Shown here: positions 1-39,641 of the stretch, in pieces
Layout: the number at the start of each line of letters is the position of its first letter
Numbering within the stretch: the stretch's first letter is position 1
From: Conexibacter sp.
GTDB lineage: Bacteria; Actinomycetota; Thermoleophilia; Solirubrobacterales; Solirubrobacteraceae
Assembly (NCBI GenBank): GCA_025964325.1
Contig: JAOPZA010000071.1
Span: forward strand, 1 to 39,641
Direction of reading: 5' to 3'
DNA: 39,641 nt
Program-made: the position numbers and the translations under genes
The notes under the pieces: generated by a model
What the model was told of the DNA's origin: nothing
What the model saw: the letters and a program-made list of their open reading frames with translations, nothing else
The model's database searches: none

Positions 1-88
1 GGCTGGCAAGGACGCAGACCCGAAGGAATGCCTCTGGCATTTCGAGTGGTCGAGGACACAGACAGGCGCGGCGAGGACACGCCCGACA

Positions 89-103
89 GGGCAAACGTTG
101 CCT
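89..103 (-). terminator. Possible terminator hairpin after the FAD oxidase
   Basis: GGGCAA and TTGCCT pair around a three-base loop just downstream of the oxidase stop codon. No T-tract follows on the minus strand, so this is a weak candidate. The outer 88 bases of the window hold another small perfect hairpin (AATGCC-TCT-GGCATT, 27-41) and no gene that I can support. Confidence 0.25.
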
Positions 104-112
104 GACACGGCA

Positions 113-1552
113 CTAGCGCCGCCGCCACGCCCGCGGCTCGAGCGCGCGCGGCATCGTGAACCACAGCAGGCCGCGCAGCGCGGTGTCCGCACGCGAGGCC
201 TGCTGGCCGCGCTCCTCCGCCGCCTCGGCGCGCGCGACCGCGCGCTGGATCGTGACCGCGCCGAGCGAGCGCAGCGGCTCCGGCGGCAGGTAGCCGGGTG
301 GGCCGGAGACGAGCGCGGAGGTGGTCAGCTCGTCCACGACGCCGAGCGCGCGGCGCGCGAGGATCCGACCGATCAGCGCGCTCGGCGCGACGCCGTTGCC
401 GGAGAAGCCGACGCCGTACTCGACGTTCTCGTGGTCGCCGAGCGTGCCGACGAACGGCAGGTGACCGGGCGCGCGATCGACGGCGCCGCCCCAGGCGTGC
501 GTCACCCGCACGCCGGCGAGCTGGGGAAACCAGCGCCGCAGGCCGGCGGTCACGGTCGCGACCGTCGTCGCGTCGACCCAGTGCACGGGCCGGATCCGGC
601 CGGCTGTGCCGATCGCGCCGCCGCCGCGGCCGAACGCGATCCGGCCGTCGCGCGTGACCTGGGCGTAGTGCACCAGCAGGCGCGCGTCGCCGAGCAGCTC
701 CCCGCCCGTCCATCCGAGCCCGCGGACGAGCTCCGGGATCGGCTCCGTCACCACGATGTGCGAGCCGACCGGGACGATCGCGCGGCGCAGCTCCCGCATC
801 CGCGCGGCCCATGCGCCGGTCGCGACCACGACCCGCTCGGCCTCGACGCGGCCGGCGCGCGTGACGAGCACGGCCGGCTTCGTCCGCTCGAGCTCCAGCA
901 CCGGGGTGCCCTCGAAGATCCGCACGCCGCGGCGCAGCGCGGCCTCGCGCATGCCGCGCGCGAGCAGCGCCGGCTGGATCGCGGCGGCATCGGTCAGGTG
1001 CACGCCGCGGCGCAGCACGGGTGAGCCGGTGCGGCGCCGCAGCTCCGCGCCGGCGAGCGCCACAACGCGGCCGACGGCGTCGCCGCCGAGCTCCCGCGCG
1101 GCGGCGAGCGGTCCCTCGAAGCTCGCCTCCTGCGCCTGCCCCGTCGCGGCGATCAGCGCCCCGCCACGGCGCAGGTCGCAGTCGATCCCCTCCTCGCCGC
1201 AGAGCTCCTCGATGCGGTCGATCGCGCGGCTCGAGTGCGCCGCCAGCAGCGCCGCCTGCTGCGCGCCGAAGTGCGCGACCAGCGAGTCGAGCTCGTCGTA
1301 CCAGCTCGTCGCCCAGCCGCCGTTGCGGCCCGAGGCGCCGAAGCCGCAGCCCTCCGCCTCCAGCAGCACGATGCGCGTGTCGGGCGCCTCGCGCGCCAGC
1401 TCGAGGGCCGTCCACAGCCCGGTGAAGCCGCCGCCGACGATGCACACGTCGGCGTGAACGGTGCCGGCGAGCGGCGGGCACGCCGCCCCGGCGTCCCGCG
1501 CGAGCGCCTGCTCGAGCCACAAGACGGGGCCGATCCGCAGCGTGTCAGTCAT
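113..1552 (-). CDS. FAD-dependent oxidoreductase (DAO family, amine/amino-acid oxidase type)
   Basis: 479 residues. It belongs to the DAO/GlcD-like flavoprotein family, which oxidises the C-N bond of amino acids or amines. A dinucleotide-binding motif (VCIVGGGFTGLWTALELA, about residues 28-45) is followed by an acidic residue ending strand 2 (VLLEAE), a GASGRNGG segment typical of the family, and a C-terminal GVGFSGNGVAPS flavin-contact loop. The order and motifs resemble gamma-glutamylputrescine oxidase-like proteins, but substrate cannot be read from sequence. I chose the ATG giving MTDTLRIGP because the flavoprotein fold begins shortly after it. An in-frame ATG further upstream (MRIKLEGG) adds a basic, low-complexity stretch. 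The C-terminal 60 residues or so after the FAD loop are extra and Arg/Ala-rich. It is divergent from the response-regulator gene, with 141 bases between them. Confidence 0.85.
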   Translation of the reverse strand: MTDTLRIGPVLWLEQALARDAGAACPPLAGTVHADVCIVGGGFTGLWTALELAREAPDTRIVLLEAEGCGFGASGRNGGWATSWYDELDSLVAHFGAQQAALLAAHSSRAIDRIEELCGEEGIDCDLRRGGALIAATGQAQEASFEGPLAAARELGGDAVGRVVALAGAELRRRTGSPVLRRGVHLTDAAAIQPALLARGMREAALRRGVRIFEGTPVLELERTKPAVLVTRAGRVEAERVVVATGAWAARMRELRRAIVPVGSHIVVTEPIPELVRGLGWTGGELLGDARLLVHYAQVTRDGRIAFGRGGGAIGTAGRIRPVHWVDATTVATVTAGLRRWFPQLAGVRVTHAWGGAVDRAPGHLPFVGTLGDHENVEYGVGFSGNGVAPSALIGRILARRALGVVDELTTSALVSGPPGYLPPEPLRSLGAVTIQRAVARAEAAEERGQQASRADTALRGLLWFTMPRALEPRAWRRR

Positions 1553-1678
1553 CGTGCGCGATCCCGCCGGCGCCCCCGGAGAGGAACCGCGATCGTCCTG
1601 GCGCCGCCGGCGGTCACGGCCACCTTCTAGCTTGATTCGCATGCTTTCGCAAGGGACGAGCCGCTCGAGGCCGTCGCG

Positions 1679-1684
1679 TACGCT
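1679..1684 (+). promoter_or_regulatory. -10 box (TACGCT), predicted leaderless promoter of the response regulator
   Basis: TACGCT matches TANNNT and ends nine bases before the ATG at 1694. Transcription starting about seven bases downstream would leave almost no 5' UTR. No convincing -35 box and no Shine-Dalgarno sequence are visible. Confidence 0.5.
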
Positions 1685-1693
1685 CTGAGGGCC

Positions 1694-2359
1694 ATGTCCA
1701 AGCCCCTCGTCCTGCTCGTCGACGACGACGCACCGGTGCTGCGGATGCTCCAGCGGACGCTCGGCGCGGACGGCTACGACGTGCGCGCGGCGCCCGACGG
1801 CGGCGCCGCGCTGGCGGAGGTCGAGCGCTCGGTCCCGGACCTGATCGTGCTCGACGTCGCGATGCCGGGGATGGACGGGCTCGCGGTCGCGCGGCGGCTG
1901 CGCGGCAGAGGGCTCGCGACCCCGATCCTGCTGCTGACCGCCCGCGACGCGATCGAGGACCGCGTCGCCGGCCTCGACGCCGGGGCCGACGACTACCTCG
2001 TCAAGCCGTTCGCCTCCGAGGAGCTGAGCGCCCGCGTGCGGGCGTTGCTGCGCCGCGGCCGCGCCGTGCCCGAGCTGCTCGCCTTCGCCGACGTGACGCT
2101 CGACCCCGCCACGCGCCGCGGCGACCGCGCCGGCCGCGACCTCGAGCTGACCGGGCGCGAGGCCGAGCTGCTCGCGCTGCTGCTGCGCGACCCGCGCACG
2201 ATCGTCTCGCGCGAGCGCGCGCTGGAGGAGGTCTGGGGCGGCGAGTTCGAGGCGCAGCCGAACGTCGTCGACCGCTACGTCGCGTACCTCCGTCGCAAGC
2301 TCGGCGCGCCGCCGCTGATCCGCACGGTTCGCGGGATCGGCTTCGTCCTCGATGCCTGA
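1694..2359 (+). CDS. OmpR/PhoB-family response regulator
   Basis: 221 residues: receiver domain (about 5-115) followed by a winged-helix Trans_reg_C DNA-binding domain (about 125-219). The acidic pocket (VDDD, 10-12), phospho-acceptor D54 in VLDVAMPGMDG, T82 and K104 (YLVKPFA) are all present, so it should be phosphorylatable. The DNA-binding half has the expected RREAEL-like helix, RYVAYLRRKL and the terminal IRTVRGIGFVL hairpin. It is the first gene of a module with the sensor kinase, LolA-like protein and ABC transporter and presumably controls that module, as is common for regulators encoded beside an ABC exporter (inference). Overall it resembles MprA/PrrA-type actinobacterial regulators; exact orthology is not claimed. 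Confidence 0.93.
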   Translation: MSKPLVLLVDDDAPVLRMLQRTLGADGYDVRAAPDGGAALAEVERSVPDLIVLDVAMPGMDGLAVARRLRGRGLATPILLLTARDAIEDRVAGLDAGADDYLVKPFASEELSARVRALLRRGRAVPELLAFADVTLDPATRRGDRAGRDLELTGREAELLALLLRDPRTIVSRERALEEVWGGEFEAQPNVVDRYVAYLRRKLGAPPLIRTVRGIGFVLDA

Positions 2360-2410
2360 GACCGGCGACCACGCGAGCCGACGCTTCGCGGTCGGCTTCG
2401 TCCTCGACGG

Positions 2411-3865
2411 ATGACCTTCTCGCTCCACACGCGCGTCGCGGCGGCGACCGCTCTCGCGATCGCGATCGCGGTCGCGCTGCTGGGCGCGGCGACGCTGTCG
2501 CTGGTCGACCGCCAGCTGCACCGCTCGCTCGACCGCGCGCTGAAGGCGCGCGCCGCCGAGGTCGCGCGGCTGGCGGCGACGACGCCGAAGCTGATCACCG
2601 CCGCCGGCGTGCTCGAGGGCCGCGTCGGGACGAGCGCCGCCTACGTGCAGATCCTCGACCGCCAGGGCCGGATCGTCGCCCGCTCCGGGGCGCTCGGCGG
2701 TCGCGTGCTGCCGGACGACGCGCCGCTGCGGCGCGCGCTGCGCGACCGCACCGCGAGCTACGGCGCGGCGCAGCTCGGCGACGAGCCGCTGCGCGTCTAC
2801 GCCGCGCCGCTCGGCCAGCTCGGCAACGGCGCCGCGGCCGGCGGCGCGGTCGCGGTCGCCGGCTCGACCAGCGGGATCTCCGGTACCGTCGAGCCGCTGC
2901 GCGGGCTGGTGCTGCTGGCCGCGCTGGCGGCGGCGCTGATCGCCGGCGCCGCCTCGGTCCTGCTGACGCGCCGGGCGCTGCGGCCGTTGACGCGGCTGAC
3001 GAGCGGCGCGGAGGCGATCGCGCGCACGGGCGACCCGGGCCGGCGGCTGCCAGGCGGCTCTGCAGCGGCCGAGCCGCGCGACGAGGTCGGTCGCCTCGCG
3101 GCGACGCTCAACACGATGCTGGCCTCGCTGGAGCGCGCCAGCGACCGCGAGCGGCGCTTCGTCGACGACGCCTCGCACGAGCTGCGCACGCCGCTGACGG
3201 CGCTGCGCGGCAACGCCGCCTACGTCGCCAACCACGGCGCCGACCCCGAGGCGCTGGCCGACATCGAGGCCGACGCGGAGCGGCTCGCCGGCCTGCTCGA
3301 CGACCTGCTCGCGCTCGCCCGCGAGGACGCCGCCGCGCCACCTGCGGACGAGGTCGTCGAGCTGGCTCCGCTCGCACGCGACGTCGCCGGCGGCGAGGCG
3401 CGCGACGGCGGCGACGCGCCGGTCGCGGTCGAGGTCCTGCCCGGGGGCGAGGACGCGCGCGTGCGCGGCGACCGCGCCGCGCTCGCGCGTGCGCTGCGCA
3501 ACCTGGTCGAGAACGCGCGCCGCCACGGGCCGCCCGGGGGCGCGGTGACGATCACGGTCGCGACAGGCGTGCGTACCGCACGCGTCGCCGTCTCGGACAC
3601 GGGTGCGGGGTTGACGCCGGCCGAGGCCGAGCGCGCCTTCGCGCGCTTCTGGCGCGGCAGCGGCGCAGCGCCCGGCGGATCCGGGCTCGGTCTCGCGATC
3701 GTCCGCTCGACGGCCGAGCGCCACGGCGGCCGGGTGACGGTCGCGGGCGCCACCTTCACGCTCGAGCTGCCGCTGGCGGCCGGCACCGCCGCGGCGCCCC
3801 TCAGAGAACTCTCCAAGTCCGCGGGTACAACATGGGCGCACTCGAACGCGAAGGGACGTAGATGA
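2411..3865 (+). CDS. Sensor histidine kinase
   Basis: 484 residues. Membrane segment 1 at about 10-30, an extracytoplasmic sensor region of about 135 residues, membrane segment 2 at about 165-187, then HAMP (about 190-245), HisKA with DDASHELRTPLTALRG (H256 is the phospho-acceptor) and HATPase_c with N box NLVENARRHG, G1 box DTGAGL and G2 box GSGLGLAIV. It is the cognate partner of the upstream regulator: 51 bases separate them and part of that gap duplicates the end of the regulator gene. Its stop overlaps the start of the next gene (ATGA), indicating translational coupling. The sensed signal is unknown. The downstream LolA-like protein might take part in sensing (inference). Confidence 0.93.
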   Translation: MTFSLHTRVAAATALAIAIAVALLGAATLSLVDRQLHRSLDRALKARAAEVARLAATTPKLITAAGVLEGRVGTSAAYVQILDRQGRIVARSGALGGRVLPDDAPLRRALRDRTASYGAAQLGDEPLRVYAAPLGQLGNGAAAGGAVAVAGSTSGISGTVEPLRGLVLLAALAAALIAGAASVLLTRRALRPLTRLTSGAEAIARTGDPGRRLPGGSAAAEPRDEVGRLAATLNTMLASLERASDRERRFVDDASHELRTPLTALRGNAAYVANHGADPEALADIEADAERLAGLLDDLLALAREDAAAPPADEVVELAPLARDVAGGEARDGGDAPVAVEVLPGGEDARVRGDRAALARALRNLVENARRHGPPGGAVTITVATGVRTARVAVSDTGAGLTPAEAERAFARFWRGSGAAPGGSGLGLAIVRSTAERHGGRVTVAGATFTLELPLAAGTAAAPLRELSKSAGTTWAHSNAKGRR

Positions 3866-5073
3866 AACGCCTGAGGACCATTACCACCCGCCGCCTGCTC
3901 GGAGTCGCCGTCGGCCTCGTCGTGCTGATCGCCGGCGCCGGCATCGCGCAGGCCGCGCTCAGCGGCGGCGGCACGAAGCCGCAGCCGAAGCCGCTCGCCA
4001 CGGCGCTCCACGACGGCGTCGCCCAGGCGCCGACGGTCAAGGGCGTGACGGCGAACATCAAGTTCAGCAACCGCCTGATCACGCAGGGCGCGTTGCCGCA
4101 GGGCACCTCCTCGCCGCTGATGAGCGGCGCCGACGGCCGCCTCTGGATCGCGAACGACGGCCGCTTCCGGATCGAGCTGCAGTCGCAGGCCGGTGACGCG
4201 CAGATCGTCTCCGACGGCAAGGTCGTGACGATCTACGACGCCTCGCTGAACACCGCATACCGGATCGCGCTGCCGCAGGACACGAGCACGCAGGCGCCGC
4301 AGGGCAGCGACGCGCCGCCGACGCTCGCCCAGATCCAGAGAACGCTGACCGAGATCAGCAACCAGTGGAGCCTCTCGGGCGCGACGCCCGGGAACACCGC
4401 CGGGCAGCCGAGCTACACCGTCCGGATCACGCCGAAGGGCGACGGCGGCCTCCTCGGTGCCGCCGAGCTGGCCTGGGACGCGAACCACGGCACGCCGCTG
4501 CGCGCCGCGATCTACGCCCAGGGCGACAGCAAGCCGGTGCTCGAGCTGGCCGCGACCGGCATCTCCTACGGCTCGATCTCCCAGTCCGACGTGACCGTCA
4601 CCCCGCCGGCCGGCACGAAGATCCAGGATCTCGTCCCGCAGAGCGCGGCCGGCGGCTCCGCCGATCACGGGAAGGCCGACCACGGGAAGAAGGTCACGGG
4701 CGTGCAGGCGGTGCAGGCGCAGCTGCCCTTCAAGCTCGCGGCGCCCGACACGCTCGCCGGACTGCCGCGCCAGCAGGTCTGGCTCGCCGGCTCCAAGCAG
4801 CACGGCTCGGCCGTCGTCACGTACGGCAAGGGTCTCGGCGGGATCGCCGTGATCGAGTCGCAGGCGAAGGCGACCGGCCAGAGCGGCACGCCGTCGAAGG
4901 GCGAGGGCCACGGCCTCTCGCTGCCGTCGATCAACATCAACGGCGCGACGGGGCAGGAGCTGTCGACCGCGCTCGGGACGGGCGTGACGTTCGCGAAGGG
5001 CGGCGTCGACTACGTCGTCGTCGGCTCGGTGCCGGCGCAGGCAGCCGAAACCGCCGCCCGCGAGCTCGGATGA
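3862..5073 (+). CDS. Membrane-anchored LolA-like protein
   Basis: 403 residues. The N-terminus is a basic stretch (MKRLRTITTRR) plus one hydrophobic segment (about 13-32) ending IAQAAL, so it is exported as an anchored or secreted protein. The following region (about 45-240) alternates short strands (TANIKFSNRLI, GRFRIELQSQAGDAQIVSDGKVVTIYD) like the LolA/LppX beta-barrel half-fold used to carry lipophilic molecules. This is a fold-level guess from pattern. The C-terminal part (about 270-403) is a second domain with a GxxYVVVGS ending that I do not recognise. It is coupled by ATGA overlaps to the kinase before it and the ABC ATPase after it. Because it is cotranscribed with an ABC-2 exporter, it may bind the exported lipid or the signal. 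Confidence 0.7.
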   Translation: MKRLRTITTRRLLGVAVGLVVLIAGAGIAQAALSGGGTKPQPKPLATALHDGVAQAPTVKGVTANIKFSNRLITQGALPQGTSSPLMSGADGRLWIANDGRFRIELQSQAGDAQIVSDGKVVTIYDASLNTAYRIALPQDTSTQAPQGSDAPPTLAQIQRTLTEISNQWSLSGATPGNTAGQPSYTVRITPKGDGGLLGAAELAWDANHGTPLRAAIYAQGDSKPVLELAATGISYGSISQSDVTVTPPAGTKIQDLVPQSAAGGSADHGKADHGKKVTGVQAVQAQLPFKLAAPDTLAGLPRQQVWLAGSKQHGSAVVTYGKGLGGIAVIESQAKATGQSGTPSKGEGHGLSLPSININGATGQELSTALGTGVTFAKGGVDYVVVGSVPAQAAETAARELG

Positions 5074-6083
5074 GCGCGGTGGTCCATCCGATCGAGGCGC
5101 GCGGACTGGTCAAGCGCTACGACCACATCACAGCCGTCGACCATGTCGACCTGACGGTCGAGGCCGGCACCGTCTACGGCTACCTCGGCCCGAACGGCGC
5201 CGGCAAGACGACGTCGCTGCGGATGCTGCTGGGCCTGATCCGTCCGGACGAGGGCAGCGCGCGCCTCTTCGGCCGCGATCCGATCGAGGAGGGGGCGGCG
5301 GCGCTCGAGGGCGTCGCCGGCTTCGTCGAGGCGCCGCGCTTCTACCCCTACCTGTCGGCGCGGCGCAACCTCGAGCTGATGGCCACGCTCGACGGCGGCG
5401 ACGCCGGCGACCGGATCGACGACGCGCTCGCGACCGTCGACCTGACCGAGCGCGAGGACGACAAGGTCAAGGGCTACTCGCACGGGATGAGACAGCGCCT
5501 CGGGATCGCGGCGGCGCTGCTGCGCGACCCGCGGCTGCTGCTGCTCGACGAGCCGACGACCGGGCTCGACCCGGCCGGCATGCGCGATATGCGCCAGCTC
5601 GTCCGGCGGCTCGCGGCCGACGGGATCACGGTCATGCTCTCGTCTCACCTGATGACCGAGGTCGAGGAGCTGTGCGACCGGCTCGCGATCGTCCGCTCGG
5701 GGCGCGTGATCTACGAGGGCGGGCTGACGGAGCTGCTGCGCTCGACCGGTCAGCGCTACCGCCTGCGGACGACCGACGACCGCCGTGCCGCCGAGGTGCT
5801 CGCGCACCAGGGCGGCGTCGGCGAGGTCGAGCAGGGCGAGGACGGGCTGTCGTTCGCCGCCGACGAGGGGATCGTCGCCGAGCTGTCGATCGCGCTCGTC
5901 GAGTCGGGCGTCGGGCTGACCGCGCTGGTGCCCGCCGCGGCCTCGCTGGAGGACCTCTTCTTCGAGCTGACCGAAGATGCGGCGGAACCCTCGCCTAGCG
6001 GCTCGGGTTCCGTTGGGAGAACTCGCCCAGAGGCTCGTTCTTCCGGCGGTGCGGCAGCGCTTGGCGAGCAGGTTCGGTCATGA
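5070..6083 (+). CDS. ABC transporter ATP-binding protein
   Basis: 337 residues. Walker A GPNGAGKTTS (K46), signature YSHGMRQRLG, Walker B LLLLDEPTTGLD and a switch histidine in MLSSHLM are all intact. This is the layout of drug/lipid-export ATPases (DrrA/CcmA-like). A C-terminal regulatory part (about 220-305) ends at EDLFFELTE, where family members normally stop. A Pro/Ser/Gly-rich tail of about 30 residues follows and its DNA contains an inverted repeat (5983-6012). ATG overlaps the stop of the LolA-like gene and its own stop overlaps the permease start. It powers the permease encoded next. The substrate is unknown. Confidence 0.93.
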   Translation: MSAVVHPIEARGLVKRYDHITAVDHVDLTVEAGTVYGYLGPNGAGKTTSLRMLLGLIRPDEGSARLFGRDPIEEGAAALEGVAGFVEAPRFYPYLSARRNLELMATLDGGDAGDRIDDALATVDLTEREDDKVKGYSHGMRQRLGIAAALLRDPRLLLLDEPTTGLDPAGMRDMRQLVRRLAADGITVMLSSHLMTEVEELCDRLAIVRSGRVIYEGGLTELLRSTGQRYRLRTTDDRRAAEVLAHQGGVGEVEQGEDGLSFAADEGIVAELSIALVESGVGLTALVPAAASLEDLFFELTEDAAEPSPSGSGSVGRTRPEARSSGGAAALGEQVRS

Positions 6084-6952
6084 GCGCGACGGCTTCCGCG
6101 CCGCGGGCGACGGCTGCGCCGCGTGCGCACAGCCGGCGCCCGAGCATCGCCGGGATCTACGTCTGGGAGCTGCGCAAGCTGCGGGCGCAGAAGCGCACGT
6201 ACCTCGGGCTCGGCTCGGCGGTCGTGATCCCGGTCATCTTCGTCGTGTCGCTGATGCTGCAGAGCGGCGACGTGAACGACGTGCCGTTCGGTCGCTACGT
6301 GCGGCAGACCGGCCTCGCGATCCCACCCGTGCTGCTGCTGTTCAGCTCGATCTGGCTGCTGCCGCTGATCGTCTCGCTCGTCGCCGGCGACATCGTCGCG
6401 AACGAGGACGGCAACGGCACGCTGAAGACGATCCTGACGCGCTCGGTCGACCGTCAGCAGATCTGGCTCGCGAAGATGCTCGCGGCCTTCACCTACGCGG
6501 TGCTGGCGCTCGTGCTGTTCGCCGGCGTCGGCCTGCTGCTGGGCGGCCTGCGCTACGGCTTCCACCCGCTGACGTCGCTGTCGGGCACGAGAATCGGGGC
6601 CGGTCGCGCGCTCGCGCTGATGGGCGCGTCCCTGCTGGCCTACCTGATTCCGCTGTGCGCGCTCGCGGCGATCGCGCTGCTGCTCTCGACCGTGACGCGC
6701 AACTCGGCCGCTGCCGTCGTCGGCGCGCTGATGGCATCGCTGATCATGCAGCTGCTCGGCGTCATCTCGGGCCTCGGCTTCCTCAAGCCCTACCTGCTCT
6801 CGACGCAGTTCGACGCGTGGCAAGGGCTGTTGCGAGAGCCAGCCGACTGGGCGCCGATCGTGCGCTCGGCGTGGGTGTCGGCGTGCTACGGGATCCCCGC
6901 GCTGCTGATCGGGTTGACGAACTTCGTGCGACGCGACGTGACGGGCGGCTAG
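6080..6952 (+). CDS. ABC-2 type transporter permease
   Basis: 290 residues with about six membrane segments (roughly 41-60, 80-103, 130-155, 178-203, 208-232, 262-282) after a basic, Ala/Pro-rich N-terminus. The motif VAGDIVANEDGNGTLKTILTRSVDR between segments 2 and 3 is typical of NatB/ABC-2 permeases. It forms the membrane half of the exporter with the ATPase encoded just upstream (4-base overlap). It is the last gene of the two-component/LolA-like/ABC module. The nitrile hydratase operon begins 65 bases further on. Confidence 0.9.
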   Translation: MSATASAPRATAAPRAHSRRPSIAGIYVWELRKLRAQKRTYLGLGSAVVIPVIFVVSLMLQSGDVNDVPFGRYVRQTGLAIPPVLLLFSSIWLLPLIVSLVAGDIVANEDGNGTLKTILTRSVDRQQIWLAKMLAAFTYAVLALVLFAGVGLLLGGLRYGFHPLTSLSGTRIGAGRALALMGASLLAYLIPLCALAAIALLLSTVTRNSAAAVVGALMASLIMQLLGVISGLGFLKPYLLSTQFDAWQGLLREPADWAPIVRSAWVSACYGIPALLIGLTNFVRRDVTGG

Positions 6953-6968
6953 ACGAAACTGCGCGCTG

Positions 6969-7010
6969 CCCTCCCCCGAGATTTGACTTCTGATCAAATG
7001 TCGGGGAGGG
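6969..7010 (+). promoter_or_regulatory. Long hairpin covering the nitrile hydratase ribosome-binding site
   Basis: The 5' arm (6969-6986, CCCTCCCCCGAGATTTGA) pairs with the 3' arm (6994-7010, TCAAATGTCGGGGAGGG) through 16 pairs with one G-G mismatch and one bulged C, around a seven-base loop. The 3' arm contains GGGGAGGG, the only Shine-Dalgarno-like sequence of the beta-subunit gene, seven bases before its ATG. The structure could mask that site in the mRNA or terminate the upstream transcript (no T-tract follows). As DNA, the central TTTGA-N7-TCAAA could be an operator. Which of these it is cannot be decided from sequence. Confidence 0.6.
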
Positions 7011-7017
7011 TTCCGTC

Positions 7018-7710
7018 ATGGTCGTTCGCAACGGGCCGCATGACCTCGGCGGAGCGCCCGGCTTCGGCCCGATCGACCCGCGTCCCGACGCCGAGCTCTA
7101 TCCGGAGGGCTGGGAGGGGCGCTGCATCGGGGCGATCGTCGCGACGATGGCGGCGGGCGCCTACAACGTCGACGAGTGGCGCGCGCGGATGGAGGAGCTG
7201 CCGGCCGCCGCGCAGTTCGCAATGGGCTACTACCGCCGCTGGTTCTACACGCTCGAGCGCAACCTCGTGCTGCACGACGTGCTGCGCGAGGCGGAGATCG
7301 ACGCGCGCGCCGCGGCGCTCGGTGAGGGCGCGCCGCCACCGCCTCGGCGGCGCGACCCCGAGCTGCTCGCGGCGATCGAGCGCCTGCTGCGCGAGGGCGC
7401 CCCGCTCGCCCGCGAGCTCGCCGTGCCGCCGCGCTTCGCCGTCGGCGCGCGGGTCCGCACGCGGCGGATCCTGGTCGAGCGGCGCGGCGAGCAGCACACG
7501 CGGATGCCGGGCTACGTCCAGGACCGTCGCGGCGTGGTCGAGCGCCGTTACCCGGCGATGACGCTGCCCGATGCGAGCGTGCGCGGCGAGGACCGCGCCG
7601 AGTTCCTGTACGCGGTCAGCTTCGCCGCCAGCGACCTGTGGCCGGACGGCGCCGCCGACGTGCGCGTCTCGGCGGATCTGTTCGAGAGCTACCTGATCGC
7701 GGAGGCGTGA
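7018..7710 (+). CDS. nthB: Nitrile hydratase subunit beta
   Basis: 230 residues. This is the beta chain of nitrile hydratase, which with alpha hydrates nitriles to amides at a low-spin metal centre. The N-terminal signature is present (GPHDLGGAPGFGPI), followed by the helical domain (EGWEGRCIGAIVATMAAGAYNVDEWRARME, then YYRRWFYTLERNLVLHDVL). The C-terminal SH3-like barrel has MPGYVQDRRGVVER and ends LWPDG...VRVSADLFESYL, as in the family. Arginines in YYRRW and QDRRG are in the positions that contact the oxidised cysteines of alpha. Gene order beta-alpha-accessory is the one usual for cobalt-type enzymes. The Shine-Dalgarno sequence lies in the preceding hairpin. Confidence 0.93.
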   Translation: MVVRNGPHDLGGAPGFGPIDPRPDAELYPEGWEGRCIGAIVATMAAGAYNVDEWRARMEELPAAAQFAMGYYRRWFYTLERNLVLHDVLREAEIDARAAALGEGAPPPPRRRDPELLAAIERLLREGAPLARELAVPPRFAVGARVRTRRILVERRGEQHTRMPGYVQDRRGVVERRYPAMTLPDASVRGEDRAEFLYAVSFAASDLWPDGAADVRVSADLFESYLIAEA

Positions 7711-7712
7711 CG

Positions 7713-8303
7713 ATGCCGCTGGCCAACGACGAGACCGCGCTGCGGATGCGCGCGATCGAGTCGCTGCTGATCGAGAAGGGCCTGCTGACGGAGGAGGTCG
7801 TCGATCGCATCGCCTCGACGTACGAGCACGACATCGGGCCGCTGCGCGGCGCGCGCGTCGTGGCGCGCGCGTGGACGGACCCCACCTTCCGCGCCCGCCT
7901 GCTGGCGGACGGGACCGCGGCGATGGCCGAGCTCGGCGTCGGCGGCTTCGTCGCCGAGCACGTCGTCGTGGTCGCCAACACGCCGGAGGTCCACAACCTC
8001 GTCACCTGCACGCTCTGCTCCTGCTACCCGTGGGGCGTCCTCGGACTCCCGCCCTCCTGGTACAAGAGCCCCGAGTACCGCGCCCGCGCCGTCCGCGAGC
8101 CGCGCGCGGTGATCGCCGAGTTCGGCGTCGAGCTGCCGCCCGCGACGGCGATCCGCGTCTGGGACTCGAGCGCCGAGGTGCGCTATCTCGTCCTGCCGCA
8201 GCGACCGGACGGGACCGACGGGCTCGCCGAGGAGGAGCTGGCGGCGCTCGTCACGCGCGACTCGATGGTCGGCACGGGCCTGGCGGTGGCGCCGGGGCGA
8301 TGA
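7713..8303 (+). CDS. nthA: Nitrile hydratase subunit alpha, cobalt type
   Basis: 196 residues, close to the usual length of about 200. The claw-setting metal motif is CTLCSCYPW with C99, C102 and C104. Thr at the second position (CTLCSC rather than CSLCSC) is the established marker of the cobalt type. Flanking NTPEVHNLVT, LGLPPSWYKSPEYRARAVREPR and EFGVELP are family-conserved. The start is the ATG two bases after the beta stop codon, in agreement with the MPLANDETALR N-terminus. The following accessory gene overlaps by four bases. It works in the cytoplasm as an alpha-beta heterodimer. No amidase gene is in the window to consume the amide product. Confidence 0.95.
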   Translation: MPLANDETALRMRAIESLLIEKGLLTEEVVDRIASTYEHDIGPLRGARVVARAWTDPTFRARLLADGTAAMAELGVGGFVAEHVVVVANTPEVHNLVTCTLCSCYPWGVLGLPPSWYKSPEYRARAVREPRAVIAEFGVELPPATAIRVWDSSAEVRYLVLPQRPDGTDGLAEEELAALVTRDSMVGTGLAVAPGR

Positions 8304-8662
8304 GCGTCAGCGACCGGATCCGCGACGAGCCGTCACTGCCGCGCCGCAATGGCGAGCTGGCCTTCGACGCGCCCTGGCAGTCGCGGGCGTTCAGCGTCGC
8401 GGTGGCGCTGGCCGAGTCGGGCGTCTGGGAGTGGGACGCGTTCCGGACGCGCCTGATCGACGAGATCGGCGCCTGGACCGACGCCGGCGGGGATGCGCCC
8501 GACGCCGGCTGGGACTACTACGCCCATTGGCTCGCGGCGCTCGAGCGCGTCCTGCTCGAGACGCGCGTGCTGACGGCGGCCGAGCTCGACGCCGAGCTGC
8601 GGCGCCTCGCCCACGCGGCCGCGCACGAGCACGACGACGAGCACGGGCACAGCCACGCCTAG
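8300..8662 (+). CDS. Nitrile hydratase accessory (activator) protein with His-rich tail
   Basis: 120 residues. The sequence (LPRRNGELAFDAPWQSRAFSVAVALAESGVWEWDAFR, then WDYYAHWLAALERVLLE) matches the P14K/NhlE-type activators, which are homologous to the N-terminal half of the beta subunit and deliver cobalt and promote cysteine oxidation in alpha by subunit swapping. The start ATG overlaps the alpha stop (ATGA). The C-terminus ends in a metal-binding-looking run, HEHDDEHGHSHA, with five His in the last twelve residues plus acidic residues. This may bind cobalt (inference). Confidence 0.88.
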   Translation: MSVSDRIRDEPSLPRRNGELAFDAPWQSRAFSVAVALAESGVWEWDAFRTRLIDEIGAWTDAGGDAPDAGWDYYAHWLAALERVLLETRVLTAAELDAELRRLAHAAAHEHDDEHGHSHA

Positions 8663-8690
8663 CGCTTCGGGCGCCGTGGTAGCAGCCGTC

Positions 8691-8891
8691 CTACCTCGAG
8701 CGCCGCCGCCGCAGCGCCGCTCCGAGCACGTCAAGCACGGCCGCCGCGGCGGCGACGACGGCGGCGATCGTCGACTTGCCCGGGGCGGGCAGGCCCGTCA
8801 GCCAGAGCGTCGCGCCCCGCTGGCCGAGCGCCTGCCAGCGCTCGGCGCGCTGGAGCGCTCCCTCCTGCCACGTGACGTTGCTGCTCGTCAT
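8691..8891 (-). pseudogene. Truncated APS kinase (cysC) fragment
   Basis: This 66-codon frame starts MTSSNVTWQEGALQRAERW, continues LGQRGATLWLTGLPAPGKST and then loses similarity in an Ala-rich run ending RRRRSR. The first 45 residues or so match the N-terminus of adenylylsulfate kinase (NVTWxEG, then a Walker A of form GxxxxGKST). The family is about 180-200 residues, so the substrate-binding parts are missing. It sits alone and antisense between the nitrile hydratase operon and the PHP gene, with no sulfate-assimilation neighbours. Most likely a decayed remnant. A short expressed protein is not excluded. Confidence 0.65.
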
Positions 8892-8942
8892 CGCCTCGCC
8901 CCCTCGTGGGCCGGCGCTCCCTCCGCCGCTCGGACCTGCCGA

Positions 8943-8948
8943 TATCCT
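8943..8948 (+). promoter_or_regulatory. -10 box (TATCCT), predicted leaderless promoter of the PHP gene
   Basis: TATCCT ends eight bases before the GTG at 8957. It supports the GTG start over an ATG further upstream at 8906, which would lie ahead of the promoter. Confidence 0.5.
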
Positions 8949-8956
8949 CGGCCTGC

Positions 8957-9880
8957 GTGCCGGCGCCGACCTTCGACCTGCAGTCGCACTCGCTCCACTC
9001 GGACGGCGTGCTGCCGCCCGCGGAGGTCGTCGCTGCGGCCGCGGCCGCCGGCGTCGAGCTGCTGGCGCTGTCGGACCACGACACCGTCGACGGCGTCGAC
9101 GAGGCGCTCGCCGCCGCGCGCGAGCACGGGATCGCGCTCGTGACGGCGACCGAGATCTCGGCCGTCGACGGCGAGTACGAGGACCTGCACCTGCTCGGCT
9201 ACGGGATCGACCATCATGATCCCGTGCTGGCGGAGCGGCTGCTCGGGGCGCGCGCGGACCGCGAGCTGCGCGCGCAGCGGATGGCGGGGCGTTTGAACGA
9301 GCTCGGCTTCGAGGTCGACGATGCACCGCTCGCCGCCCGCCGCGCGAGCGGCAAGCCGATCGGCCGCCCGCACCTCGCGCAGGCCGTCCTGAGCCATGCC
9401 GGCAACGCCGCGCGACTGGCGCGGGAGGGCCACGACGACATCTCCTCGTTCATCCCCGCCTACCTGATCCCGGGCACGGCCGGGTACCTCGCTCGGACGC
9501 GTCCGACGGTGGTCGAGGCGATCGACTGGGTCCATCAGGCCGGGGGTCTCGCGGTCTGGGCGCATCCGTTCTGGGACATCGACGCCGACGGCCGCGTGCT
9601 GGCGGCGATCGACCGCTTCCAGGCGATCGGACTCGACGGCGTGGAGGCCTTCTACCCGCCTCACACGGCCGAGCAGACCCGGCTGCTGGCGGAGCGCTGC
9701 GAGGCGCTCGGCCTGCAGAGCACGGGCTCGTCGGACTTCCACGGGCCCGAGCACCGCCTCTTCAGCCGCTTTCGCGCCCACGAGCTGCACGGCTGCGTGC
9801 CGCGACTCGACGCGATCACGGCGCGCGCCGTCCACCCCGACGGGCGCCCTGGCCGGCCCGGGCCGTCGTCAGCCCGCTGA
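8957..9880 (+). CDS. PHP-domain phosphoesterase (RNase AM / nucleoside bisphosphate phosphatase type)
   Basis: 307 residues from a GTG start. The PHP metal-binding signatures are in order: HSLHSDG, SDHDTVDG, an ATEIS glutamate, the HPF region (AVWAHPFWDI) and the terminal GSSDFHGP. This arrangement is that of the TrpH/YciV group, which hydrolyses 3',5'-nucleoside bisphosphates or trims RNA 5' ends. Cytoplasmic, with no signal peptide. GTG 8957 is preferred because the fold begins immediately (VPAPTFDLQSHSLHSDG) and a -10 box sits just before it. It is convergent with another PHP gene only 29 bases away. Confidence 0.85.
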   Translation: MPAPTFDLQSHSLHSDGVLPPAEVVAAAAAAGVELLALSDHDTVDGVDEALAAAREHGIALVTATEISAVDGEYEDLHLLGYGIDHHDPVLAERLLGARADRELRAQRMAGRLNELGFEVDDAPLAARRASGKPIGRPHLAQAVLSHAGNAARLAREGHDDISSFIPAYLIPGTAGYLARTRPTVVEAIDWVHQAGGLAVWAHPFWDIDADGRVLAAIDRFQAIGLDGVEAFYPPHTAEQTRLLAERCEALGLQSTGSSDFHGPEHRLFSRFRAHELHGCVPRLDAITARAVHPDGRPGRPGPSSAR

Positions 9881-9909
9881 CGGCGGCGGTCGCCGCGCTG
9901 CTGCCGCGC

Positions 9910-10743
9910 TCACTGGCGCGCGAGCAGCTCGCTGCCGAGTCGACCGGCGCTCACGTGCATCGAGGCGGGGTCGAAGGCACCCGCCGGCTCGGCCGGCGGC
10001 AGCGCGCGGACGATGCCGTTGCGCAGCAGCAGCCGCGGGTTCGCCTGCGTGAGGCGGTAGGCCTGGCCGCTCGAGGCGCCGGCGCGGAGCAGCAGGTGGA
10101 AGCCGAGCTGCAGCGTGTGCTCGCGCGTGCCGGGATGGCCGTCGGAGGCGACGCAGGCGGCGAGGCCGGCGCGCACGAGCCGCACCGCCGCGTCCTGCAC
10201 GTCGAGGCCGTGGTTGCCGAGCAGCGAGCAGACGTTCACCTGCAGCAGCGCGCCCTCGCGCAGCAGCGGCTCGAGTCGCTCGAGCCCGTCGCCCTCCAGC
10301 AGCCCGGGGGAGCGCTCGGGGTGGGCGATCAGCAGGCCGTAGCCGAAGCGGGTGAGGCGATCGGCCGCGGCGACGAAGTCGTCGTCGACGCCCTCGAACG
10401 GGCACTCGAGCAGCAGCCAGCGCGCGCTCGGCGGCCCGAGGGCGATCGCCTCGAGCGCGTCGTGGCCGAGGACGAGGGCGTCCGCGTGCGCGAGCTCGCC
10501 GCCGACGTGCAGCCGCACCGCCAGCCCGTCCGCCGCGATCGCCCGCTGCGTGGCGACGACGAGCCCGGCGAGCTGCTCGATCGCGACGCCGGGGAAGTCG
10601 GCGCGCTTGACGTGCGACGTGCAGGCGACGTCGCGCACGCCCTCGGCGTGCAGCCGCCGCGCGTGGGCGACCGCGTCCGCCATCGTCTCGGCGCCGTCGT
10701 CGACGCCCGGCAGAAGATGACAGTGAAGATCGACGTAGGACAT
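9910..10743 (-). CDS. PHP-type protein-tyrosine phosphatase (CpsB/YwqE-like)
   Basis: 277 residues. The N-terminus MSYVDLHCHLLPGVDDGAE is the hallmark of the Mn-dependent CpsB/CapC/YwqE phosphatases. TSHVKRADF, a GGE region (HVGGELA), LIAHPER and ASDGHPG give the remaining metal ligands. In other bacteria these enzymes dephosphorylate tyrosine kinases that control capsule and exopolysaccharide export. No matching kinase gene is in the window, but the dTDP-rhamnose genes at 26129-29045 are consistent with rhamnose-containing polysaccharide production. The ATG at 10743 fits the family N-terminus. An in-frame ATG 12 codons upstream lies beyond a candidate -10 box. Confidence 0.85.
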   Translation of the reverse strand: MSYVDLHCHLLPGVDDGAETMADAVAHARRLHAEGVRDVACTSHVKRADFPGVAIEQLAGLVVATQRAIAADGLAVRLHVGGELAHADALVLGHDALEAIALGPPSARWLLLECPFEGVDDDFVAAADRLTRFGYGLLIAHPERSPGLLEGDGLERLEPLLREGALLQVNVCSLLGNHGLDVQDAAVRLVRAGLAACVASDGHPGTREHTLQLGFHLLLRAGASSGQAYRLTQANPRLLLRNGIVRALPPAEPAGAFDPASMHVSAGRLGSELLARQ

Positions 10744-10754
10744 GATCGGCTGTG

Positions 10755-10760
10755 ACCCTA
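10755..10760 (-). promoter_or_regulatory. -10 box (TAGGGT on the minus strand) for the CpsB-like gene
   Basis: TAGGGT lies 11 bases before the ATG at 10743. Further upstream (about 10785-10805) GAACG occurs twice, 12 bases apart, as a possible regulator site. No gene is present in 10744-10851. Confidence 0.35.
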
Positions 10761-10851
10761 TCGGCGGTTTTGCCCGCACACTGGAGCGTTCCTGTAAACG
10801 TTCACTGAATTAACACGCCTTACGATCGCCTCCCGGAGCGTTGGCGGGGGC

Positions 10852-12327
10852 TCACACGAAGTACGGCAGCGACGTGCCGTGGGAGTCGGCCAGGACCTTC
10901 TCGTAGAGGTCGGCCATCACGTCGTAGTGCTTGACGGCGACGTTCGTCCGCTCGCCCGGATCGGCTCTGAGGTCGTAGAGCGAACGACCTCTGTTGTCGC
11001 CGCCCCCGATCATCGCCCACCGGCTCGAGCGCACGTAGACGTGGTTGGCGTAGCCGCCGTACCAGAACGGGCGGCCGCGCTTGGGCTGCCGGCCCGCCGT
11101 CAGGGGCGAGAGGTCGTGCCCGTTCATCGTCGCCGGCACCGGCGTGCCCGTCATCGAGAGAACCGTCGGACCGACGTCGTGCGGAGAGGCGAAGTAGCCG
11201 GTCGCGGTGCCGCCGCCGCCCTTGCCCGGCGCGCGCAGCAGGAACGGTACCTGGATCAGCTCCGGGTGCAGCTCGAGCGCGGGCTTGCCGGTCCAGCCGT
11301 ACTCGCCGAGCAGGATCCCGTGGTCGCTCAGCAGCACGACGATCGTGTCGTCGGCGAGGCCGCTCGCGTAGACCGCGTCGAGGAAGCGACCGAGCCAGGC
11401 GTCGGTCATCGTGACGGAGGCGGCGTAGACGGCGGGCAGGCGGGCCAGCTCCGTCGGCGTCAGGTAGTCGGCGTGCTTGTAGAGCACGTCGCCGGGCTCG
11501 GCGCCGCGGTAGCCGGGGTCGCCGTAGAGGTCGAGGTACTTGCGCGGCGGGTCCCACGGCTCGTGGGGGTCGAAGCAGTCGACGACGAGCGCGAACGGCC
11601 CATGCTTCTTCGCCTCGGCGAGCATCTCGATCGCGTGCGTGTAGACCCGCGCCGCGCAGGTCTGCGACTCGTCCGTGCCGGCGCCGGTGTTGGCGAGGTA
11701 CTGGCGCATGCCGTCGTGGTAGCGCTTGATGCCCCGCATCTGCTGCGGCAGCCAGTGGTCGAGCGTCGCCCCCGAGATCGTCTTCGCCGGCCGGCGGACG
11801 CCGAGCTGGCCGGAGATCGGCAGGAAGTGGTCGAGCGTGCGTCGGAAGCCGGCGAAGTTCGGCGTGAAGCCGACGAACGGGTTGTCGGTCACGTAGCCGG
11901 TCCAGTAGCCATGCTCGCGCAGCGCCGAGAGCCAGGTCGTGTCCTTGTCCGTCAGGCCGTTCCAGCCCGGGGTCGGCGGCAGCCCCTTCTCCGCCTTCCA
12001 GTTGCGCCACGGATAGACCCGGCGGCCCAGCATCAGCGAGCGGCGCGCGGGCACCGTCGGCATCGCCTCCGGGAACGCGCGCGTGAAGCGCACGCTCTCC
12101 TTCGCGAGCGCGTCGATGTTCGGCGTCAGGACCTCCTTCAGGCCGTAGCAGCCGACGTGGTCGTGGCGCAGCGAGTCGATCATCAGGACGAGGACGTTCG
12201 GGCCGTCGGGGCGCTTCGTCGCCGCGGCCAGCGTGCGGCCGGGGTTCGTCGCCGCGCCCAGCGCGACCGCGCCGGCCGCCCCGGCCGTCTTCAGGAACCG
12301 CCGTCGATCGATGCCCTGCTCCTCCAC
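10852..12327 (-). CDS. Tat-exported sulfatase-family hydrolase with Thr at the catalytic position
   Basis: 491 residues from a GTG start. A twin-arginine signal (DRRRFLKTAGAAGAVALGAA, about 7-26) is followed by the alkaline-phosphatase/sulfatase fold: metal site MIDSLRHDHVGCYG (about 49-62) and the later SDHGILLGEYGWTGKP metal and His/Lys region. The sulfatase signature C/S-x-P-x-R is here T-V-P-A-R with T91, so the formylglycine precursor residue is replaced by Thr. Classical sulfatases need Cys or Ser there. Thr nucleophiles are known in phosphotransferases of the superfamily such as LtaS and phosphoethanolamine transferases. A phosphoester- or sulfate-directed activity at the cell surface is therefore open. 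It stands alone in its transcription unit. Confidence 0.85.
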   Translation of the reverse strand: MEEQGIDRRRFLKTAGAAGAVALGAATNPGRTLAAATKRPDGPNVLVLMIDSLRHDHVGCYGLKEVLTPNIDALAKESVRFTRAFPEAMPTVPARRSLMLGRRVYPWRNWKAEKGLPPTPGWNGLTDKDTTWLSALREHGYWTGYVTDNPFVGFTPNFAGFRRTLDHFLPISGQLGVRRPAKTISGATLDHWLPQQMRGIKRYHDGMRQYLANTGAGTDESQTCAARVYTHAIEMLAEAKKHGPFALVVDCFDPHEPWDPPRKYLDLYGDPGYRGAEPGDVLYKHADYLTPTELARLPAVYAASVTMTDAWLGRFLDAVYASGLADDTIVVLLSDHGILLGEYGWTGKPALELHPELIQVPFLLRAPGKGGGGTATGYFASPHDVGPTVLSMTGTPVPATMNGHDLSPLTAGRQPKRGRPFWYGGYANHVYVRSSRWAMIGGGDNRGRSLYDLRADPGERTNVAVKHYDVMADLYEKVLADSHGTSLPYFV

Positions 12328-12413
12328 CCGCGCCCGCCCTCGTCCGTCACCCGGTCGTTGCCCGCTGCCTCTGGTGGACACGGGAGCATGGCGAACGATG
12401 CGGTGGGGCGAGG

Positions 12414-12659
12414 TCAGCCGATCTGCTGCGGAAGCACCAGCAGCCCGTAGGCGAGGGCTGCAGCGTGCAGCCGACGGTCCCCCGTCGCGAGCGTCAGGTC
12501 GTTGCGGGGCAGGAGCAACGCGGACGCGAGATGGAGCGCGTCGCGGCTTCGCAGCTCGCTCGCGACCGCGAGCTCGGCGGCGTGCTCCGCGAGCGCCGCA
12601 TCGACTTCGACGACGCCGAAGGCCGACCACTCGGCGCGTACGGGCCCGGCAGCATGTGC
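12414..12659 (-). pseudogene. PIN-domain (VapC toxin) C-terminal remnant
   Basis: The minus-strand frame ending at the TGA in 12414-12416 reads AEWSAFGVVEVDAALAEHAA, then ELRSRDALHLASALLLPRND, then LTLATGDRRLHAAALAYGLL. These are the last two motifs of a PIN ribonuclease (RDALHLASAL and TxDxRL). There is no ATG, GTG or TTG before the homology, and the first 75 residues or so, with the first catalytic Asp, are missing. The frame runs into the 3' end of the neighbouring gene. This accounts for most of the 333-base gap between the sulfatase and the SirB1-like gene. No antitoxin gene is next to it. Confidence 0.7.
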
Positions 12660-12660
12660 G

Positions 12661-13320
12661 TCAGTTGAGCCGCGCGCGGACGCTCGCGAGCTGCAGCTGG
12701 AGCCGCTCGTGATCGCCGTCCTCGAGCGGCAGCGCGAGGCACAGCTCGGCGGCCCGCAGCTCGGCCGACAGGTGGCCGGTCTCGCGCGTGCGGGTGAGGA
12801 TCAGCGACAGCAGCAGCGAGGCCGCCTCGTGTCCGCACTGCCAGGCCAGCTCCGGCTCGTCGAGCTCGCGCGCGTCGATCAGCTCCCATTCGGGCGCCGC
12901 GCTCAGCAGCACCGGCGACTCGACGCGCGGGTGGGCGAGGAAGACGGCCGTCGGGCAGGCGACGAGCGTCAGCCGCAGGCCGGCGCGGCGCGCCGCCTCG
13001 AGCGCGACGAGCGCGACCGTCAGCTCGTGGCCGCGGCGGCGCCGCGCGACCTCCTGCGGCAGCAGGTCGCCGAGGCCGATGTCGCGATGCGAGCGCGGCT
13101 CCGCCTTCAGGTGATGCGGCAGGATCGTCTCGGCCGCGAGCAGCTGCTCGACCGGACCCGTGTCGCGCAGTGGCGCGAGGTCGGCGACGAGGGGCGCCAG
13201 CGACGCGTCGAGCAGCGCGGGGTCCAGCGGCGCCAGCTCGGCGCCGAGCGAGACCGCGAGCTCGCCGTGCGCGGCGCTCTCGACGCCGCTGAGCTCGTGG
13301 AACGGAACGACCCCCGCCAT
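12661..13320 (-). CDS. SirB1-like (transglutaminase-like) family protein
   Basis: 219 residues. The central part (about 95-140: LGDLLPQEVARRRRGHELTV, then ALEAARRAGLRLTLVACPTA) follows the SirB1/transglutaminase-like pattern, in which a helix carrying VLxRRRGxPxTLxxLYLEVARRxGL precedes a GFPGHFL strand. Here the strand is VACPTAVFLAH, so the usual glycine-rich turn is changed. The C-terminal helices resemble the tetratricopeptide-like tail of the family. Function of the family is not established. It begins five bases after the rpsD stop codon and is almost certainly cotranscribed with it. Family assignment is tentative. Confidence 0.6.
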   Translation of the reverse strand: MAGVVPFHELSGVESAAHGELAVSLGAELAPLDPALLDASLAPLVADLAPLRDTGPVEQLLAAETILPHHLKAEPRSHRDIGLGDLLPQEVARRRRGHELTVALVALEAARRAGLRLTLVACPTAVFLAHPRVESPVLLSAAPEWELIDARELDEPELAWQCGHEAASLLLSLILTRTRETGHLSAELRAAELCLALPLEDGDHERLQLQLASVRARLN

Positions 13321-13325
13321 CGACG

Positions 13326-13958
13326 TCAGACGCGGCTGTAGAACTCGACGATCAGCTGCTCGGCGACCGGCGCGTCGATCTCGGCGCGCGCGGGCAGGCG
13401 CAGGAACCTGCCGGCGAGCGTGTCGAAGTCGGCCTCGAGCCACTGGCCGACGCGGCCGATCTGCTCGGTCGCGTCCGACGCGGCCGGCCGCACCGGCGCC
13501 TCCGGAGCGATCATCACGATGTCGCCCGGCTCCACCCGGCGCGAGGCGATGTCGCAGCGCTTGCCGTTCACGAGCACGTGGCCGTGCGAGACGAACTGGC
13601 GCGCCTGCGGGCGCGTCGAGGCGAGTCCGAGGCGGTAGACGACGTTGTCGAGCCGCTGCTCGAGCAGCTGCAGCAAGCGGTCGCCGACGACGCCCTCGCG
13701 CTTGCGCGTCGCGTCCGCGACGTAGCGGCGGAACTGCTTCTCGCGCACGCCGTAGTAGCGCTTCGCCTTCTGCTTCTCGCGCAGCTGCTCGGCGTAGACC
13801 GACTCTCTTCTGCGGCGGGCGTTGCCGTGCTCGCCGGGAGGCGTCGGCCCGCGGCGCTCGAGCGCGCCCTTGCCGTTCAGCCGCCGCTCGCCCTTGAGGC
13901 AGAGGTCGACGCCTTCGCGGCGTGAAAGCTTCTCGACGGGTCCGGTGTATCGCCCCAC
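13326..13958 (-). CDS. rpsD: 30S ribosomal protein S4
   Basis: 210 residues. N-terminal S4 family signature [19 protein letters not shown], then [12 protein letters not shown], and the S4 RNA-binding domain ([41 protein letters not shown]). It nucleates 30S assembly on 16S rRNA. The four-Cys zinc knuckle found in C+ S4 proteins is absent (only C19 in that region), so this is the zinc-free form. The start is GTG with a strong Shine-Dalgarno GAAGGAG six bases earlier. It is encoded away from the rpsM-rpsK-rpoA block, none of which is in the window. A palindrome (13987-14000) lies in its promoter region. Whether it is the only rpsD in the genome cannot be told here. Confidence 0.95.
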
Positions 13959-13986
13959 GGCGCCTCCTTCGAAGGATAGTTCAGGG

Positions 13987-14000
13987 TTAGGGTGCCCTAA
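13987..14000. promoter_or_regulatory. Palindromic operator candidate upstream of rpsD
   Basis: TTAGGGTGCCCTAA has perfect 6-base arms around a 2-base centre. On the minus strand a TATCCT box (13973-13978) lies between it and rpsD, so the palindrome falls where the -35 to -10 spacer would be. It could bind a repressor or form a small leader hairpin. The half-sites TTAGG/CCTAA resemble those of DtxR-type iron regulators, but the full 19-base box is not there. Confidence 0.4.
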
Positions 14001-14064
14001 GGGACGGTGAAGGGTAGCGCACCGCGCGTCGAGGCCGTCGGCCGGCGCCCGGCGGGCGCGCCGG

Positions 14065-14274
14065 TCAGGCGACGCGCACCGGCGGCTCGCCGGCGAGTGT
14101 GACGACGTCGCCGCGGTGCAGCTGGCGGCCGCGGCGCTCCTCCGGCTCGCCGTTCACGGTCACGTCGCCGTCCTCGAGCATCAGCTTCGCCTCGGCGCCG
14201 GAGTCGGCGAGCCCGGCCAGCTTCAGCAGCTGGCCGAGCCGGATCATCTCGCCGCGGATCTCGACGTCGCGCAT
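14065..14274 (-). CDS. Small S4-domain RNA-binding protein (YbcJ/YaaA type)
   Basis: 69 residues made almost wholly of one S4 domain: [20 protein letters not shown], then [20 protein letters not shown] and [10 protein letters not shown]. Such stand-alone S4 proteins bind structured RNA, probably ribosomal; the precise role is unknown for most. It follows the winged-helix gene by 19 bases on the same strand and precedes rpsD by 106 bases, so two S4-domain proteins are encoded side by side. Confidence 0.85.
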
Positions 14275-14293
14275 CGCGGCCGCCGGCCCGCGC

Positions 14294-14875
14294 CTACGCG
14301 GCCGCGTCGGCCTTCGGGTCGGCCGCGTCCCATTCCGCGTCCGCGTCGCCGGCCGGCGCCTCCTCGCCCTGCGGCAGCGCCGAGGCGATCGTGACGGGCG
14401 CCCGCGACGCGAGCTTGACGCCGCCGGCCTCGTCGGCCAGCACGCCGTCGCGCTTCAGCTTCGAGACGGTCGTCGCGACCGTCGCCTTGGGGATCTTCGT
14501 GACGGACGCGATCTCCGAGACCGAGACGCCGGGCCGCTCCTCGACGAGCGTGAGGATCGCCTCGCGGTTGGCGCCGCGCGGAGCACGGCCGGCGCCGTTC
14601 GACTCCTCCGCCGCCGCGGGCGGAGTCGCCGCGGCCGGAGCCGCCGCCGTGGCGGCTCGCGCCGCTCTGCGCGGGGCGGAGCTGCGCCCCGCGCGGGGCG
14701 CAGCAGCGCGCGCGGCCCGTGCGGTCGCCGCCGCCGACGCGATCTCGGCCGGCCCGCCGTCGAGCAGCGCCGCCTTGGCGTTCTCGAGCTGCTCCACCTC
14801 CGCGACGAGCGGGCGGAGCTCGGCGAGGCGTGCCTCGATCTCCTTCTTGAGGCGTGGGAGCAGCGGATCGAGCAT
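14294..14875 (-). CDS. Coiled-coil and winged-helix protein
   Basis: 193 residues from the chosen ATG. A coiled-coil helix at the N-terminus (LLPRLKKEIEARLAELRPLV, about 4-40) is followed by a long Ala/Arg/Pro linker and then a helix-turn-helix (about 110-160: REAILTLVEERPGVSVSEIA, then VTKIPKATVATTVSKLKRDG) like MarR/MerR-type winged helices, and an acidic tail. The architecture suggests a dimeric DNA-binding or nucleoid-type protein. ATG 14875 is preferred because GGAGG lies about ten bases before it. The ATG at 14914 adds 13 residues and has no visible ribosome-binding site. Specific function not recognised. Confidence 0.7.
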   Translation of the reverse strand: MLDPLLPRLKKEIEARLAELRPLVAEVEQLENAKAALLDGGPAEIASAAATARAARAAAPRAGRSSAPRRAARAATAAAPAAATPPAAAEESNGAGRAPRGANREAILTLVEERPGVSVSEIASVTKIPKATVATTVSKLKRDGVLADEAGGVKLASRAPVTIASALPQGEEAPAGDADAEWDAADPKADAAA

Positions 14876-14936
14876 CGGGGGAACCTCCAGCGGCAGGGAT
14901 TGCGAGCGACTCATGCTAATGACGGAGACGGCTTCC

Positions 14937-15626
14937 TCAATTCAAGAGGGTCCGCACGTCGCCGGCGAGCGCGTGCGGATCGAACGCGGCGCCGGCGTCG
15001 ACCTTCGTCGCGATCCGCCCGCGACGGTCCACGAGCCAGACGACGGCGCTGTGCGCGCTGTTCGGATCGCCCGGGATCTGGGGCGCCGCGTACCACGCCT
15101 TCCAGACCGGCGCGAGCTGCGCCTCGGACCCGATCAGGTAGTGGAACTGCGGCGGCTCGCGGTGGCGCTTCAGCCATGCCTGCACGGCCGCGGCGTCGTC
15201 GTGGCGCGGATCGACGCTGACCGCGACGACCCCTACCCGCTGCGCGTCGGCGCCGAGGCCGTCGAGCGCCTGGCGGATCTCGTCGCCGATCAGCGGGCAG
15301 ACGTCGGGGCAGTTCGTGTAGAGGAAGGTGACGAGGTACGGCGTCCCCGTGAGCGAGGCCGTGTCGAACGTGCCGCCGCGCGCGTCGGTCAGCTTGATCG
15401 CCGGCGCCGGCTTGTTCGCGAGGCCGGGCGGAAGGGTGGTGCCGATGCGGAAGCGGGCGCCGGTGCCGGAGCCGGAGCCACCCGCCGCGCTCGTCGCGCC
15501 GGGGCCGGTCGCGGCGGCGGCGGAGCCGCCGCCAGAGCCGGCAGAGCCGCCGGCGCCGCTCGACCCGCCAGAGCCGCCGGCGCCGCTCGACCCGCAGCCG
15601 GCGACCAGGAGGCCGAGCGCGGCCAC
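14937..15626 (-). CDS. SCO1/SenC-family lipoprotein
   Basis: 229 residues from GTG 15626. A lipobox (LLVAGC, Cys at residue 11) is followed by a Gly/Ser linker with a duplicated 27-base unit and then a thioredoxin-like SCO domain (about 90-229). The copper/redox motif TNCPDVCP (CxxxC) and the distal His in HSAVVWLVD are present, so copper binding is plausible. SCO proteins mature the CuA site of cytochrome oxidase or act as extracytoplasmic thiol reductases. The GTG start yields a signal peptide with no positive charges. In the same frame the upstream codons read LRQAPTRSRPSISLTPWLLA, a normal signal n-region, but no ATG/GTG/TTG opens it; only a CTG at 15689 could. It follows the VKOR and DsbA-like genes. 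Confidence 0.85.
   Translation of the reverse strand: MAALGLLVAGCGSSGAGGSGGSSGAGGSAGSGGGSAAAATGPGATSAAGGSGSGTGARFRIGTTLPPGLANKPAPAIKLTDARGGTFDTASLTGTPYLVTFLYTNCPDVCPLIGDEIRQALDGLGADAQRVGVVAVSVDPRHDDAAAVQAWLKRHREPPQFHYLIGSEAQLAPVWKAWYAAPQIPGDPNSAHSAVVWLVDRRGRIATKVDAGAAFDPHALAGDVRTLLN
15543..15596. repeat. 27-base tandem duplication in the SCO1-like linker
   Basis: AGAGCCGCCGGCGCCGCTCG and the following bases recur exactly 27 bases later. The repeat keeps frame and adds nine Gly/Ser/Ala residues to the flexible linker between the lipobox and the SCO domain. Confidence 0.75.
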
Positions 15627-15699
15627 GGCCGCCAGCAGCCACGGCGTGAGCGATATGGACGGCCGCGAGCGCGTGGGAGCCTGCCTCAGGCGGGCGATC

Positions 15700-16152
15700 T
15701 CAGCGCGCGCCCGCCGCCGGCGAGGCCGCCGACAGCTCGAAGTCGTCGTGCACGCGGAGCGCCCGCGCGGTCGAGAGGATCGCGATCAGCGTCATCACGA
15801 CCGCGCTGCCGACGCACCACTGGCAGATCGCGTGGATCTTGAACAGCTCGAGGTACGTCAGGTACATGCTGAAGCCGAAGCCGAGGTAGGCCATCCCCGC
15901 CGTCGCCAGCCGCGGCAGCTCACCGCGCAGCAGCAGCGAGCCGAGGATGCCGACGTACCCGATCAGCCCCAGCAGCGGGACCGGTACGCCACCGAGCTTC
16001 GCCCACTTCGACGCCTGCACCGTCTCGCAGCCGTGCCCGGCCGCGCAGATCGGCGCGATGCCCTTGTAGTGGATGTACGTGAGGTACCCGGCGATCCCGA
16101 GGCCGATCACGGACAGGACCAGCAGTGCCCGGTGGAGTACGCGGTCGCTCAT
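15700..16152 (-). CDS. Vitamin K epoxide reductase (VKOR) family protein
   Basis: 150 residues, about four membrane segments. VKOR homologues reoxidise DsbA-like proteins by passing electrons to quinone, standing in for DsbB in actinobacteria. Both cysteine pairs are visible: CAAGHGCETVQ in the first periplasmic loop and the quinone-proximal CQWC (AICQWCVGSAV). The conserved GVPVPLLGLIGY segment is present. Transcribed directly after the DsbA-like gene with only seven bases between them, so the two almost certainly form one disulfide-forming pathway. Confidence 0.93.
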   Translation of the reverse strand: MSDRVLHRALLVLSVIGLGIAGYLTYIHYKGIAPICAAGHGCETVQASKWAKLGGVPVPLLGLIGYVGILGSLLLRGELPRLATAGMAYLGFGFSMYLTYLELFKIHAICQWCVGSAVVMTLIAILSTARALRVHDDFELSAASPAAGAR

Positions 16153-16159
16153 CGCGTCC

Positions 16160-16957
16160 TCACTTCACGATCTGCCCGATGGCGGCGGTGACCGTGTTGG
16201 CGTCGAGCGCGGTCAGGTTGAGCGCTCTGAGCGTGCCGCCCGAGCGACCGAGGACGAAGGTCGGCGTCGCCGAGACGCCGTAGCGCGTCGCGAGGGCGGT
16301 CGCGTCGGCCAGTCTTCTCTGCACCGAGGCGGCGGAGCGGTCGCTCATCGCTCTCGCGACGTCGAGTCCCGGCACGCCGCTGCCGATTCTGCGCAGGAAG
16401 GCGTCCGTCACGTAGCCGGTGTTCTCCGTGCCCTGGTTGGCGTAGAAGAGGTCGGCGTAGTTCCACAGTCTGTTCTGCAGCCCGGCCGCCTCCGCCATCT
16501 GCGCGGCGCGGATCGAGTCGGTGCCGATGATCGTGAGATTGCGGAACTCGATTCTGAGTCTGCCGCTTCTGACGAACTGGTCGATCACCGACGGCTCCGC
16601 CTCGTCGGTGTACTGCTTGCAGAAGGGGCACTGCAGGTCGGCGAACTCGATCATCGTGTAGGGGGCGTCCGCTCTCCCGAGCGTGATCCCGCTCTGCGGC
16701 ACGCCGGCGAACAGCGTCGCCGCGACTCTCTGCCCGGGGACGTTCTCCCCCGCCTGCAGCTTCGGCTTGCCGCTGCCGCCACCGCTGGTGGCGACGATGA
16801 TCGCCACGACGACCACGACGGCGACCAGGACGGCGCCGCCGAGCTGCCAGATGCGCCGGCGCTGGCGCGCGCGGGCCGCTTCGGCGCGTTCGCGCTCGGC
16901 GCGCTCGGCGCGCGCCGAAGCGCGGCGATCCTTTCGAGTCTCGGTGCTGTCCGCCAT
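16160..16957 (-). CDS. Membrane-anchored DsbA-like thiol oxidoreductase
   Basis: 265 residues. A charged N-terminus (about 1-36, rich in Arg/Glu/Ala) precedes one membrane segment (WQLGGAVLVAVVVVVAIIVA, about 37-58). Outside is a thioredoxin-fold DsbA domain with active site FADLQCPFCKQYTDE and cis-proline loop VSATPTFVLG. It introduces disulfides into exported proteins and is recycled by the VKOR protein next door. A strong Shine-Dalgarno AAAGGAGAAGGGG precedes the ATG. AGA arginine codons are strikingly frequent, for example three within nine codons in VRSGRLRIE, although CGC/CGG dominate most genes here. Confidence 0.92.
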   Translation of the reverse strand: MADSTETRKDRRASARAERAERERAEAARARQRRRIWQLGGAVLVAVVVVVAIIVATSGGGSGKPKLQAGENVPGQRVAATLFAGVPQSGITLGRADAPYTMIEFADLQCPFCKQYTDEAEPSVIDQFVRSGRLRIEFRNLTIIGTDSIRAAQMAEAAGLQNRLWNYADLFYANQGTENTGYVTDAFLRRIGSGVPGLDVARAMSDRSAASVQRRLADATALATRYGVSATPTFVLGRSGGTLRALNLTALDANTVTAAIGQIVK

Positions 16958-17182
16958 TCTGGGTCCCCTTCTCCTTTTTCCTGTGTGGGCCGGTCGCGGC
17001 GGGATGCCGTGCGCTGGCCGATGGCCTCGCTGCTGAGCCGCCGAGCGCGGCCCTTCGATCGCGGACGCGCCCCTTCGTCCGGGATCAACCGACGGTGACG
17101 CCGTTCAATTGACCCAGGTCGATGGTACTGGGACTGGCATCGTCGATGCGAACCCTTATGGCCAGCTCAACGGGCGCGCGGC
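16958..17182. other. Intergenic stretch with a lower-GC patch
   Basis: It holds the 5' region of the DsbA-like gene and the 3' flank of the lipoprotein gene. The part 17095-17165 is visibly less GC-rich than its surroundings (for example CGTTCAATTGACCCAGGTCG). Short open frames cross it on both strands (GTGTGIVDANPYGQLNG on plus, IDDASPSTIDLGQLNG on minus), but neither has a supportable start or a family match. Confidence 0.4.
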
Positions 17183-17656
17183 TCAGGGCCCGGGCGTCAG
17201 GCTGACCGAGAGCACCGGCCGGTCGCGTGCGACCGCCTCGCGGAGCGCGCGCACGATCGCCCGCGGCCGCTTCACGGTGCCGTCGGCGACGGCCAGCAGC
17301 TCGTCGCCGGCGGTCGCGTAGGAGAGGTAGACCTTGCCGTCGGGCGAGGCGGCCGCGAACTGTCTCTTCGCCTGACCGGTGACGCGCTTCCAGTCGGCCT
17401 CGTCGAGCGCCCGGCTCTGCATTCCCCGCAGCTCGTACGCCGACGTCACGATGCTCGGGCCGGCGACGACGAGGTCGCTGCCGCAGTAGACGTGCGCGCC
17501 CGGGTCGCATTCCAGCACCGACGTGACGATGTGCAGCTCCGGTGCCAGCACGCCCGCGGCGGGCAGGACGCGGCGAGGGCCGTCGGCGCCGCAGCCGGCC
17601 AGGAGCGCGGCGGCGAGCAGTGCCGCAAGGGCCGGTGGGAGGTGGCGTCGGAGCAT
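17183..17656 (-). CDS. Predicted lipoprotein of unknown function
   Basis: 157 residues. Signal peptide with lipobox: MLRRHLPPALAALLAAALLAGC, Cys at 22. The mature part contains ILECDPGAHVYCGSDLVVAG-like segments (two further Cys, VLECDPGAHVYCG) and a strand-rich C-terminal half (KVYLSYATAGDELLAVADG). I recognise no family. The two cysteines outside the cell could form a disulfide, which fits the adjacent DsbA/VKOR genes. The start is supported by a -10 box seven bases upstream. It is divergent from the NlpC/P60-like gene with 75 bases shared between the starts. Confidence 0.7.
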   Translation of the reverse strand: MLRRHLPPALAALLAAALLAGCGADGPRRVLPAAGVLAPELHIVTSVLECDPGAHVYCGSDLVVAGPSIVTSAYELRGMQSRALDEADWKRVTGQAKRQFAAASPDGKVYLSYATAGDELLAVADGTVKRPRAIVRALREAVARDRPVLSVSLTPGP

Positions 17657-17663
17657 GCCGGCG

Positions 17664-17669
17664 ACGTTA
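17664..17669 (-). promoter_or_regulatory. -10 box (TAACGT on the minus strand), predicted leaderless promoter of the lipoprotein gene
   Basis: TAACGT ends seven bases before the ATG at 17656. The divergent gene at 17732 has AATACT seven bases before its own ATG, so both promoters lie in a 75-base space. Confidence 0.5.
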
Positions 17670-17731
17670 GCCGACGTGAAGGTTCTGCGACGCCGGCGCG
17701 GCCGCGGTGGCGGCGCGCAATACTCGACCGC

Positions 17732-18478
17732 ATGACGAAGCGGAGCGTCGCGCTCATGCTCGGACTCGCCGCCGGCGTGCCCGGAGCCGTCGCGCTCGCC
17801 GGCTGCGGGACGGCCGAGCCGGCCGCCAGCGGCGCGACGCGGGCGGCGCAGACGGTCGCCGGGGCGGAGCCGGCGCAGGCGGTCGACGCGCTCGAGCGCC
17901 ACCCGCGCGCGGTCGACCCCTCCGCCGGCGTCGTCACCGGTCGCGACGCGACCGCCGGCGCCGCCCGCGTCGACTCGGGGGGCTCGCACGCGAGCGCGGC
18001 GTCGCTGCCGCAGCCGCGCTCGGACGCCGAGATCCGCCGCGAGCTGGCGAAGAGCGGCATCCCCAGCGGCGACCACGCCGGGCTGACGGCCGACGGGCTC
18101 GCGATTGCTCCGCTCGGCGCGCCGGTCGCCGTGCAGACGGTGATCAGCGCCGGCAACCAGATCGCGCGGCTGCCCTACCGCTACGGCGGCGGGCACGCGA
18201 CCTTCATCGACACCGCCTACGACTGCTCCGCCTCGCTCTCGTTCGCGTTCGCGGCCGCCGGCCTGATCTCCTCGCCGATGGACTCGACGGCGCTGTCGGC
18301 GTGGGGCGACCCGGGCCCCGGGAGATGGATCACGATCTTCGCGAACGGCACCCACACGTTCATGTACATCGCCGGCCTGCGCTTCGACACCGGCGGCCTG
18401 CGCGCGAACGGCTCGCGCTGGCAGGGCTCCGGCCGCGACACGAGCGGCTTCGTCGTCCGCCACCCGGCGGGCCTCTAG
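17732..18478 (+). CDS. Exported NlpC/P60-like cysteine peptidase-fold protein
   Basis: 248 residues. N-terminal signal MTKRSVALMLGLAAGVPGAV followed by ALAGC, so a lipoprotein is likely. A low-complexity Ala/Gly region (about 25-95) is followed by an NlpC/P60-like domain: PYRYGGGHATFIDTAYDCSA with the candidate nucleophile Cys in DCSASLSFAF, and THTFMYIAGLRFDTGG with the candidate His. This matches the fold used for peptidoglycan stem-peptide cleavage. The canonical NlpC/P60 DCSGLV is here DCSASL, so it is a divergent member. The extracytoplasmic location and the divergent lipoprotein suggest cell-envelope work. Substrate unknown. Confidence 0.75.
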   Translation: MTKRSVALMLGLAAGVPGAVALAGCGTAEPAASGATRAAQTVAGAEPAQAVDALERHPRAVDPSAGVVTGRDATAGAARVDSGGSHASAASLPQPRSDAEIRRELAKSGIPSGDHAGLTADGLAIAPLGAPVAVQTVISAGNQIARLPYRYGGGHATFIDTAYDCSASLSFAFAAAGLISSPMDSTALSAWGDPGPGRWITIFANGTHTFMYIAGLRFDTGGLRANGSRWQGSGRDTSGFVVRHPAGL

Positions 18479-18539
18479 CAGCGGACGCAGGCGCGGGCCC
18501 TTGAGCAGCGCCCGGCGCGGCCGCGTCGCCGTTCACGGG

Positions 18540-18566
18540 AGGGGGCCCGCCTGTGGCGGGCCCCCT
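18540..18566. terminator. Strong GC hairpin after the NlpC/P60-like gene
   Basis: GGGGGCCCGC (18541-18550) and GCGGGCCCCC (18556-18565) pair perfectly, extended by one A-T and one inner C-G pair to 12 pairs with a 3-base loop. No T-run follows. It lies in the 343-base gap 18479-18821. A second short palindrome (GAGCCGGCTC) follows at about 18571 and I find no gene in the gap. Confidence 0.65.
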
Positions 18567-18768
18567 GCCCGAGCCGGCTCGGCTCTAGAGGGGGAAACGA
18601 CCGAAGCCGACGGTCTCGCCGATGCGACGTTCCGGAGTCCCCCGCGCGGATCCGCGATCGAGCTGGTCGCTGTCCCGTCGATCGCTGGTAGGTGGGTCCA
18701 ACGCGCTGGCCGTCTGCGGCCGCCCGGTCCGTCGCTCTGCGCTATCGAAACGTACGCAGCCGATCGCC

Positions 18769-18797
18769 TTGTAGCACCAGAGGGCATACCCTAGTCT
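18769..18797 (+). promoter_or_regulatory. Promoter candidate of the LuxR-family gene
   Basis: TTGTAG (18769-18774), 17 bases, then TAGTCT (18792-18797). This is the best two-box match in the window. The ATG follows 24 bases later with only a weak GGGGC before it. Confidence 0.5.
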
Positions 18798-18821
18798 TTG
18801 GGCTAAGCGACCCGGGGCATC

Positions 18822-21659
18822 ATGGCGACGCGGACGATCGGCAGGCTGGAGGGCGCGCCGCTCGAACGCGCGCAAGAGCTGGCGGAGCTGGACGCAGCGC
18901 TGAGCGCGGCCGCCGCCGGCAGCGGCCGCGTCGTCGTGATCGAGGCCGCGGACGGGCTCGGCAAGACGCATCTGCTTGGCGCCGGGACGCGCGCCGGGCG
19001 CGCCGCCGGCATGACGGTGCTGCGGGCGCGCGGCGGCGAGCTCGAGCGGCCGTTCCCGTTCGGCGTCGCGCTGCAGCTGTTCGAGCCGTACCTCGCCGCG
19101 GCGGCGCCGGATGAGCGACGCCGCGTGCTCGGCGGCGCCGGCGCGCTCGCTGCACCGGTCCTCTCGGGACGCGAGCTGCCGGCCGCGCCGAGCGACGGCG
19201 TGCCCGGCTTCTCGCTGCTCCACGGGCTCCACTGGGTGGCGGCCAACATCGCCGCGCGGAGCCCGCTGCTGATCGCCGTCGACGATGCCCACGCCGCCGA
19301 CGAGGCCTCGCTGCGCGCGCTGCTCTACCTCGCCCAGCGGATCGAGGACCTGCCGATCGCGCTCCTCCTGGCCACGCGTCCGGACGGCGCCGACGCGCTC
19401 TCGGCGCTGAGCACCCACGCGCTGACGCAGCGGCTGCGCCTCGGCACGCTGAGCGATGCCGCGATCGCCGCGATCGTGCGGGCGGAGGTGCCGGACGCCG
19501 ACGACGCCTTCTGCGCCGCCTGCGCGCGCAGCACCGGCGGCAACCCGTTCTTCGCGCACGAGCTGCTCGTCGACCTGAAGGGTGCTGGCACGCCCCCGAC
19601 GCGCGAGCACGCCGCCGACGTCGCGGAGCTCGGCCCCGCGACGATCGCGCGCACGCTCGGCACGCGGCTCGAGCCGCTCGCGGGCGCGATGGCGCTGGCG
19701 CGGGGGCTCGCCGTCCTCGGCACGACCGCGCCGCTGCTGCAGACGGCGGCGCTCGCCGGACTGGACGGGAGCGCCGCGCGGGCCGCGGCGGACGCGCTCG
19801 CGGCGGCCGACGTGCTGCACCCGCTGGCCCAGCCGCGCTTCGTCCACCCGATCGTGCGGCAGGCGATCTACCTGGCGATCCCGGCGGCCGAGCGGGCGCA
19901 GCTCCACCTGGAGGCCGCCGACCTGCTGCGCGGCGACCGCGCCGGCGGCGTCGAGCGCGCCGCCCCACACCTGCTGCAGACGCTTCCGAGCGGCGTGCCC
20001 TGGGTCGTCGCCGTCCTGCACGACGCCGCCCGCCGTGCACTCGAGGAGGGCGCGCCGGAGCTGGCGGCGACCTATCTCCTGCGTGCGCTCGACGAGCGAC
20101 CGGAGGCGGCCGAGCGCGCGGCCGCGCTGATCGACCTCGGCCGCGCCGAGGCGCTCGCCGGCCGCTCCACGGCGCTCGACCGGCTGCACGCCGCGGTCGA
20201 GCTGCTGGAGGGTCCCGAGCAGCGCGCCCGCGCGCTCGCGCAACTCGGCCAGGCGCTCGCCTCCGCGGGCCGGAACGCGGCCGCCGCGCGTGCCTTCGAC
20301 GAGGGCCTCGAGACGCTCGGCGACGCCGACGTCGAGCTCGCCGATCAGCTGATGGCCGGCTACCTGGGCGCCTCGCGCTTCGACCTGCGCACGCGCGAGG
20401 CGGCGCTGACGCGCTTCGCCGACCTGCTGTCGGGCTCCTCGGAGGTCTCGACCCCGGCGCAGCGCGAGCTGCTCGCGCACCGCGCCTTCGAGGAGTCGCT
20501 CGTCGGCACCGAGCCGCACGAGCGCGTGCTCGAGCTGGTCGAGCACGCGCTCGGCGGCGACCAGCTGCTGCGGCAGGTCGGCTGCGACAGCGCCGCCTAC
20601 GTCGGCGCGATCGCGACGCTCGTCTACTGCGACGCGCTCGAACGCGTCGAGGAGGTCACGAACGCCGGGCTCGAGGACGCCCGCGACCGCGGCTCGGTCG
20701 TCGGCGTCGCGACGATGACCGCGCTGCGCGGCTTCGGCCGCTCGCTCGCCGGCGAGACCGCGCGCGGCCTCGCCGACCTCGAGGCCGACCCCGGTCGCGC
20801 GCGCGTGCTGCCGGTCGTTCGGCCGCTCGCCCACGGCATGGCCGCGATCTGCCGGATCGAGCGGGGCGAGCTCGACGCGGCGGCAGCGGCGCTCGACGCG
20901 GCCGAGCAGGACGGGCTCGAGCACATGGGCTCGTTCACGTTCGTGCTGCTCGGACAGGGCCGCCTGGCGATGCAGCGCGGCGCGCCGGCCGACGCGCTCG
21001 AGCTGCTGCTCGCCTGCGAGCGCCGCCTCACCGCCGTGCGCGTCCACAACCCGGCGGTGCTGCCATGGCGCACCGACGCCGTGATCGTGGCGATGAAGAT
21101 CGATCACGTCGCGCAGGCGCGCGAGCTGGCCGAGGAGGGACTGCGGCGGGCGCGCATCTTCGGCGCTCCACGAGCGCTCGGGGTCGCGCTGCGCGGCGCC
21201 GGCCTGGCGACCGGCGGCGTGGCCGGGCTCGCGCTGCTGGAGGAGGCGGTCGCGGTGCTCGCCCGCTCGCCGTCGCGACTCGAGCACGCGCGCGCGCTCG
21301 TCGCGCTCGGCGCCGCCCGGCGCCGCGCCGGTCTGCAGGCGGCAGCCCGCGAAACGCTGCGCGACGCGCTCGACCTCGCCTTCCGGACGGGCGCCGACGG
21401 GCTGCTGGCGCTCGCGCGCTCGGAGCTGCTGGCGGCCGGCGCGCGGCCGCGGCGGATCGAGCAGCGCGGCGCCGGCGCGCTCACGCCCAGCGAGCTGCGC
21501 GTCGCCGAGCTGGCGACCCAGGGGCTGACGAACCGCGAGGTCGCCCAGGCCGTCTTCATCTCGACGAAGACCGTCGAGTTCCATCTCCGCAACGCCTACG
21601 CGAAGCTCGGGATCGGCTCGCGCCACGAGCTCGCGGCGGCGCTCACGCAGCCCGGCTGA
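18822..21659 (+). CDS. Large LuxR-family ATPase transcriptional regulator (LAL/MalT-like)
   Basis: 945 residues: AAA-type ATPase (about 20-260), a helical repeat region (about 400-850) and a C-terminal LuxR helix-turn-helix (about 880-940: LTPSELRVAELATQGLTNRE, then FISTKTVEFHLRNAYAKLGI). The Walker A is EAADGLGKTHLL, with Ala replacing the first Gly, a change tolerated in this family; Walker B is LLIAVDDAH. Such regulators integrate a ligand and ATP to activate target promoters. The ligand is unknown. It stands alone behind a strong terminator and its own promoter. Neighbouring YhaM is separated by 51 bases and has its own -10 box, so the target is not obvious. Confidence 0.9.
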   Translation: MATRTIGRLEGAPLERAQELAELDAALSAAAAGSGRVVVIEAADGLGKTHLLGAGTRAGRAAGMTVLRARGGELERPFPFGVALQLFEPYLAAAAPDERRRVLGGAGALAAPVLSGRELPAAPSDGVPGFSLLHGLHWVAANIAARSPLLIAVDDAHAADEASLRALLYLAQRIEDLPIALLLATRPDGADALSALSTHALTQRLRLGTLSDAAIAAIVRAEVPDADDAFCAACARSTGGNPFFAHELLVDLKGAGTPPTREHAADVAELGPATIARTLGTRLEPLAGAMALARGLAVLGTTAPLLQTAALAGLDGSAARAAADALAAADVLHPLAQPRFVHPIVRQAIYLAIPAAERAQLHLEAADLLRGDRAGGVERAAPHLLQTLPSGVPWVVAVLHDAARRALEEGAPELAATYLLRALDERPEAAERAAALIDLGRAEALAGRSTALDRLHAAVELLEGPEQRARALAQLGQALASAGRNAAAARAFDEGLETLGDADVELADQLMAGYLGASRFDLRTREAALTRFADLLSGSSEVSTPAQRELLAHRAFEESLVGTEPHERVLELVEHALGGDQLLRQVGCDSAAYVGAIATLVYCDALERVEEVTNAGLEDARDRGSVVGVATMTALRGFGRSLAGETARGLADLEADPGRARVLPVVRPLAHGMAAICRIERGELDAAAAALDAAEQDGLEHMGSFTFVLLGQGRLAMQRGAPADALELLLACERRLTAVRVHNPAVLPWRTDAVIVAMKIDHVAQARELAEEGLRRARIFGAPRALGVALRGAGLATGGVAGLALLEEAVAVLARSPSRLEHARALVALGAARRRAGLQAAARETLRDALDLAFRTGADGLLALARSELLAAGARPRRIEQRGAGALTPSELRVAELATQGLTNREVAQAVFISTKTVEFHLRNAYAKLGIGSRHELAAALTQPG

Positions 21660-21697
21660 GGCCGCCGCGGCGGTCGCGACGCGTCCGCGGCCGGCTC

Positions 21698-21703
21698 TAT
21701 CGT
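21698..21703 (+). promoter_or_regulatory. -10 box (TATCGT), predicted leaderless promoter of the YhaM-like gene
   Basis: TATCGT ends seven bases before ATG 21711. No Shine-Dalgarno sequence lies between. Confidence 0.5.
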
Positions 21704-21710
21704 CGCCGCC

Positions 21711-22691
21711 ATGTTCGTGCGGGAGTTGACCGACGGATGCGAGCTCGAGCAGGCGCTGCTGATCCGCGCCGCCGAGCTGCGCCACAAGCGCGAGGGCGGC
21801 GAGTACCTGCGCCTGCAGCTGGGCGATCGCAGCGGCGCGGTCGCGGCGATCGTGCGCGATCCGACGGCGGAGGATCGCGCGCTGCTGGAGGCCGGCGCGG
21901 TCGTCCACGTGCAGGCCCGCTTCGAGCGCCACCCGCGCCACGGCGCGCAGGTCGAGCTGCACGCGTGGCGCGCGGCGCAGGAGCACGAGTACGTCGCCGC
22001 CGACCTCCACGCCGGCCCGCCGCGCGCCGCCGCGCAGATGGAGGCCGACCTGCGCGAGCTGCTGGCGACGATCCAGGATCCGCACCTCGGGCGGCTGCTC
22101 GGCGCCGTCTTCGGCGCGGGGACGCCGACGTGGGCGCAGTTCCGCGACGCGCCGGCGGCGAAGTACTACCACCAGGCCTACCGCCACGGCCTGCTCGAGC
22201 ACAGCCTCACCGTCGCGCAGGGCGTCAGCGCGATGGCGGCGACGTTCCCGGGCATCGACCGCGACGTCGCCGTCACCGGCGCGCTGCTGCACGACATCGG
22301 CAAGCTCGACGCCTACACGAGCGGCGGCCCCGCGATCGAGATGACGGACGCCGGCCGGCTGCAGGGCGAGATCCCGCTCGGCTACTACCGCGTGCGGCGG
22401 CTGATCGAGGAGATCGACGGCTTCCCGGCCGCGCTCGCGCAGGCGATCCTGCACATCATCCTCAGCCACCACGGCCAGCTCGAGCACGGCAGCCCGGTCG
22501 TCCCCTGCACGCGCGAGGCGACGCTCGTCCACATGATCGACAACCTCGGCGGCCGCCTCGGCAGCTTCGACCGGATCGAGCAGGAGCTGCCGGTGGGCGC
22601 CGCCTGGTCGAGCTTCGACAAGGCGATCGGCGCGGGCGCCTACTTCCCGCCGCCCCCCGCCGCGGGCGCCTCGGCCGACCTGGCGGCCTGA
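21711..22691 (+). CDS. YhaM-type 3'-5' exoribonuclease (OB fold + HD domain)
   Basis: 326 residues. An N-terminal OB-fold (about 1-95: RELTDGCELEQALLIRAAEL, then GEYLRLQLGDRSG) is followed by an HD phosphohydrolase domain with HGLLEHSLTVA, LLHDIGKLDAY and LSHHGQLEHGSP. This combination defines the YhaM/CBF1 family, which degrades RNA or single-stranded DNA 3' to 5' with metal ions. The C-terminus ends in a Pro/Ala stretch. It is a cytoplasmic monocistronic gene: own -10 box upstream and a hairpin after the stop. Confidence 0.9.
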   Translation: MFVRELTDGCELEQALLIRAAELRHKREGGEYLRLQLGDRSGAVAAIVRDPTAEDRALLEAGAVVHVQARFERHPRHGAQVELHAWRAAQEHEYVAADLHAGPPRAAAQMEADLRELLATIQDPHLGRLLGAVFGAGTPTWAQFRDAPAAKYYHQAYRHGLLEHSLTVAQGVSAMAATFPGIDRDVAVTGALLHDIGKLDAYTSGGPAIEMTDAGRLQGEIPLGYYRVRRLIEEIDGFPAALAQAILHIILSHHGQLEHGSPVVPCTREATLVHMIDNLGGRLGSFDRIEQELPVGAAWSSFDKAIGAGAYFPPPPAAGASADLAA

Positions 22692-22705
22692 CCGGTCAGA
22701 CGAAA

Positions 22706-22722
22706 GCCCGCAAATAGCGGGC
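22706..22722 (+). terminator. Hairpin after the YhaM-like gene
   Basis: GCCCGC-AAATA-GCGGGC, six perfect pairs and a five-base A/T loop, 14 bases past the stop codon and before the pafBC promoter. No T-tract. Confidence 0.45.
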
Positions 22723-22762
22723 GCGGACGGGGGACGCGCGGGGGCGGCGATGCGCCGCTGAC

Positions 22763-22768
22763 TAACCT
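22763..22768 (+). promoter_or_regulatory. -10 box (TAACCT), predicted leaderless promoter of pafBC
   Basis: TAACCT ends ten bases before ATG 22779. I looked for the PafBC-dependent (RecA-NDp) element upstream of it and do not see it. Confidence 0.45.
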
Positions 22769-22778
22769 GTCGCGACCG

Positions 22779-24851
22779 ATGGCGAAGGACACCGAGAAGC
22801 TGATCCGCCAGCTGTCGCTCATCAGCTACCTGATGGCGGAGCGGCGCCCCGTCACGGCCCCCGAGATCCGCCGCGACGTCGAGGGCTACAGCGCGATGAA
22901 CGAGGACGCGTTCGCGCGGCGCTTCTACGCGGACCGCTCCGAGCTCGAGGCGCTCGGCATCCAGCTGTCGGTCGACAAGCCGCTCGAGGGCCTCGCCGAG
23001 CAGGAGAACTACTCGCTTCCGCCGGAGAACTTCCACCTGCCGGCGATCGAGTTCGACGCCCAGGAGCTGGCCGGGCTGCAGACCGCGCTCAGCCTGCTCG
23101 ACGGCAAGTTCGCCTACGCCGAGCCGCTGCGGCTCGCGCTGCAGCAGATCTCCTGGGGCCGCCCGAGCCCGCTGCAGGCGCCCGAGCAGCGCTCGATCGC
23201 GCTCGGCATCACCGCCTCGGCCGGCGGCCACGACCTCTCGCAGCGGCTCGCGAAGATCGAGACGGCGATCTTCCGCCGCAAGACGATCGTCTTCGACTAC
23301 TACACGATGGCGCGTGACGACCTCGGCACGCGCAGGGTCGACCCCTACCAGCTGCTCTTCCAGGGCGGCCAGTTCTATCTCGTCGGCCGCTCGCACGAGC
23401 GCGACGCGATCCGCGTCTTCCGCCTCTCGCGGATCCGCGGCAAGGTCGCCTACGCGTCGAAGGCCGAGCACGACTTCCAGCGCCCCGAGGAGTTCGACCC
23501 GCGCGCCTACGCGAACCGCATCCAGTGGCAGTTCGGCGAGCCGCTCGGCGCCGCGGAGGTCCGCATCGCGGGCCGCATCGCGTGGCAGATCGAGCGCCAC
23601 TTCGGCCGCTACGGCAGCTTCCGCCCCGCCCTCCCGAAGGAGGGCGCGGCCGACGATCGGGTGTTCGAGACGGGCTACGCCGACGCGCGCCAGCTCGTCG
23701 CCTGGGTCCTCGGGCTGGGCGAGAACGCGCACCTGATCGGCCCGCCGGAGCTGGTCGAGGAGCTGCACGCGCGGCTCGAGCTGATGGTCGAGCGTCACGC
23801 CGGCGACGGCCCCGAGCTGGCCGACGCGGTCGCGCCGGCCGAGCTGCTCGGCGCCGAGGCCGACCGCGACAGCAACGGCCGCCGCGAGCCGGCCGCGATC
23901 CGCCCCGAGCGCTTCGCCCGGCTCGTGACGCTCGCGAGCATCCTGATCCAGTCGGGGAGAGCGGGCCGCCGGATCCCCGTCGAGGAGGTCTGCGAGCGGC
24001 TGCAGATCTCCGAGCAGGAGCTGGCCGAGGACATCGGCGTCCTGAACGTCGTCAACTTCGGCGCCGGCTCCTACGTGCTCTATGCCGAGGTGCAGTCGGA
24101 CGGGATGATCGAGGTCGACCCGGAGGCCTACGGCGACTCGTTCGCCCGCCCCGCACGGCTGCTGCCGGTCGAGGCGAAGGCGCTCGTCGCGGCGATCGAC
24201 CTGATCGGCGAGTACATCCCCGAGGGATCGCTCGCGTCGGCGCGCAGAAGAGTCGTCGACGCACTCGGCGAGGACCCGATCCGCGAGGGGCTGCAGGTCG
24301 CGACCGACCAAGGCGACAACGCGCAGATCGCCCGCAGCGTGTCGGACGCGATCCGCGGCTCGCAGCTGCTGGAGATCGAGTACTACAAGGCGAACGAGGA
24401 CCGCTTCTCGCGGCGCGAGATCGAGCCGTACGCGCTGATGAACGGGCGCGAGGGCTGGTACGTCGTCTCCTACGACCCGGCCGCCGACGGCGTCCGCCAC
24501 TTCCGGCTCGACCGGATCAAGTCGGCGACCGCCTCGGGGACCGTCTACGAGCCGCGCCCGGAGGTCGACCCGACGGCCGACATCGAGGGCTGGCCGCGCA
24601 CCGGCGAGGTACCGGCCTCGCGCCGCGCCCGCGTCTGGATCTCGCCGGAGCGGGCCCGCTGGGCGCGCGAGGAGCGCACCCTCGTCGAGGAGCTGGCCGA
24701 CGGCGCCGTGATCGTCGAGCTGAGCTTCGCCGGCGTCGACTGGCTCGTGCGCGAGGTGCTGAAGGAGGCGGGCGACGCCGCCGTGCTCGAGCCATCGGAC
24801 GCGCGCGACGCGGTGCGTGCCGCGGCCGAGAAGCTCGCGGGCGTGGCGTAG
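22779..24851 (+). CDS. pafBC: Fused PafB-PafC WYL-domain DNA-damage regulator
   Basis: 690 residues, two homologous halves. Each half has a helix-turn-helix (about 10-75 and 375-440), a WYL domain (first around 180-260: RVDPYQLLFQGGQFYLVGRS; second around 530-610: EIEPYALMNGREGWYVVSYD) and a WCX-type C-terminal extension. In mycobacteria PafB and PafC are separate proteins that form a heterodimer and activate LexA-independent DNA-damage genes; fused versions occur in other actinobacteria. In mycobacteria the genes sit beside pafA, but here the neighbours are a YhaM nuclease and a PPOX-fold protein. Lhr is damage-induced in mycobacteria and is encoded 6 kb away, so a functional link is possible but unproven. 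Confidence 0.9.
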   Translation: MAKDTEKLIRQLSLISYLMAERRPVTAPEIRRDVEGYSAMNEDAFARRFYADRSELEALGIQLSVDKPLEGLAEQENYSLPPENFHLPAIEFDAQELAGLQTALSLLDGKFAYAEPLRLALQQISWGRPSPLQAPEQRSIALGITASAGGHDLSQRLAKIETAIFRRKTIVFDYYTMARDDLGTRRVDPYQLLFQGGQFYLVGRSHERDAIRVFRLSRIRGKVAYASKAEHDFQRPEEFDPRAYANRIQWQFGEPLGAAEVRIAGRIAWQIERHFGRYGSFRPALPKEGAADDRVFETGYADARQLVAWVLGLGENAHLIGPPELVEELHARLELMVERHAGDGPELADAVAPAELLGAEADRDSNGRREPAAIRPERFARLVTLASILIQSGRAGRRIPVEEVCERLQISEQELAEDIGVLNVVNFGAGSYVLYAEVQSDGMIEVDPEAYGDSFARPARLLPVEAKALVAAIDLIGEYIPEGSLASARRRVVDALGEDPIREGLQVATDQGDNAQIARSVSDAIRGSQLLEIEYYKANEDRFSRREIEPYALMNGREGWYVVSYDPAADGVRHFRLDRIKSATASGTVYEPRPEVDPTADIEGWPRTGEVPASRRARVWISPERARWAREERTLVEELADGAVIVELSFAGVDWLVREVLKEAGDAAVLEPSDARDAVRAAAEKLAGVA

Positions 24852-24862
24852 GCGCGGGCGCG

Positions 24863-25333
24863 ATGAGCAGACGCGACCAGATCCGCATGAGCGACGAGGA
24901 GATCGCCGCGTTCCTCGACGAGCAGCGGACCGTCATCCTCGCCTCCAACGGGCGCGACGGCTGGCCGCACCTGATGCCGCTCTGGTACGTCGTGCGCGAC
25001 GGCGAGCTGTGGTCGTGGACCTTCGCGAGATCGCAGAAGACGCGCAACATCGAGCGCGATCCGCGCGTCGCGCTGCAGATCGAGGCAGGCGAGAGCTACG
25101 GCCAGCTGCGCGGGCTGATGATCCGCGCGAACGTGACGGTCCACCGCGACGTCGAGGTCGTGACCGACGTCGCGACCGACCTGTTCGGGCGCTACACCGC
25201 GGACGGCGGCACGCCCGCGCCGGAGGTGCTCGAGATGATCCACGGGCAGGCGCCCAAGCGCGTCGCGCTGCAGTTCGTGGCGGCCGCGCCGGCGGTCTCC
25301 TGGGACCACGCGAAGCTCGGCGGGGCCTACTAG
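24863..25333 (+). CDS. PPOX-class flavin/F420-dependent protein
   Basis: 156 residues forming one split-barrel pyridoxamine-phosphate-oxidase-like domain: EEIAAFLDEQRTVILASNGR, then DGWPHLMPLWYVVRDGELWS, then TRNIERDPRVALQIEAGESY. The W-P-H-x-x-P-x-W pattern resembles actinobacterial F420-binding enzymes such as Rv1155-like and biliverdin-reducing proteins. Cofactor (FMN or F420) is not decided by sequence alone. It lies 11 bases after pafBC and is likely cotranscribed. A bidirectional terminator follows. Confidence 0.8.
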   Translation: MSRRDQIRMSDEEIAAFLDEQRTVILASNGRDGWPHLMPLWYVVRDGELWSWTFARSQKTRNIERDPRVALQIEAGESYGQLRGLMIRANVTVHRDVEVVTDVATDLFGRYTADGGTPAPEVLEMIHGQAPKRVALQFVAAAPAVSWDHAKLGGAY

Positions 25334-25358
25334 CCCTCGCTAGGAGCGCGCGCCACGG

Positions 25359-25377
25359 CTGCGGGTTTCGCCCGCAG
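25359..25377. terminator. Bidirectional terminator between convergent genes
   Basis: CTGCGGG-TTTCG-CCCGCAG, seven perfect pairs, placed between the PPOX gene (+) and the DJ-1/PfpI gene (-), which converge with 73 bases between their stops. It can serve both. Confidence 0.65.
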
Positions 25378-25406
25378 GGCGAACACCCGCGACCGAAAGC
25401 GAGCGC

Positions 25407-26036
25407 TCAGCGCGAGGTTTCGGCCGGGTCGCGTTGCCAGACGACGCCGCGCCGCTCGAAGTCGACGGCGCGCTCGAGCTTCCCGGCGGCGCGCGCGCCG
25501 ACGTGACGCTCGACGAGCCACAGCGCGAGGTCGAGCCCGGACGTGACGCCGCCGGCCGTCACGACGTCGCCGTCGTCCACCACGCGGGCCTCGAGGACGC
25601 GGGCGCCGGCCGCGCGCAGGTCCTCGCGTGCGGTCGGGTGCGTCGTCGCCGGGCGGCCGTCGAGCAGCCCGGCGGCCGCCAGCAGCAGCGCGCCGGTGCA
25701 GACGGACGCCATCAGCACGCCGCTCGCGTGCAGGGCCGCGAGCGCGCGCGGCAGCTCGCCCCGCTCGACCTCGGCGCGCGCGCCCGCCGGGGCGGAGGCG
25801 TCGAGCCAGCCGCCGCCGGGCACGATCACGAGGTCGACATCGGCGGCCTCGCGCGAGAGCGGCCGCGGACCGACCAGGACGGCGCCATGCGAGGAGGTCA
25901 CGGTGGGGGCGTCGCCGAGCTGCACCAGCGCGACCTCGAGCCGGCCGCCGGCGCGCTCGACCTTGGCGAGCAGCTCGAACGGCGCGAAGGCGTCGAGGTC
26001 GTCGAAGCCCTCGTAGACGGTGATCTCGATCTTCAT
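25407..26036 (-). CDS. DJ-1/PfpI superfamily protein
   Basis: 209 residues. Start MKIEITVYEGFDDLDAFAPFE is typical of the family; IVPGGGW and the nucleophile elbow ASVCTGALLLAAAGLLDGRPATTH carry the catalytic Cys, and VTAGGVTSGLDLALWL the C-terminal helix. Members include isonitrile hydratases and the amidase-like domains of AraC regulators. The elbow and the GGVTSG segment resemble isonitrile hydratase-like proteins, but many uncharacterised members share this. An in-frame ATG lies 14 codons upstream. 26036 is preferred because the fold begins there. It is divergent from rmlA with 92 bases between the starts. Confidence 0.8.
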   Translation of the reverse strand: MKIEITVYEGFDDLDAFAPFELLAKVERAGGRLEVALVQLGDAPTVTSSHGAVLVGPRPLSREAADVDLVIVPGGGWLDASAPAGARAEVERGELPRALAALHASGVLMASVCTGALLLAAAGLLDGRPATTHPTAREDLRAAGARVLEARVVDDGDVVTAGGVTSGLDLALWLVERHVGARAAGKLERAVDFERRGVVWQRDPAETSR

Positions 26037-26114
26037 GCCGAAGATGCTCGCCGATCGCTCGTCGCCGCGTAGCCGCACCGCGCTGCGGCGCGACTTCGCC
26101 GGCCCGCGAGTCGT

Positions 26115-26120
26115 TACGCT
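26115..26120 (+). promoter_or_regulatory. -10 box (TACGCT), predicted leaderless promoter of the rml operon
   Basis: TACGCT, identical to the box before the response regulator at 1694, ends eight bases before ATG 26129. Confidence 0.5.
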
Positions 26121-26128
26121 GCTCGACG

Positions 26129-27205
26129 ATGAACGAGCTCCGAGGCCTCATCCTGTCCGGCGGCAAGGGCACGCGCCTGCGACCGATCACGCACACGAGC
26201 GCGAAGCAGCTCGTGCCGGTGGCGAACAAGCCGGTGCTGTTCTACGGGATCGAGGCGATGGCGGCGGCGGGGATCCGTCAGATCGGCATCATCATCGCGC
26301 CCGAGACGGGCGACGAGATCCGCGAGATCGCGGGCGACGGGCGGCGCTTCGGCGTCGAGATCACCTACCTGCCGCAGTCGGCGCCGCTCGGGCTCGCGCA
26401 CGCGGTGCTGACGGCCGAGCCGTTCCTGCAGGACGCGCCGTTCGTGATGTACCTCGGCGACAACCTGCTGCAGGGCGGGATCCAGGACCTCGTCGACGCG
26501 TTCCGCCGCAACGAGCCCGACGCGCTGATCCTGCTGACGCCGGTGCCCGATCCGCAGAACTTCGGCGTCGCCGAGCTGAACGGCGACGGCAGCGTCACGC
26601 GCCTCGTCGAGAAGCCGGCCGTGCCGGCGACCGACCTCGCGCTCGTCGGCGTCTACATGTTCACCGCCGGCATCCACGACGCCGCTCGCGCGATCGAGCC
26701 GTCGGCCCGCGGCGAGCTCGAGATCACCGACGCGATCCAGTACCTCGTCGACCAGGGCCGCCGCGTCGAGCCGCACGTCGTGCGCGGCTGGTGGAAGGAC
26801 ACCGGCCGGCTCGACGACATGCTCGAGGCCAACCGGCTGATCCTCGACGCGATAGAGCCCCGCGTCGAGGGCGAGCTCGTCGACTCGCAGGTCGACGGCC
26901 GCGTCGTGATCGAGCCGGGCGCGGTGCTCGTGCGCTGCACCGTGCGCGGCCCGGCGATCATCGGCGCCGGCACGACGCTGACCGACTGCTACATCGGCCC
27001 CTACACGGCGATCGCGGAGAACTGCGCGGTCGAGAACGCCGAGGTCGAGCACTCGATCCTGCTGAGCGGCTCGTCGGTGCGCGACCTCGCGGGCCGCATG
27101 GAGTCCTCGCTGCTCGGCCGCAACGTCGTGATCCGCCGCGACGGCCGCCAGCCGAAGGCCTACCGCTTCATGGTCGGCGACAACAGCGAGATAGGAATCT
27201 TGTGA
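26129..27205 (+). CDS. rmlA: Glucose-1-phosphate thymidylyltransferase, long form
   Basis: 358 residues. Nucleotidyltransferase domain with signature LILSGGKGTRLRPIT (about 6-20), KQLVPVANKP, MYLGDNLLQGG and LVEKP, followed by a left-handed beta-helix tail (about 270-350: IIGAGTTLTDCYIGPYTAIA). The extra C-terminal beta-helix marks the long RmlA/StrD-type branch. It makes dTDP-glucose from dTTP and glucose-1-phosphate, step one of dTDP-L-rhamnose synthesis. Its stop overlaps the rmlD start (TGATG). Confidence 0.92.
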   Translation: MNELRGLILSGGKGTRLRPITHTSAKQLVPVANKPVLFYGIEAMAAAGIRQIGIIIAPETGDEIREIAGDGRRFGVEITYLPQSAPLGLAHAVLTAEPFLQDAPFVMYLGDNLLQGGIQDLVDAFRRNEPDALILLTPVPDPQNFGVAELNGDGSVTRLVEKPAVPATDLALVGVYMFTAGIHDAARAIEPSARGELEITDAIQYLVDQGRRVEPHVVRGWWKDTGRLDDMLEANRLILDAIEPRVEGELVDSQVDGRVVIEPGAVLVRCTVRGPAIIGAGTTLTDCYIGPYTAIAENCAVENAEVEHSILLSGSSVRDLAGRMESSLLGRNVVIRRDGRQPKAYRFMVGDNSEIGIL

Positions 27206-28050
27206 TGCGCCTGCTCGTGACCGGCGCGGCCGGGATGCTCGGGCAGGACGTCGTGCGGGCGGCGCGCGCGCGCGGCTGGGAGCCGCTGCCGTTCGCCCGC
27301 GCCGAGCTCGACGTGACGGATGCCGCGGCCGTCGAAGCGGCGATCGCCGCCGCAGCGCCTGACGCCGTCGTCAACTGCGCCGCCTGGACCGACGTCGACG
27401 GCGCCGAGTCCGACGCCGCCGGAGCCGGCGCGATCAACGCGACCGCGGCGGGCGTGCTCGCGCGTGCCTCCGCCGCGGCCGCCGCCCGTCTCGTGCAGGT
27501 CTCGACCGACTACGTCTTCGACGGCGAGAGAGGCGCCCCCTACGTCGAGTCCGACGCGACGGCGCCGCGCTCGGTCTATGGCAGCACGAAGCTCGACGGC
27601 GAGCACGCCGTCGCAGCCGCGGGCGGCTCGCACGCGATCGCGCGCACCCAGTGGCTGTTCGGTGCCGGGGGCCGTAACTTCGCCGCGACGATGCTCGCGC
27701 TCGGCGCCGAGCGCGACGAGGTGACGGTCGTGACCGATCAGCTCGGCCTCCCGACCGCGACCGCCGCCCTGGCGGTCGCGCTGCTCGAGCTCGCCGCCGG
27801 CGAGAGCCAGGGCGTCCATCACCTCGCGGGCGGCGGGGAGCCGGTCTCGTGGCACGGCTTCACGCTCGAGATCTTCCGCCAGGCCGGGCTCAGCTGCCGC
27901 GTCCTGCCCTGCACGACGGCCGCGATGCCGCGGCCGGCGCCGCGGCCCGCCTTCAGCGCGCTCGCCAGCGAGCGCCCCGAGACCCCGCGGCTGCCGCCGT
28001 GGCAGGACGGCCTCGCCCACTACCTCGAAAGGCGAAAGGTCCACGCATGA
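27205..28050 (+). CDS. rmlD: dTDP-4-dehydrorhamnose reductase
   Basis: 281 residues, extended SDR fold. N-terminal NADPH site LLVTGAAGMLGQDVV, NCAAWTDVDGAE, VQVSTDYVFDGERGAPYVES and the catalytic YGSTKLDGE (YxxxK) are all in place. It catalyses the last step of dTDP-L-rhamnose synthesis. It overlaps rmlA by one base and rmlB by four (ATGA), so the three are translationally coupled. Confidence 0.93.
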   Translation: MRLLVTGAAGMLGQDVVRAARARGWEPLPFARAELDVTDAAAVEAAIAAAAPDAVVNCAAWTDVDGAESDAAGAGAINATAAGVLARASAAAAARLVQVSTDYVFDGERGAPYVESDATAPRSVYGSTKLDGEHAVAAAGGSHAIARTQWLFGAGGRNFAATMLALGAERDEVTVVTDQLGLPTATAALAVALLELAAGESQGVHHLAGGGEPVSWHGFTLEIFRQAGLSCRVLPCTTAAMPRPAPRPAFSALASERPETPRLPPWQDGLAHYLERRKVHA

Positions 28051-29045
28051 AGCTGCTCGTCTGCGGCGGAGCGGGCTTCATCGGCTCGAACTTCGTCCGG
28101 ATCCGCGTCCGCGACCACGGCGACGACGTCGTCGTGCTCGACAAGCTCACGTACGCGGGCCGGCGCGAGAACCTGCACGACCTGACGGACGAGATCCGCT
28201 TCGTGCACGGCGCGATCGAGGATCCGGTCGCCGTCGCCGACGCGATCGCCGGCGTCGACGCGGTCGTCAACTTCGCCGCCGAGACCCACGTCGACCGCTC
28301 TATCTCCGAGCCCGACGCGTTCGTGCGCACGAACGCGCAGGGCACCTACGTCCTGCTCGAGGCCGCCCGCGAGGCCGGGGTCCGCTATCTGCAGGTCTCG
28401 ACCGACGAGGTCTACGGCTCGATCGAGGAGGGCTCCTTCACCGAGGAGTCGCCGCTGAAGCCGTCCTCTCCCTACAGCGCCACGAAGCTCGGCGCCGACC
28501 TGCTGGTGCAGAGCTACTTCCACACCTACGGGCTCGAGACGCTGATCTGCCGCGGCTCGAACAACTACGGGCCCTACCAGTACCCGGAGAAGCTGATCCC
28601 GCTGATGGTGCTGAACGCGCTGCACGGCGACAAGCTGCCGGTCTATGGCGACGGGATGCAGGTCCGCAACTGGCTCTACGTCGAGGACTTCGGCCGTGGC
28701 ATCGGCCATGCGCTCGCGCACGGCGCCGCGGGCGAGGTCTACAACGTCGGCGGCCCCGACGAGTGCCCCAACCTCGAGGTCGTGCAGCGGATCGTCGGAC
28801 TGACCGGCAACGACCAGTCGCTGATCGAGTACGTCACCGACCGCCCGGGCCACGACCGCCGCTACTCGCTCGCGTCGGAGAAGCTGCGGGCGCTCGGTTG
28901 GACGGCGCAGGTGCGCTTCGCCGAGGGCCTCGACCAGACCGTCGCCTGGTACCGCGACAACGCGTGGTGGTGGGAGCCGATCCGCTCCGGCGACTACCTC
29001 GCGTACTACGAGCGCCAGTACGGCCGCGCGCTCGGCAGTGCCTAG
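28047..29045 (+). CDS. rmlB: dTDP-glucose 4,6-dehydratase
   Basis: 332 residues. NAD site LLVCGGAGFIGSNFVR, NFAAETHVDRSI, STDEVYGS (with the catalytic Asp-Glu pair), YSATKLGADLL (YxxxK) and RGSNNYGPYQYPEKLIPLM are the RmlB hallmarks. It converts dTDP-glucose to dTDP-4-keto-6-deoxyglucose. It is the last gene of the rmlA-rmlD-rmlB operon; the 3,5-epimerase rmlC is not present here and must be encoded elsewhere if dTDP-L-rhamnose is the product. Confidence 0.94.
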   Translation: MKLLVCGGAGFIGSNFVRIRVRDHGDDVVVLDKLTYAGRRENLHDLTDEIRFVHGAIEDPVAVADAIAGVDAVVNFAAETHVDRSISEPDAFVRTNAQGTYVLLEAAREAGVRYLQVSTDEVYGSIEEGSFTEESPLKPSSPYSATKLGADLLVQSYFHTYGLETLICRGSNNYGPYQYPEKLIPLMVLNALHGDKLPVYGDGMQVRNWLYVEDFGRGIGHALAHGAAGEVYNVGGPDECPNLEVVQRIVGLTGNDQSLIEYVTDRPGHDRRYSLASEKLRALGWTAQVRFAEGLDQTVAWYRDNAWWWEPIRSGDYLAYYERQYGRALGSA

Positions 29046-29214
29046 AATCCCGAACTTCATCGCTATCGCTGCGTAAGCGGCGCCAAAGCGATGCAGAACT
29101 TGTGCATTCCGCTGGACGGGTGATCCAACGGCACAATGCACCCGGATACACGATCAGGGTCGTTCCGCAGCGCACGCGGACCGAGTCGGAGTCAATCGAC
29201 GCGAAGCGGAGACG

Positions 29215-29460
29215 ATGACGGTGGATCGGACCGGTGACAGCACCATCACGACGCGGCGGTCCGCCTGCATCGGTGGCCTGCTGGACCTCGCCTACGCCGC
29301 CGCCGTCCGCTCGGAGTCGGGCGTCGCCTACCGCCGCTGTTCGCTCGCATCGTCCCCCGCCGCCGAACTGGGGCGCGGACGCGGCCCGTCGCTGCGCCGC
29401 GGGGCCCCGATGCGCCGCCGGCCGCCCGGCGGCTCGCCGCTCGGGCGCCGTCACAGCTGA
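29215..29460 (+). CDS. Possible small protein, unknown
   Basis: 81 codons from an ATG preceded by AGCGGAG at a suitable distance. The first 45 codons use G/C third positions as in real genes of this window (for example GGLLDLAYAAAV), then composition degrades into Arg/Pro/Gly-rich text ending GRRHS. No family recognised. It could be a small protein, the stump of a longer gene or chance. Confidence 0.25.
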   Translation: MTVDRTGDSTITTRRSACIGGLLDLAYAAAVRSESGVAYRRCSLASSPAAELGRGRGPSLRRGAPMRRRPPGGSPLGRRHS

Positions 29461-29569
29461 CGTCGCGGTCGCCCCGGCGGCCACCAGCGTCGCGATCCCG
29501 GAGGTGGCCTCGACGGCCGCCGCGACGCACATCGCGGTGGTCCGGGAGGACGTGCGCGCGCCGCGGGGA

Positions 29570-29575
29570 TAGACT
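29570..29575 (+). promoter_or_regulatory. -10 box (TAGACT) before the TetR gene
   Basis: TAGACT ends 15 bases before ATG 29591, leaving a short 5' UTR of about nine bases with no real Shine-Dalgarno sequence. Confidence 0.4.
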
Positions 29576-29590
29576 GAGCGGCACACCAGG

Positions 29591-30265
29591 ATGGCCAGCT
29601 CCGACCGTACCCCCAGCCGCGCCACGGTCCCGCGCGGCCGTCACGCTCCACCGCTCGAGGTTCGCCTCTCGCTTCAGCGCGAGCGCCTGTTCGAAGCCGC
29701 CGCCGCCGTCTTCGCGGCGACCGGCTACGCCGATGCCAGCGCGGAGTCGATCAGCCGCGCCGCCGGCATGTCGAAGGCGACGTTCTACGAGCACTTCGCC
29801 AACAAGGAGGAGTGCATCCTCGAGCTGTTCGACGCCGCCTACAACGTGCTGCTCGATCGCATCGTGAAGGCAGCGCAGGCCGCCGGCGACGAACCGCTGA
29901 CGCGGATGCGCGCCGGGATGCGGGCGTTCCTCGTCGCGCTCGTCGACTTTCCCAACGAGGGTCAGACGCTGCTGGTCGAGATCATCGGCGCCGGCCCGGC
30001 GGCCGCGCAGCGCCGCGACGAGATCATCGCGCGCTTCGCCGAGGTTCTCGACCGCGAGAACGAGACGGCCTCGCAGCGCGGCTCGTTCCCGCGCTTCGCC
30101 TCGCCCCACGACGCCTTCGCGATCGTCGGCGCGATCGCCGAGCTCGCCTCCCGCCAGATCCGCCTCGGCCGGCCGGAGCACATGCTCGACCTGCAGCCCG
30201 TGATCGAGCGCTTCGCCGTCGGACTGCTCGGTCAGCCGCTGCCGGCGCCCGCGCCCGGCGACTGA
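29591..30265 (+). CDS. TetR/AcrR-family transcriptional regulator
   Basis: 224 residues. A 27-residue basic N-terminal arm precedes the TetR helix-turn-helix (about 28-75: RERLFEAAAAVFAATGYADA, then ISRAAGMSKATFYEHFANKE). The C-terminal ligand/dimer domain (about 85-215) is variable as expected. It is followed after 15 bases by the uracil-DNA glycosylase gene, with which it is probably cotranscribed; it may autoregulate this operon. Ligand unknown. Confidence 0.92.
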   Translation: MASSDRTPSRATVPRGRHAPPLEVRLSLQRERLFEAAAAVFAATGYADASAESISRAAGMSKATFYEHFANKEECILELFDAAYNVLLDRIVKAAQAAGDEPLTRMRAGMRAFLVALVDFPNEGQTLLVEIIGAGPAAAQRRDEIIARFAEVLDRENETASQRGSFPRFASPHDAFAIVGAIAELASRQIRLGRPEHMLDLQPVIERFAVGLLGQPLPAPAPGD

Positions 30266-30280
30266 GGATCCAGGCCGAGG

Positions 30281-30982
30281 ATGGGCGGCGACCGCGCCGC
30301 GCTGACCGCGCTGATGGCGGAGGTGGTGAGCTGCCGGCGCTGTCCGCGGCTCGTGCACTGGCGCGAGCACGTCGCCGCCGTCAAGCGCGCGGCGTTCGCG
30401 AACGAGGAGTACTGGGGCCGGCCGGTGCCGAGCTTCGGCGACCCGGATGCCCGCATCCTCGTGCTCGGCCTGGCGCCCGCGGCGCACGGCGGCAACCGCA
30501 CCGGCCGCGTCTTCACGGGTGATCGCTCGGGCGATTGGCTGTTCGCCTCGATGTGGCGCTGCGGGCTCGCGAACCAGCCCGAGTCGCGCTCGCGCGACGA
30601 CGGGCTCGAGCTGCGCGGCGCCTACGTGACGGCGGCGGTCCGCTGCGCGCCGCCGGCGAACAAGCCGCTGCCGGCGGAACGCGACAACTGCGCGCCGTTC
30701 CTCGAACGGGAGCTGCGCGCGCTGCGCGACGTCAGGGTGATCGTCTGCCTCGGCGGCTTCGGCTGGGACGCCGCGCTGCGCGTCCGCGCTGCGCTCGGCG
30801 ACCCGGTGCCGCGCCCGAAGCCGCGCTTCGGGCATGGCGCCGAGCTGCCGGGCGAGCGCTGGTCGCTGATCGGCTGCTACCACCCGAGCCAGCAGAACAC
30901 GTTCACCGGCCGACTGACCGAGGAGATGATCGACGCCGTCTTCCTGCGCGCACGCGAGATGGCGGGGCTCGAAGCGGTCTGA
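30281..30982 (+). CDS. Family 5 uracil-DNA glycosylase (UDGb)
   Basis: 233 residues. The Fe-S cluster cysteines begin with CRRCPRL (about 18-24) and continue with VRCAPP and a later VIVCLG. Motif A is LGLAPAAHGGNRTGRVFTGD, where Ala replaces the polar catalytic residue of other UDG families, as is characteristic of UDGb, and motif B is CYHPSQQNTFTG. UDGb excises uracil and some deaminated purines from DNA. It lies 15 bases behind the TetR gene and 256 bases before lhr. Confidence 0.9.
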   Translation: MGGDRAALTALMAEVVSCRRCPRLVHWREHVAAVKRAAFANEEYWGRPVPSFGDPDARILVLGLAPAAHGGNRTGRVFTGDRSGDWLFASMWRCGLANQPESRSRDDGLELRGAYVTAAVRCAPPANKPLPAERDNCAPFLERELRALRDVRVIVCLGGFGWDAALRVRAALGDPVPRPKPRFGHGAELPGERWSLIGCYHPSQQNTFTGRLTEEMIDAVFLRAREMAGLEAV

Positions 30983-30989
30983 GGGCACA

Positions 30990-31163
30990 TCGGCGAAGCG
31001 CCGGCCCGGCGAACGTCGCGTCGCGGGCCGAGAGCGCTTGGTACCGCTCGAAGAGCGAGAGCGCGAGCGTCACGTCAGGCGCCGTCACGTCGTGCAGCGT
31101 GCAGAGCGGGACGACGTGGCGCGCGGCGGTCGCTGCGAGCGCACGGTCGCCCGTCCGGCGCAT
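30990..31163 (-). pseudogene. Second PIN-domain (VapC) remnant
   Basis: The minus-strand frame reads RALAATAARHVVPLCTLHDV, then TAPDVTLALSLFERYQALSA, then RDATFAGPALRR. This follows the PIN pattern in which DVxxALxLLERYPxLSARDAxHAAxAL precedes the last catalytic Asp. The N-terminal half with the first catalytic residue is missing and the C-terminus is cut by the end of the UDG gene. No Shine-Dalgarno sequence and no antitoxin. It fills the gap between UDGb and lhr on the opposite strand. Confidence 0.6.
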
Positions 31164-31219
31164 CCGGCAGGCTCGTGACGAAGGCGACGAAAAGCGCGAG
31201 AAGTGGAACACACGTTCGC

Positions 31220-31225
31220 TAGGCT
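31220..31225 (+). promoter_or_regulatory. -10 box (TAGGCT) before lhr
   Basis: TAGGCT lies 13 bases before ATG 31239 and inside the extra 12 codons that an upstream ATG (31203) would add, so it argues for the 31239 start. Confidence 0.4.
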
Positions 31226-31238
31226 CACAGTCCTCTCG

Positions 31239-34200
31239 ATGGCGCCTTCTCCGCTCGCATCCTTCACTCCCACCGTGCGTGACTGGTTCACGCGTGCGTT
31301 CGCCGCGCCGACCGAGGCCCAGACGCAGGCGTGGCCGGCGATCGCGACCGGCGAGCACGTCCTGATCTCGGCGCCGACGGGCTCCGGCAAGACGCTCGCC
31401 GCGTTCCTCTGGGCGATCGACCAGCTCTCCCAACGCCCTCGGGAATCGGCGCCAGCCGAGCTGCCGAAGGGCTCGGCAGCAGCTGAGCCCGCCCGGACGC
31501 GACTCGTGTACGTCTCCCCCCTGAAGGCGCTCTCCTACGACATCGAGCGCAACCTGCGCGCGCCGCTGAGAGGGATCGACCCGAGCATCACGGTCGGACT
31601 GCGCACCGGCGACACGCCGCAGAGAGAGCGCCGGCAGATGCTGCGCGAGCCGCCCGACGTGCTGATCACGACGCCGGAGTCGCTCTACCTGATGCTGACG
31701 AGCAGAGCGCGCGAGATCCTGACCGGCGTCGAGTGGGTGATCGTCGACGAGATCCACGCGGTCGCGGCGACCAAGCGCGGCGCGCACCTCGCCCTCACGC
31801 TCGAGCGGCTCGAGGCGCTCAGCGAGCACGCGGTCCAGCGGATCGGCCTGTCGGCGACGCAGAACCCGCTCGAGGAGGTCGGCCGCTTCATGGTCGGGCC
31901 GCAGCGCAGCTGCCGCATCGTCGACACCGGCATGCGCAAGCCGCTCGACCTCAAGATCCACGTGCCGGTCGAGTCGATGGTCGAGCCGGAGCAGACGCCC
32001 GCCGACCCGCTCGACCCGCTCGCCGGGGGCGAGGCGACGCGCAGATCGATCTGGCCCGCGATGTACCCCGAGCTCCTGAAGCTCGTGCGCGCGCACCGCT
32101 CGACGATCATCTTCGTCAACAACCGCCGCAGCGCCGAGCGGCTCGCGCTGCGCCTGAACGAGCTGGCGGCCGGCGAGGACGGCCAGCTGCCGGTCGAGAT
32201 CGCCCGCGCGCACCACGGCTCGCTCGCGCGCGAGGAGCGGCTCGTCGTCGAGGAGCAGCTGAAGGCCGGCGCGATCCCGTGCATCGTCGCGACGTCGAGC
32301 CTCGAGCTGGGGATCGACATGGGCGCCGTCGACCTCGTCCTGCAGGTCGAGTCGCCGAAGTCGGTCGCCTCGGGCCTGCAGCGGATCGGCCGTGCCGGCC
32401 ACAACGTCGGCGACACCAGCAGAGGCCGCATCTTCCCCAAGTTCCGCGCCGACCTGCTCGAGTGCGCGGTCGTCGCGAAGCGGATGCGCGACGGCGCGAT
32501 CGAGTCCACCGTCGTCCCGCGCAACCCGCTCGACGTGCTCGCCCAGCAGATCGTCGCGATGGCGGCGTCCGAGGAGGACCTGCCCGTCGACGAGCTCTTC
32601 GCCCGCGTCACGCGCACCCACACCTATGCCGAGCTCTCGCGCCAGCAGCTCGAGAACGTCCTCGACATGCTCGACGGCCGCTACCCCTCGAGCGAGTTCG
32701 CCGAGCTGCGCCCGCGGATCGTCTGGGACCGGGTCGCCGGCACGATCCGTCCGCGCAGAGGCGCGCGCCAGCTGGCCGTCACGAACGCCGGAACGATCCC
32801 CGACCGCGGGCTCTTCATGGTCACGCTGCCCGACGGCCGCCGCGTCGGCGAGCTCGACGAGGAGATGGTCTACGAGGCGCGGCCGGGCCAGGTCTTCCTG
32901 CTGGGCGCCTCGTCGTGGCGGATCGAGGAGATCGGGCGCGACCGTGTGATCGTCACGCCGGCGCCCGGCGCGCCGGGCGCGATCCCCTTCTGGAAGGGCG
33001 AGAGCGTCGGCCGGCCGAAGGAGCTGGGCGAGGCGATCGGCGCCTTCAGCCGCTGGGCCGTCGACCAGCCGGCCGAGGTGCTCGAGCGTGACTACGACCT
33101 CGACCCCAGAGCGGCCCGCAACCTGCTCGACTTCCTGCGCGAGCAGCAGCAGGCGACACGCGTGATCCCGAGCGACCGCACGATCGTGATCGAGCGCTTC
33201 CGCGACGAGATCGGCGACTGGCGGCTCTGCATCCTTTCGCCCTACGGCGGCCGCATCCACGCCGCCTGGGGACTCGCGCTGACCGCCCGCATCCGCAACC
33301 AGCTGGGGCTCGAGGCCGACGCGATCTGGTCCGACGACGGCATCATCGTCCACCTGCCCGACGCCGACGAGCCGCCGGGCGCCGAGATCGCGCTGATCGA
33401 GCCGGACGAGCTCGAGGACGCAGTCGTCGCGGAGCTGTCCTCGAGCGCGCTCTTCGGCGCGCGCTTCCGCGAGAACGCCGGCCGCGCGCTGCTGATCCCG
33501 CGCGCCTACCCGGGCAGACGCACGCCGCTGTGGCAGCAGCGGCTGAAGTCGCAGACGCTGCTGGAGGTCGCCAAGCGCTACGGCGAGTTCCCGATCATCC
33601 TCGAGACCTACCGCGAGTGCCTGCAGGATGTGCTCGACCTGCCCGGCCTGCGCGACCTGCTCGGCCAGCTGCACCGTCGCGAGCTGAGCATCGTCGAGGT
33701 CGAGACGCCGAGCGCCTCGCCGTTCGCCTCCTCGCTGCTGTTCGACTACGTCGCGACCTACATGTACGAGGGCGACACGCCGAACGCGGAGCGGCGCGCG
33801 GCCGCGCTGTCGCTCGATCGCGACCTGCTGCGCGAGCTGCTCGGGCAGGAGGAGCTGCGCGACCTGATCGATGCGGAGGCGCTCGCCCAGGTCGAGGACG
33901 ACCTGCAGCAGCGCTCCGAGCGCTGGCGCGCGAGCTCGAAGGACGAGCTCCACGACGCGCTGCGACGCGTCGGCGACCTGACCGCGGCGGAGGTCGAGCA
34001 GCGCGTCGCGACGGACGCCGTCGCGACCGCCGGCGCGTGGCTCGACGAGCTGGCGAGCGAGCGGCGCGCGCTGCGCGTGCGGGTCGGCGGCGAGGAGCGT
34101 TGGATCGACGCGGCCGACGCCGGCCTCTACCGCGACGCGCTCGGCGTCGTGCCGCGCGGCGGACTGCCGGAGGCGTTCCTCGCGGACGTGCCGGACGCGC

Positions 34201-35711
34201 TGGTTCGCCTCCTGCGCCGCTACGCGCAGACGCACGGCCCGTTCACGACGGAGGAGCCGCGGTCGCGCTACGGGCTCGATCCGTCGCCCGCTCTGCAGGC
34301 GCTCGAGCGCGGCGGCGAGCTGGTGCGAGGCGAGCTGCGTCCCGGCGGCGCGACCGGCACGCGCGAGTGGTGCGACACGGACGTGCTGCGACGGCTGCGG
34401 CGCGCGTCGCTGGCGGTGCTGCGCAAGGAGATCGAGCCGGCCGACCAGCGCGCCTTCGCGTCCTTCCTGCCCTCCTGGCAGGGCGTCGACCGCCACCCGC
34501 CTGGCGGGGCCGGGATCGACCGACTGCGCGAGCAGCTCGTCCCGCTGCAGGGACTGGCGCTGACGCCGGAGACGTGGGAGCAGGACGTCCTGCCGCGCCG
34601 CGTCGGCGCGTACTCGGCGACGTGGATGGACGAGCTGTGCGCGAGCGGCGAGCTGGTCTGGGTCGGCGCCGGCGCGCTCGGTCGCGCGAACGGCCGTGTC
34701 GCGCTCTACTTCCGCGAGGACGCGGCGCTGATCGGACCACCGAACATCAAGGCCGACTCGCTGGCGAGCGCCGCCCACGCGGCCGTCCGCGCGCGGCTCG
34801 AGCAGGGCTCCTGCTTCTTCACCGACCTGCTCGTCGACGTCGCGTTGACGCCCGAGGAGCTGCAGGAGGCGCTGTGGGACCTGGCCTGGGCGGGCGAGAT
34901 CACGAACGACGCCTTCGCGCCGCTGCGCGCCCCACGGCTGACGCTCGCGCGCGAGCAGCGCCGCGCGGCCGCCCGCACCAGCCGCGCCGGCCGGCGCTTC
35001 TCCTCGCGTCGCGGCGGCGCGCAGGCCCAGGTGCAGGGCCGCTGGTCGCTGACCGCGCCGCTGTTCCGGAGCGCGGGCGCGGCCGACGGCGCCACCCCGG
35101 ATCCGTCCGCGCGCCGCCGTGCCAGTGCCGAACTGCTGCTCGAGCGCTACGGGATCCTCACCCGCGAGCTGGTGCTGGCCGAGGGCGTCGCCGGCGGCTT
35201 CTCGGCGATCTACCCCGAGCTGTCGCAGCTCGAGACGCTCGGCGTCGCACGTCGCGGCTACTTCGTCGAGGGACTCGGCGGGGCGCAGTTCGCGCTGCCC
35301 GGCGCGGTCGAGCGGCTGCGCGCGCAGCGGGCGCCGGAGGAGTCGCCGCCGCTCGTGCTGAGCGCGACCGACCCCGCGCAGCCCTACGGCGCCGCGCTGC
35401 CGTGGCCCAAGCGCGACGGCGAGACGCGCCGGCCGGCGCGGACGCCGGGCGCGACCGTCGTGCTCGCGGGCGCCGAGCCCGTGCTCTACCTCGAGCGCGG
35501 CGGCAAGGCGCTGCAGGTGCTCGTCGACCCCGACGACCCGCGCGTCCCGTTCGCGCTGACGGCGCTCGCCGACCACGCTCGCGCCGGCCGCCTGAAGCGG
35601 ATCGCGCTCGAGCGGGTCGACGGCGAGTCGGTGATGGGGACGCGCTGGGAGGCCGCGCTCGCCGAGGTCGGCTTCCGCGCCGGGCCGCGCAGACTCACGC
35701 TCAGCGCCTGA
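31239..35711 (+). CDS. lhr: Lhr-type ATP-dependent DNA helicase, full length with C-terminal domain
   Basis: 1490 residues, the length of long-form Lhr proteins. The core has Walker A APTGSGKT (K51), TTPESLYLML, box II VDEIHAV (170-173 DEIH), motif III LSATQNP, then the second RecA fold with SSLELGIDMGAVD and QRIGRAGHNVGDTSRG, a winged helix and the Lhr-specific domain (to about 850). The remaining 600 residues or so are the Lhr C-terminal domain, a string of winged helices and a bacterial extra domain. Lhr is a 3'-5' translocase, and the E. coli enzyme has been reported to have uracil-DNA glycosylase activity in this domain; mycobacterial Lhr is damage-inducible. The neighbours are UDGb before it and an Nei-type glycosylase after it. 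Confidence 0.95.
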   Translation: MAPSPLASFTPTVRDWFTRAFAAPTEAQTQAWPAIATGEHVLISAPTGSGKTLAAFLWAIDQLSQRPRESAPAELPKGSAAAEPARTRLVYVSPLKALSYDIERNLRAPLRGIDPSITVGLRTGDTPQRERRQMLREPPDVLITTPESLYLMLTSRAREILTGVEWVIVDEIHAVAATKRGAHLALTLERLEALSEHAVQRIGLSATQNPLEEVGRFMVGPQRSCRIVDTGMRKPLDLKIHVPVESMVEPEQTPADPLDPLAGGEATRRSIWPAMYPELLKLVRAHRSTIIFVNNRRSAERLALRLNELAAGEDGQLPVEIARAHHGSLAREERLVVEEQLKAGAIPCIVATSSLELGIDMGAVDLVLQVESPKSVASGLQRIGRAGHNVGDTSRGRIFPKFRADLLECAVVAKRMRDGAIESTVVPRNPLDVLAQQIVAMAASEEDLPVDELFARVTRTHTYAELSRQQLENVLDMLDGRYPSSEFAELRPRIVWDRVAGTIRPRRGARQLAVTNAGTIPDRGLFMVTLPDGRRVGELDEEMVYEARPGQVFLLGASSWRIEEIGRDRVIVTPAPGAPGAIPFWKGESVGRPKELGEAIGAFSRWAVDQPAEVLERDYDLDPRAARNLLDFLREQQQATRVIPSDRTIVIERFRDEIGDWRLCILSPYGGRIHAAWGLALTARIRNQLGLEADAIWSDDGIIVHLPDADEPPGAEIALIEPDELEDAVVAELSSSALFGARFRENAGRALLIPRAYPGRRTPLWQQRLKSQTLLEVAKRYGEFPIILETYRECLQDVLDLPGLRDLLGQLHRRELSIVEVETPSASPFASSLLFDYVATYMYEGDTPNAERRAAALSLDRDLLRELLGQEELRDLIDAEALAQVEDDLQQRSERWRASSKDELHDALRRVGDLTAAEVEQRVATDAVATAGAWLDELASERRALRVRVGGEERWIDAADAGLYRDALGVVPRGGLPEAFLADVPDALVRLLRRYAQTHGPFTTEEPRSRYGLDPSPALQALERGGELVRGELRPGGATGTREWCDTDVLRRLRRASLAVLRKEIEPADQRAFASFLPSWQGVDRHPPGGAGIDRLREQLVPLQGLALTPETWEQDVLPRRVGAYSATWMDELCASGELVWVGAGALGRANGRVALYFREDAALIGPPNIKADSLASAAHAAVRARLEQGSCFFTDLLVDVALTPEELQEALWDLAWAGEITNDAFAPLRAPRLTLAREQRRAAARTSRAGRRFSSRRGGAQAQVQGRWSLTAPLFRSAGAADGATPDPSARRRASAELLLERYGILTRELVLAEGVAGGFSAIYPELSQLETLGVARRGYFVEGLGGAQFALPGAVERLRAQRAPEESPPLVLSATDPAQPYGAALPWPKRDGETRRPARTPGATVVLAGAEPVLYLERGGKALQVLVDPDDPRVPFALTALADHARAGRLKRIALERVDGESVMGTRWEAALAEVGFRAGPRRLTLSA

Positions 35712-35740
35712 CCGCCTCCCCTGCCGCCCGCCCGTCGGGG

Positions 35741-35746
35741 TAGGAT
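35741..35746 (+). promoter_or_regulatory. -10 box (TAGGAT), predicted leaderless promoter of the cupin gene
   Basis: TAGGAT ends seven bases before ATG 35754. No ribosome-binding site. Confidence 0.5.
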
Positions 35747-35753
35747 CCGCGCG

Positions 35754-36185
35754 ATGGAGGACGGCGTCAGCCACACGCGACTCGACCCCGACAACGGCGA
35801 GCGCTTCCAGCGCCTGCGCGCGGAGCTGGGCGTCACGACGTTCGGCCTGAACCTGGTGGTGCTGGCGCCCGGTCAGCGCAGCCGGATCCACCGCCACGCG
35901 CGCCAGGAAGAGGTCTACCTGGTGCTCGAGGGGGAGCTGGCGCTCGCGCTCGAGGGTGCGCACGACGAGCGCACCTTCGGCGAGGGCGAGCTGGTCCGCG
36001 TCGCGCCGGGCGTGCGGCGCCAGCTGACGAACCGCCGGCCGCAGCGACTCGTGCTGCTGGCGCTCGGGGGGGCCAACGAGCACGACTCGCGCGACGGCGA
36101 GGCCTACGCCAGCTGGGAGCAGGTCGAGAGCACCTCCCCTGCGGAGACGCCGTTCCCCGACGACGTGCCCGTCGCTCCCGCCTGA
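35754..36185 (+). CDS. Cupin-domain protein
   Basis: 143 residues with one cupin barrel (about 30-105). Motif 1 is RIHRHARQEEVYLVLEGELALALEG, with two His and the Glu metal ligands; motif 2 is FGEGELVRVAPGVRRQLTNR, lacking the usual final His, so metal binding may be incomplete. Function is not predictable: cupins range from isomerases to small sensors. It has its own -10 box and lies between lhr and the Nei-type glycosylase gene. Confidence 0.8.
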   Translation: MEDGVSHTRLDPDNGERFQRLRAELGVTTFGLNLVVLAPGQRSRIHRHARQEEVYLVLEGELALALEGAHDERTFGEGELVRVAPGVRRQLTNRRPQRLVLLALGGANEHDSRDGEAYASWEQVESTSPAETPFPDDVPVAPA

Positions 36186-36250
36186 TCGCAGCTCGTTCAC
36201 ACGTCCGCGCGTCCGGCTCGGGACGATGGACCAACGGCAGCGTTGCGCCG

Positions 36251-36256
36251 TACCCT
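36251..36256 (+). promoter_or_regulatory. -10 box (TACCCT), predicted leaderless promoter of the Nei-type gene
   Basis: TACCCT ends six bases before ATG 36263, the tightest spacing in the window. Confidence 0.45.
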
Positions 36257-36262
36257 GAAGGG

Positions 36263-37042
36263 ATGCCCGAGGGAGACACCATTCTGCGTGCCGCCAATCG
36301 CATCCGCCCCGTGCTCGAGGGCGCCGTGCCGGACGAGATCGTGACGCCGCAGCCGCGCCACGCGCGCGACCGCTGGCCCGAGCGGCTCGGCGGTCGCCGG
36401 GTGCTGAGCGTCGATCCCTACGGCAAGCACCTGTTCGTGCGCTTCGAGGGCGATCTGACGCTGCACTCGCACCTGCGCATGACGGGCGCCTGGGCGGTCT
36501 ATCCGCACGGCGCGCGCTGGCGCCGTGCGCCGCGCCGCGCCTGGCTCGTGCTGCGCGCGCGCGGCAAGGACGTGGTCGAGTTCGACGGCCCGCTGCTCGA
36601 GCTGATGACCGAGTCGCGCACGCGCTTCGACCTGCGGCTCGCCGCGCTCGGCCCCGACATCCTCGCGCCCGAGCTCGACCGCGACCGCTTCCTCCAGCGG
36701 CTGCGCGCGGACGATCCGACGCGCGGGATCGGCGACGCCGTGCTCGACCAGCGGATCGTCGCCGGCATCGGGAACGTCTGGAAGGCCGAGGGCTGCTGGG
36801 GCGCCCAGATCGATCCCTGGCGGCGGGTCCGGGACGTCAGCGACGCCGAGGCGCTCGCGATCGTCGAGAACGCGCGTCCGCGGATGCTCGCGGCGGGCAG
36901 CGAGTCGCCGGGCGAGCCGGCCGACCGCCACGTCTACAGACGGACCGGGATGCCGTGCCCGCGCTGCGGCGAGCGCATCCGCGCGCGCGGGCAGGGCGAC
37001 GACAATCGCACGACCTACTGGTGCCCCGGATGTCAGCGGTGA
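36263..37042 (+). CDS. Fpg/Nei-family DNA glycosylase (endonuclease VIII type)
   Basis: 259 residues. N-terminal catalytic [11 protein letters not shown] (Pro2 nucleophile after Met removal, Glu3), the conserved Lys in [21 protein letters not shown], the H2TH segment [20 protein letters not shown] and a C4 zinc finger (CPRCGERI ... YWCPGCQR). MPEGDT with an Nei-like middle points to actinobacterial Nei2 rather than Fpg (MPELPE). It removes oxidised pyrimidines and cleaves the strand. The next gene overlaps its 3' end. Confidence 0.93.
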
Positions 37043-37761
37043 AGCGGGTCGGCCACAAGGGCGCCGACCTGCTCGCGCCGGGCAACTCGCCGGCGAGCTT
37101 CGACGCGGCGCTCGCCGCCGGCGTCGACATGATCGAGTTCGACGTGCTGCCGGCGCTCGGCGGCGACGGCAGACCGGACGCGGTCCGCGGCGAACTGCTG
37201 CTGGCGCACGACTACGACGACATCGCGGCGCGCACCCCGCTGACGCTCGACGAGGGCCTCGCCTACCTGGCGACGCCGCCGTTCGACGCGATCGAACTCG
37301 ACGTCGACCTGAAGATCCCCGGCTACGAGCAGCGCGTCGTGGAGGCGCTGCGGGCGCACGGGCTGGTCGAGCGGACGCTGATCTCGACGACCTATCCGGA
37401 GAGCCTCGCGCGCATCCGCTCGCTCGAGCCGCGGCTGGCGCTCGGCTGGTCGGTGCCACGGGCGCGCCGCGACTACACGCAGTCGCTGCTCTCGCTCGGG
37501 CCCGCCCTCGCGATCCTCGAGCTGATGCGCCGGACGCTCCCGTCGCGGGCGGCGTCCGCCGTCCGGGCCGGGCGCTGCGACGCGGTGATGGTCCACTGGC
37601 GGCTCGTCACGCCGCGACTCGTGCGCTCCCTCGGCGACGTCGGCGGCGAGCTCTACGTCTGGACGGTCGACGACGCGCCCCGCATCCGGGCGCTCGAGCG
37701 GCTCGGCGTGACGGGCGTGATCACGAACGACCCGCGCCTCTTCGCCGCCGCGGCGACCTGA
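37030..37761 (+). CDS. Glycerophosphodiester phosphodiesterase (GDPD) family protein
   Basis: 243 residues, TIM barrel. [23 protein letters not shown] gives the first catalytic His and the entry loop; [17 protein letters not shown] and [10 protein letters not shown] give the metal site and second His; VWTVDD and GVITNDP close the fold. It hydrolyses glycerophosphodiesters to glycerol-3-phosphate; there is no signal peptide, so it is cytoplasmic. The usual HRG is here HKG and NTxxSF is NSPASF. The ATG start overlaps the glycosylase gene by 13 bases. A GTG at 37039 giving a 4-base GTGA overlap is equally possible. Confidence 0.87.
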
Positions 37762-37765
37762 CGCG

Positions 37766-37785
37766 GGCGCACCTCCGAGTGCGCC
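37766..37785 (+). terminator. Terminator hairpin after the GDPD gene
   Basis: GGCGCAC-CTCCGA-GTGCGCC, seven perfect pairs, four bases after the stop codon, followed by the moderately T-rich AGATTCGTCTGT. It separates the Nei-GDPD unit from the remnant downstream. Confidence 0.6.
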
Positions 37786-37824
37786 AGATTCGTCTGTGAT
37801 GGATCGCGTGGACGCGCGTCGTGA

Positions 37825-38040
37825 GGATGTGACCGCCACCGTGACCGCCGCGGCGACGGCGGTGGCTTCACGCCCGCCCGTGCGCTGCACGACGCCGGCC
37901 GCCTGCTCGCGGTCACCGGCGGCGTCGTCGTGATCGCGGCGGCCGCGCTCGTGCCGCTCGCCGTCGTGCTCGCGCTCGCGTGGCCGGCCGGCCGCGTGCT
38001 GCGCCGACGGCGCCGGGATCAGGCGCTCGACGGCGTGTGA
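37825..38040 (+). pseudogene. DUF4349 C-terminal remnant (membrane segment only)
   Basis: In the frame ending TGA 38038-38040 the sequence reads [20 protein letters not shown], a hydrophobic segment [20 protein letters not shown] and then [11 protein letters not shown]. This is the usual C-terminus of DUF4349 proteins (GFTxGDALxDAxRVL, membrane segment, basic tail). The frame is closed by a stop at 37822 and has no start before the membrane segment, so the roughly 250-residue extracytoplasmic part is gone. It occupies most of the 305-base gap 37762-38066. Confidence 0.6.
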
Positions 38041-38066
38041 CCGACGCCGTCTGATACATACCTCGT

Positions 38067-38762
38067 GTGGCTACGAGCACCGAGGACACCGTCGCGCTGC
38101 TGGCGCGGGTGCCCACGTTCGAGGCGCTCGGTCCGGAGGAGCTGTCGCGCGTGGCGGAGGTCGCCGTGCCGCGCCGCTACGAGCCGGGCCGGGTCGTCTT
38201 TCGCGAGGGCGATGCCAGCGACACCTGCTACGTCGTGCGCAGCGGGCACGTACGGGTGATCCGCGAGCACGCCGACGGCCGCACGATCACCCTCGCCAAC
38301 TTCGGCCCCGGCGACATCTTCGGCGAGCTGGCGATGTTCGAGGACGAGCTGCGCTCGGCGACGATCGAGACGCTCGACCCGGTCGAGGCGATCGCGATCC
38401 TCGGCTCCGACATGCGTCGCCTGATGCGCGAGCACCCGGACATCGCCGTCAAGCTCGTCGTCTCGCTCGGCCGCCGCCTGCGGGCTGCCAACGAGCGGAT
38501 CGCCAGTCAGTCGTTCCAGACCGTCCAGAGCCGGGTGGCGACCGTCGTGATGCAGCTCGTCGCCGAGGCGCAGGCCGAGGGGGCGCGCGAGCGCGACGTC
38601 CTCGTGACCGCGACCCAGGCCGACGTCGCGAAGCTCGCCGGCTCCTCGCGCGAATCCGCCAGCCGCTTCCTGGCCGTCCTCGAGCGCGCCGGCGTCATCG
38701 AGCAGGGACGGGGAAGGCTCACGGTCCATGACCCGTCGGCGCTCGAGCGATACGTCTACTGA
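38067..38762 (+). CDS. Crp/Fnr-family transcriptional regulator
   Basis: 231 residues from a GTG start. The cyclic-nucleotide-binding barrel (about 15-125) has [20 protein letters not shown] and the phosphate-binding-cassette-like [20 protein letters not shown], close to the cAMP receptor consensus (FGELALx5RxA). A dimer helix follows, then a Crp-type helix-turn-helix (about 185-225: [37 protein letters not shown]). It may respond to cAMP (inference from the cassette). It overlaps the NUDIX gene by 35 bases. TACATA about seven bases upstream is a poor -10 match, so its promoter is uncertain. Confidence 0.92.
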
Positions 38763-39201
38763 GGGCCGCGAGGAGCGGCCCGAGCAGGAGGTCTCGGCCG
38801 GCGGCGTCGTCGTGCGCGACGGCGCGGTGATGGTGATCGTCCCGACGCGCCGCGGCGCGAACGGCCAGCGCGTGCTGGGGCTGCCGAAGGGCCACGTCGA
38901 CCCGGGCGAGACGGCCGAGCAAGCGGCGACGCGCGAGGTGCGCGAGGAAGCCGGCATCGACGCCGACCTCGTGGAGAAGCTCGGCGACGTGCGCTACTTC
39001 TACCAGCGCAAGGGCAAGCGGATCCTCAAGCGCGTCAGCTTCTACCTCTTCGACTACCGCGGCGGCGACCCCGAGGACCACGACGACGAGGTCGAGGAGG
39101 CCCGCTGGATGGCGCTCGACGAGGCCGGGCGCGCGCTGACGTACGCCGGTGAGCGCGAGATGGTCGAACGTGCGAAGTCGGCCGTCGGCCGCGATCGGTA
39201 G
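38728..39201 (+). CDS. NUDIX hydrolase
   Basis: 157 residues. A full Nudix box is present: GHVDPGETAEQAATREVREE followed by AGI, matching GX5EX7REUXEEXGU. The core starts at QEVSAGGVVVRDGAVMVIVP, after a 22-residue polar N-terminus. It lies in a +1 frame relative to crp, overlapping by 35 bases, and no later start codon is available before the core, so the overlap is probably real. The LPKGHVDPGE and FYQRKGKRI segments resemble MutT/Ap4A-hydrolase-like members; the nucleotide substrate is unknown. Confidence 0.92.
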   Translation: MTRRRSSDTSTEGREERPEQEVSAGGVVVRDGAVMVIVPTRRGANGQRVLGLPKGHVDPGETAEQAATREVREEAGIDADLVEKLGDVRYFYQRKGKRILKRVSFYLFDYRGGDPEDHDDEVEEARWMALDEAGRALTYAGEREMVERAKSAVGRDR

Positions 39202-39204
39202 GGT
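39199..39204 (+). promoter_or_regulatory. -10 box (TAGGGT), predicted leaderless promoter of the ASCH gene
   Basis: TAGGGT overlaps the NUDIX stop codon and ends eight bases before GTG 39213. Confidence 0.45.
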
Positions 39205-39212
39205 GAAGCGCC

Positions 39213-39611
39213 GTGCAGGTCCTCAACTTCTACTCGTCCGTCTTCGGAGACCAGCTGAAGAGCGGCCGCAAGACCGCGACGATCCGCCTCGGCGACAAGT
39301 CGCACCGCTATCGCAAGAACGACTGCGTGCTCGTCACGATCGGGTTCCAGTACTCGCCGCGCGAGCGGATCTTCCACGCCGTCATCGACTCCGTCGAGGT
39401 CAAGCGCGTGCGGGAGCTCAGCCCGCGCGAGATCGAGCACGACAACCCCGAGTTCCGCCGCACCGAGGAGATGGTGCGGTTCCTCGAGCAGATCTACGAC
39501 CGCAAGGTCGACCTCGAGGACACCGTCACCGTCGTGCGCTTCTCGCAGATCATCGACGACCCGCCGACCGTCCGAGACCGGATCCACGGTCTCGGCGGCG
39601 CCCGCAACTGA
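39213..39611 (+). CDS. ASCH-domain protein
   Basis: 132 residues from a GTG start. The ASCH fold is recognisable from LNFYSSVFGDQLKSGRKTAT followed by IRLGDKSHRYRKNDCVLVTI, with the conserved GxKxxT-like GRKTATIR loop. ASCH proteins have an RNA-binding-like beta barrel; some act on modified nucleosides (YqfB type), most are uncharacterised. It lies 11 bases after the NUDIX gene but with its own -10 box. The last 30 bases of the window after the stop hold two copies of GTCGAAAC. Confidence 0.82.
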   Translation: MQVLNFYSSVFGDQLKSGRKTATIRLGDKSHRYRKNDCVLVTIGFQYSPRERIFHAVIDSVEVKRVRELSPREIEHDNPEFRRTEEMVRFLEQIYDRKVDLEDTVTVVRFSQIIDDPPTVRDRIHGLGGARN

Positions 39612-39641
39612 CGGTCGAAACCGCGCGCTGCGCGTCGAAAC

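What the first reader, a model, noticed from the sequence alone, without database searches (positions are those of the whole stretch)
6969..7017. Hairpin that sequesters the nitrile hydratase Shine-Dalgarno sequence
A 16-pair imperfect inverted repeat ends seven bases before the beta-subunit ATG, and its 3' arm is the ribosome-binding site itself (GGGGAGGG). The 5' arm supplies the complementary CCCTCCCC. This would allow an on/off switch of the operon through RNA folding, a ligand, a protein, or transcription-translation coupling from the upstream ABC operon. The A/T-rich centre TTTGA-N7-TCAAA could alternatively be a repressor operator. Nitrile hydratase operons are usually described as protein-regulated, so an RNA switch would be new.
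Basis: partly seen in the sequence, partly recalled or inferred. Interest (0 to 1): 0.65.

Follow-up and report, generated by a model that had tools for sequence, protein, structure and literature searches.

The report
Nitrile hydratase promoter–operator, not RNA switch
The palindrome in front of a nitrile-hydratase operon is most likely a DNA switch: a regulator's binding site laid over the promoter, one of about nine such sites in this bacterium that seem to co-regulate genes for breaking down nitrogen compounds, and the mRNA probably starts after it, so the proposed RNA hairpin would not be on the normal message.

Summary
The palindrome at 6969-7010 is real and its 3' arm is Shine-Dalgarno (SD)-like; folded as RNA it gives the least accessible SD of 41 SD-bearing genes tested. 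Comparison, however, points to DNA. The A/T core is two overlapping inverted copies of TGATCAAATGTCAA. The genome holds six exact copies, one with 1 mismatch and three with 2 (two of these in the window); deeper hits are noise. The sites lie near catabolic genes: acetamidase/formamidase, Mo-hydroxylases, monooxygenase, importers. The congener's nitrile-hydratase leader keeps the core (14/14) but not the G/C arms. Read as TTGACATTTGATCA, 11 of 19 sites in six genomes have a -10-like hexamer 17-18 nt after TTGACA (P about 5e-11); five are followed by a start codon 6-8 nt later, including nitrile hydratase (TTGACT-N17-GAGGGT-N6-ATG). The mRNA is therefore probably leaderless and lacks the hairpin. 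An FCD-GntR regulator (contig C214) is the likely ligand: its clade occurs in 9 of 121 genomes, including all six with exact sites. The G/C arms probably belong to a 3'-end hairpin of the upstream ABC operon. An SD-masking lock against read-through remains possible; a ligand-sensing RNA switch is unsupported.

The parts
6983..6996 (-). Operator copy 1: TGATCAGAAGTCAA on the minus strand (TTGACTTCTGATCA on plus), 2 mismatches to TGATCAAATGTCAA; the copy in the same position and orientation as the congener's site
6991..7004 (+). Operator copy 2, inverted and overlapping copy 1 on TGATCA: TGATCAAATGTCGG, 2 mismatches; its 14-bp form TCTGATCAAATGTC (6989-7002) is identical in the congener's leader
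6983..6988 (+). Putative -35 element TTGACT, inside operator copy 1
   Evidence: spacing pattern shared across sites
7006..7011 (+). Putative -10 element GAGGGT, 17 nt after the -35; overlaps the SD-like sequence (compare TAGGGT at the same spacing in G002 and G017)
   Evidence: no consensus sigma-70 match by the generic scan
6969..6976 (+). 5' G/C arm CCCTCCCC, complementary to the SD-like sequence; not present in the congener's leader
7003..7010 (+). 3' G/C arm GGGGAGGG, SD-like
7018..7710 (+). Nitrile hydratase beta subunit (TIGR03888); predicted transcription start at or next to its ATG
   Evidence: start fixed by in-frame stop
7713..8303 (+). Nitrile hydratase alpha subunit (TIGR01323)
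8300..8662 (+). Nitrile hydratase accessory (activator) protein (TIGR03889)
6080..6952 (+). ABC permease gene whose stop codon lies 17 nt before the 5' arm; relatives often carry a U-less G/C hairpin after this gene

Best explanation
The palindrome is a promoter-operator. Two overlapping inverted copies of a 14-bp operator (TGATCAAATGTCAA) lie over the -35 region of a promoter, TTGACT-N17-GAGGGT, whose transcript is expected to start at or within a base or two of ATG 7018 (leaderless mRNA). An FCD-subfamily GntR regulator, most likely the one at G000:C214:27728-28465, binds there, probably as a repressor released by a catabolic effector. It would coordinate nitrile hydratase with about eight other loci (amidase, Mo-hydroxylase, monooxygenase, importer genes). 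The outer G/C arms are most likely a 3'-end hairpin of the upstream ABC operon and are not in the nitrile-hydratase mRNA made from its own promoter. Shown by computation: the motif, its copy number, its intergenic placement, its conservation in the congener, the promoter spacing, and co-occurrence with the regulator clade. Inferred: which regulator binds, repression rather than activation, the effector, leaderless initiation, and the role of the arms.
For: Discrete motif set in the genome: 6 exact, 1 at 1 mismatch, 3 at 2, then noise (10 hits at 3 mismatches; control 8 in all); up to 1 mismatch this genome has 8 sites while most of 121 family genomes have 0-1. Sites lie between genes, near acetamidase/formamidase, CoxG/CoxL, monooxygenase, binding proteins, CMD, GntR. 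Core shared 14/14 with the congener's nitrile-hydratase leader while the rest differs; two further orthologous sites (coxG-ABC, CMD-SRPBCC) are footprinted in the same way. -10-like hexamer at 17-18 nt in 11 of 19 sites, background 4.3%, P 4.6e-11; start codon 6-8 nt later in 5 of these. The congener's nitrile hydratase also fits: TTGACA-N17-GAAGAC-N8-GTG. FCD-GntR genes adjoin sites in G103 (25 nt), G017 (21 nt), G063 and G002 (each 1.8 kb). The window genome's C214 GntR is 67% and 63% identical to the G017 and G002 ones, with the same MSxMPxREALR helix. All six genomes with exact sites are among the nine of 121 with the clade (hypergeometric 2e-8).
Against: The -10 hexamer GAGGGT is weak (2 of 6 to TATAAT) and the generic promoter scan finds nothing. 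A good SD 7 nt before the ATG would be wasted on a leaderless mRNA. The window copies are the weakest of the set (2 mismatches each). Genomes are related, so the co-occurrence P value is optimistic. No binding or expression data. Some sites (C42:24018, C141, C23:645) do not show the same promoter pattern.
Confidence: 0.7

Rival explanations
1. Read-through lock: RNA that runs in from the ABC operon folds the hairpin and masks the SD, so nitrile hydratase is translated only from RNA that starts at its own promoter. This works like the SD-masking hairpins reported for insertion-sequence transposase genes and for phage T4 long transcripts (from memory). It is compatible with the operator explanation.
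For: Lowest SD accessibility of 41 genes; arms in register beyond chance (8 in 100,000); only 65 bp separate the tandem genes.
Against: The arms are not conserved in the congener, whose SD is largely open (0.69) and whose upstream gene differs. Hairpins after the ABC permease also occur in relatives that lack nitrile hydratase there, so SD masking may be a side effect.
Confidence: 0.25
2. Ligand- or temperature-sensing RNA switch in the nitrile-hydratase leader.
For: Strong fold with a masked SD.
Against: No Rfam match; no conserved structure in the congener or Patulibacter leaders; no aptamer-like element in the 65-nt leader; the core is a dispersed DNA motif; the predicted start is downstream of the hairpin.
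Confidence: 0.05
3. The whole palindrome is nothing but a terminator-like 3'-end hairpin of the ABC operon, with no role for nitrile hydratase.
For: 5 of 18 permease orthologues carry stems of 8-13 bp within 55 nt of the stop, against 3.3% of control segments, P 2e-4.
Against: Does not explain the 14/14 core shared with the congener, where the ABC operon is elsewhere, nor the other sites of the motif. No U-tract.
Confidence: 0.1
4. The operator is real, but the regulator is another protein, for example the FCD-GntR at C23:1146-1853 or a TetR like the one upstream of the congener's operon.
For: The TetR gene lies 97 bp upstream of nitrile hydratase in G001; the C23 GntR is 0.5 kb from a site, an arrangement conserved in G001.
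Against: No TetR gene at the window locus. The C23 GntR has a different recognition helix and no close relative in most other site-bearing genomes, while the C214 clade does.
Confidence: 0.3

Closest known systems
FCD-subfamily GntR repressor operators, e.g. DhdR of Achromobacter denitrificans (PMC8651671, read)
   Same: Short dyad of 13 bp (GTTATCAGATAAC there; TGATCAAATGTCA here) over a -35 region; regulator of the GntR/FCD family linked to catabolic genes
   Different: Different operator sequence; here two overlapping inverted copies; a multi-locus regulon; binding not shown
Leaderless promoters of Actinobacteria (PMC3898074, PMC3160421)
   Same: A -10 hexamer centred about 10 bp before the start codon (here 9.5 bp); documented Streptomyces coelicolor cases such as devA have the same 6-nt gap
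   Different: -10 is GAGGGT rather than TANNNT; overlaps an SD-like sequence; transcription start not mapped
SD-masking hairpins that silence read-through RNA (insertion-sequence transposases, phage T4 genes; from memory)
   Same: SD in the 3' arm, own promoter within or after the hairpin, active upstream operon
   Different: Not conserved in the congener; no evidence for translation control
Protein-regulated nitrile-hydratase operons of Rhodococcus and relatives (from memory)
   Same: Protein-based control of transcription
   Different: Regulator genes sit in the operon there; here a distant FCD-GntR regulon seems to include the operon. No paper in the library joins nitrile hydratase, GntR and operator

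Membership tests
Transcription-factor operator (regulon motif) | Same motif at several intergenic sites, far above control | tested here: met
Transcription-factor operator (regulon motif) | Conserved in an orthologous leader while flanks diverge | tested here: met
   (one congener only)
Transcription-factor operator (regulon motif) | Bound by a named protein | not testable with these tools
   candidate FCD-GntR from adjacency and co-occurrence only
FCD-GntR regulon | GntR plus FCD domains in the candidate regulator | tested here: met
   (PF00392, PF07729)
FCD-GntR regulon | Regulator gene beside its own sites | tested here: met
   in G103, G017, G063, G002; in the window genome 5.8 kb from a site on C214
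Leaderless promoter | -10 element about 10 bp before the start codon | tested here: inconclusive
   position met, hexamer weak
Leaderless promoter | Mapped transcription start at the start codon | not testable with these tools
   no expression data
Riboswitch or RNA thermometer | Conserved structure with covariation in relatives | tested here: not met
   no equivalent arms in the congener or Patulibacter leaders; few sequences
Riboswitch or RNA thermometer | Match to a known RNA family | tested here: not met
Riboswitch or RNA thermometer | Hairpin lies within the mRNA leader | tested here: inconclusive
   predicted start is after it
Intrinsic terminator | G/C stem followed by a U-tract | tested here: not met
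   stem present, U-tract absent; U-less hairpins recur after the permease in relatives

The most novel reading that the evidence does not exclude
One 42-bp palindrome does three jobs: operator and leaderless promoter for nitrile hydratase in DNA, 3'-end hairpin of the upstream operon, and an SD lock that keeps read-through RNA untranslated, so ribosomes reach nitrile hydratase only on RNA started at its own promoter.
Probability: 0.2. Interest if true: 0.55.

Novelty: new member of a known kind. Interest (0 to 1): 0.38.

Why it matters
It turns a suspected RNA switch into a testable regulon: a motif, a candidate FCD-GntR regulator and about nine target loci that link nitrile hydratase with amidase, Mo-hydroxylases and importers in a little-studied actinobacterial group (the congener with the operon is a Solirubrobacterales MAG). 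It also warns that an SD inside a predicted hairpin need not be on the mRNA in lineages rich in leaderless genes, where a -10 such as GAGGGT or TAGGGT can imitate an SD.

Tried and rejected
Repeat or mobile element: the full palindrome is unique in the genome and the motif occurs singly with unlike flanks. Riboswitch: no Rfam match, no conserved structure. Strict intrinsic terminator: no U-tract. Motif as a mere -35 box: some sites (C42:24018, C23:645) face the gene the other way. OmpR-type response regulator in the window: nothing ties it to the motif. The FCD-GntR on C23 was first favoured, then set below the C214 GntR after comparing recognition helices and co-occurrence. Generic palindrome search TTTGAY-N-RTCAAA: one other hit (C115) that is not an operator match. 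Arm covariation across wider nitrile-hydratase leaders: too diverged to align. Papers: nothing joining nitrile hydratase, GntR and operator, nor GntR and TTGATCAAA. No metagenome scans were available, so no more leaders of the genus could be gathered.

Full report
Observation. The palindrome exists as described: CCCTCCCC at 6969-6976 pairs with GGGGAGGG at 7003-7010, and TTTGA/TCAAA at 6982-6986/6994-6998 form the core. The beta-subunit ATG at 7018 is the only possible start, because an in-frame TGA lies in the palindrome at 6991-6993. As RNA the region folds to -38.1 kcal/mol, z -2.6. Among 110 gene leaders of this genome its energy ranks only 11th, but its SD is the least accessible of 41 SD-bearing genes. 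The outer arms match in register in 8 of 100,000 random segments, although that threshold was chosen after the fact.

Genome and genes. The window is contig C10 of a 4.3-Mb assembly, 96.7% complete. The operon is nitrile hydratase beta, alpha and accessory protein, and an ABC transporter pair ends 65 bp upstream. The ABC permease is found in all seven genomes of the genus, nitrile hydratase in only two, so the two look like independent units.

The core is a dispersed DNA motif. The congener G001 (77% complete) has the operon behind a different gene (TetR), and its leader shares GACATTTGATCAGA 14/14 with the window but not the G/C arms. A scan for TGATCAAATGTCAA in the window's genome gives six exact sites, one with one mismatch and three with two. 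Two of these last three are the overlapping inverted copies in the window (6983-6996 minus, 6991-7004 plus). Below that, ten hits at three mismatches compare with eight control hits. Across 121 family genomes most have none or one such site at up to one mismatch; this genome has eight. Two inverted copies sharing TGATCA explain the palindromic core.

Neighbours of the sites. The sites lie beside an acetamidase/formamidase and an acyl-CoA-dehydrogenase-type monooxygenase (C42), an ABC importer ATPase and an alpha/beta-hydrolase-like gene (C42), CoxM/CoxS-like genes (C214), CoxG/CoxL genes and an ABC importer (C23), a CMD gene and an FCD-GntR (C23), and periplasmic binding proteins (C201, C141). 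Pfam was run on a subset; the other names are read from the sequences. Genes and starts come from a simple codon-usage caller and may be off in places; one long ORF call on C42 covers a site, but the ABC ATPase methionine lies downstream of the site. Amide hydrolysis next to nitrile hydration makes metabolic sense.

Promoter architecture. Read as TTGACATTTGATCA, 11 of 19 sites in six genomes have NANNNT at a spacer of 17 or 18 from TTGACA. Counts peak at 17 (seven) and 18 (four); background 4.3%, P 4.6e-11. Three more sites have a second TTGACA immediately after, with AATA(C/G)T at 17. In five of the eleven a start codon follows 6-8 nt after the -10: nitrile hydratase here (GAGGGT-N6-ATG), thiolase-like genes in G002 and G017 (TAGGGT), the GntR gene of G103 (TAGATT) and an FAD-oxidoreductase-like gene of G103 (GAGGCT). 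The congener's nitrile hydratase fits with its second TTGACA (TTGACA-N17-GAAGAC-N8-GTG). Leaderless genes are common in Actinobacteria (PMC3898074, PMC3160421). On this reading the transcript starts at the ATG and does not contain the hairpin, and GGGGAGGG is largely the -10 region. The weak hexamer, the absence of a consensus promoter and the good SD keep this step at moderate confidence.

Regulator. FCD-GntR genes lie beside sites in G103, G017, G063 and G002. The window's genome has a relative of the G017 and G002 proteins (67% and 63% identical) at C214:27728-28465, with the same MSxMPxREALR helix. The clade is found in nine of 121 genomes, and all six genomes with an exact site are among them (P 2e-8, not corrected for kinship). 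Another FCD-GntR, on C23, is near one site but has a different helix. The published FCD-GntR repressor DhdR has a 13-bp dyad over a -35 region (PMC8651671), the same layout. Whether the regulator represses, and what releases it, is inference.

The outer arms. In 5 of 18 permease orthologues a stem of 8-13 bp follows within 55 nt of the stop codon, against 3.3% of control segments (P 2e-4). These stems lack a U-tract, as here. The arms are therefore plausibly the 3'-end hairpin of the ABC operon. A further role in masking the SD of read-through RNA is possible but is not conserved in the congener, whose SD is mostly open.

Verdict. It is a new member of a known kind: an FCD-GntR-type promoter-operator in front of a probably leaderless nitrile-hydratase operon.

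Noticed in passing
window 8600-8662: The nitrile-hydratase accessory protein ends in a His/Asp/Glu-rich tail (HEHDDEHGHSHA), as expected of a metal-delivery part.
   Followed up: no
window 7998-8027: The alpha subunit carries the metal motif CTLCSC, the form associated (from memory) with cobalt-type nitrile hydratases.
   Followed up: no
L203 8162-8221 and L133 14423-14501: Tandem gaps in this genome carry perfect G/C hairpins of 12 and 10 bp without U-tails, so such hairpins may be a common gene-end or operon-internal device here.
   Followed up: partly
L080 452-1054: In the congener a TetR/MftR-like regulator gene lies 97 bp upstream of the nitrile-hydratase beta gene; it is absent from the window locus.
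   Followed up: partly
L128 4500-4800: In G017 the thiolase-like gene behind the operator seems broken or frame-shifted: its first 40 residues match the G002 gene, then the frame is lost and an SDR-like frame follows.
   Followed up: no
L135 12870-13817: In G002 a carbon-nitrogen hydrolase (nitrilase superfamily) gene lies between an operator site and the FCD-GntR gene, a second link of this motif with nitrile or amide metabolism.
   Followed up: partly
G000:C115:42929-42945 (L050): A perfect palindrome TTTGACCTTCGGTCAAA elsewhere in the genome, not a match to the operator described here.
   Followed up: no

What the first reader, a model, noticed from the sequence alone, without database searches (positions are those of the whole stretch)
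12040..12060. Sulfatase fold with Thr91 at the formylglycine position
The catalytic motif is T-V-P-A-R instead of C/S-x-P-x-R, so maturation to formylglycine is impossible. The metal-binding motifs and the Tat signal are kept, so the protein is probably active. Thr nucleophiles in this superfamily transfer phosphate-linked groups, which suggests an exported phosphotransferase or phosphodiesterase misannotated as a sulfatase.
Basis: partly seen in the sequence, partly recalled or inferred. Interest (0 to 1): 0.55.

Follow-up and report, generated by a model that had tools for sequence, protein, structure and literature searches.

The report
Sulfatase-like enzymes with threonine nucleophile
This gene belongs to a large, apparently uncharacterised group of sulfatase-shaped enzymes that use an ordinary threonine (or serine) where true sulfatases need a specially modified cysteine, so they are probably mislabelled and likely do different chemistry on sugars or cell-surface polymers.

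Summary
Window 10852-12327 (-) encodes a 491-aa sulfatase-fold protein with a Tat-type signal and Thr91 at the formylglycine position. It is not a lone mutation: 98 of 101 non-redundant relatives chosen by similarity carry Thr. In a sample of 396 Actinomycetota genomes, 96 of 121 matches were read: 64 Thr, 9 Ser, 23 Cys. Thr and Ser rows form one side of the tree, Cys rows the other. Metal-site residues, H255 and K348 are kept. Residue 149 is His in 27 of 27 close Cys relatives and in 0 of 162 Thr/Ser rows. Seven tandem paralogues show what real loss of the active site looks like. In one actinobacterial family these genes sit in polysaccharide-synthesis loci with sulfotransferases; in Conexibacter beside a Cys sulfatase; elsewhere beside sugar transporters. 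Best reading: a formylglycine-independent, single-metal, hydroxyl-nucleophile esterase or transferase acting on glycans, more likely on phosphoesters, although sulfate is not excluded. New variant within a known superfamily.

The parts
10852..12327 (-). Tat-exported sulfatase-fold protein, 491 aa, Thr at the nucleophile position
12289..12306 (-). Tat motif RRRFLK (residues 8-13)
12040..12060 (-). PTVPARR motif, residues 90-96
12055..12057 (-). Thr91 codon ACG, proposed direct O-nucleophile
12043..12045 (-). Arg95, the Arg of the C/S-x-P-x-R motif, kept
12175..12177 (-). Asp51, metal ligand by homology
11884..11886 (-). Asp148 in T-D-N-P, where formylglycine sulfatases have G-K-x-H; kept in degenerate paralogues, so probably structural
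11563..11565 (-). His255 of DPHEPW (equivalent of EfAS H220 / SmCS H201)
11320..11325 (-). Asp335-His336, metal ligands by homology
11284..11286 (-). Lys348 (equivalent of EfAS K324 / SmCS K309)
9910..10779 (-). CpsB/CapC-family PHP protein 72 bp downstream on the same strand, possibly co-transcribed; this adjacency seen also in L035, the closest relative

Best explanation
A Tat-exported alkaline-phosphatase-superfamily enzyme built on the sulfatase chassis that works without formylglycine. Thr91 (Ser in a few relatives) attacks the substrate directly, helped by one divalent metal held by D51, T91, D335 and H336, with H255 and K348 on the leaving-group side, giving a covalent Thr-ester that is resolved by water or by an acceptor hydroxyl. 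Shown here: fixed Thr/Ser in a clade separate from Cys enzymes, an intact catalytic set, and no His at residues 149-151 of the window protein. Inferred from relatives' genomic context: the substrate is a glycan or a small sugar derivative. Inferred from chemistry and the nearest mechanisms: the group is more likely phosphate-linked (phosphodiester or phosphomonoester) than sulfate, and transfer is as possible as hydrolysis.
For: (1) T in 98 of 101 non-redundant relatives. (2) Census: 64 T, 9 S, 23 C among the 96 matches read of 121 listed. (3) Tree of 95 rows: T+S on one side of a branch (SH-aLRT 95), Cys on the other; Ser needs 3 changes (at least 2 forced by starred branches), i.e. a hydroxyl is kept while T and S swap. 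(4) Seven tandem degenerate paralogues have lost T91, H255, E256, P257, H336 and K348 in 7 of 7, while their Thr neighbours keep all of these in 7 of 7, marking these as catalytic and the Thr copies as selected to be active. (5) His149 in 27 of 27 close Cys relatives and 0 of 162 T/S rows; Pro93 of the maturation motif is relaxed in Thr rows (26 of 64 census) but kept in 27 of 27 close Cys and 7 of 7 canonical rows. (6) D-T-D-H parallels LtaS E255/T300/D475/H476 and MCR-1 E246/T285/D465/H466. (7) Any change of the HisA residue of SpAS1 strongly harmed its sulfatase activity, and such changes can help phosphodiesterase activity (PMC5488252 passages). (8) No anSME match over the cut-off in any of 16 genomes tested, 8 of which carry Ser forms (weak matches below the cut-off in 6 of 16).
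Against: No assay and no ligand-bound structure. Closest folds are formylglycine enzymes, both sulfatases and phosphonate hydrolases. Context includes sulfotransferases and Cys sulfatases, which fits sulfate as well. A His at 151 in 57 of 89 Thr rows could stand in for the sulfatase His, though the window has Phe. The H149 and Pro93 contrasts rest on essentially one Cys-to-Thr split, so they are not independent events. Cys-to-Ser mutants of formylglycine sulfatases keep about a tenth of activity, so a hydroxyl does not rule out sulfate hydrolysis.
Confidence: 0.58

Rival explanations
1. A hydroxyl-nucleophile sulfatase: Thr/Ser forms a sulfo-enzyme that is hydrolysed slowly or passed to an acceptor, on sulfated sugars.
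For: Embedded in loci with sulfotransferases (PF13469) in one actinobacterial family, directly followed by a second PF00884 gene of canonical type in 4 of 6 genus relatives, and with two Cys sulfatases plus sugar ABC permeases in L063. Unmodified choline sulfatase turns over (PMC6189696 passages) and Ser mutants keep about 10%.
Against: Lys and His of G-K-x-H, needed in EfAS, are absent from the window protein; no natural Thr sulfatase found in the papers searched; Recksiek et al. 1998 (only its title seen, in the reference lists; content recalled) trapped a sulfo-enzyme when formylglycine was replaced by Ser, i.e. hydrolysis is poor.
Confidence: 0.27
2. An outer-face transferase that decorates surface polysaccharide with a phospho- or sulfo-linked group, like LTA synthase or phosphoethanolamine transferases but soluble (a narrower form of the best explanation).
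For: Single-metal Thr enzymes LtaS and EptA/MCR are transferases; Tat export; loci with flippase, sugar transferase, WecG and O-antigen ligase.
Against: No membrane domain; other subgroups lack room for a signal and some lie next to sugar importers, which fits hydrolysis of imported molecules.
Confidence: 0.3
3. A catalytically dead, glycan-binding pseudo-sulfatase.
For: Loss of the canonical formylglycine; real degenerate paralogues exist beside Thr copies.
Against: Metal site, H255, R95 and K348 are invariant or nearly so in 89 rows and in the census, unlike in the true degenerate copies.
Confidence: 0.07
4. A point mutation or sequencing error in an ordinary sulfatase.
For: None found.
Against: Thr in 98 of 101 relatives from many phyla and in 64 of 96 census rows.
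Confidence: 0.01

Closest known systems
Formylglycine sulfatases, family S1 (PF00884), e.g. choline sulfatase SmCS and EfAS
   Same: Fold (best Z 36.5), Asp and Asp-His metal residues, Arg of CxPxR, leaving-group His and Lys
   Different: Thr instead of Cys/Ser; Asp148-Asn-Pro instead of Lys-x-His; Ser52 instead of Asp/Gln
Phosphonate monoester hydrolases (RlPMH, PehA)
   Same: Among the nearest folds (4uph first in Foldseek, 2vqr Z 32.2); also lacks the sulfatase Lys/His pair
   Different: PMHs use Cys-derived formylglycine and Tyr plus Thr or Asp at the Lys/His positions
LTA synthase, EptA/MCR, YejM (Thr single-metal enzymes)
   Same: Thr nucleophile with acidic residue, Asp and His around one metal in LtaS and MCR; YejM among the fold matches (Z 30.8)
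   Different: Those are membrane proteins; TxNxE motif in the LtaS-like Pfam seed proteins (equating them with LtaS is recalled), no TxPxR; NCBIfam LTA synthase score 18.2 against cut-off 970
Cys-type C-M-P-A-R-R sister group (E. coli plasmid L133, Rhizobium L128)
   Same: Nearest Cys relatives; share DPHEP, D148, D-S/T
   Different: Cys91, His149, Gly87, mostly Phe258

Membership tests
Family S1 formylglycine sulfatases | PF00884 / sulfatase fold | tested here: met
Family S1 formylglycine sulfatases | Cys or Ser in (C/S)xPxR that becomes formylglycine | tested here: not met
   Thr91
Family S1 formylglycine sulfatases | Lys and His of the G-K-x-H element | tested here: not met
   window T147-D-N-P-F151, MAFFT alignment; the HMMER alignment opens a gap here for relatives with TDVYH
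Family S1 formylglycine sulfatases | Hydrolysis of sulfate esters | not testable with these tools
   needs assay
Phosphonate monoester hydrolase / PehA | Cys-derived formylglycine | tested here: not met
Phosphonate monoester hydrolase / PehA | NCBIfam NF045661 cut-off | tested here: not met
   92.9 bits against 900
LtaS / EptA / YejM Thr enzymes | Thr nucleophile with acidic-Thr-Asp-His metal set | tested here: met
   by sequence only
LtaS / EptA / YejM Thr enzymes | LTA synthase profile (NF053595) | tested here: not met
   18.2 bits against 970
LtaS / EptA / YejM Thr enzymes | N-terminal transmembrane domain | tested here: not met
   only a Tat-like signal precedes the domain, which starts at residue 43
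Type I phosphodiesterase / NPP (PF01663) | Pfam match | tested here: inconclusive
   25.7 bits against 23, but no stretch passes on its own
Thr/Ser sulfatase-like clade described here | T or S at 91, no His at 149, R54, W258, DPHEP, SDHG | tested here: met

The most novel reading that the evidence does not exclude
A clade of enzymes split from formylglycine sulfatases by replacing the modified cysteine with Thr/Ser and losing a nearby His, and became outer-face group transferases (phospho- or sulfo-) that finish surface polysaccharides, in some genomes as an active/inactive tandem pair.
Probability: 0.22. Interest if true: 0.72.

Novelty: new variant of a known kind. Interest (0 to 1): 0.52.

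Why it matters
Many proteins annotated as sulfatases, in bacteria and archaea alike, would be something else. The clade sits next to a Cys clade on the same scaffold, so it makes a testable case of how a formylglycine enzyme becomes a plain hydroxyl-nucleophile enzyme: which residues change along with the nucleophile, and whether the group transferred changes from sulfate to phosphate. PMC5066984 (passages) already warned that PF00884 contains Thr proteins (30 of 59 seed sequences) that cannot be considered sulfatases, and that the TxNxE kind was uncharacterised; the T-x-P-x-R clade is a further such kind.

Tried and rejected
Single-mutation or sequencing-error reading: rejected. Idea that the host lacks formylglycine machinery: rejected, the window genome has two PF03781 matches and three other PF00884 genes with Cys; 13 of 15 order relatives with a match and 13 of 16 f20 genomes also have PF03781. 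Genome G380 (99% complete) has Thr and Ser forms, no PF03781 match and no anSME over the cut-off, but also one Cys sulfatase, so full independence of the machinery is not claimed. Idea that D148 is catalytic: weakened, the degenerate paralogues keep it in 7 of 7. Function from the window's own neighbours: weak; CpsB/CapC was found only in L035 among the 13 loci searched. Paper searches listed no description of a T-x-P-x-R sulfatase-like clade; only open-licence PMC papers are held, and I read passages (and one section of PMC5488252), not whole papers. The census scores only a few candidates per genome ('(4)'), so low-scoring members are missed: a Thr member at 355 bits (L243) turned up and fits the rule (no His149). 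25 of the 121 listed census matches were not read: 24 that begin after profile position 6, and G078, already held as L018.

Full report
OBSERVATION. The gene lies at window 10852-12327 on the - strand. It has a GTG start, a DRRRFLK Tat motif, a PF00884 domain at 43-394 (E 5.6e-33) and SGSH_C at 341-477. Thr91 is ACG at 12055-12057. The motif PTVPARR lines up with the nucleophile motif of solved sulfatases, and the predicted structure (pLDDT 93.3, pTM 0.91, 89-row alignment) places T91 right before helix 92-100. The nearest folds are formylglycine enzymes: ArPMH 4uph first in Foldseek; by VIA-align 6hr5 Z 36.5 (rmsd 2.6, 348 aligned), 7oz8 Z 35.4 (2.8, 389), 4uph Z 32.6 (3.0, 397), RlPMH 2vqr Z 32.2 (3.1, 390), and YejM 6vat Z 30.8 (3.0, 319).

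IS THR FIXED? Relatives came from 232 genomes of the order (16 matched) and from the species genome collection (249 relatives, best 80 kept). After removing near-copies, 101 of 106 rows remained: T 98, C 2, A 1. One of the 98 is a remote protein without the Arg. By record title they come from Actinomycetota, Chloroflexota, Armatimonadota, Planctomycetota, Spirochaetales, Poribacteria, deltaproteobacterial MAGs, Lacisediminimonas and archaeal MAGs. These rows were chosen for similarity to the window protein, so I made a second sample: the family profile against 396 Actinomycetota genomes, 57 with a match at 1e-60, 121 matches listed. I read 96 of the 121: T 64, S 9, C 23. Matches covering the whole domain split cleanly: T/S at 470 bits or more, C at 354 or less. 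A lower-scoring Thr member (L243, 355 bits) was found later and has no His149.

THE TREE. With 95 rows (52 T, 9 S, 34 C) the T+S rows are one side of a branch (SH-aLRT 95) and the C rows the other; S needs three changes, at least two forced by starred branches. An earlier tree of 111 rows also put all Cys rows on one side, at 86, with one Ala row inside the Thr side. These are quick trees without bootstrap, and the nucleophile column was not removed. The outgroups (PehA, BetC, canonical sulfatases) lie on the Cys side, so one Cys-to-Thr/Ser change is the simplest history.

WHAT CHANGED WITH THE NUCLEOPHILE. Against 27 close Cys relatives: residue 149 is His in 27 of 27 and in 0 of 89 A1 rows, 0 of 64 census T and 0 of 9 census S; residue 87 is Gly in 27 of 27, but Glu in 80 of 89, 63 of 64 and 9 of 9; residue 258 is Phe in 25 of 27, but Trp in 88 of 89, 64 of 64 and 9 of 9. 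Pro93, part of the maturation motif, is kept in 27 of 27 close Cys, 7 of 7 canonical and 9 of 9 S rows, and 78 of 89 A1 rows, but only 26 of 64 census T rows (31 have Cys there). (One canonical row, own_L001, is misaligned by one at residue 91.) Since all this follows one split, it is not repeated convergence. In the alignment with PehA and BetC, the sulfatase Lys and His positions correspond to D148 and P150 of the window; a His at 151 is present in 57 of 89 Thr rows but not in the window. PMC5488252 (section 3 and passages) states that this His is conserved in all known arylsulfatases of the superfamily, is thought to help break down the formylglycine intermediate, and is Thr or Asp in phosphonate hydrolases; that any mutation there was strongly detrimental to the sulfatase activity of SpAS1; and that formylglycine-to-Ser costs about tenfold on average.

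INTERNAL CONTROL. Seven loci of the same order carry two tandem genes: a Thr copy and, directly next, a paralogue. In 7 of 7 the first has T91, H255, E256, P257, D335, H336 and K348. In 7 of 7 the second has lost T91 (A six times, S once), H255, E256, P257, H336 and K348, while keeping R54, T68, R95, D148, F252, Y301 and D309. So catalytic decay in this family looks quite different from what the window gene shows, and R95 and D148 are more likely structural. The second genes begin with Arg-Arg signal-like stretches and remain 38-73% identical to one another.

CONTEXT. Window: CpsB/CapC-family gene 72 bp downstream on the same strand, as in the closest relative L035. Genus relatives: a second PF00884 gene with SDNG directly after the Thr gene in 4 of 6 (L036, L037, L118, L120), with the Cys motif read in L036 and L118. 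Family f20, probably Rubrobacteraceae (a guess from motif likeness to the Rubrobacter MAG L050): of 9 loci with a Thr gene taken from it, 7 share a small neighbour without a Pfam match, 6 a flippase-like protein (PF01943), 6 a sulfotransferase-family protein (PF13469), 5 a glycosyltransferase, 4 a bacterial sugar transferase (PF02397); WecG and O-antigen ligase also occur (Pfam was run on one member of each). Elsewhere: ABC sugar permeases near L054, L063, L086, L088, L108, L109 (identified in L063 and L109), mandelate-racemase-type enolases and a gluconolactonase-family gene. L063 has a Thr gene followed by two Cys genes. Other loci looked at gave no sugar theme: L056, L078 and L048 have oxidase, LysR/IclR, PHP or dehydrogenase-type neighbours. 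A Tat-like motif was found in 27 of 100 Thr rows and no room for a signal in 43 of 100, so the group holds exported and probably cytoplasmic members.

MECHANISM. Shown: identity and fixation of residues. By homology: D51, D335 and H336 hold one metal with the nucleophile (SmCS D14/D296/H297, EfAS D20/D311/H312), and H255 and K348 match the leaving-group pair (SmCS H201/K309). Inferred: the Thr hydroxyl attacks, and the ester formed is resolved without the elimination that a formylglycine hydrate allows. Thr with an acidic residue, Asp and His around one metal is the site of LtaS and MCR-1, which pass phosphate-linked groups on. I therefore favour a phosphate-linked group, but contexts that look like sulfated glycans keep a sulfo-group reading alive.

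NOVELTY. PMC5066984 (passages) reports Thr in 30 of 59 PF00884 seed proteins, names the TxNxE kind, and says that these cannot be considered functional sulfatases without experiment. The T-x-P-x-R clade is thus a new variant within a known superfamily; I found no description of it in nine paper searches over open-licence papers only.

Noticed in passing
L117, L119, L122-L126 (G083, G086, G084, G078, G218, G081, G220): Conserved tandem of a Thr enzyme and a degenerate paralogue with the active site lost but the fold-type residues kept: a candidate active/inactive partner pair.
   Followed up: partly
window 9880-9910 against L035:7856-9490 and L117:1440-10125: L035 carries a further Thr-type gene start beyond CpsB/CapC, and G083 has the tandem pair beside a PHP-family gene like the one at window 8906-9880; in the window CpsB and the PHP gene are only 29 bp apart, as if such genes had been lost.
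   Followed up: partly
L133:5992-7473: Cys-type sister 'sulfatase' of an E. coli plasmid lies right after PTS IIC and IIB genes, suggesting a sugar substrate.
   Followed up: no
census Thr rows, residue 93: 31 of 64 census Thr rows carry Cys two residues after the Thr (T-x-C-A-R) instead of Pro; role unknown.
   Followed up: no
window 7638-8303: Nitrile hydratase alpha subunit (302.8 bits against cut-off 249.85); the preceding frame 7018-7710 was not tested.
   Followed up: no
L063:5938-10337: Three PF00884 genes in a row, one Thr and two Cys types, after sugar ABC permeases.
   Followed up: partly
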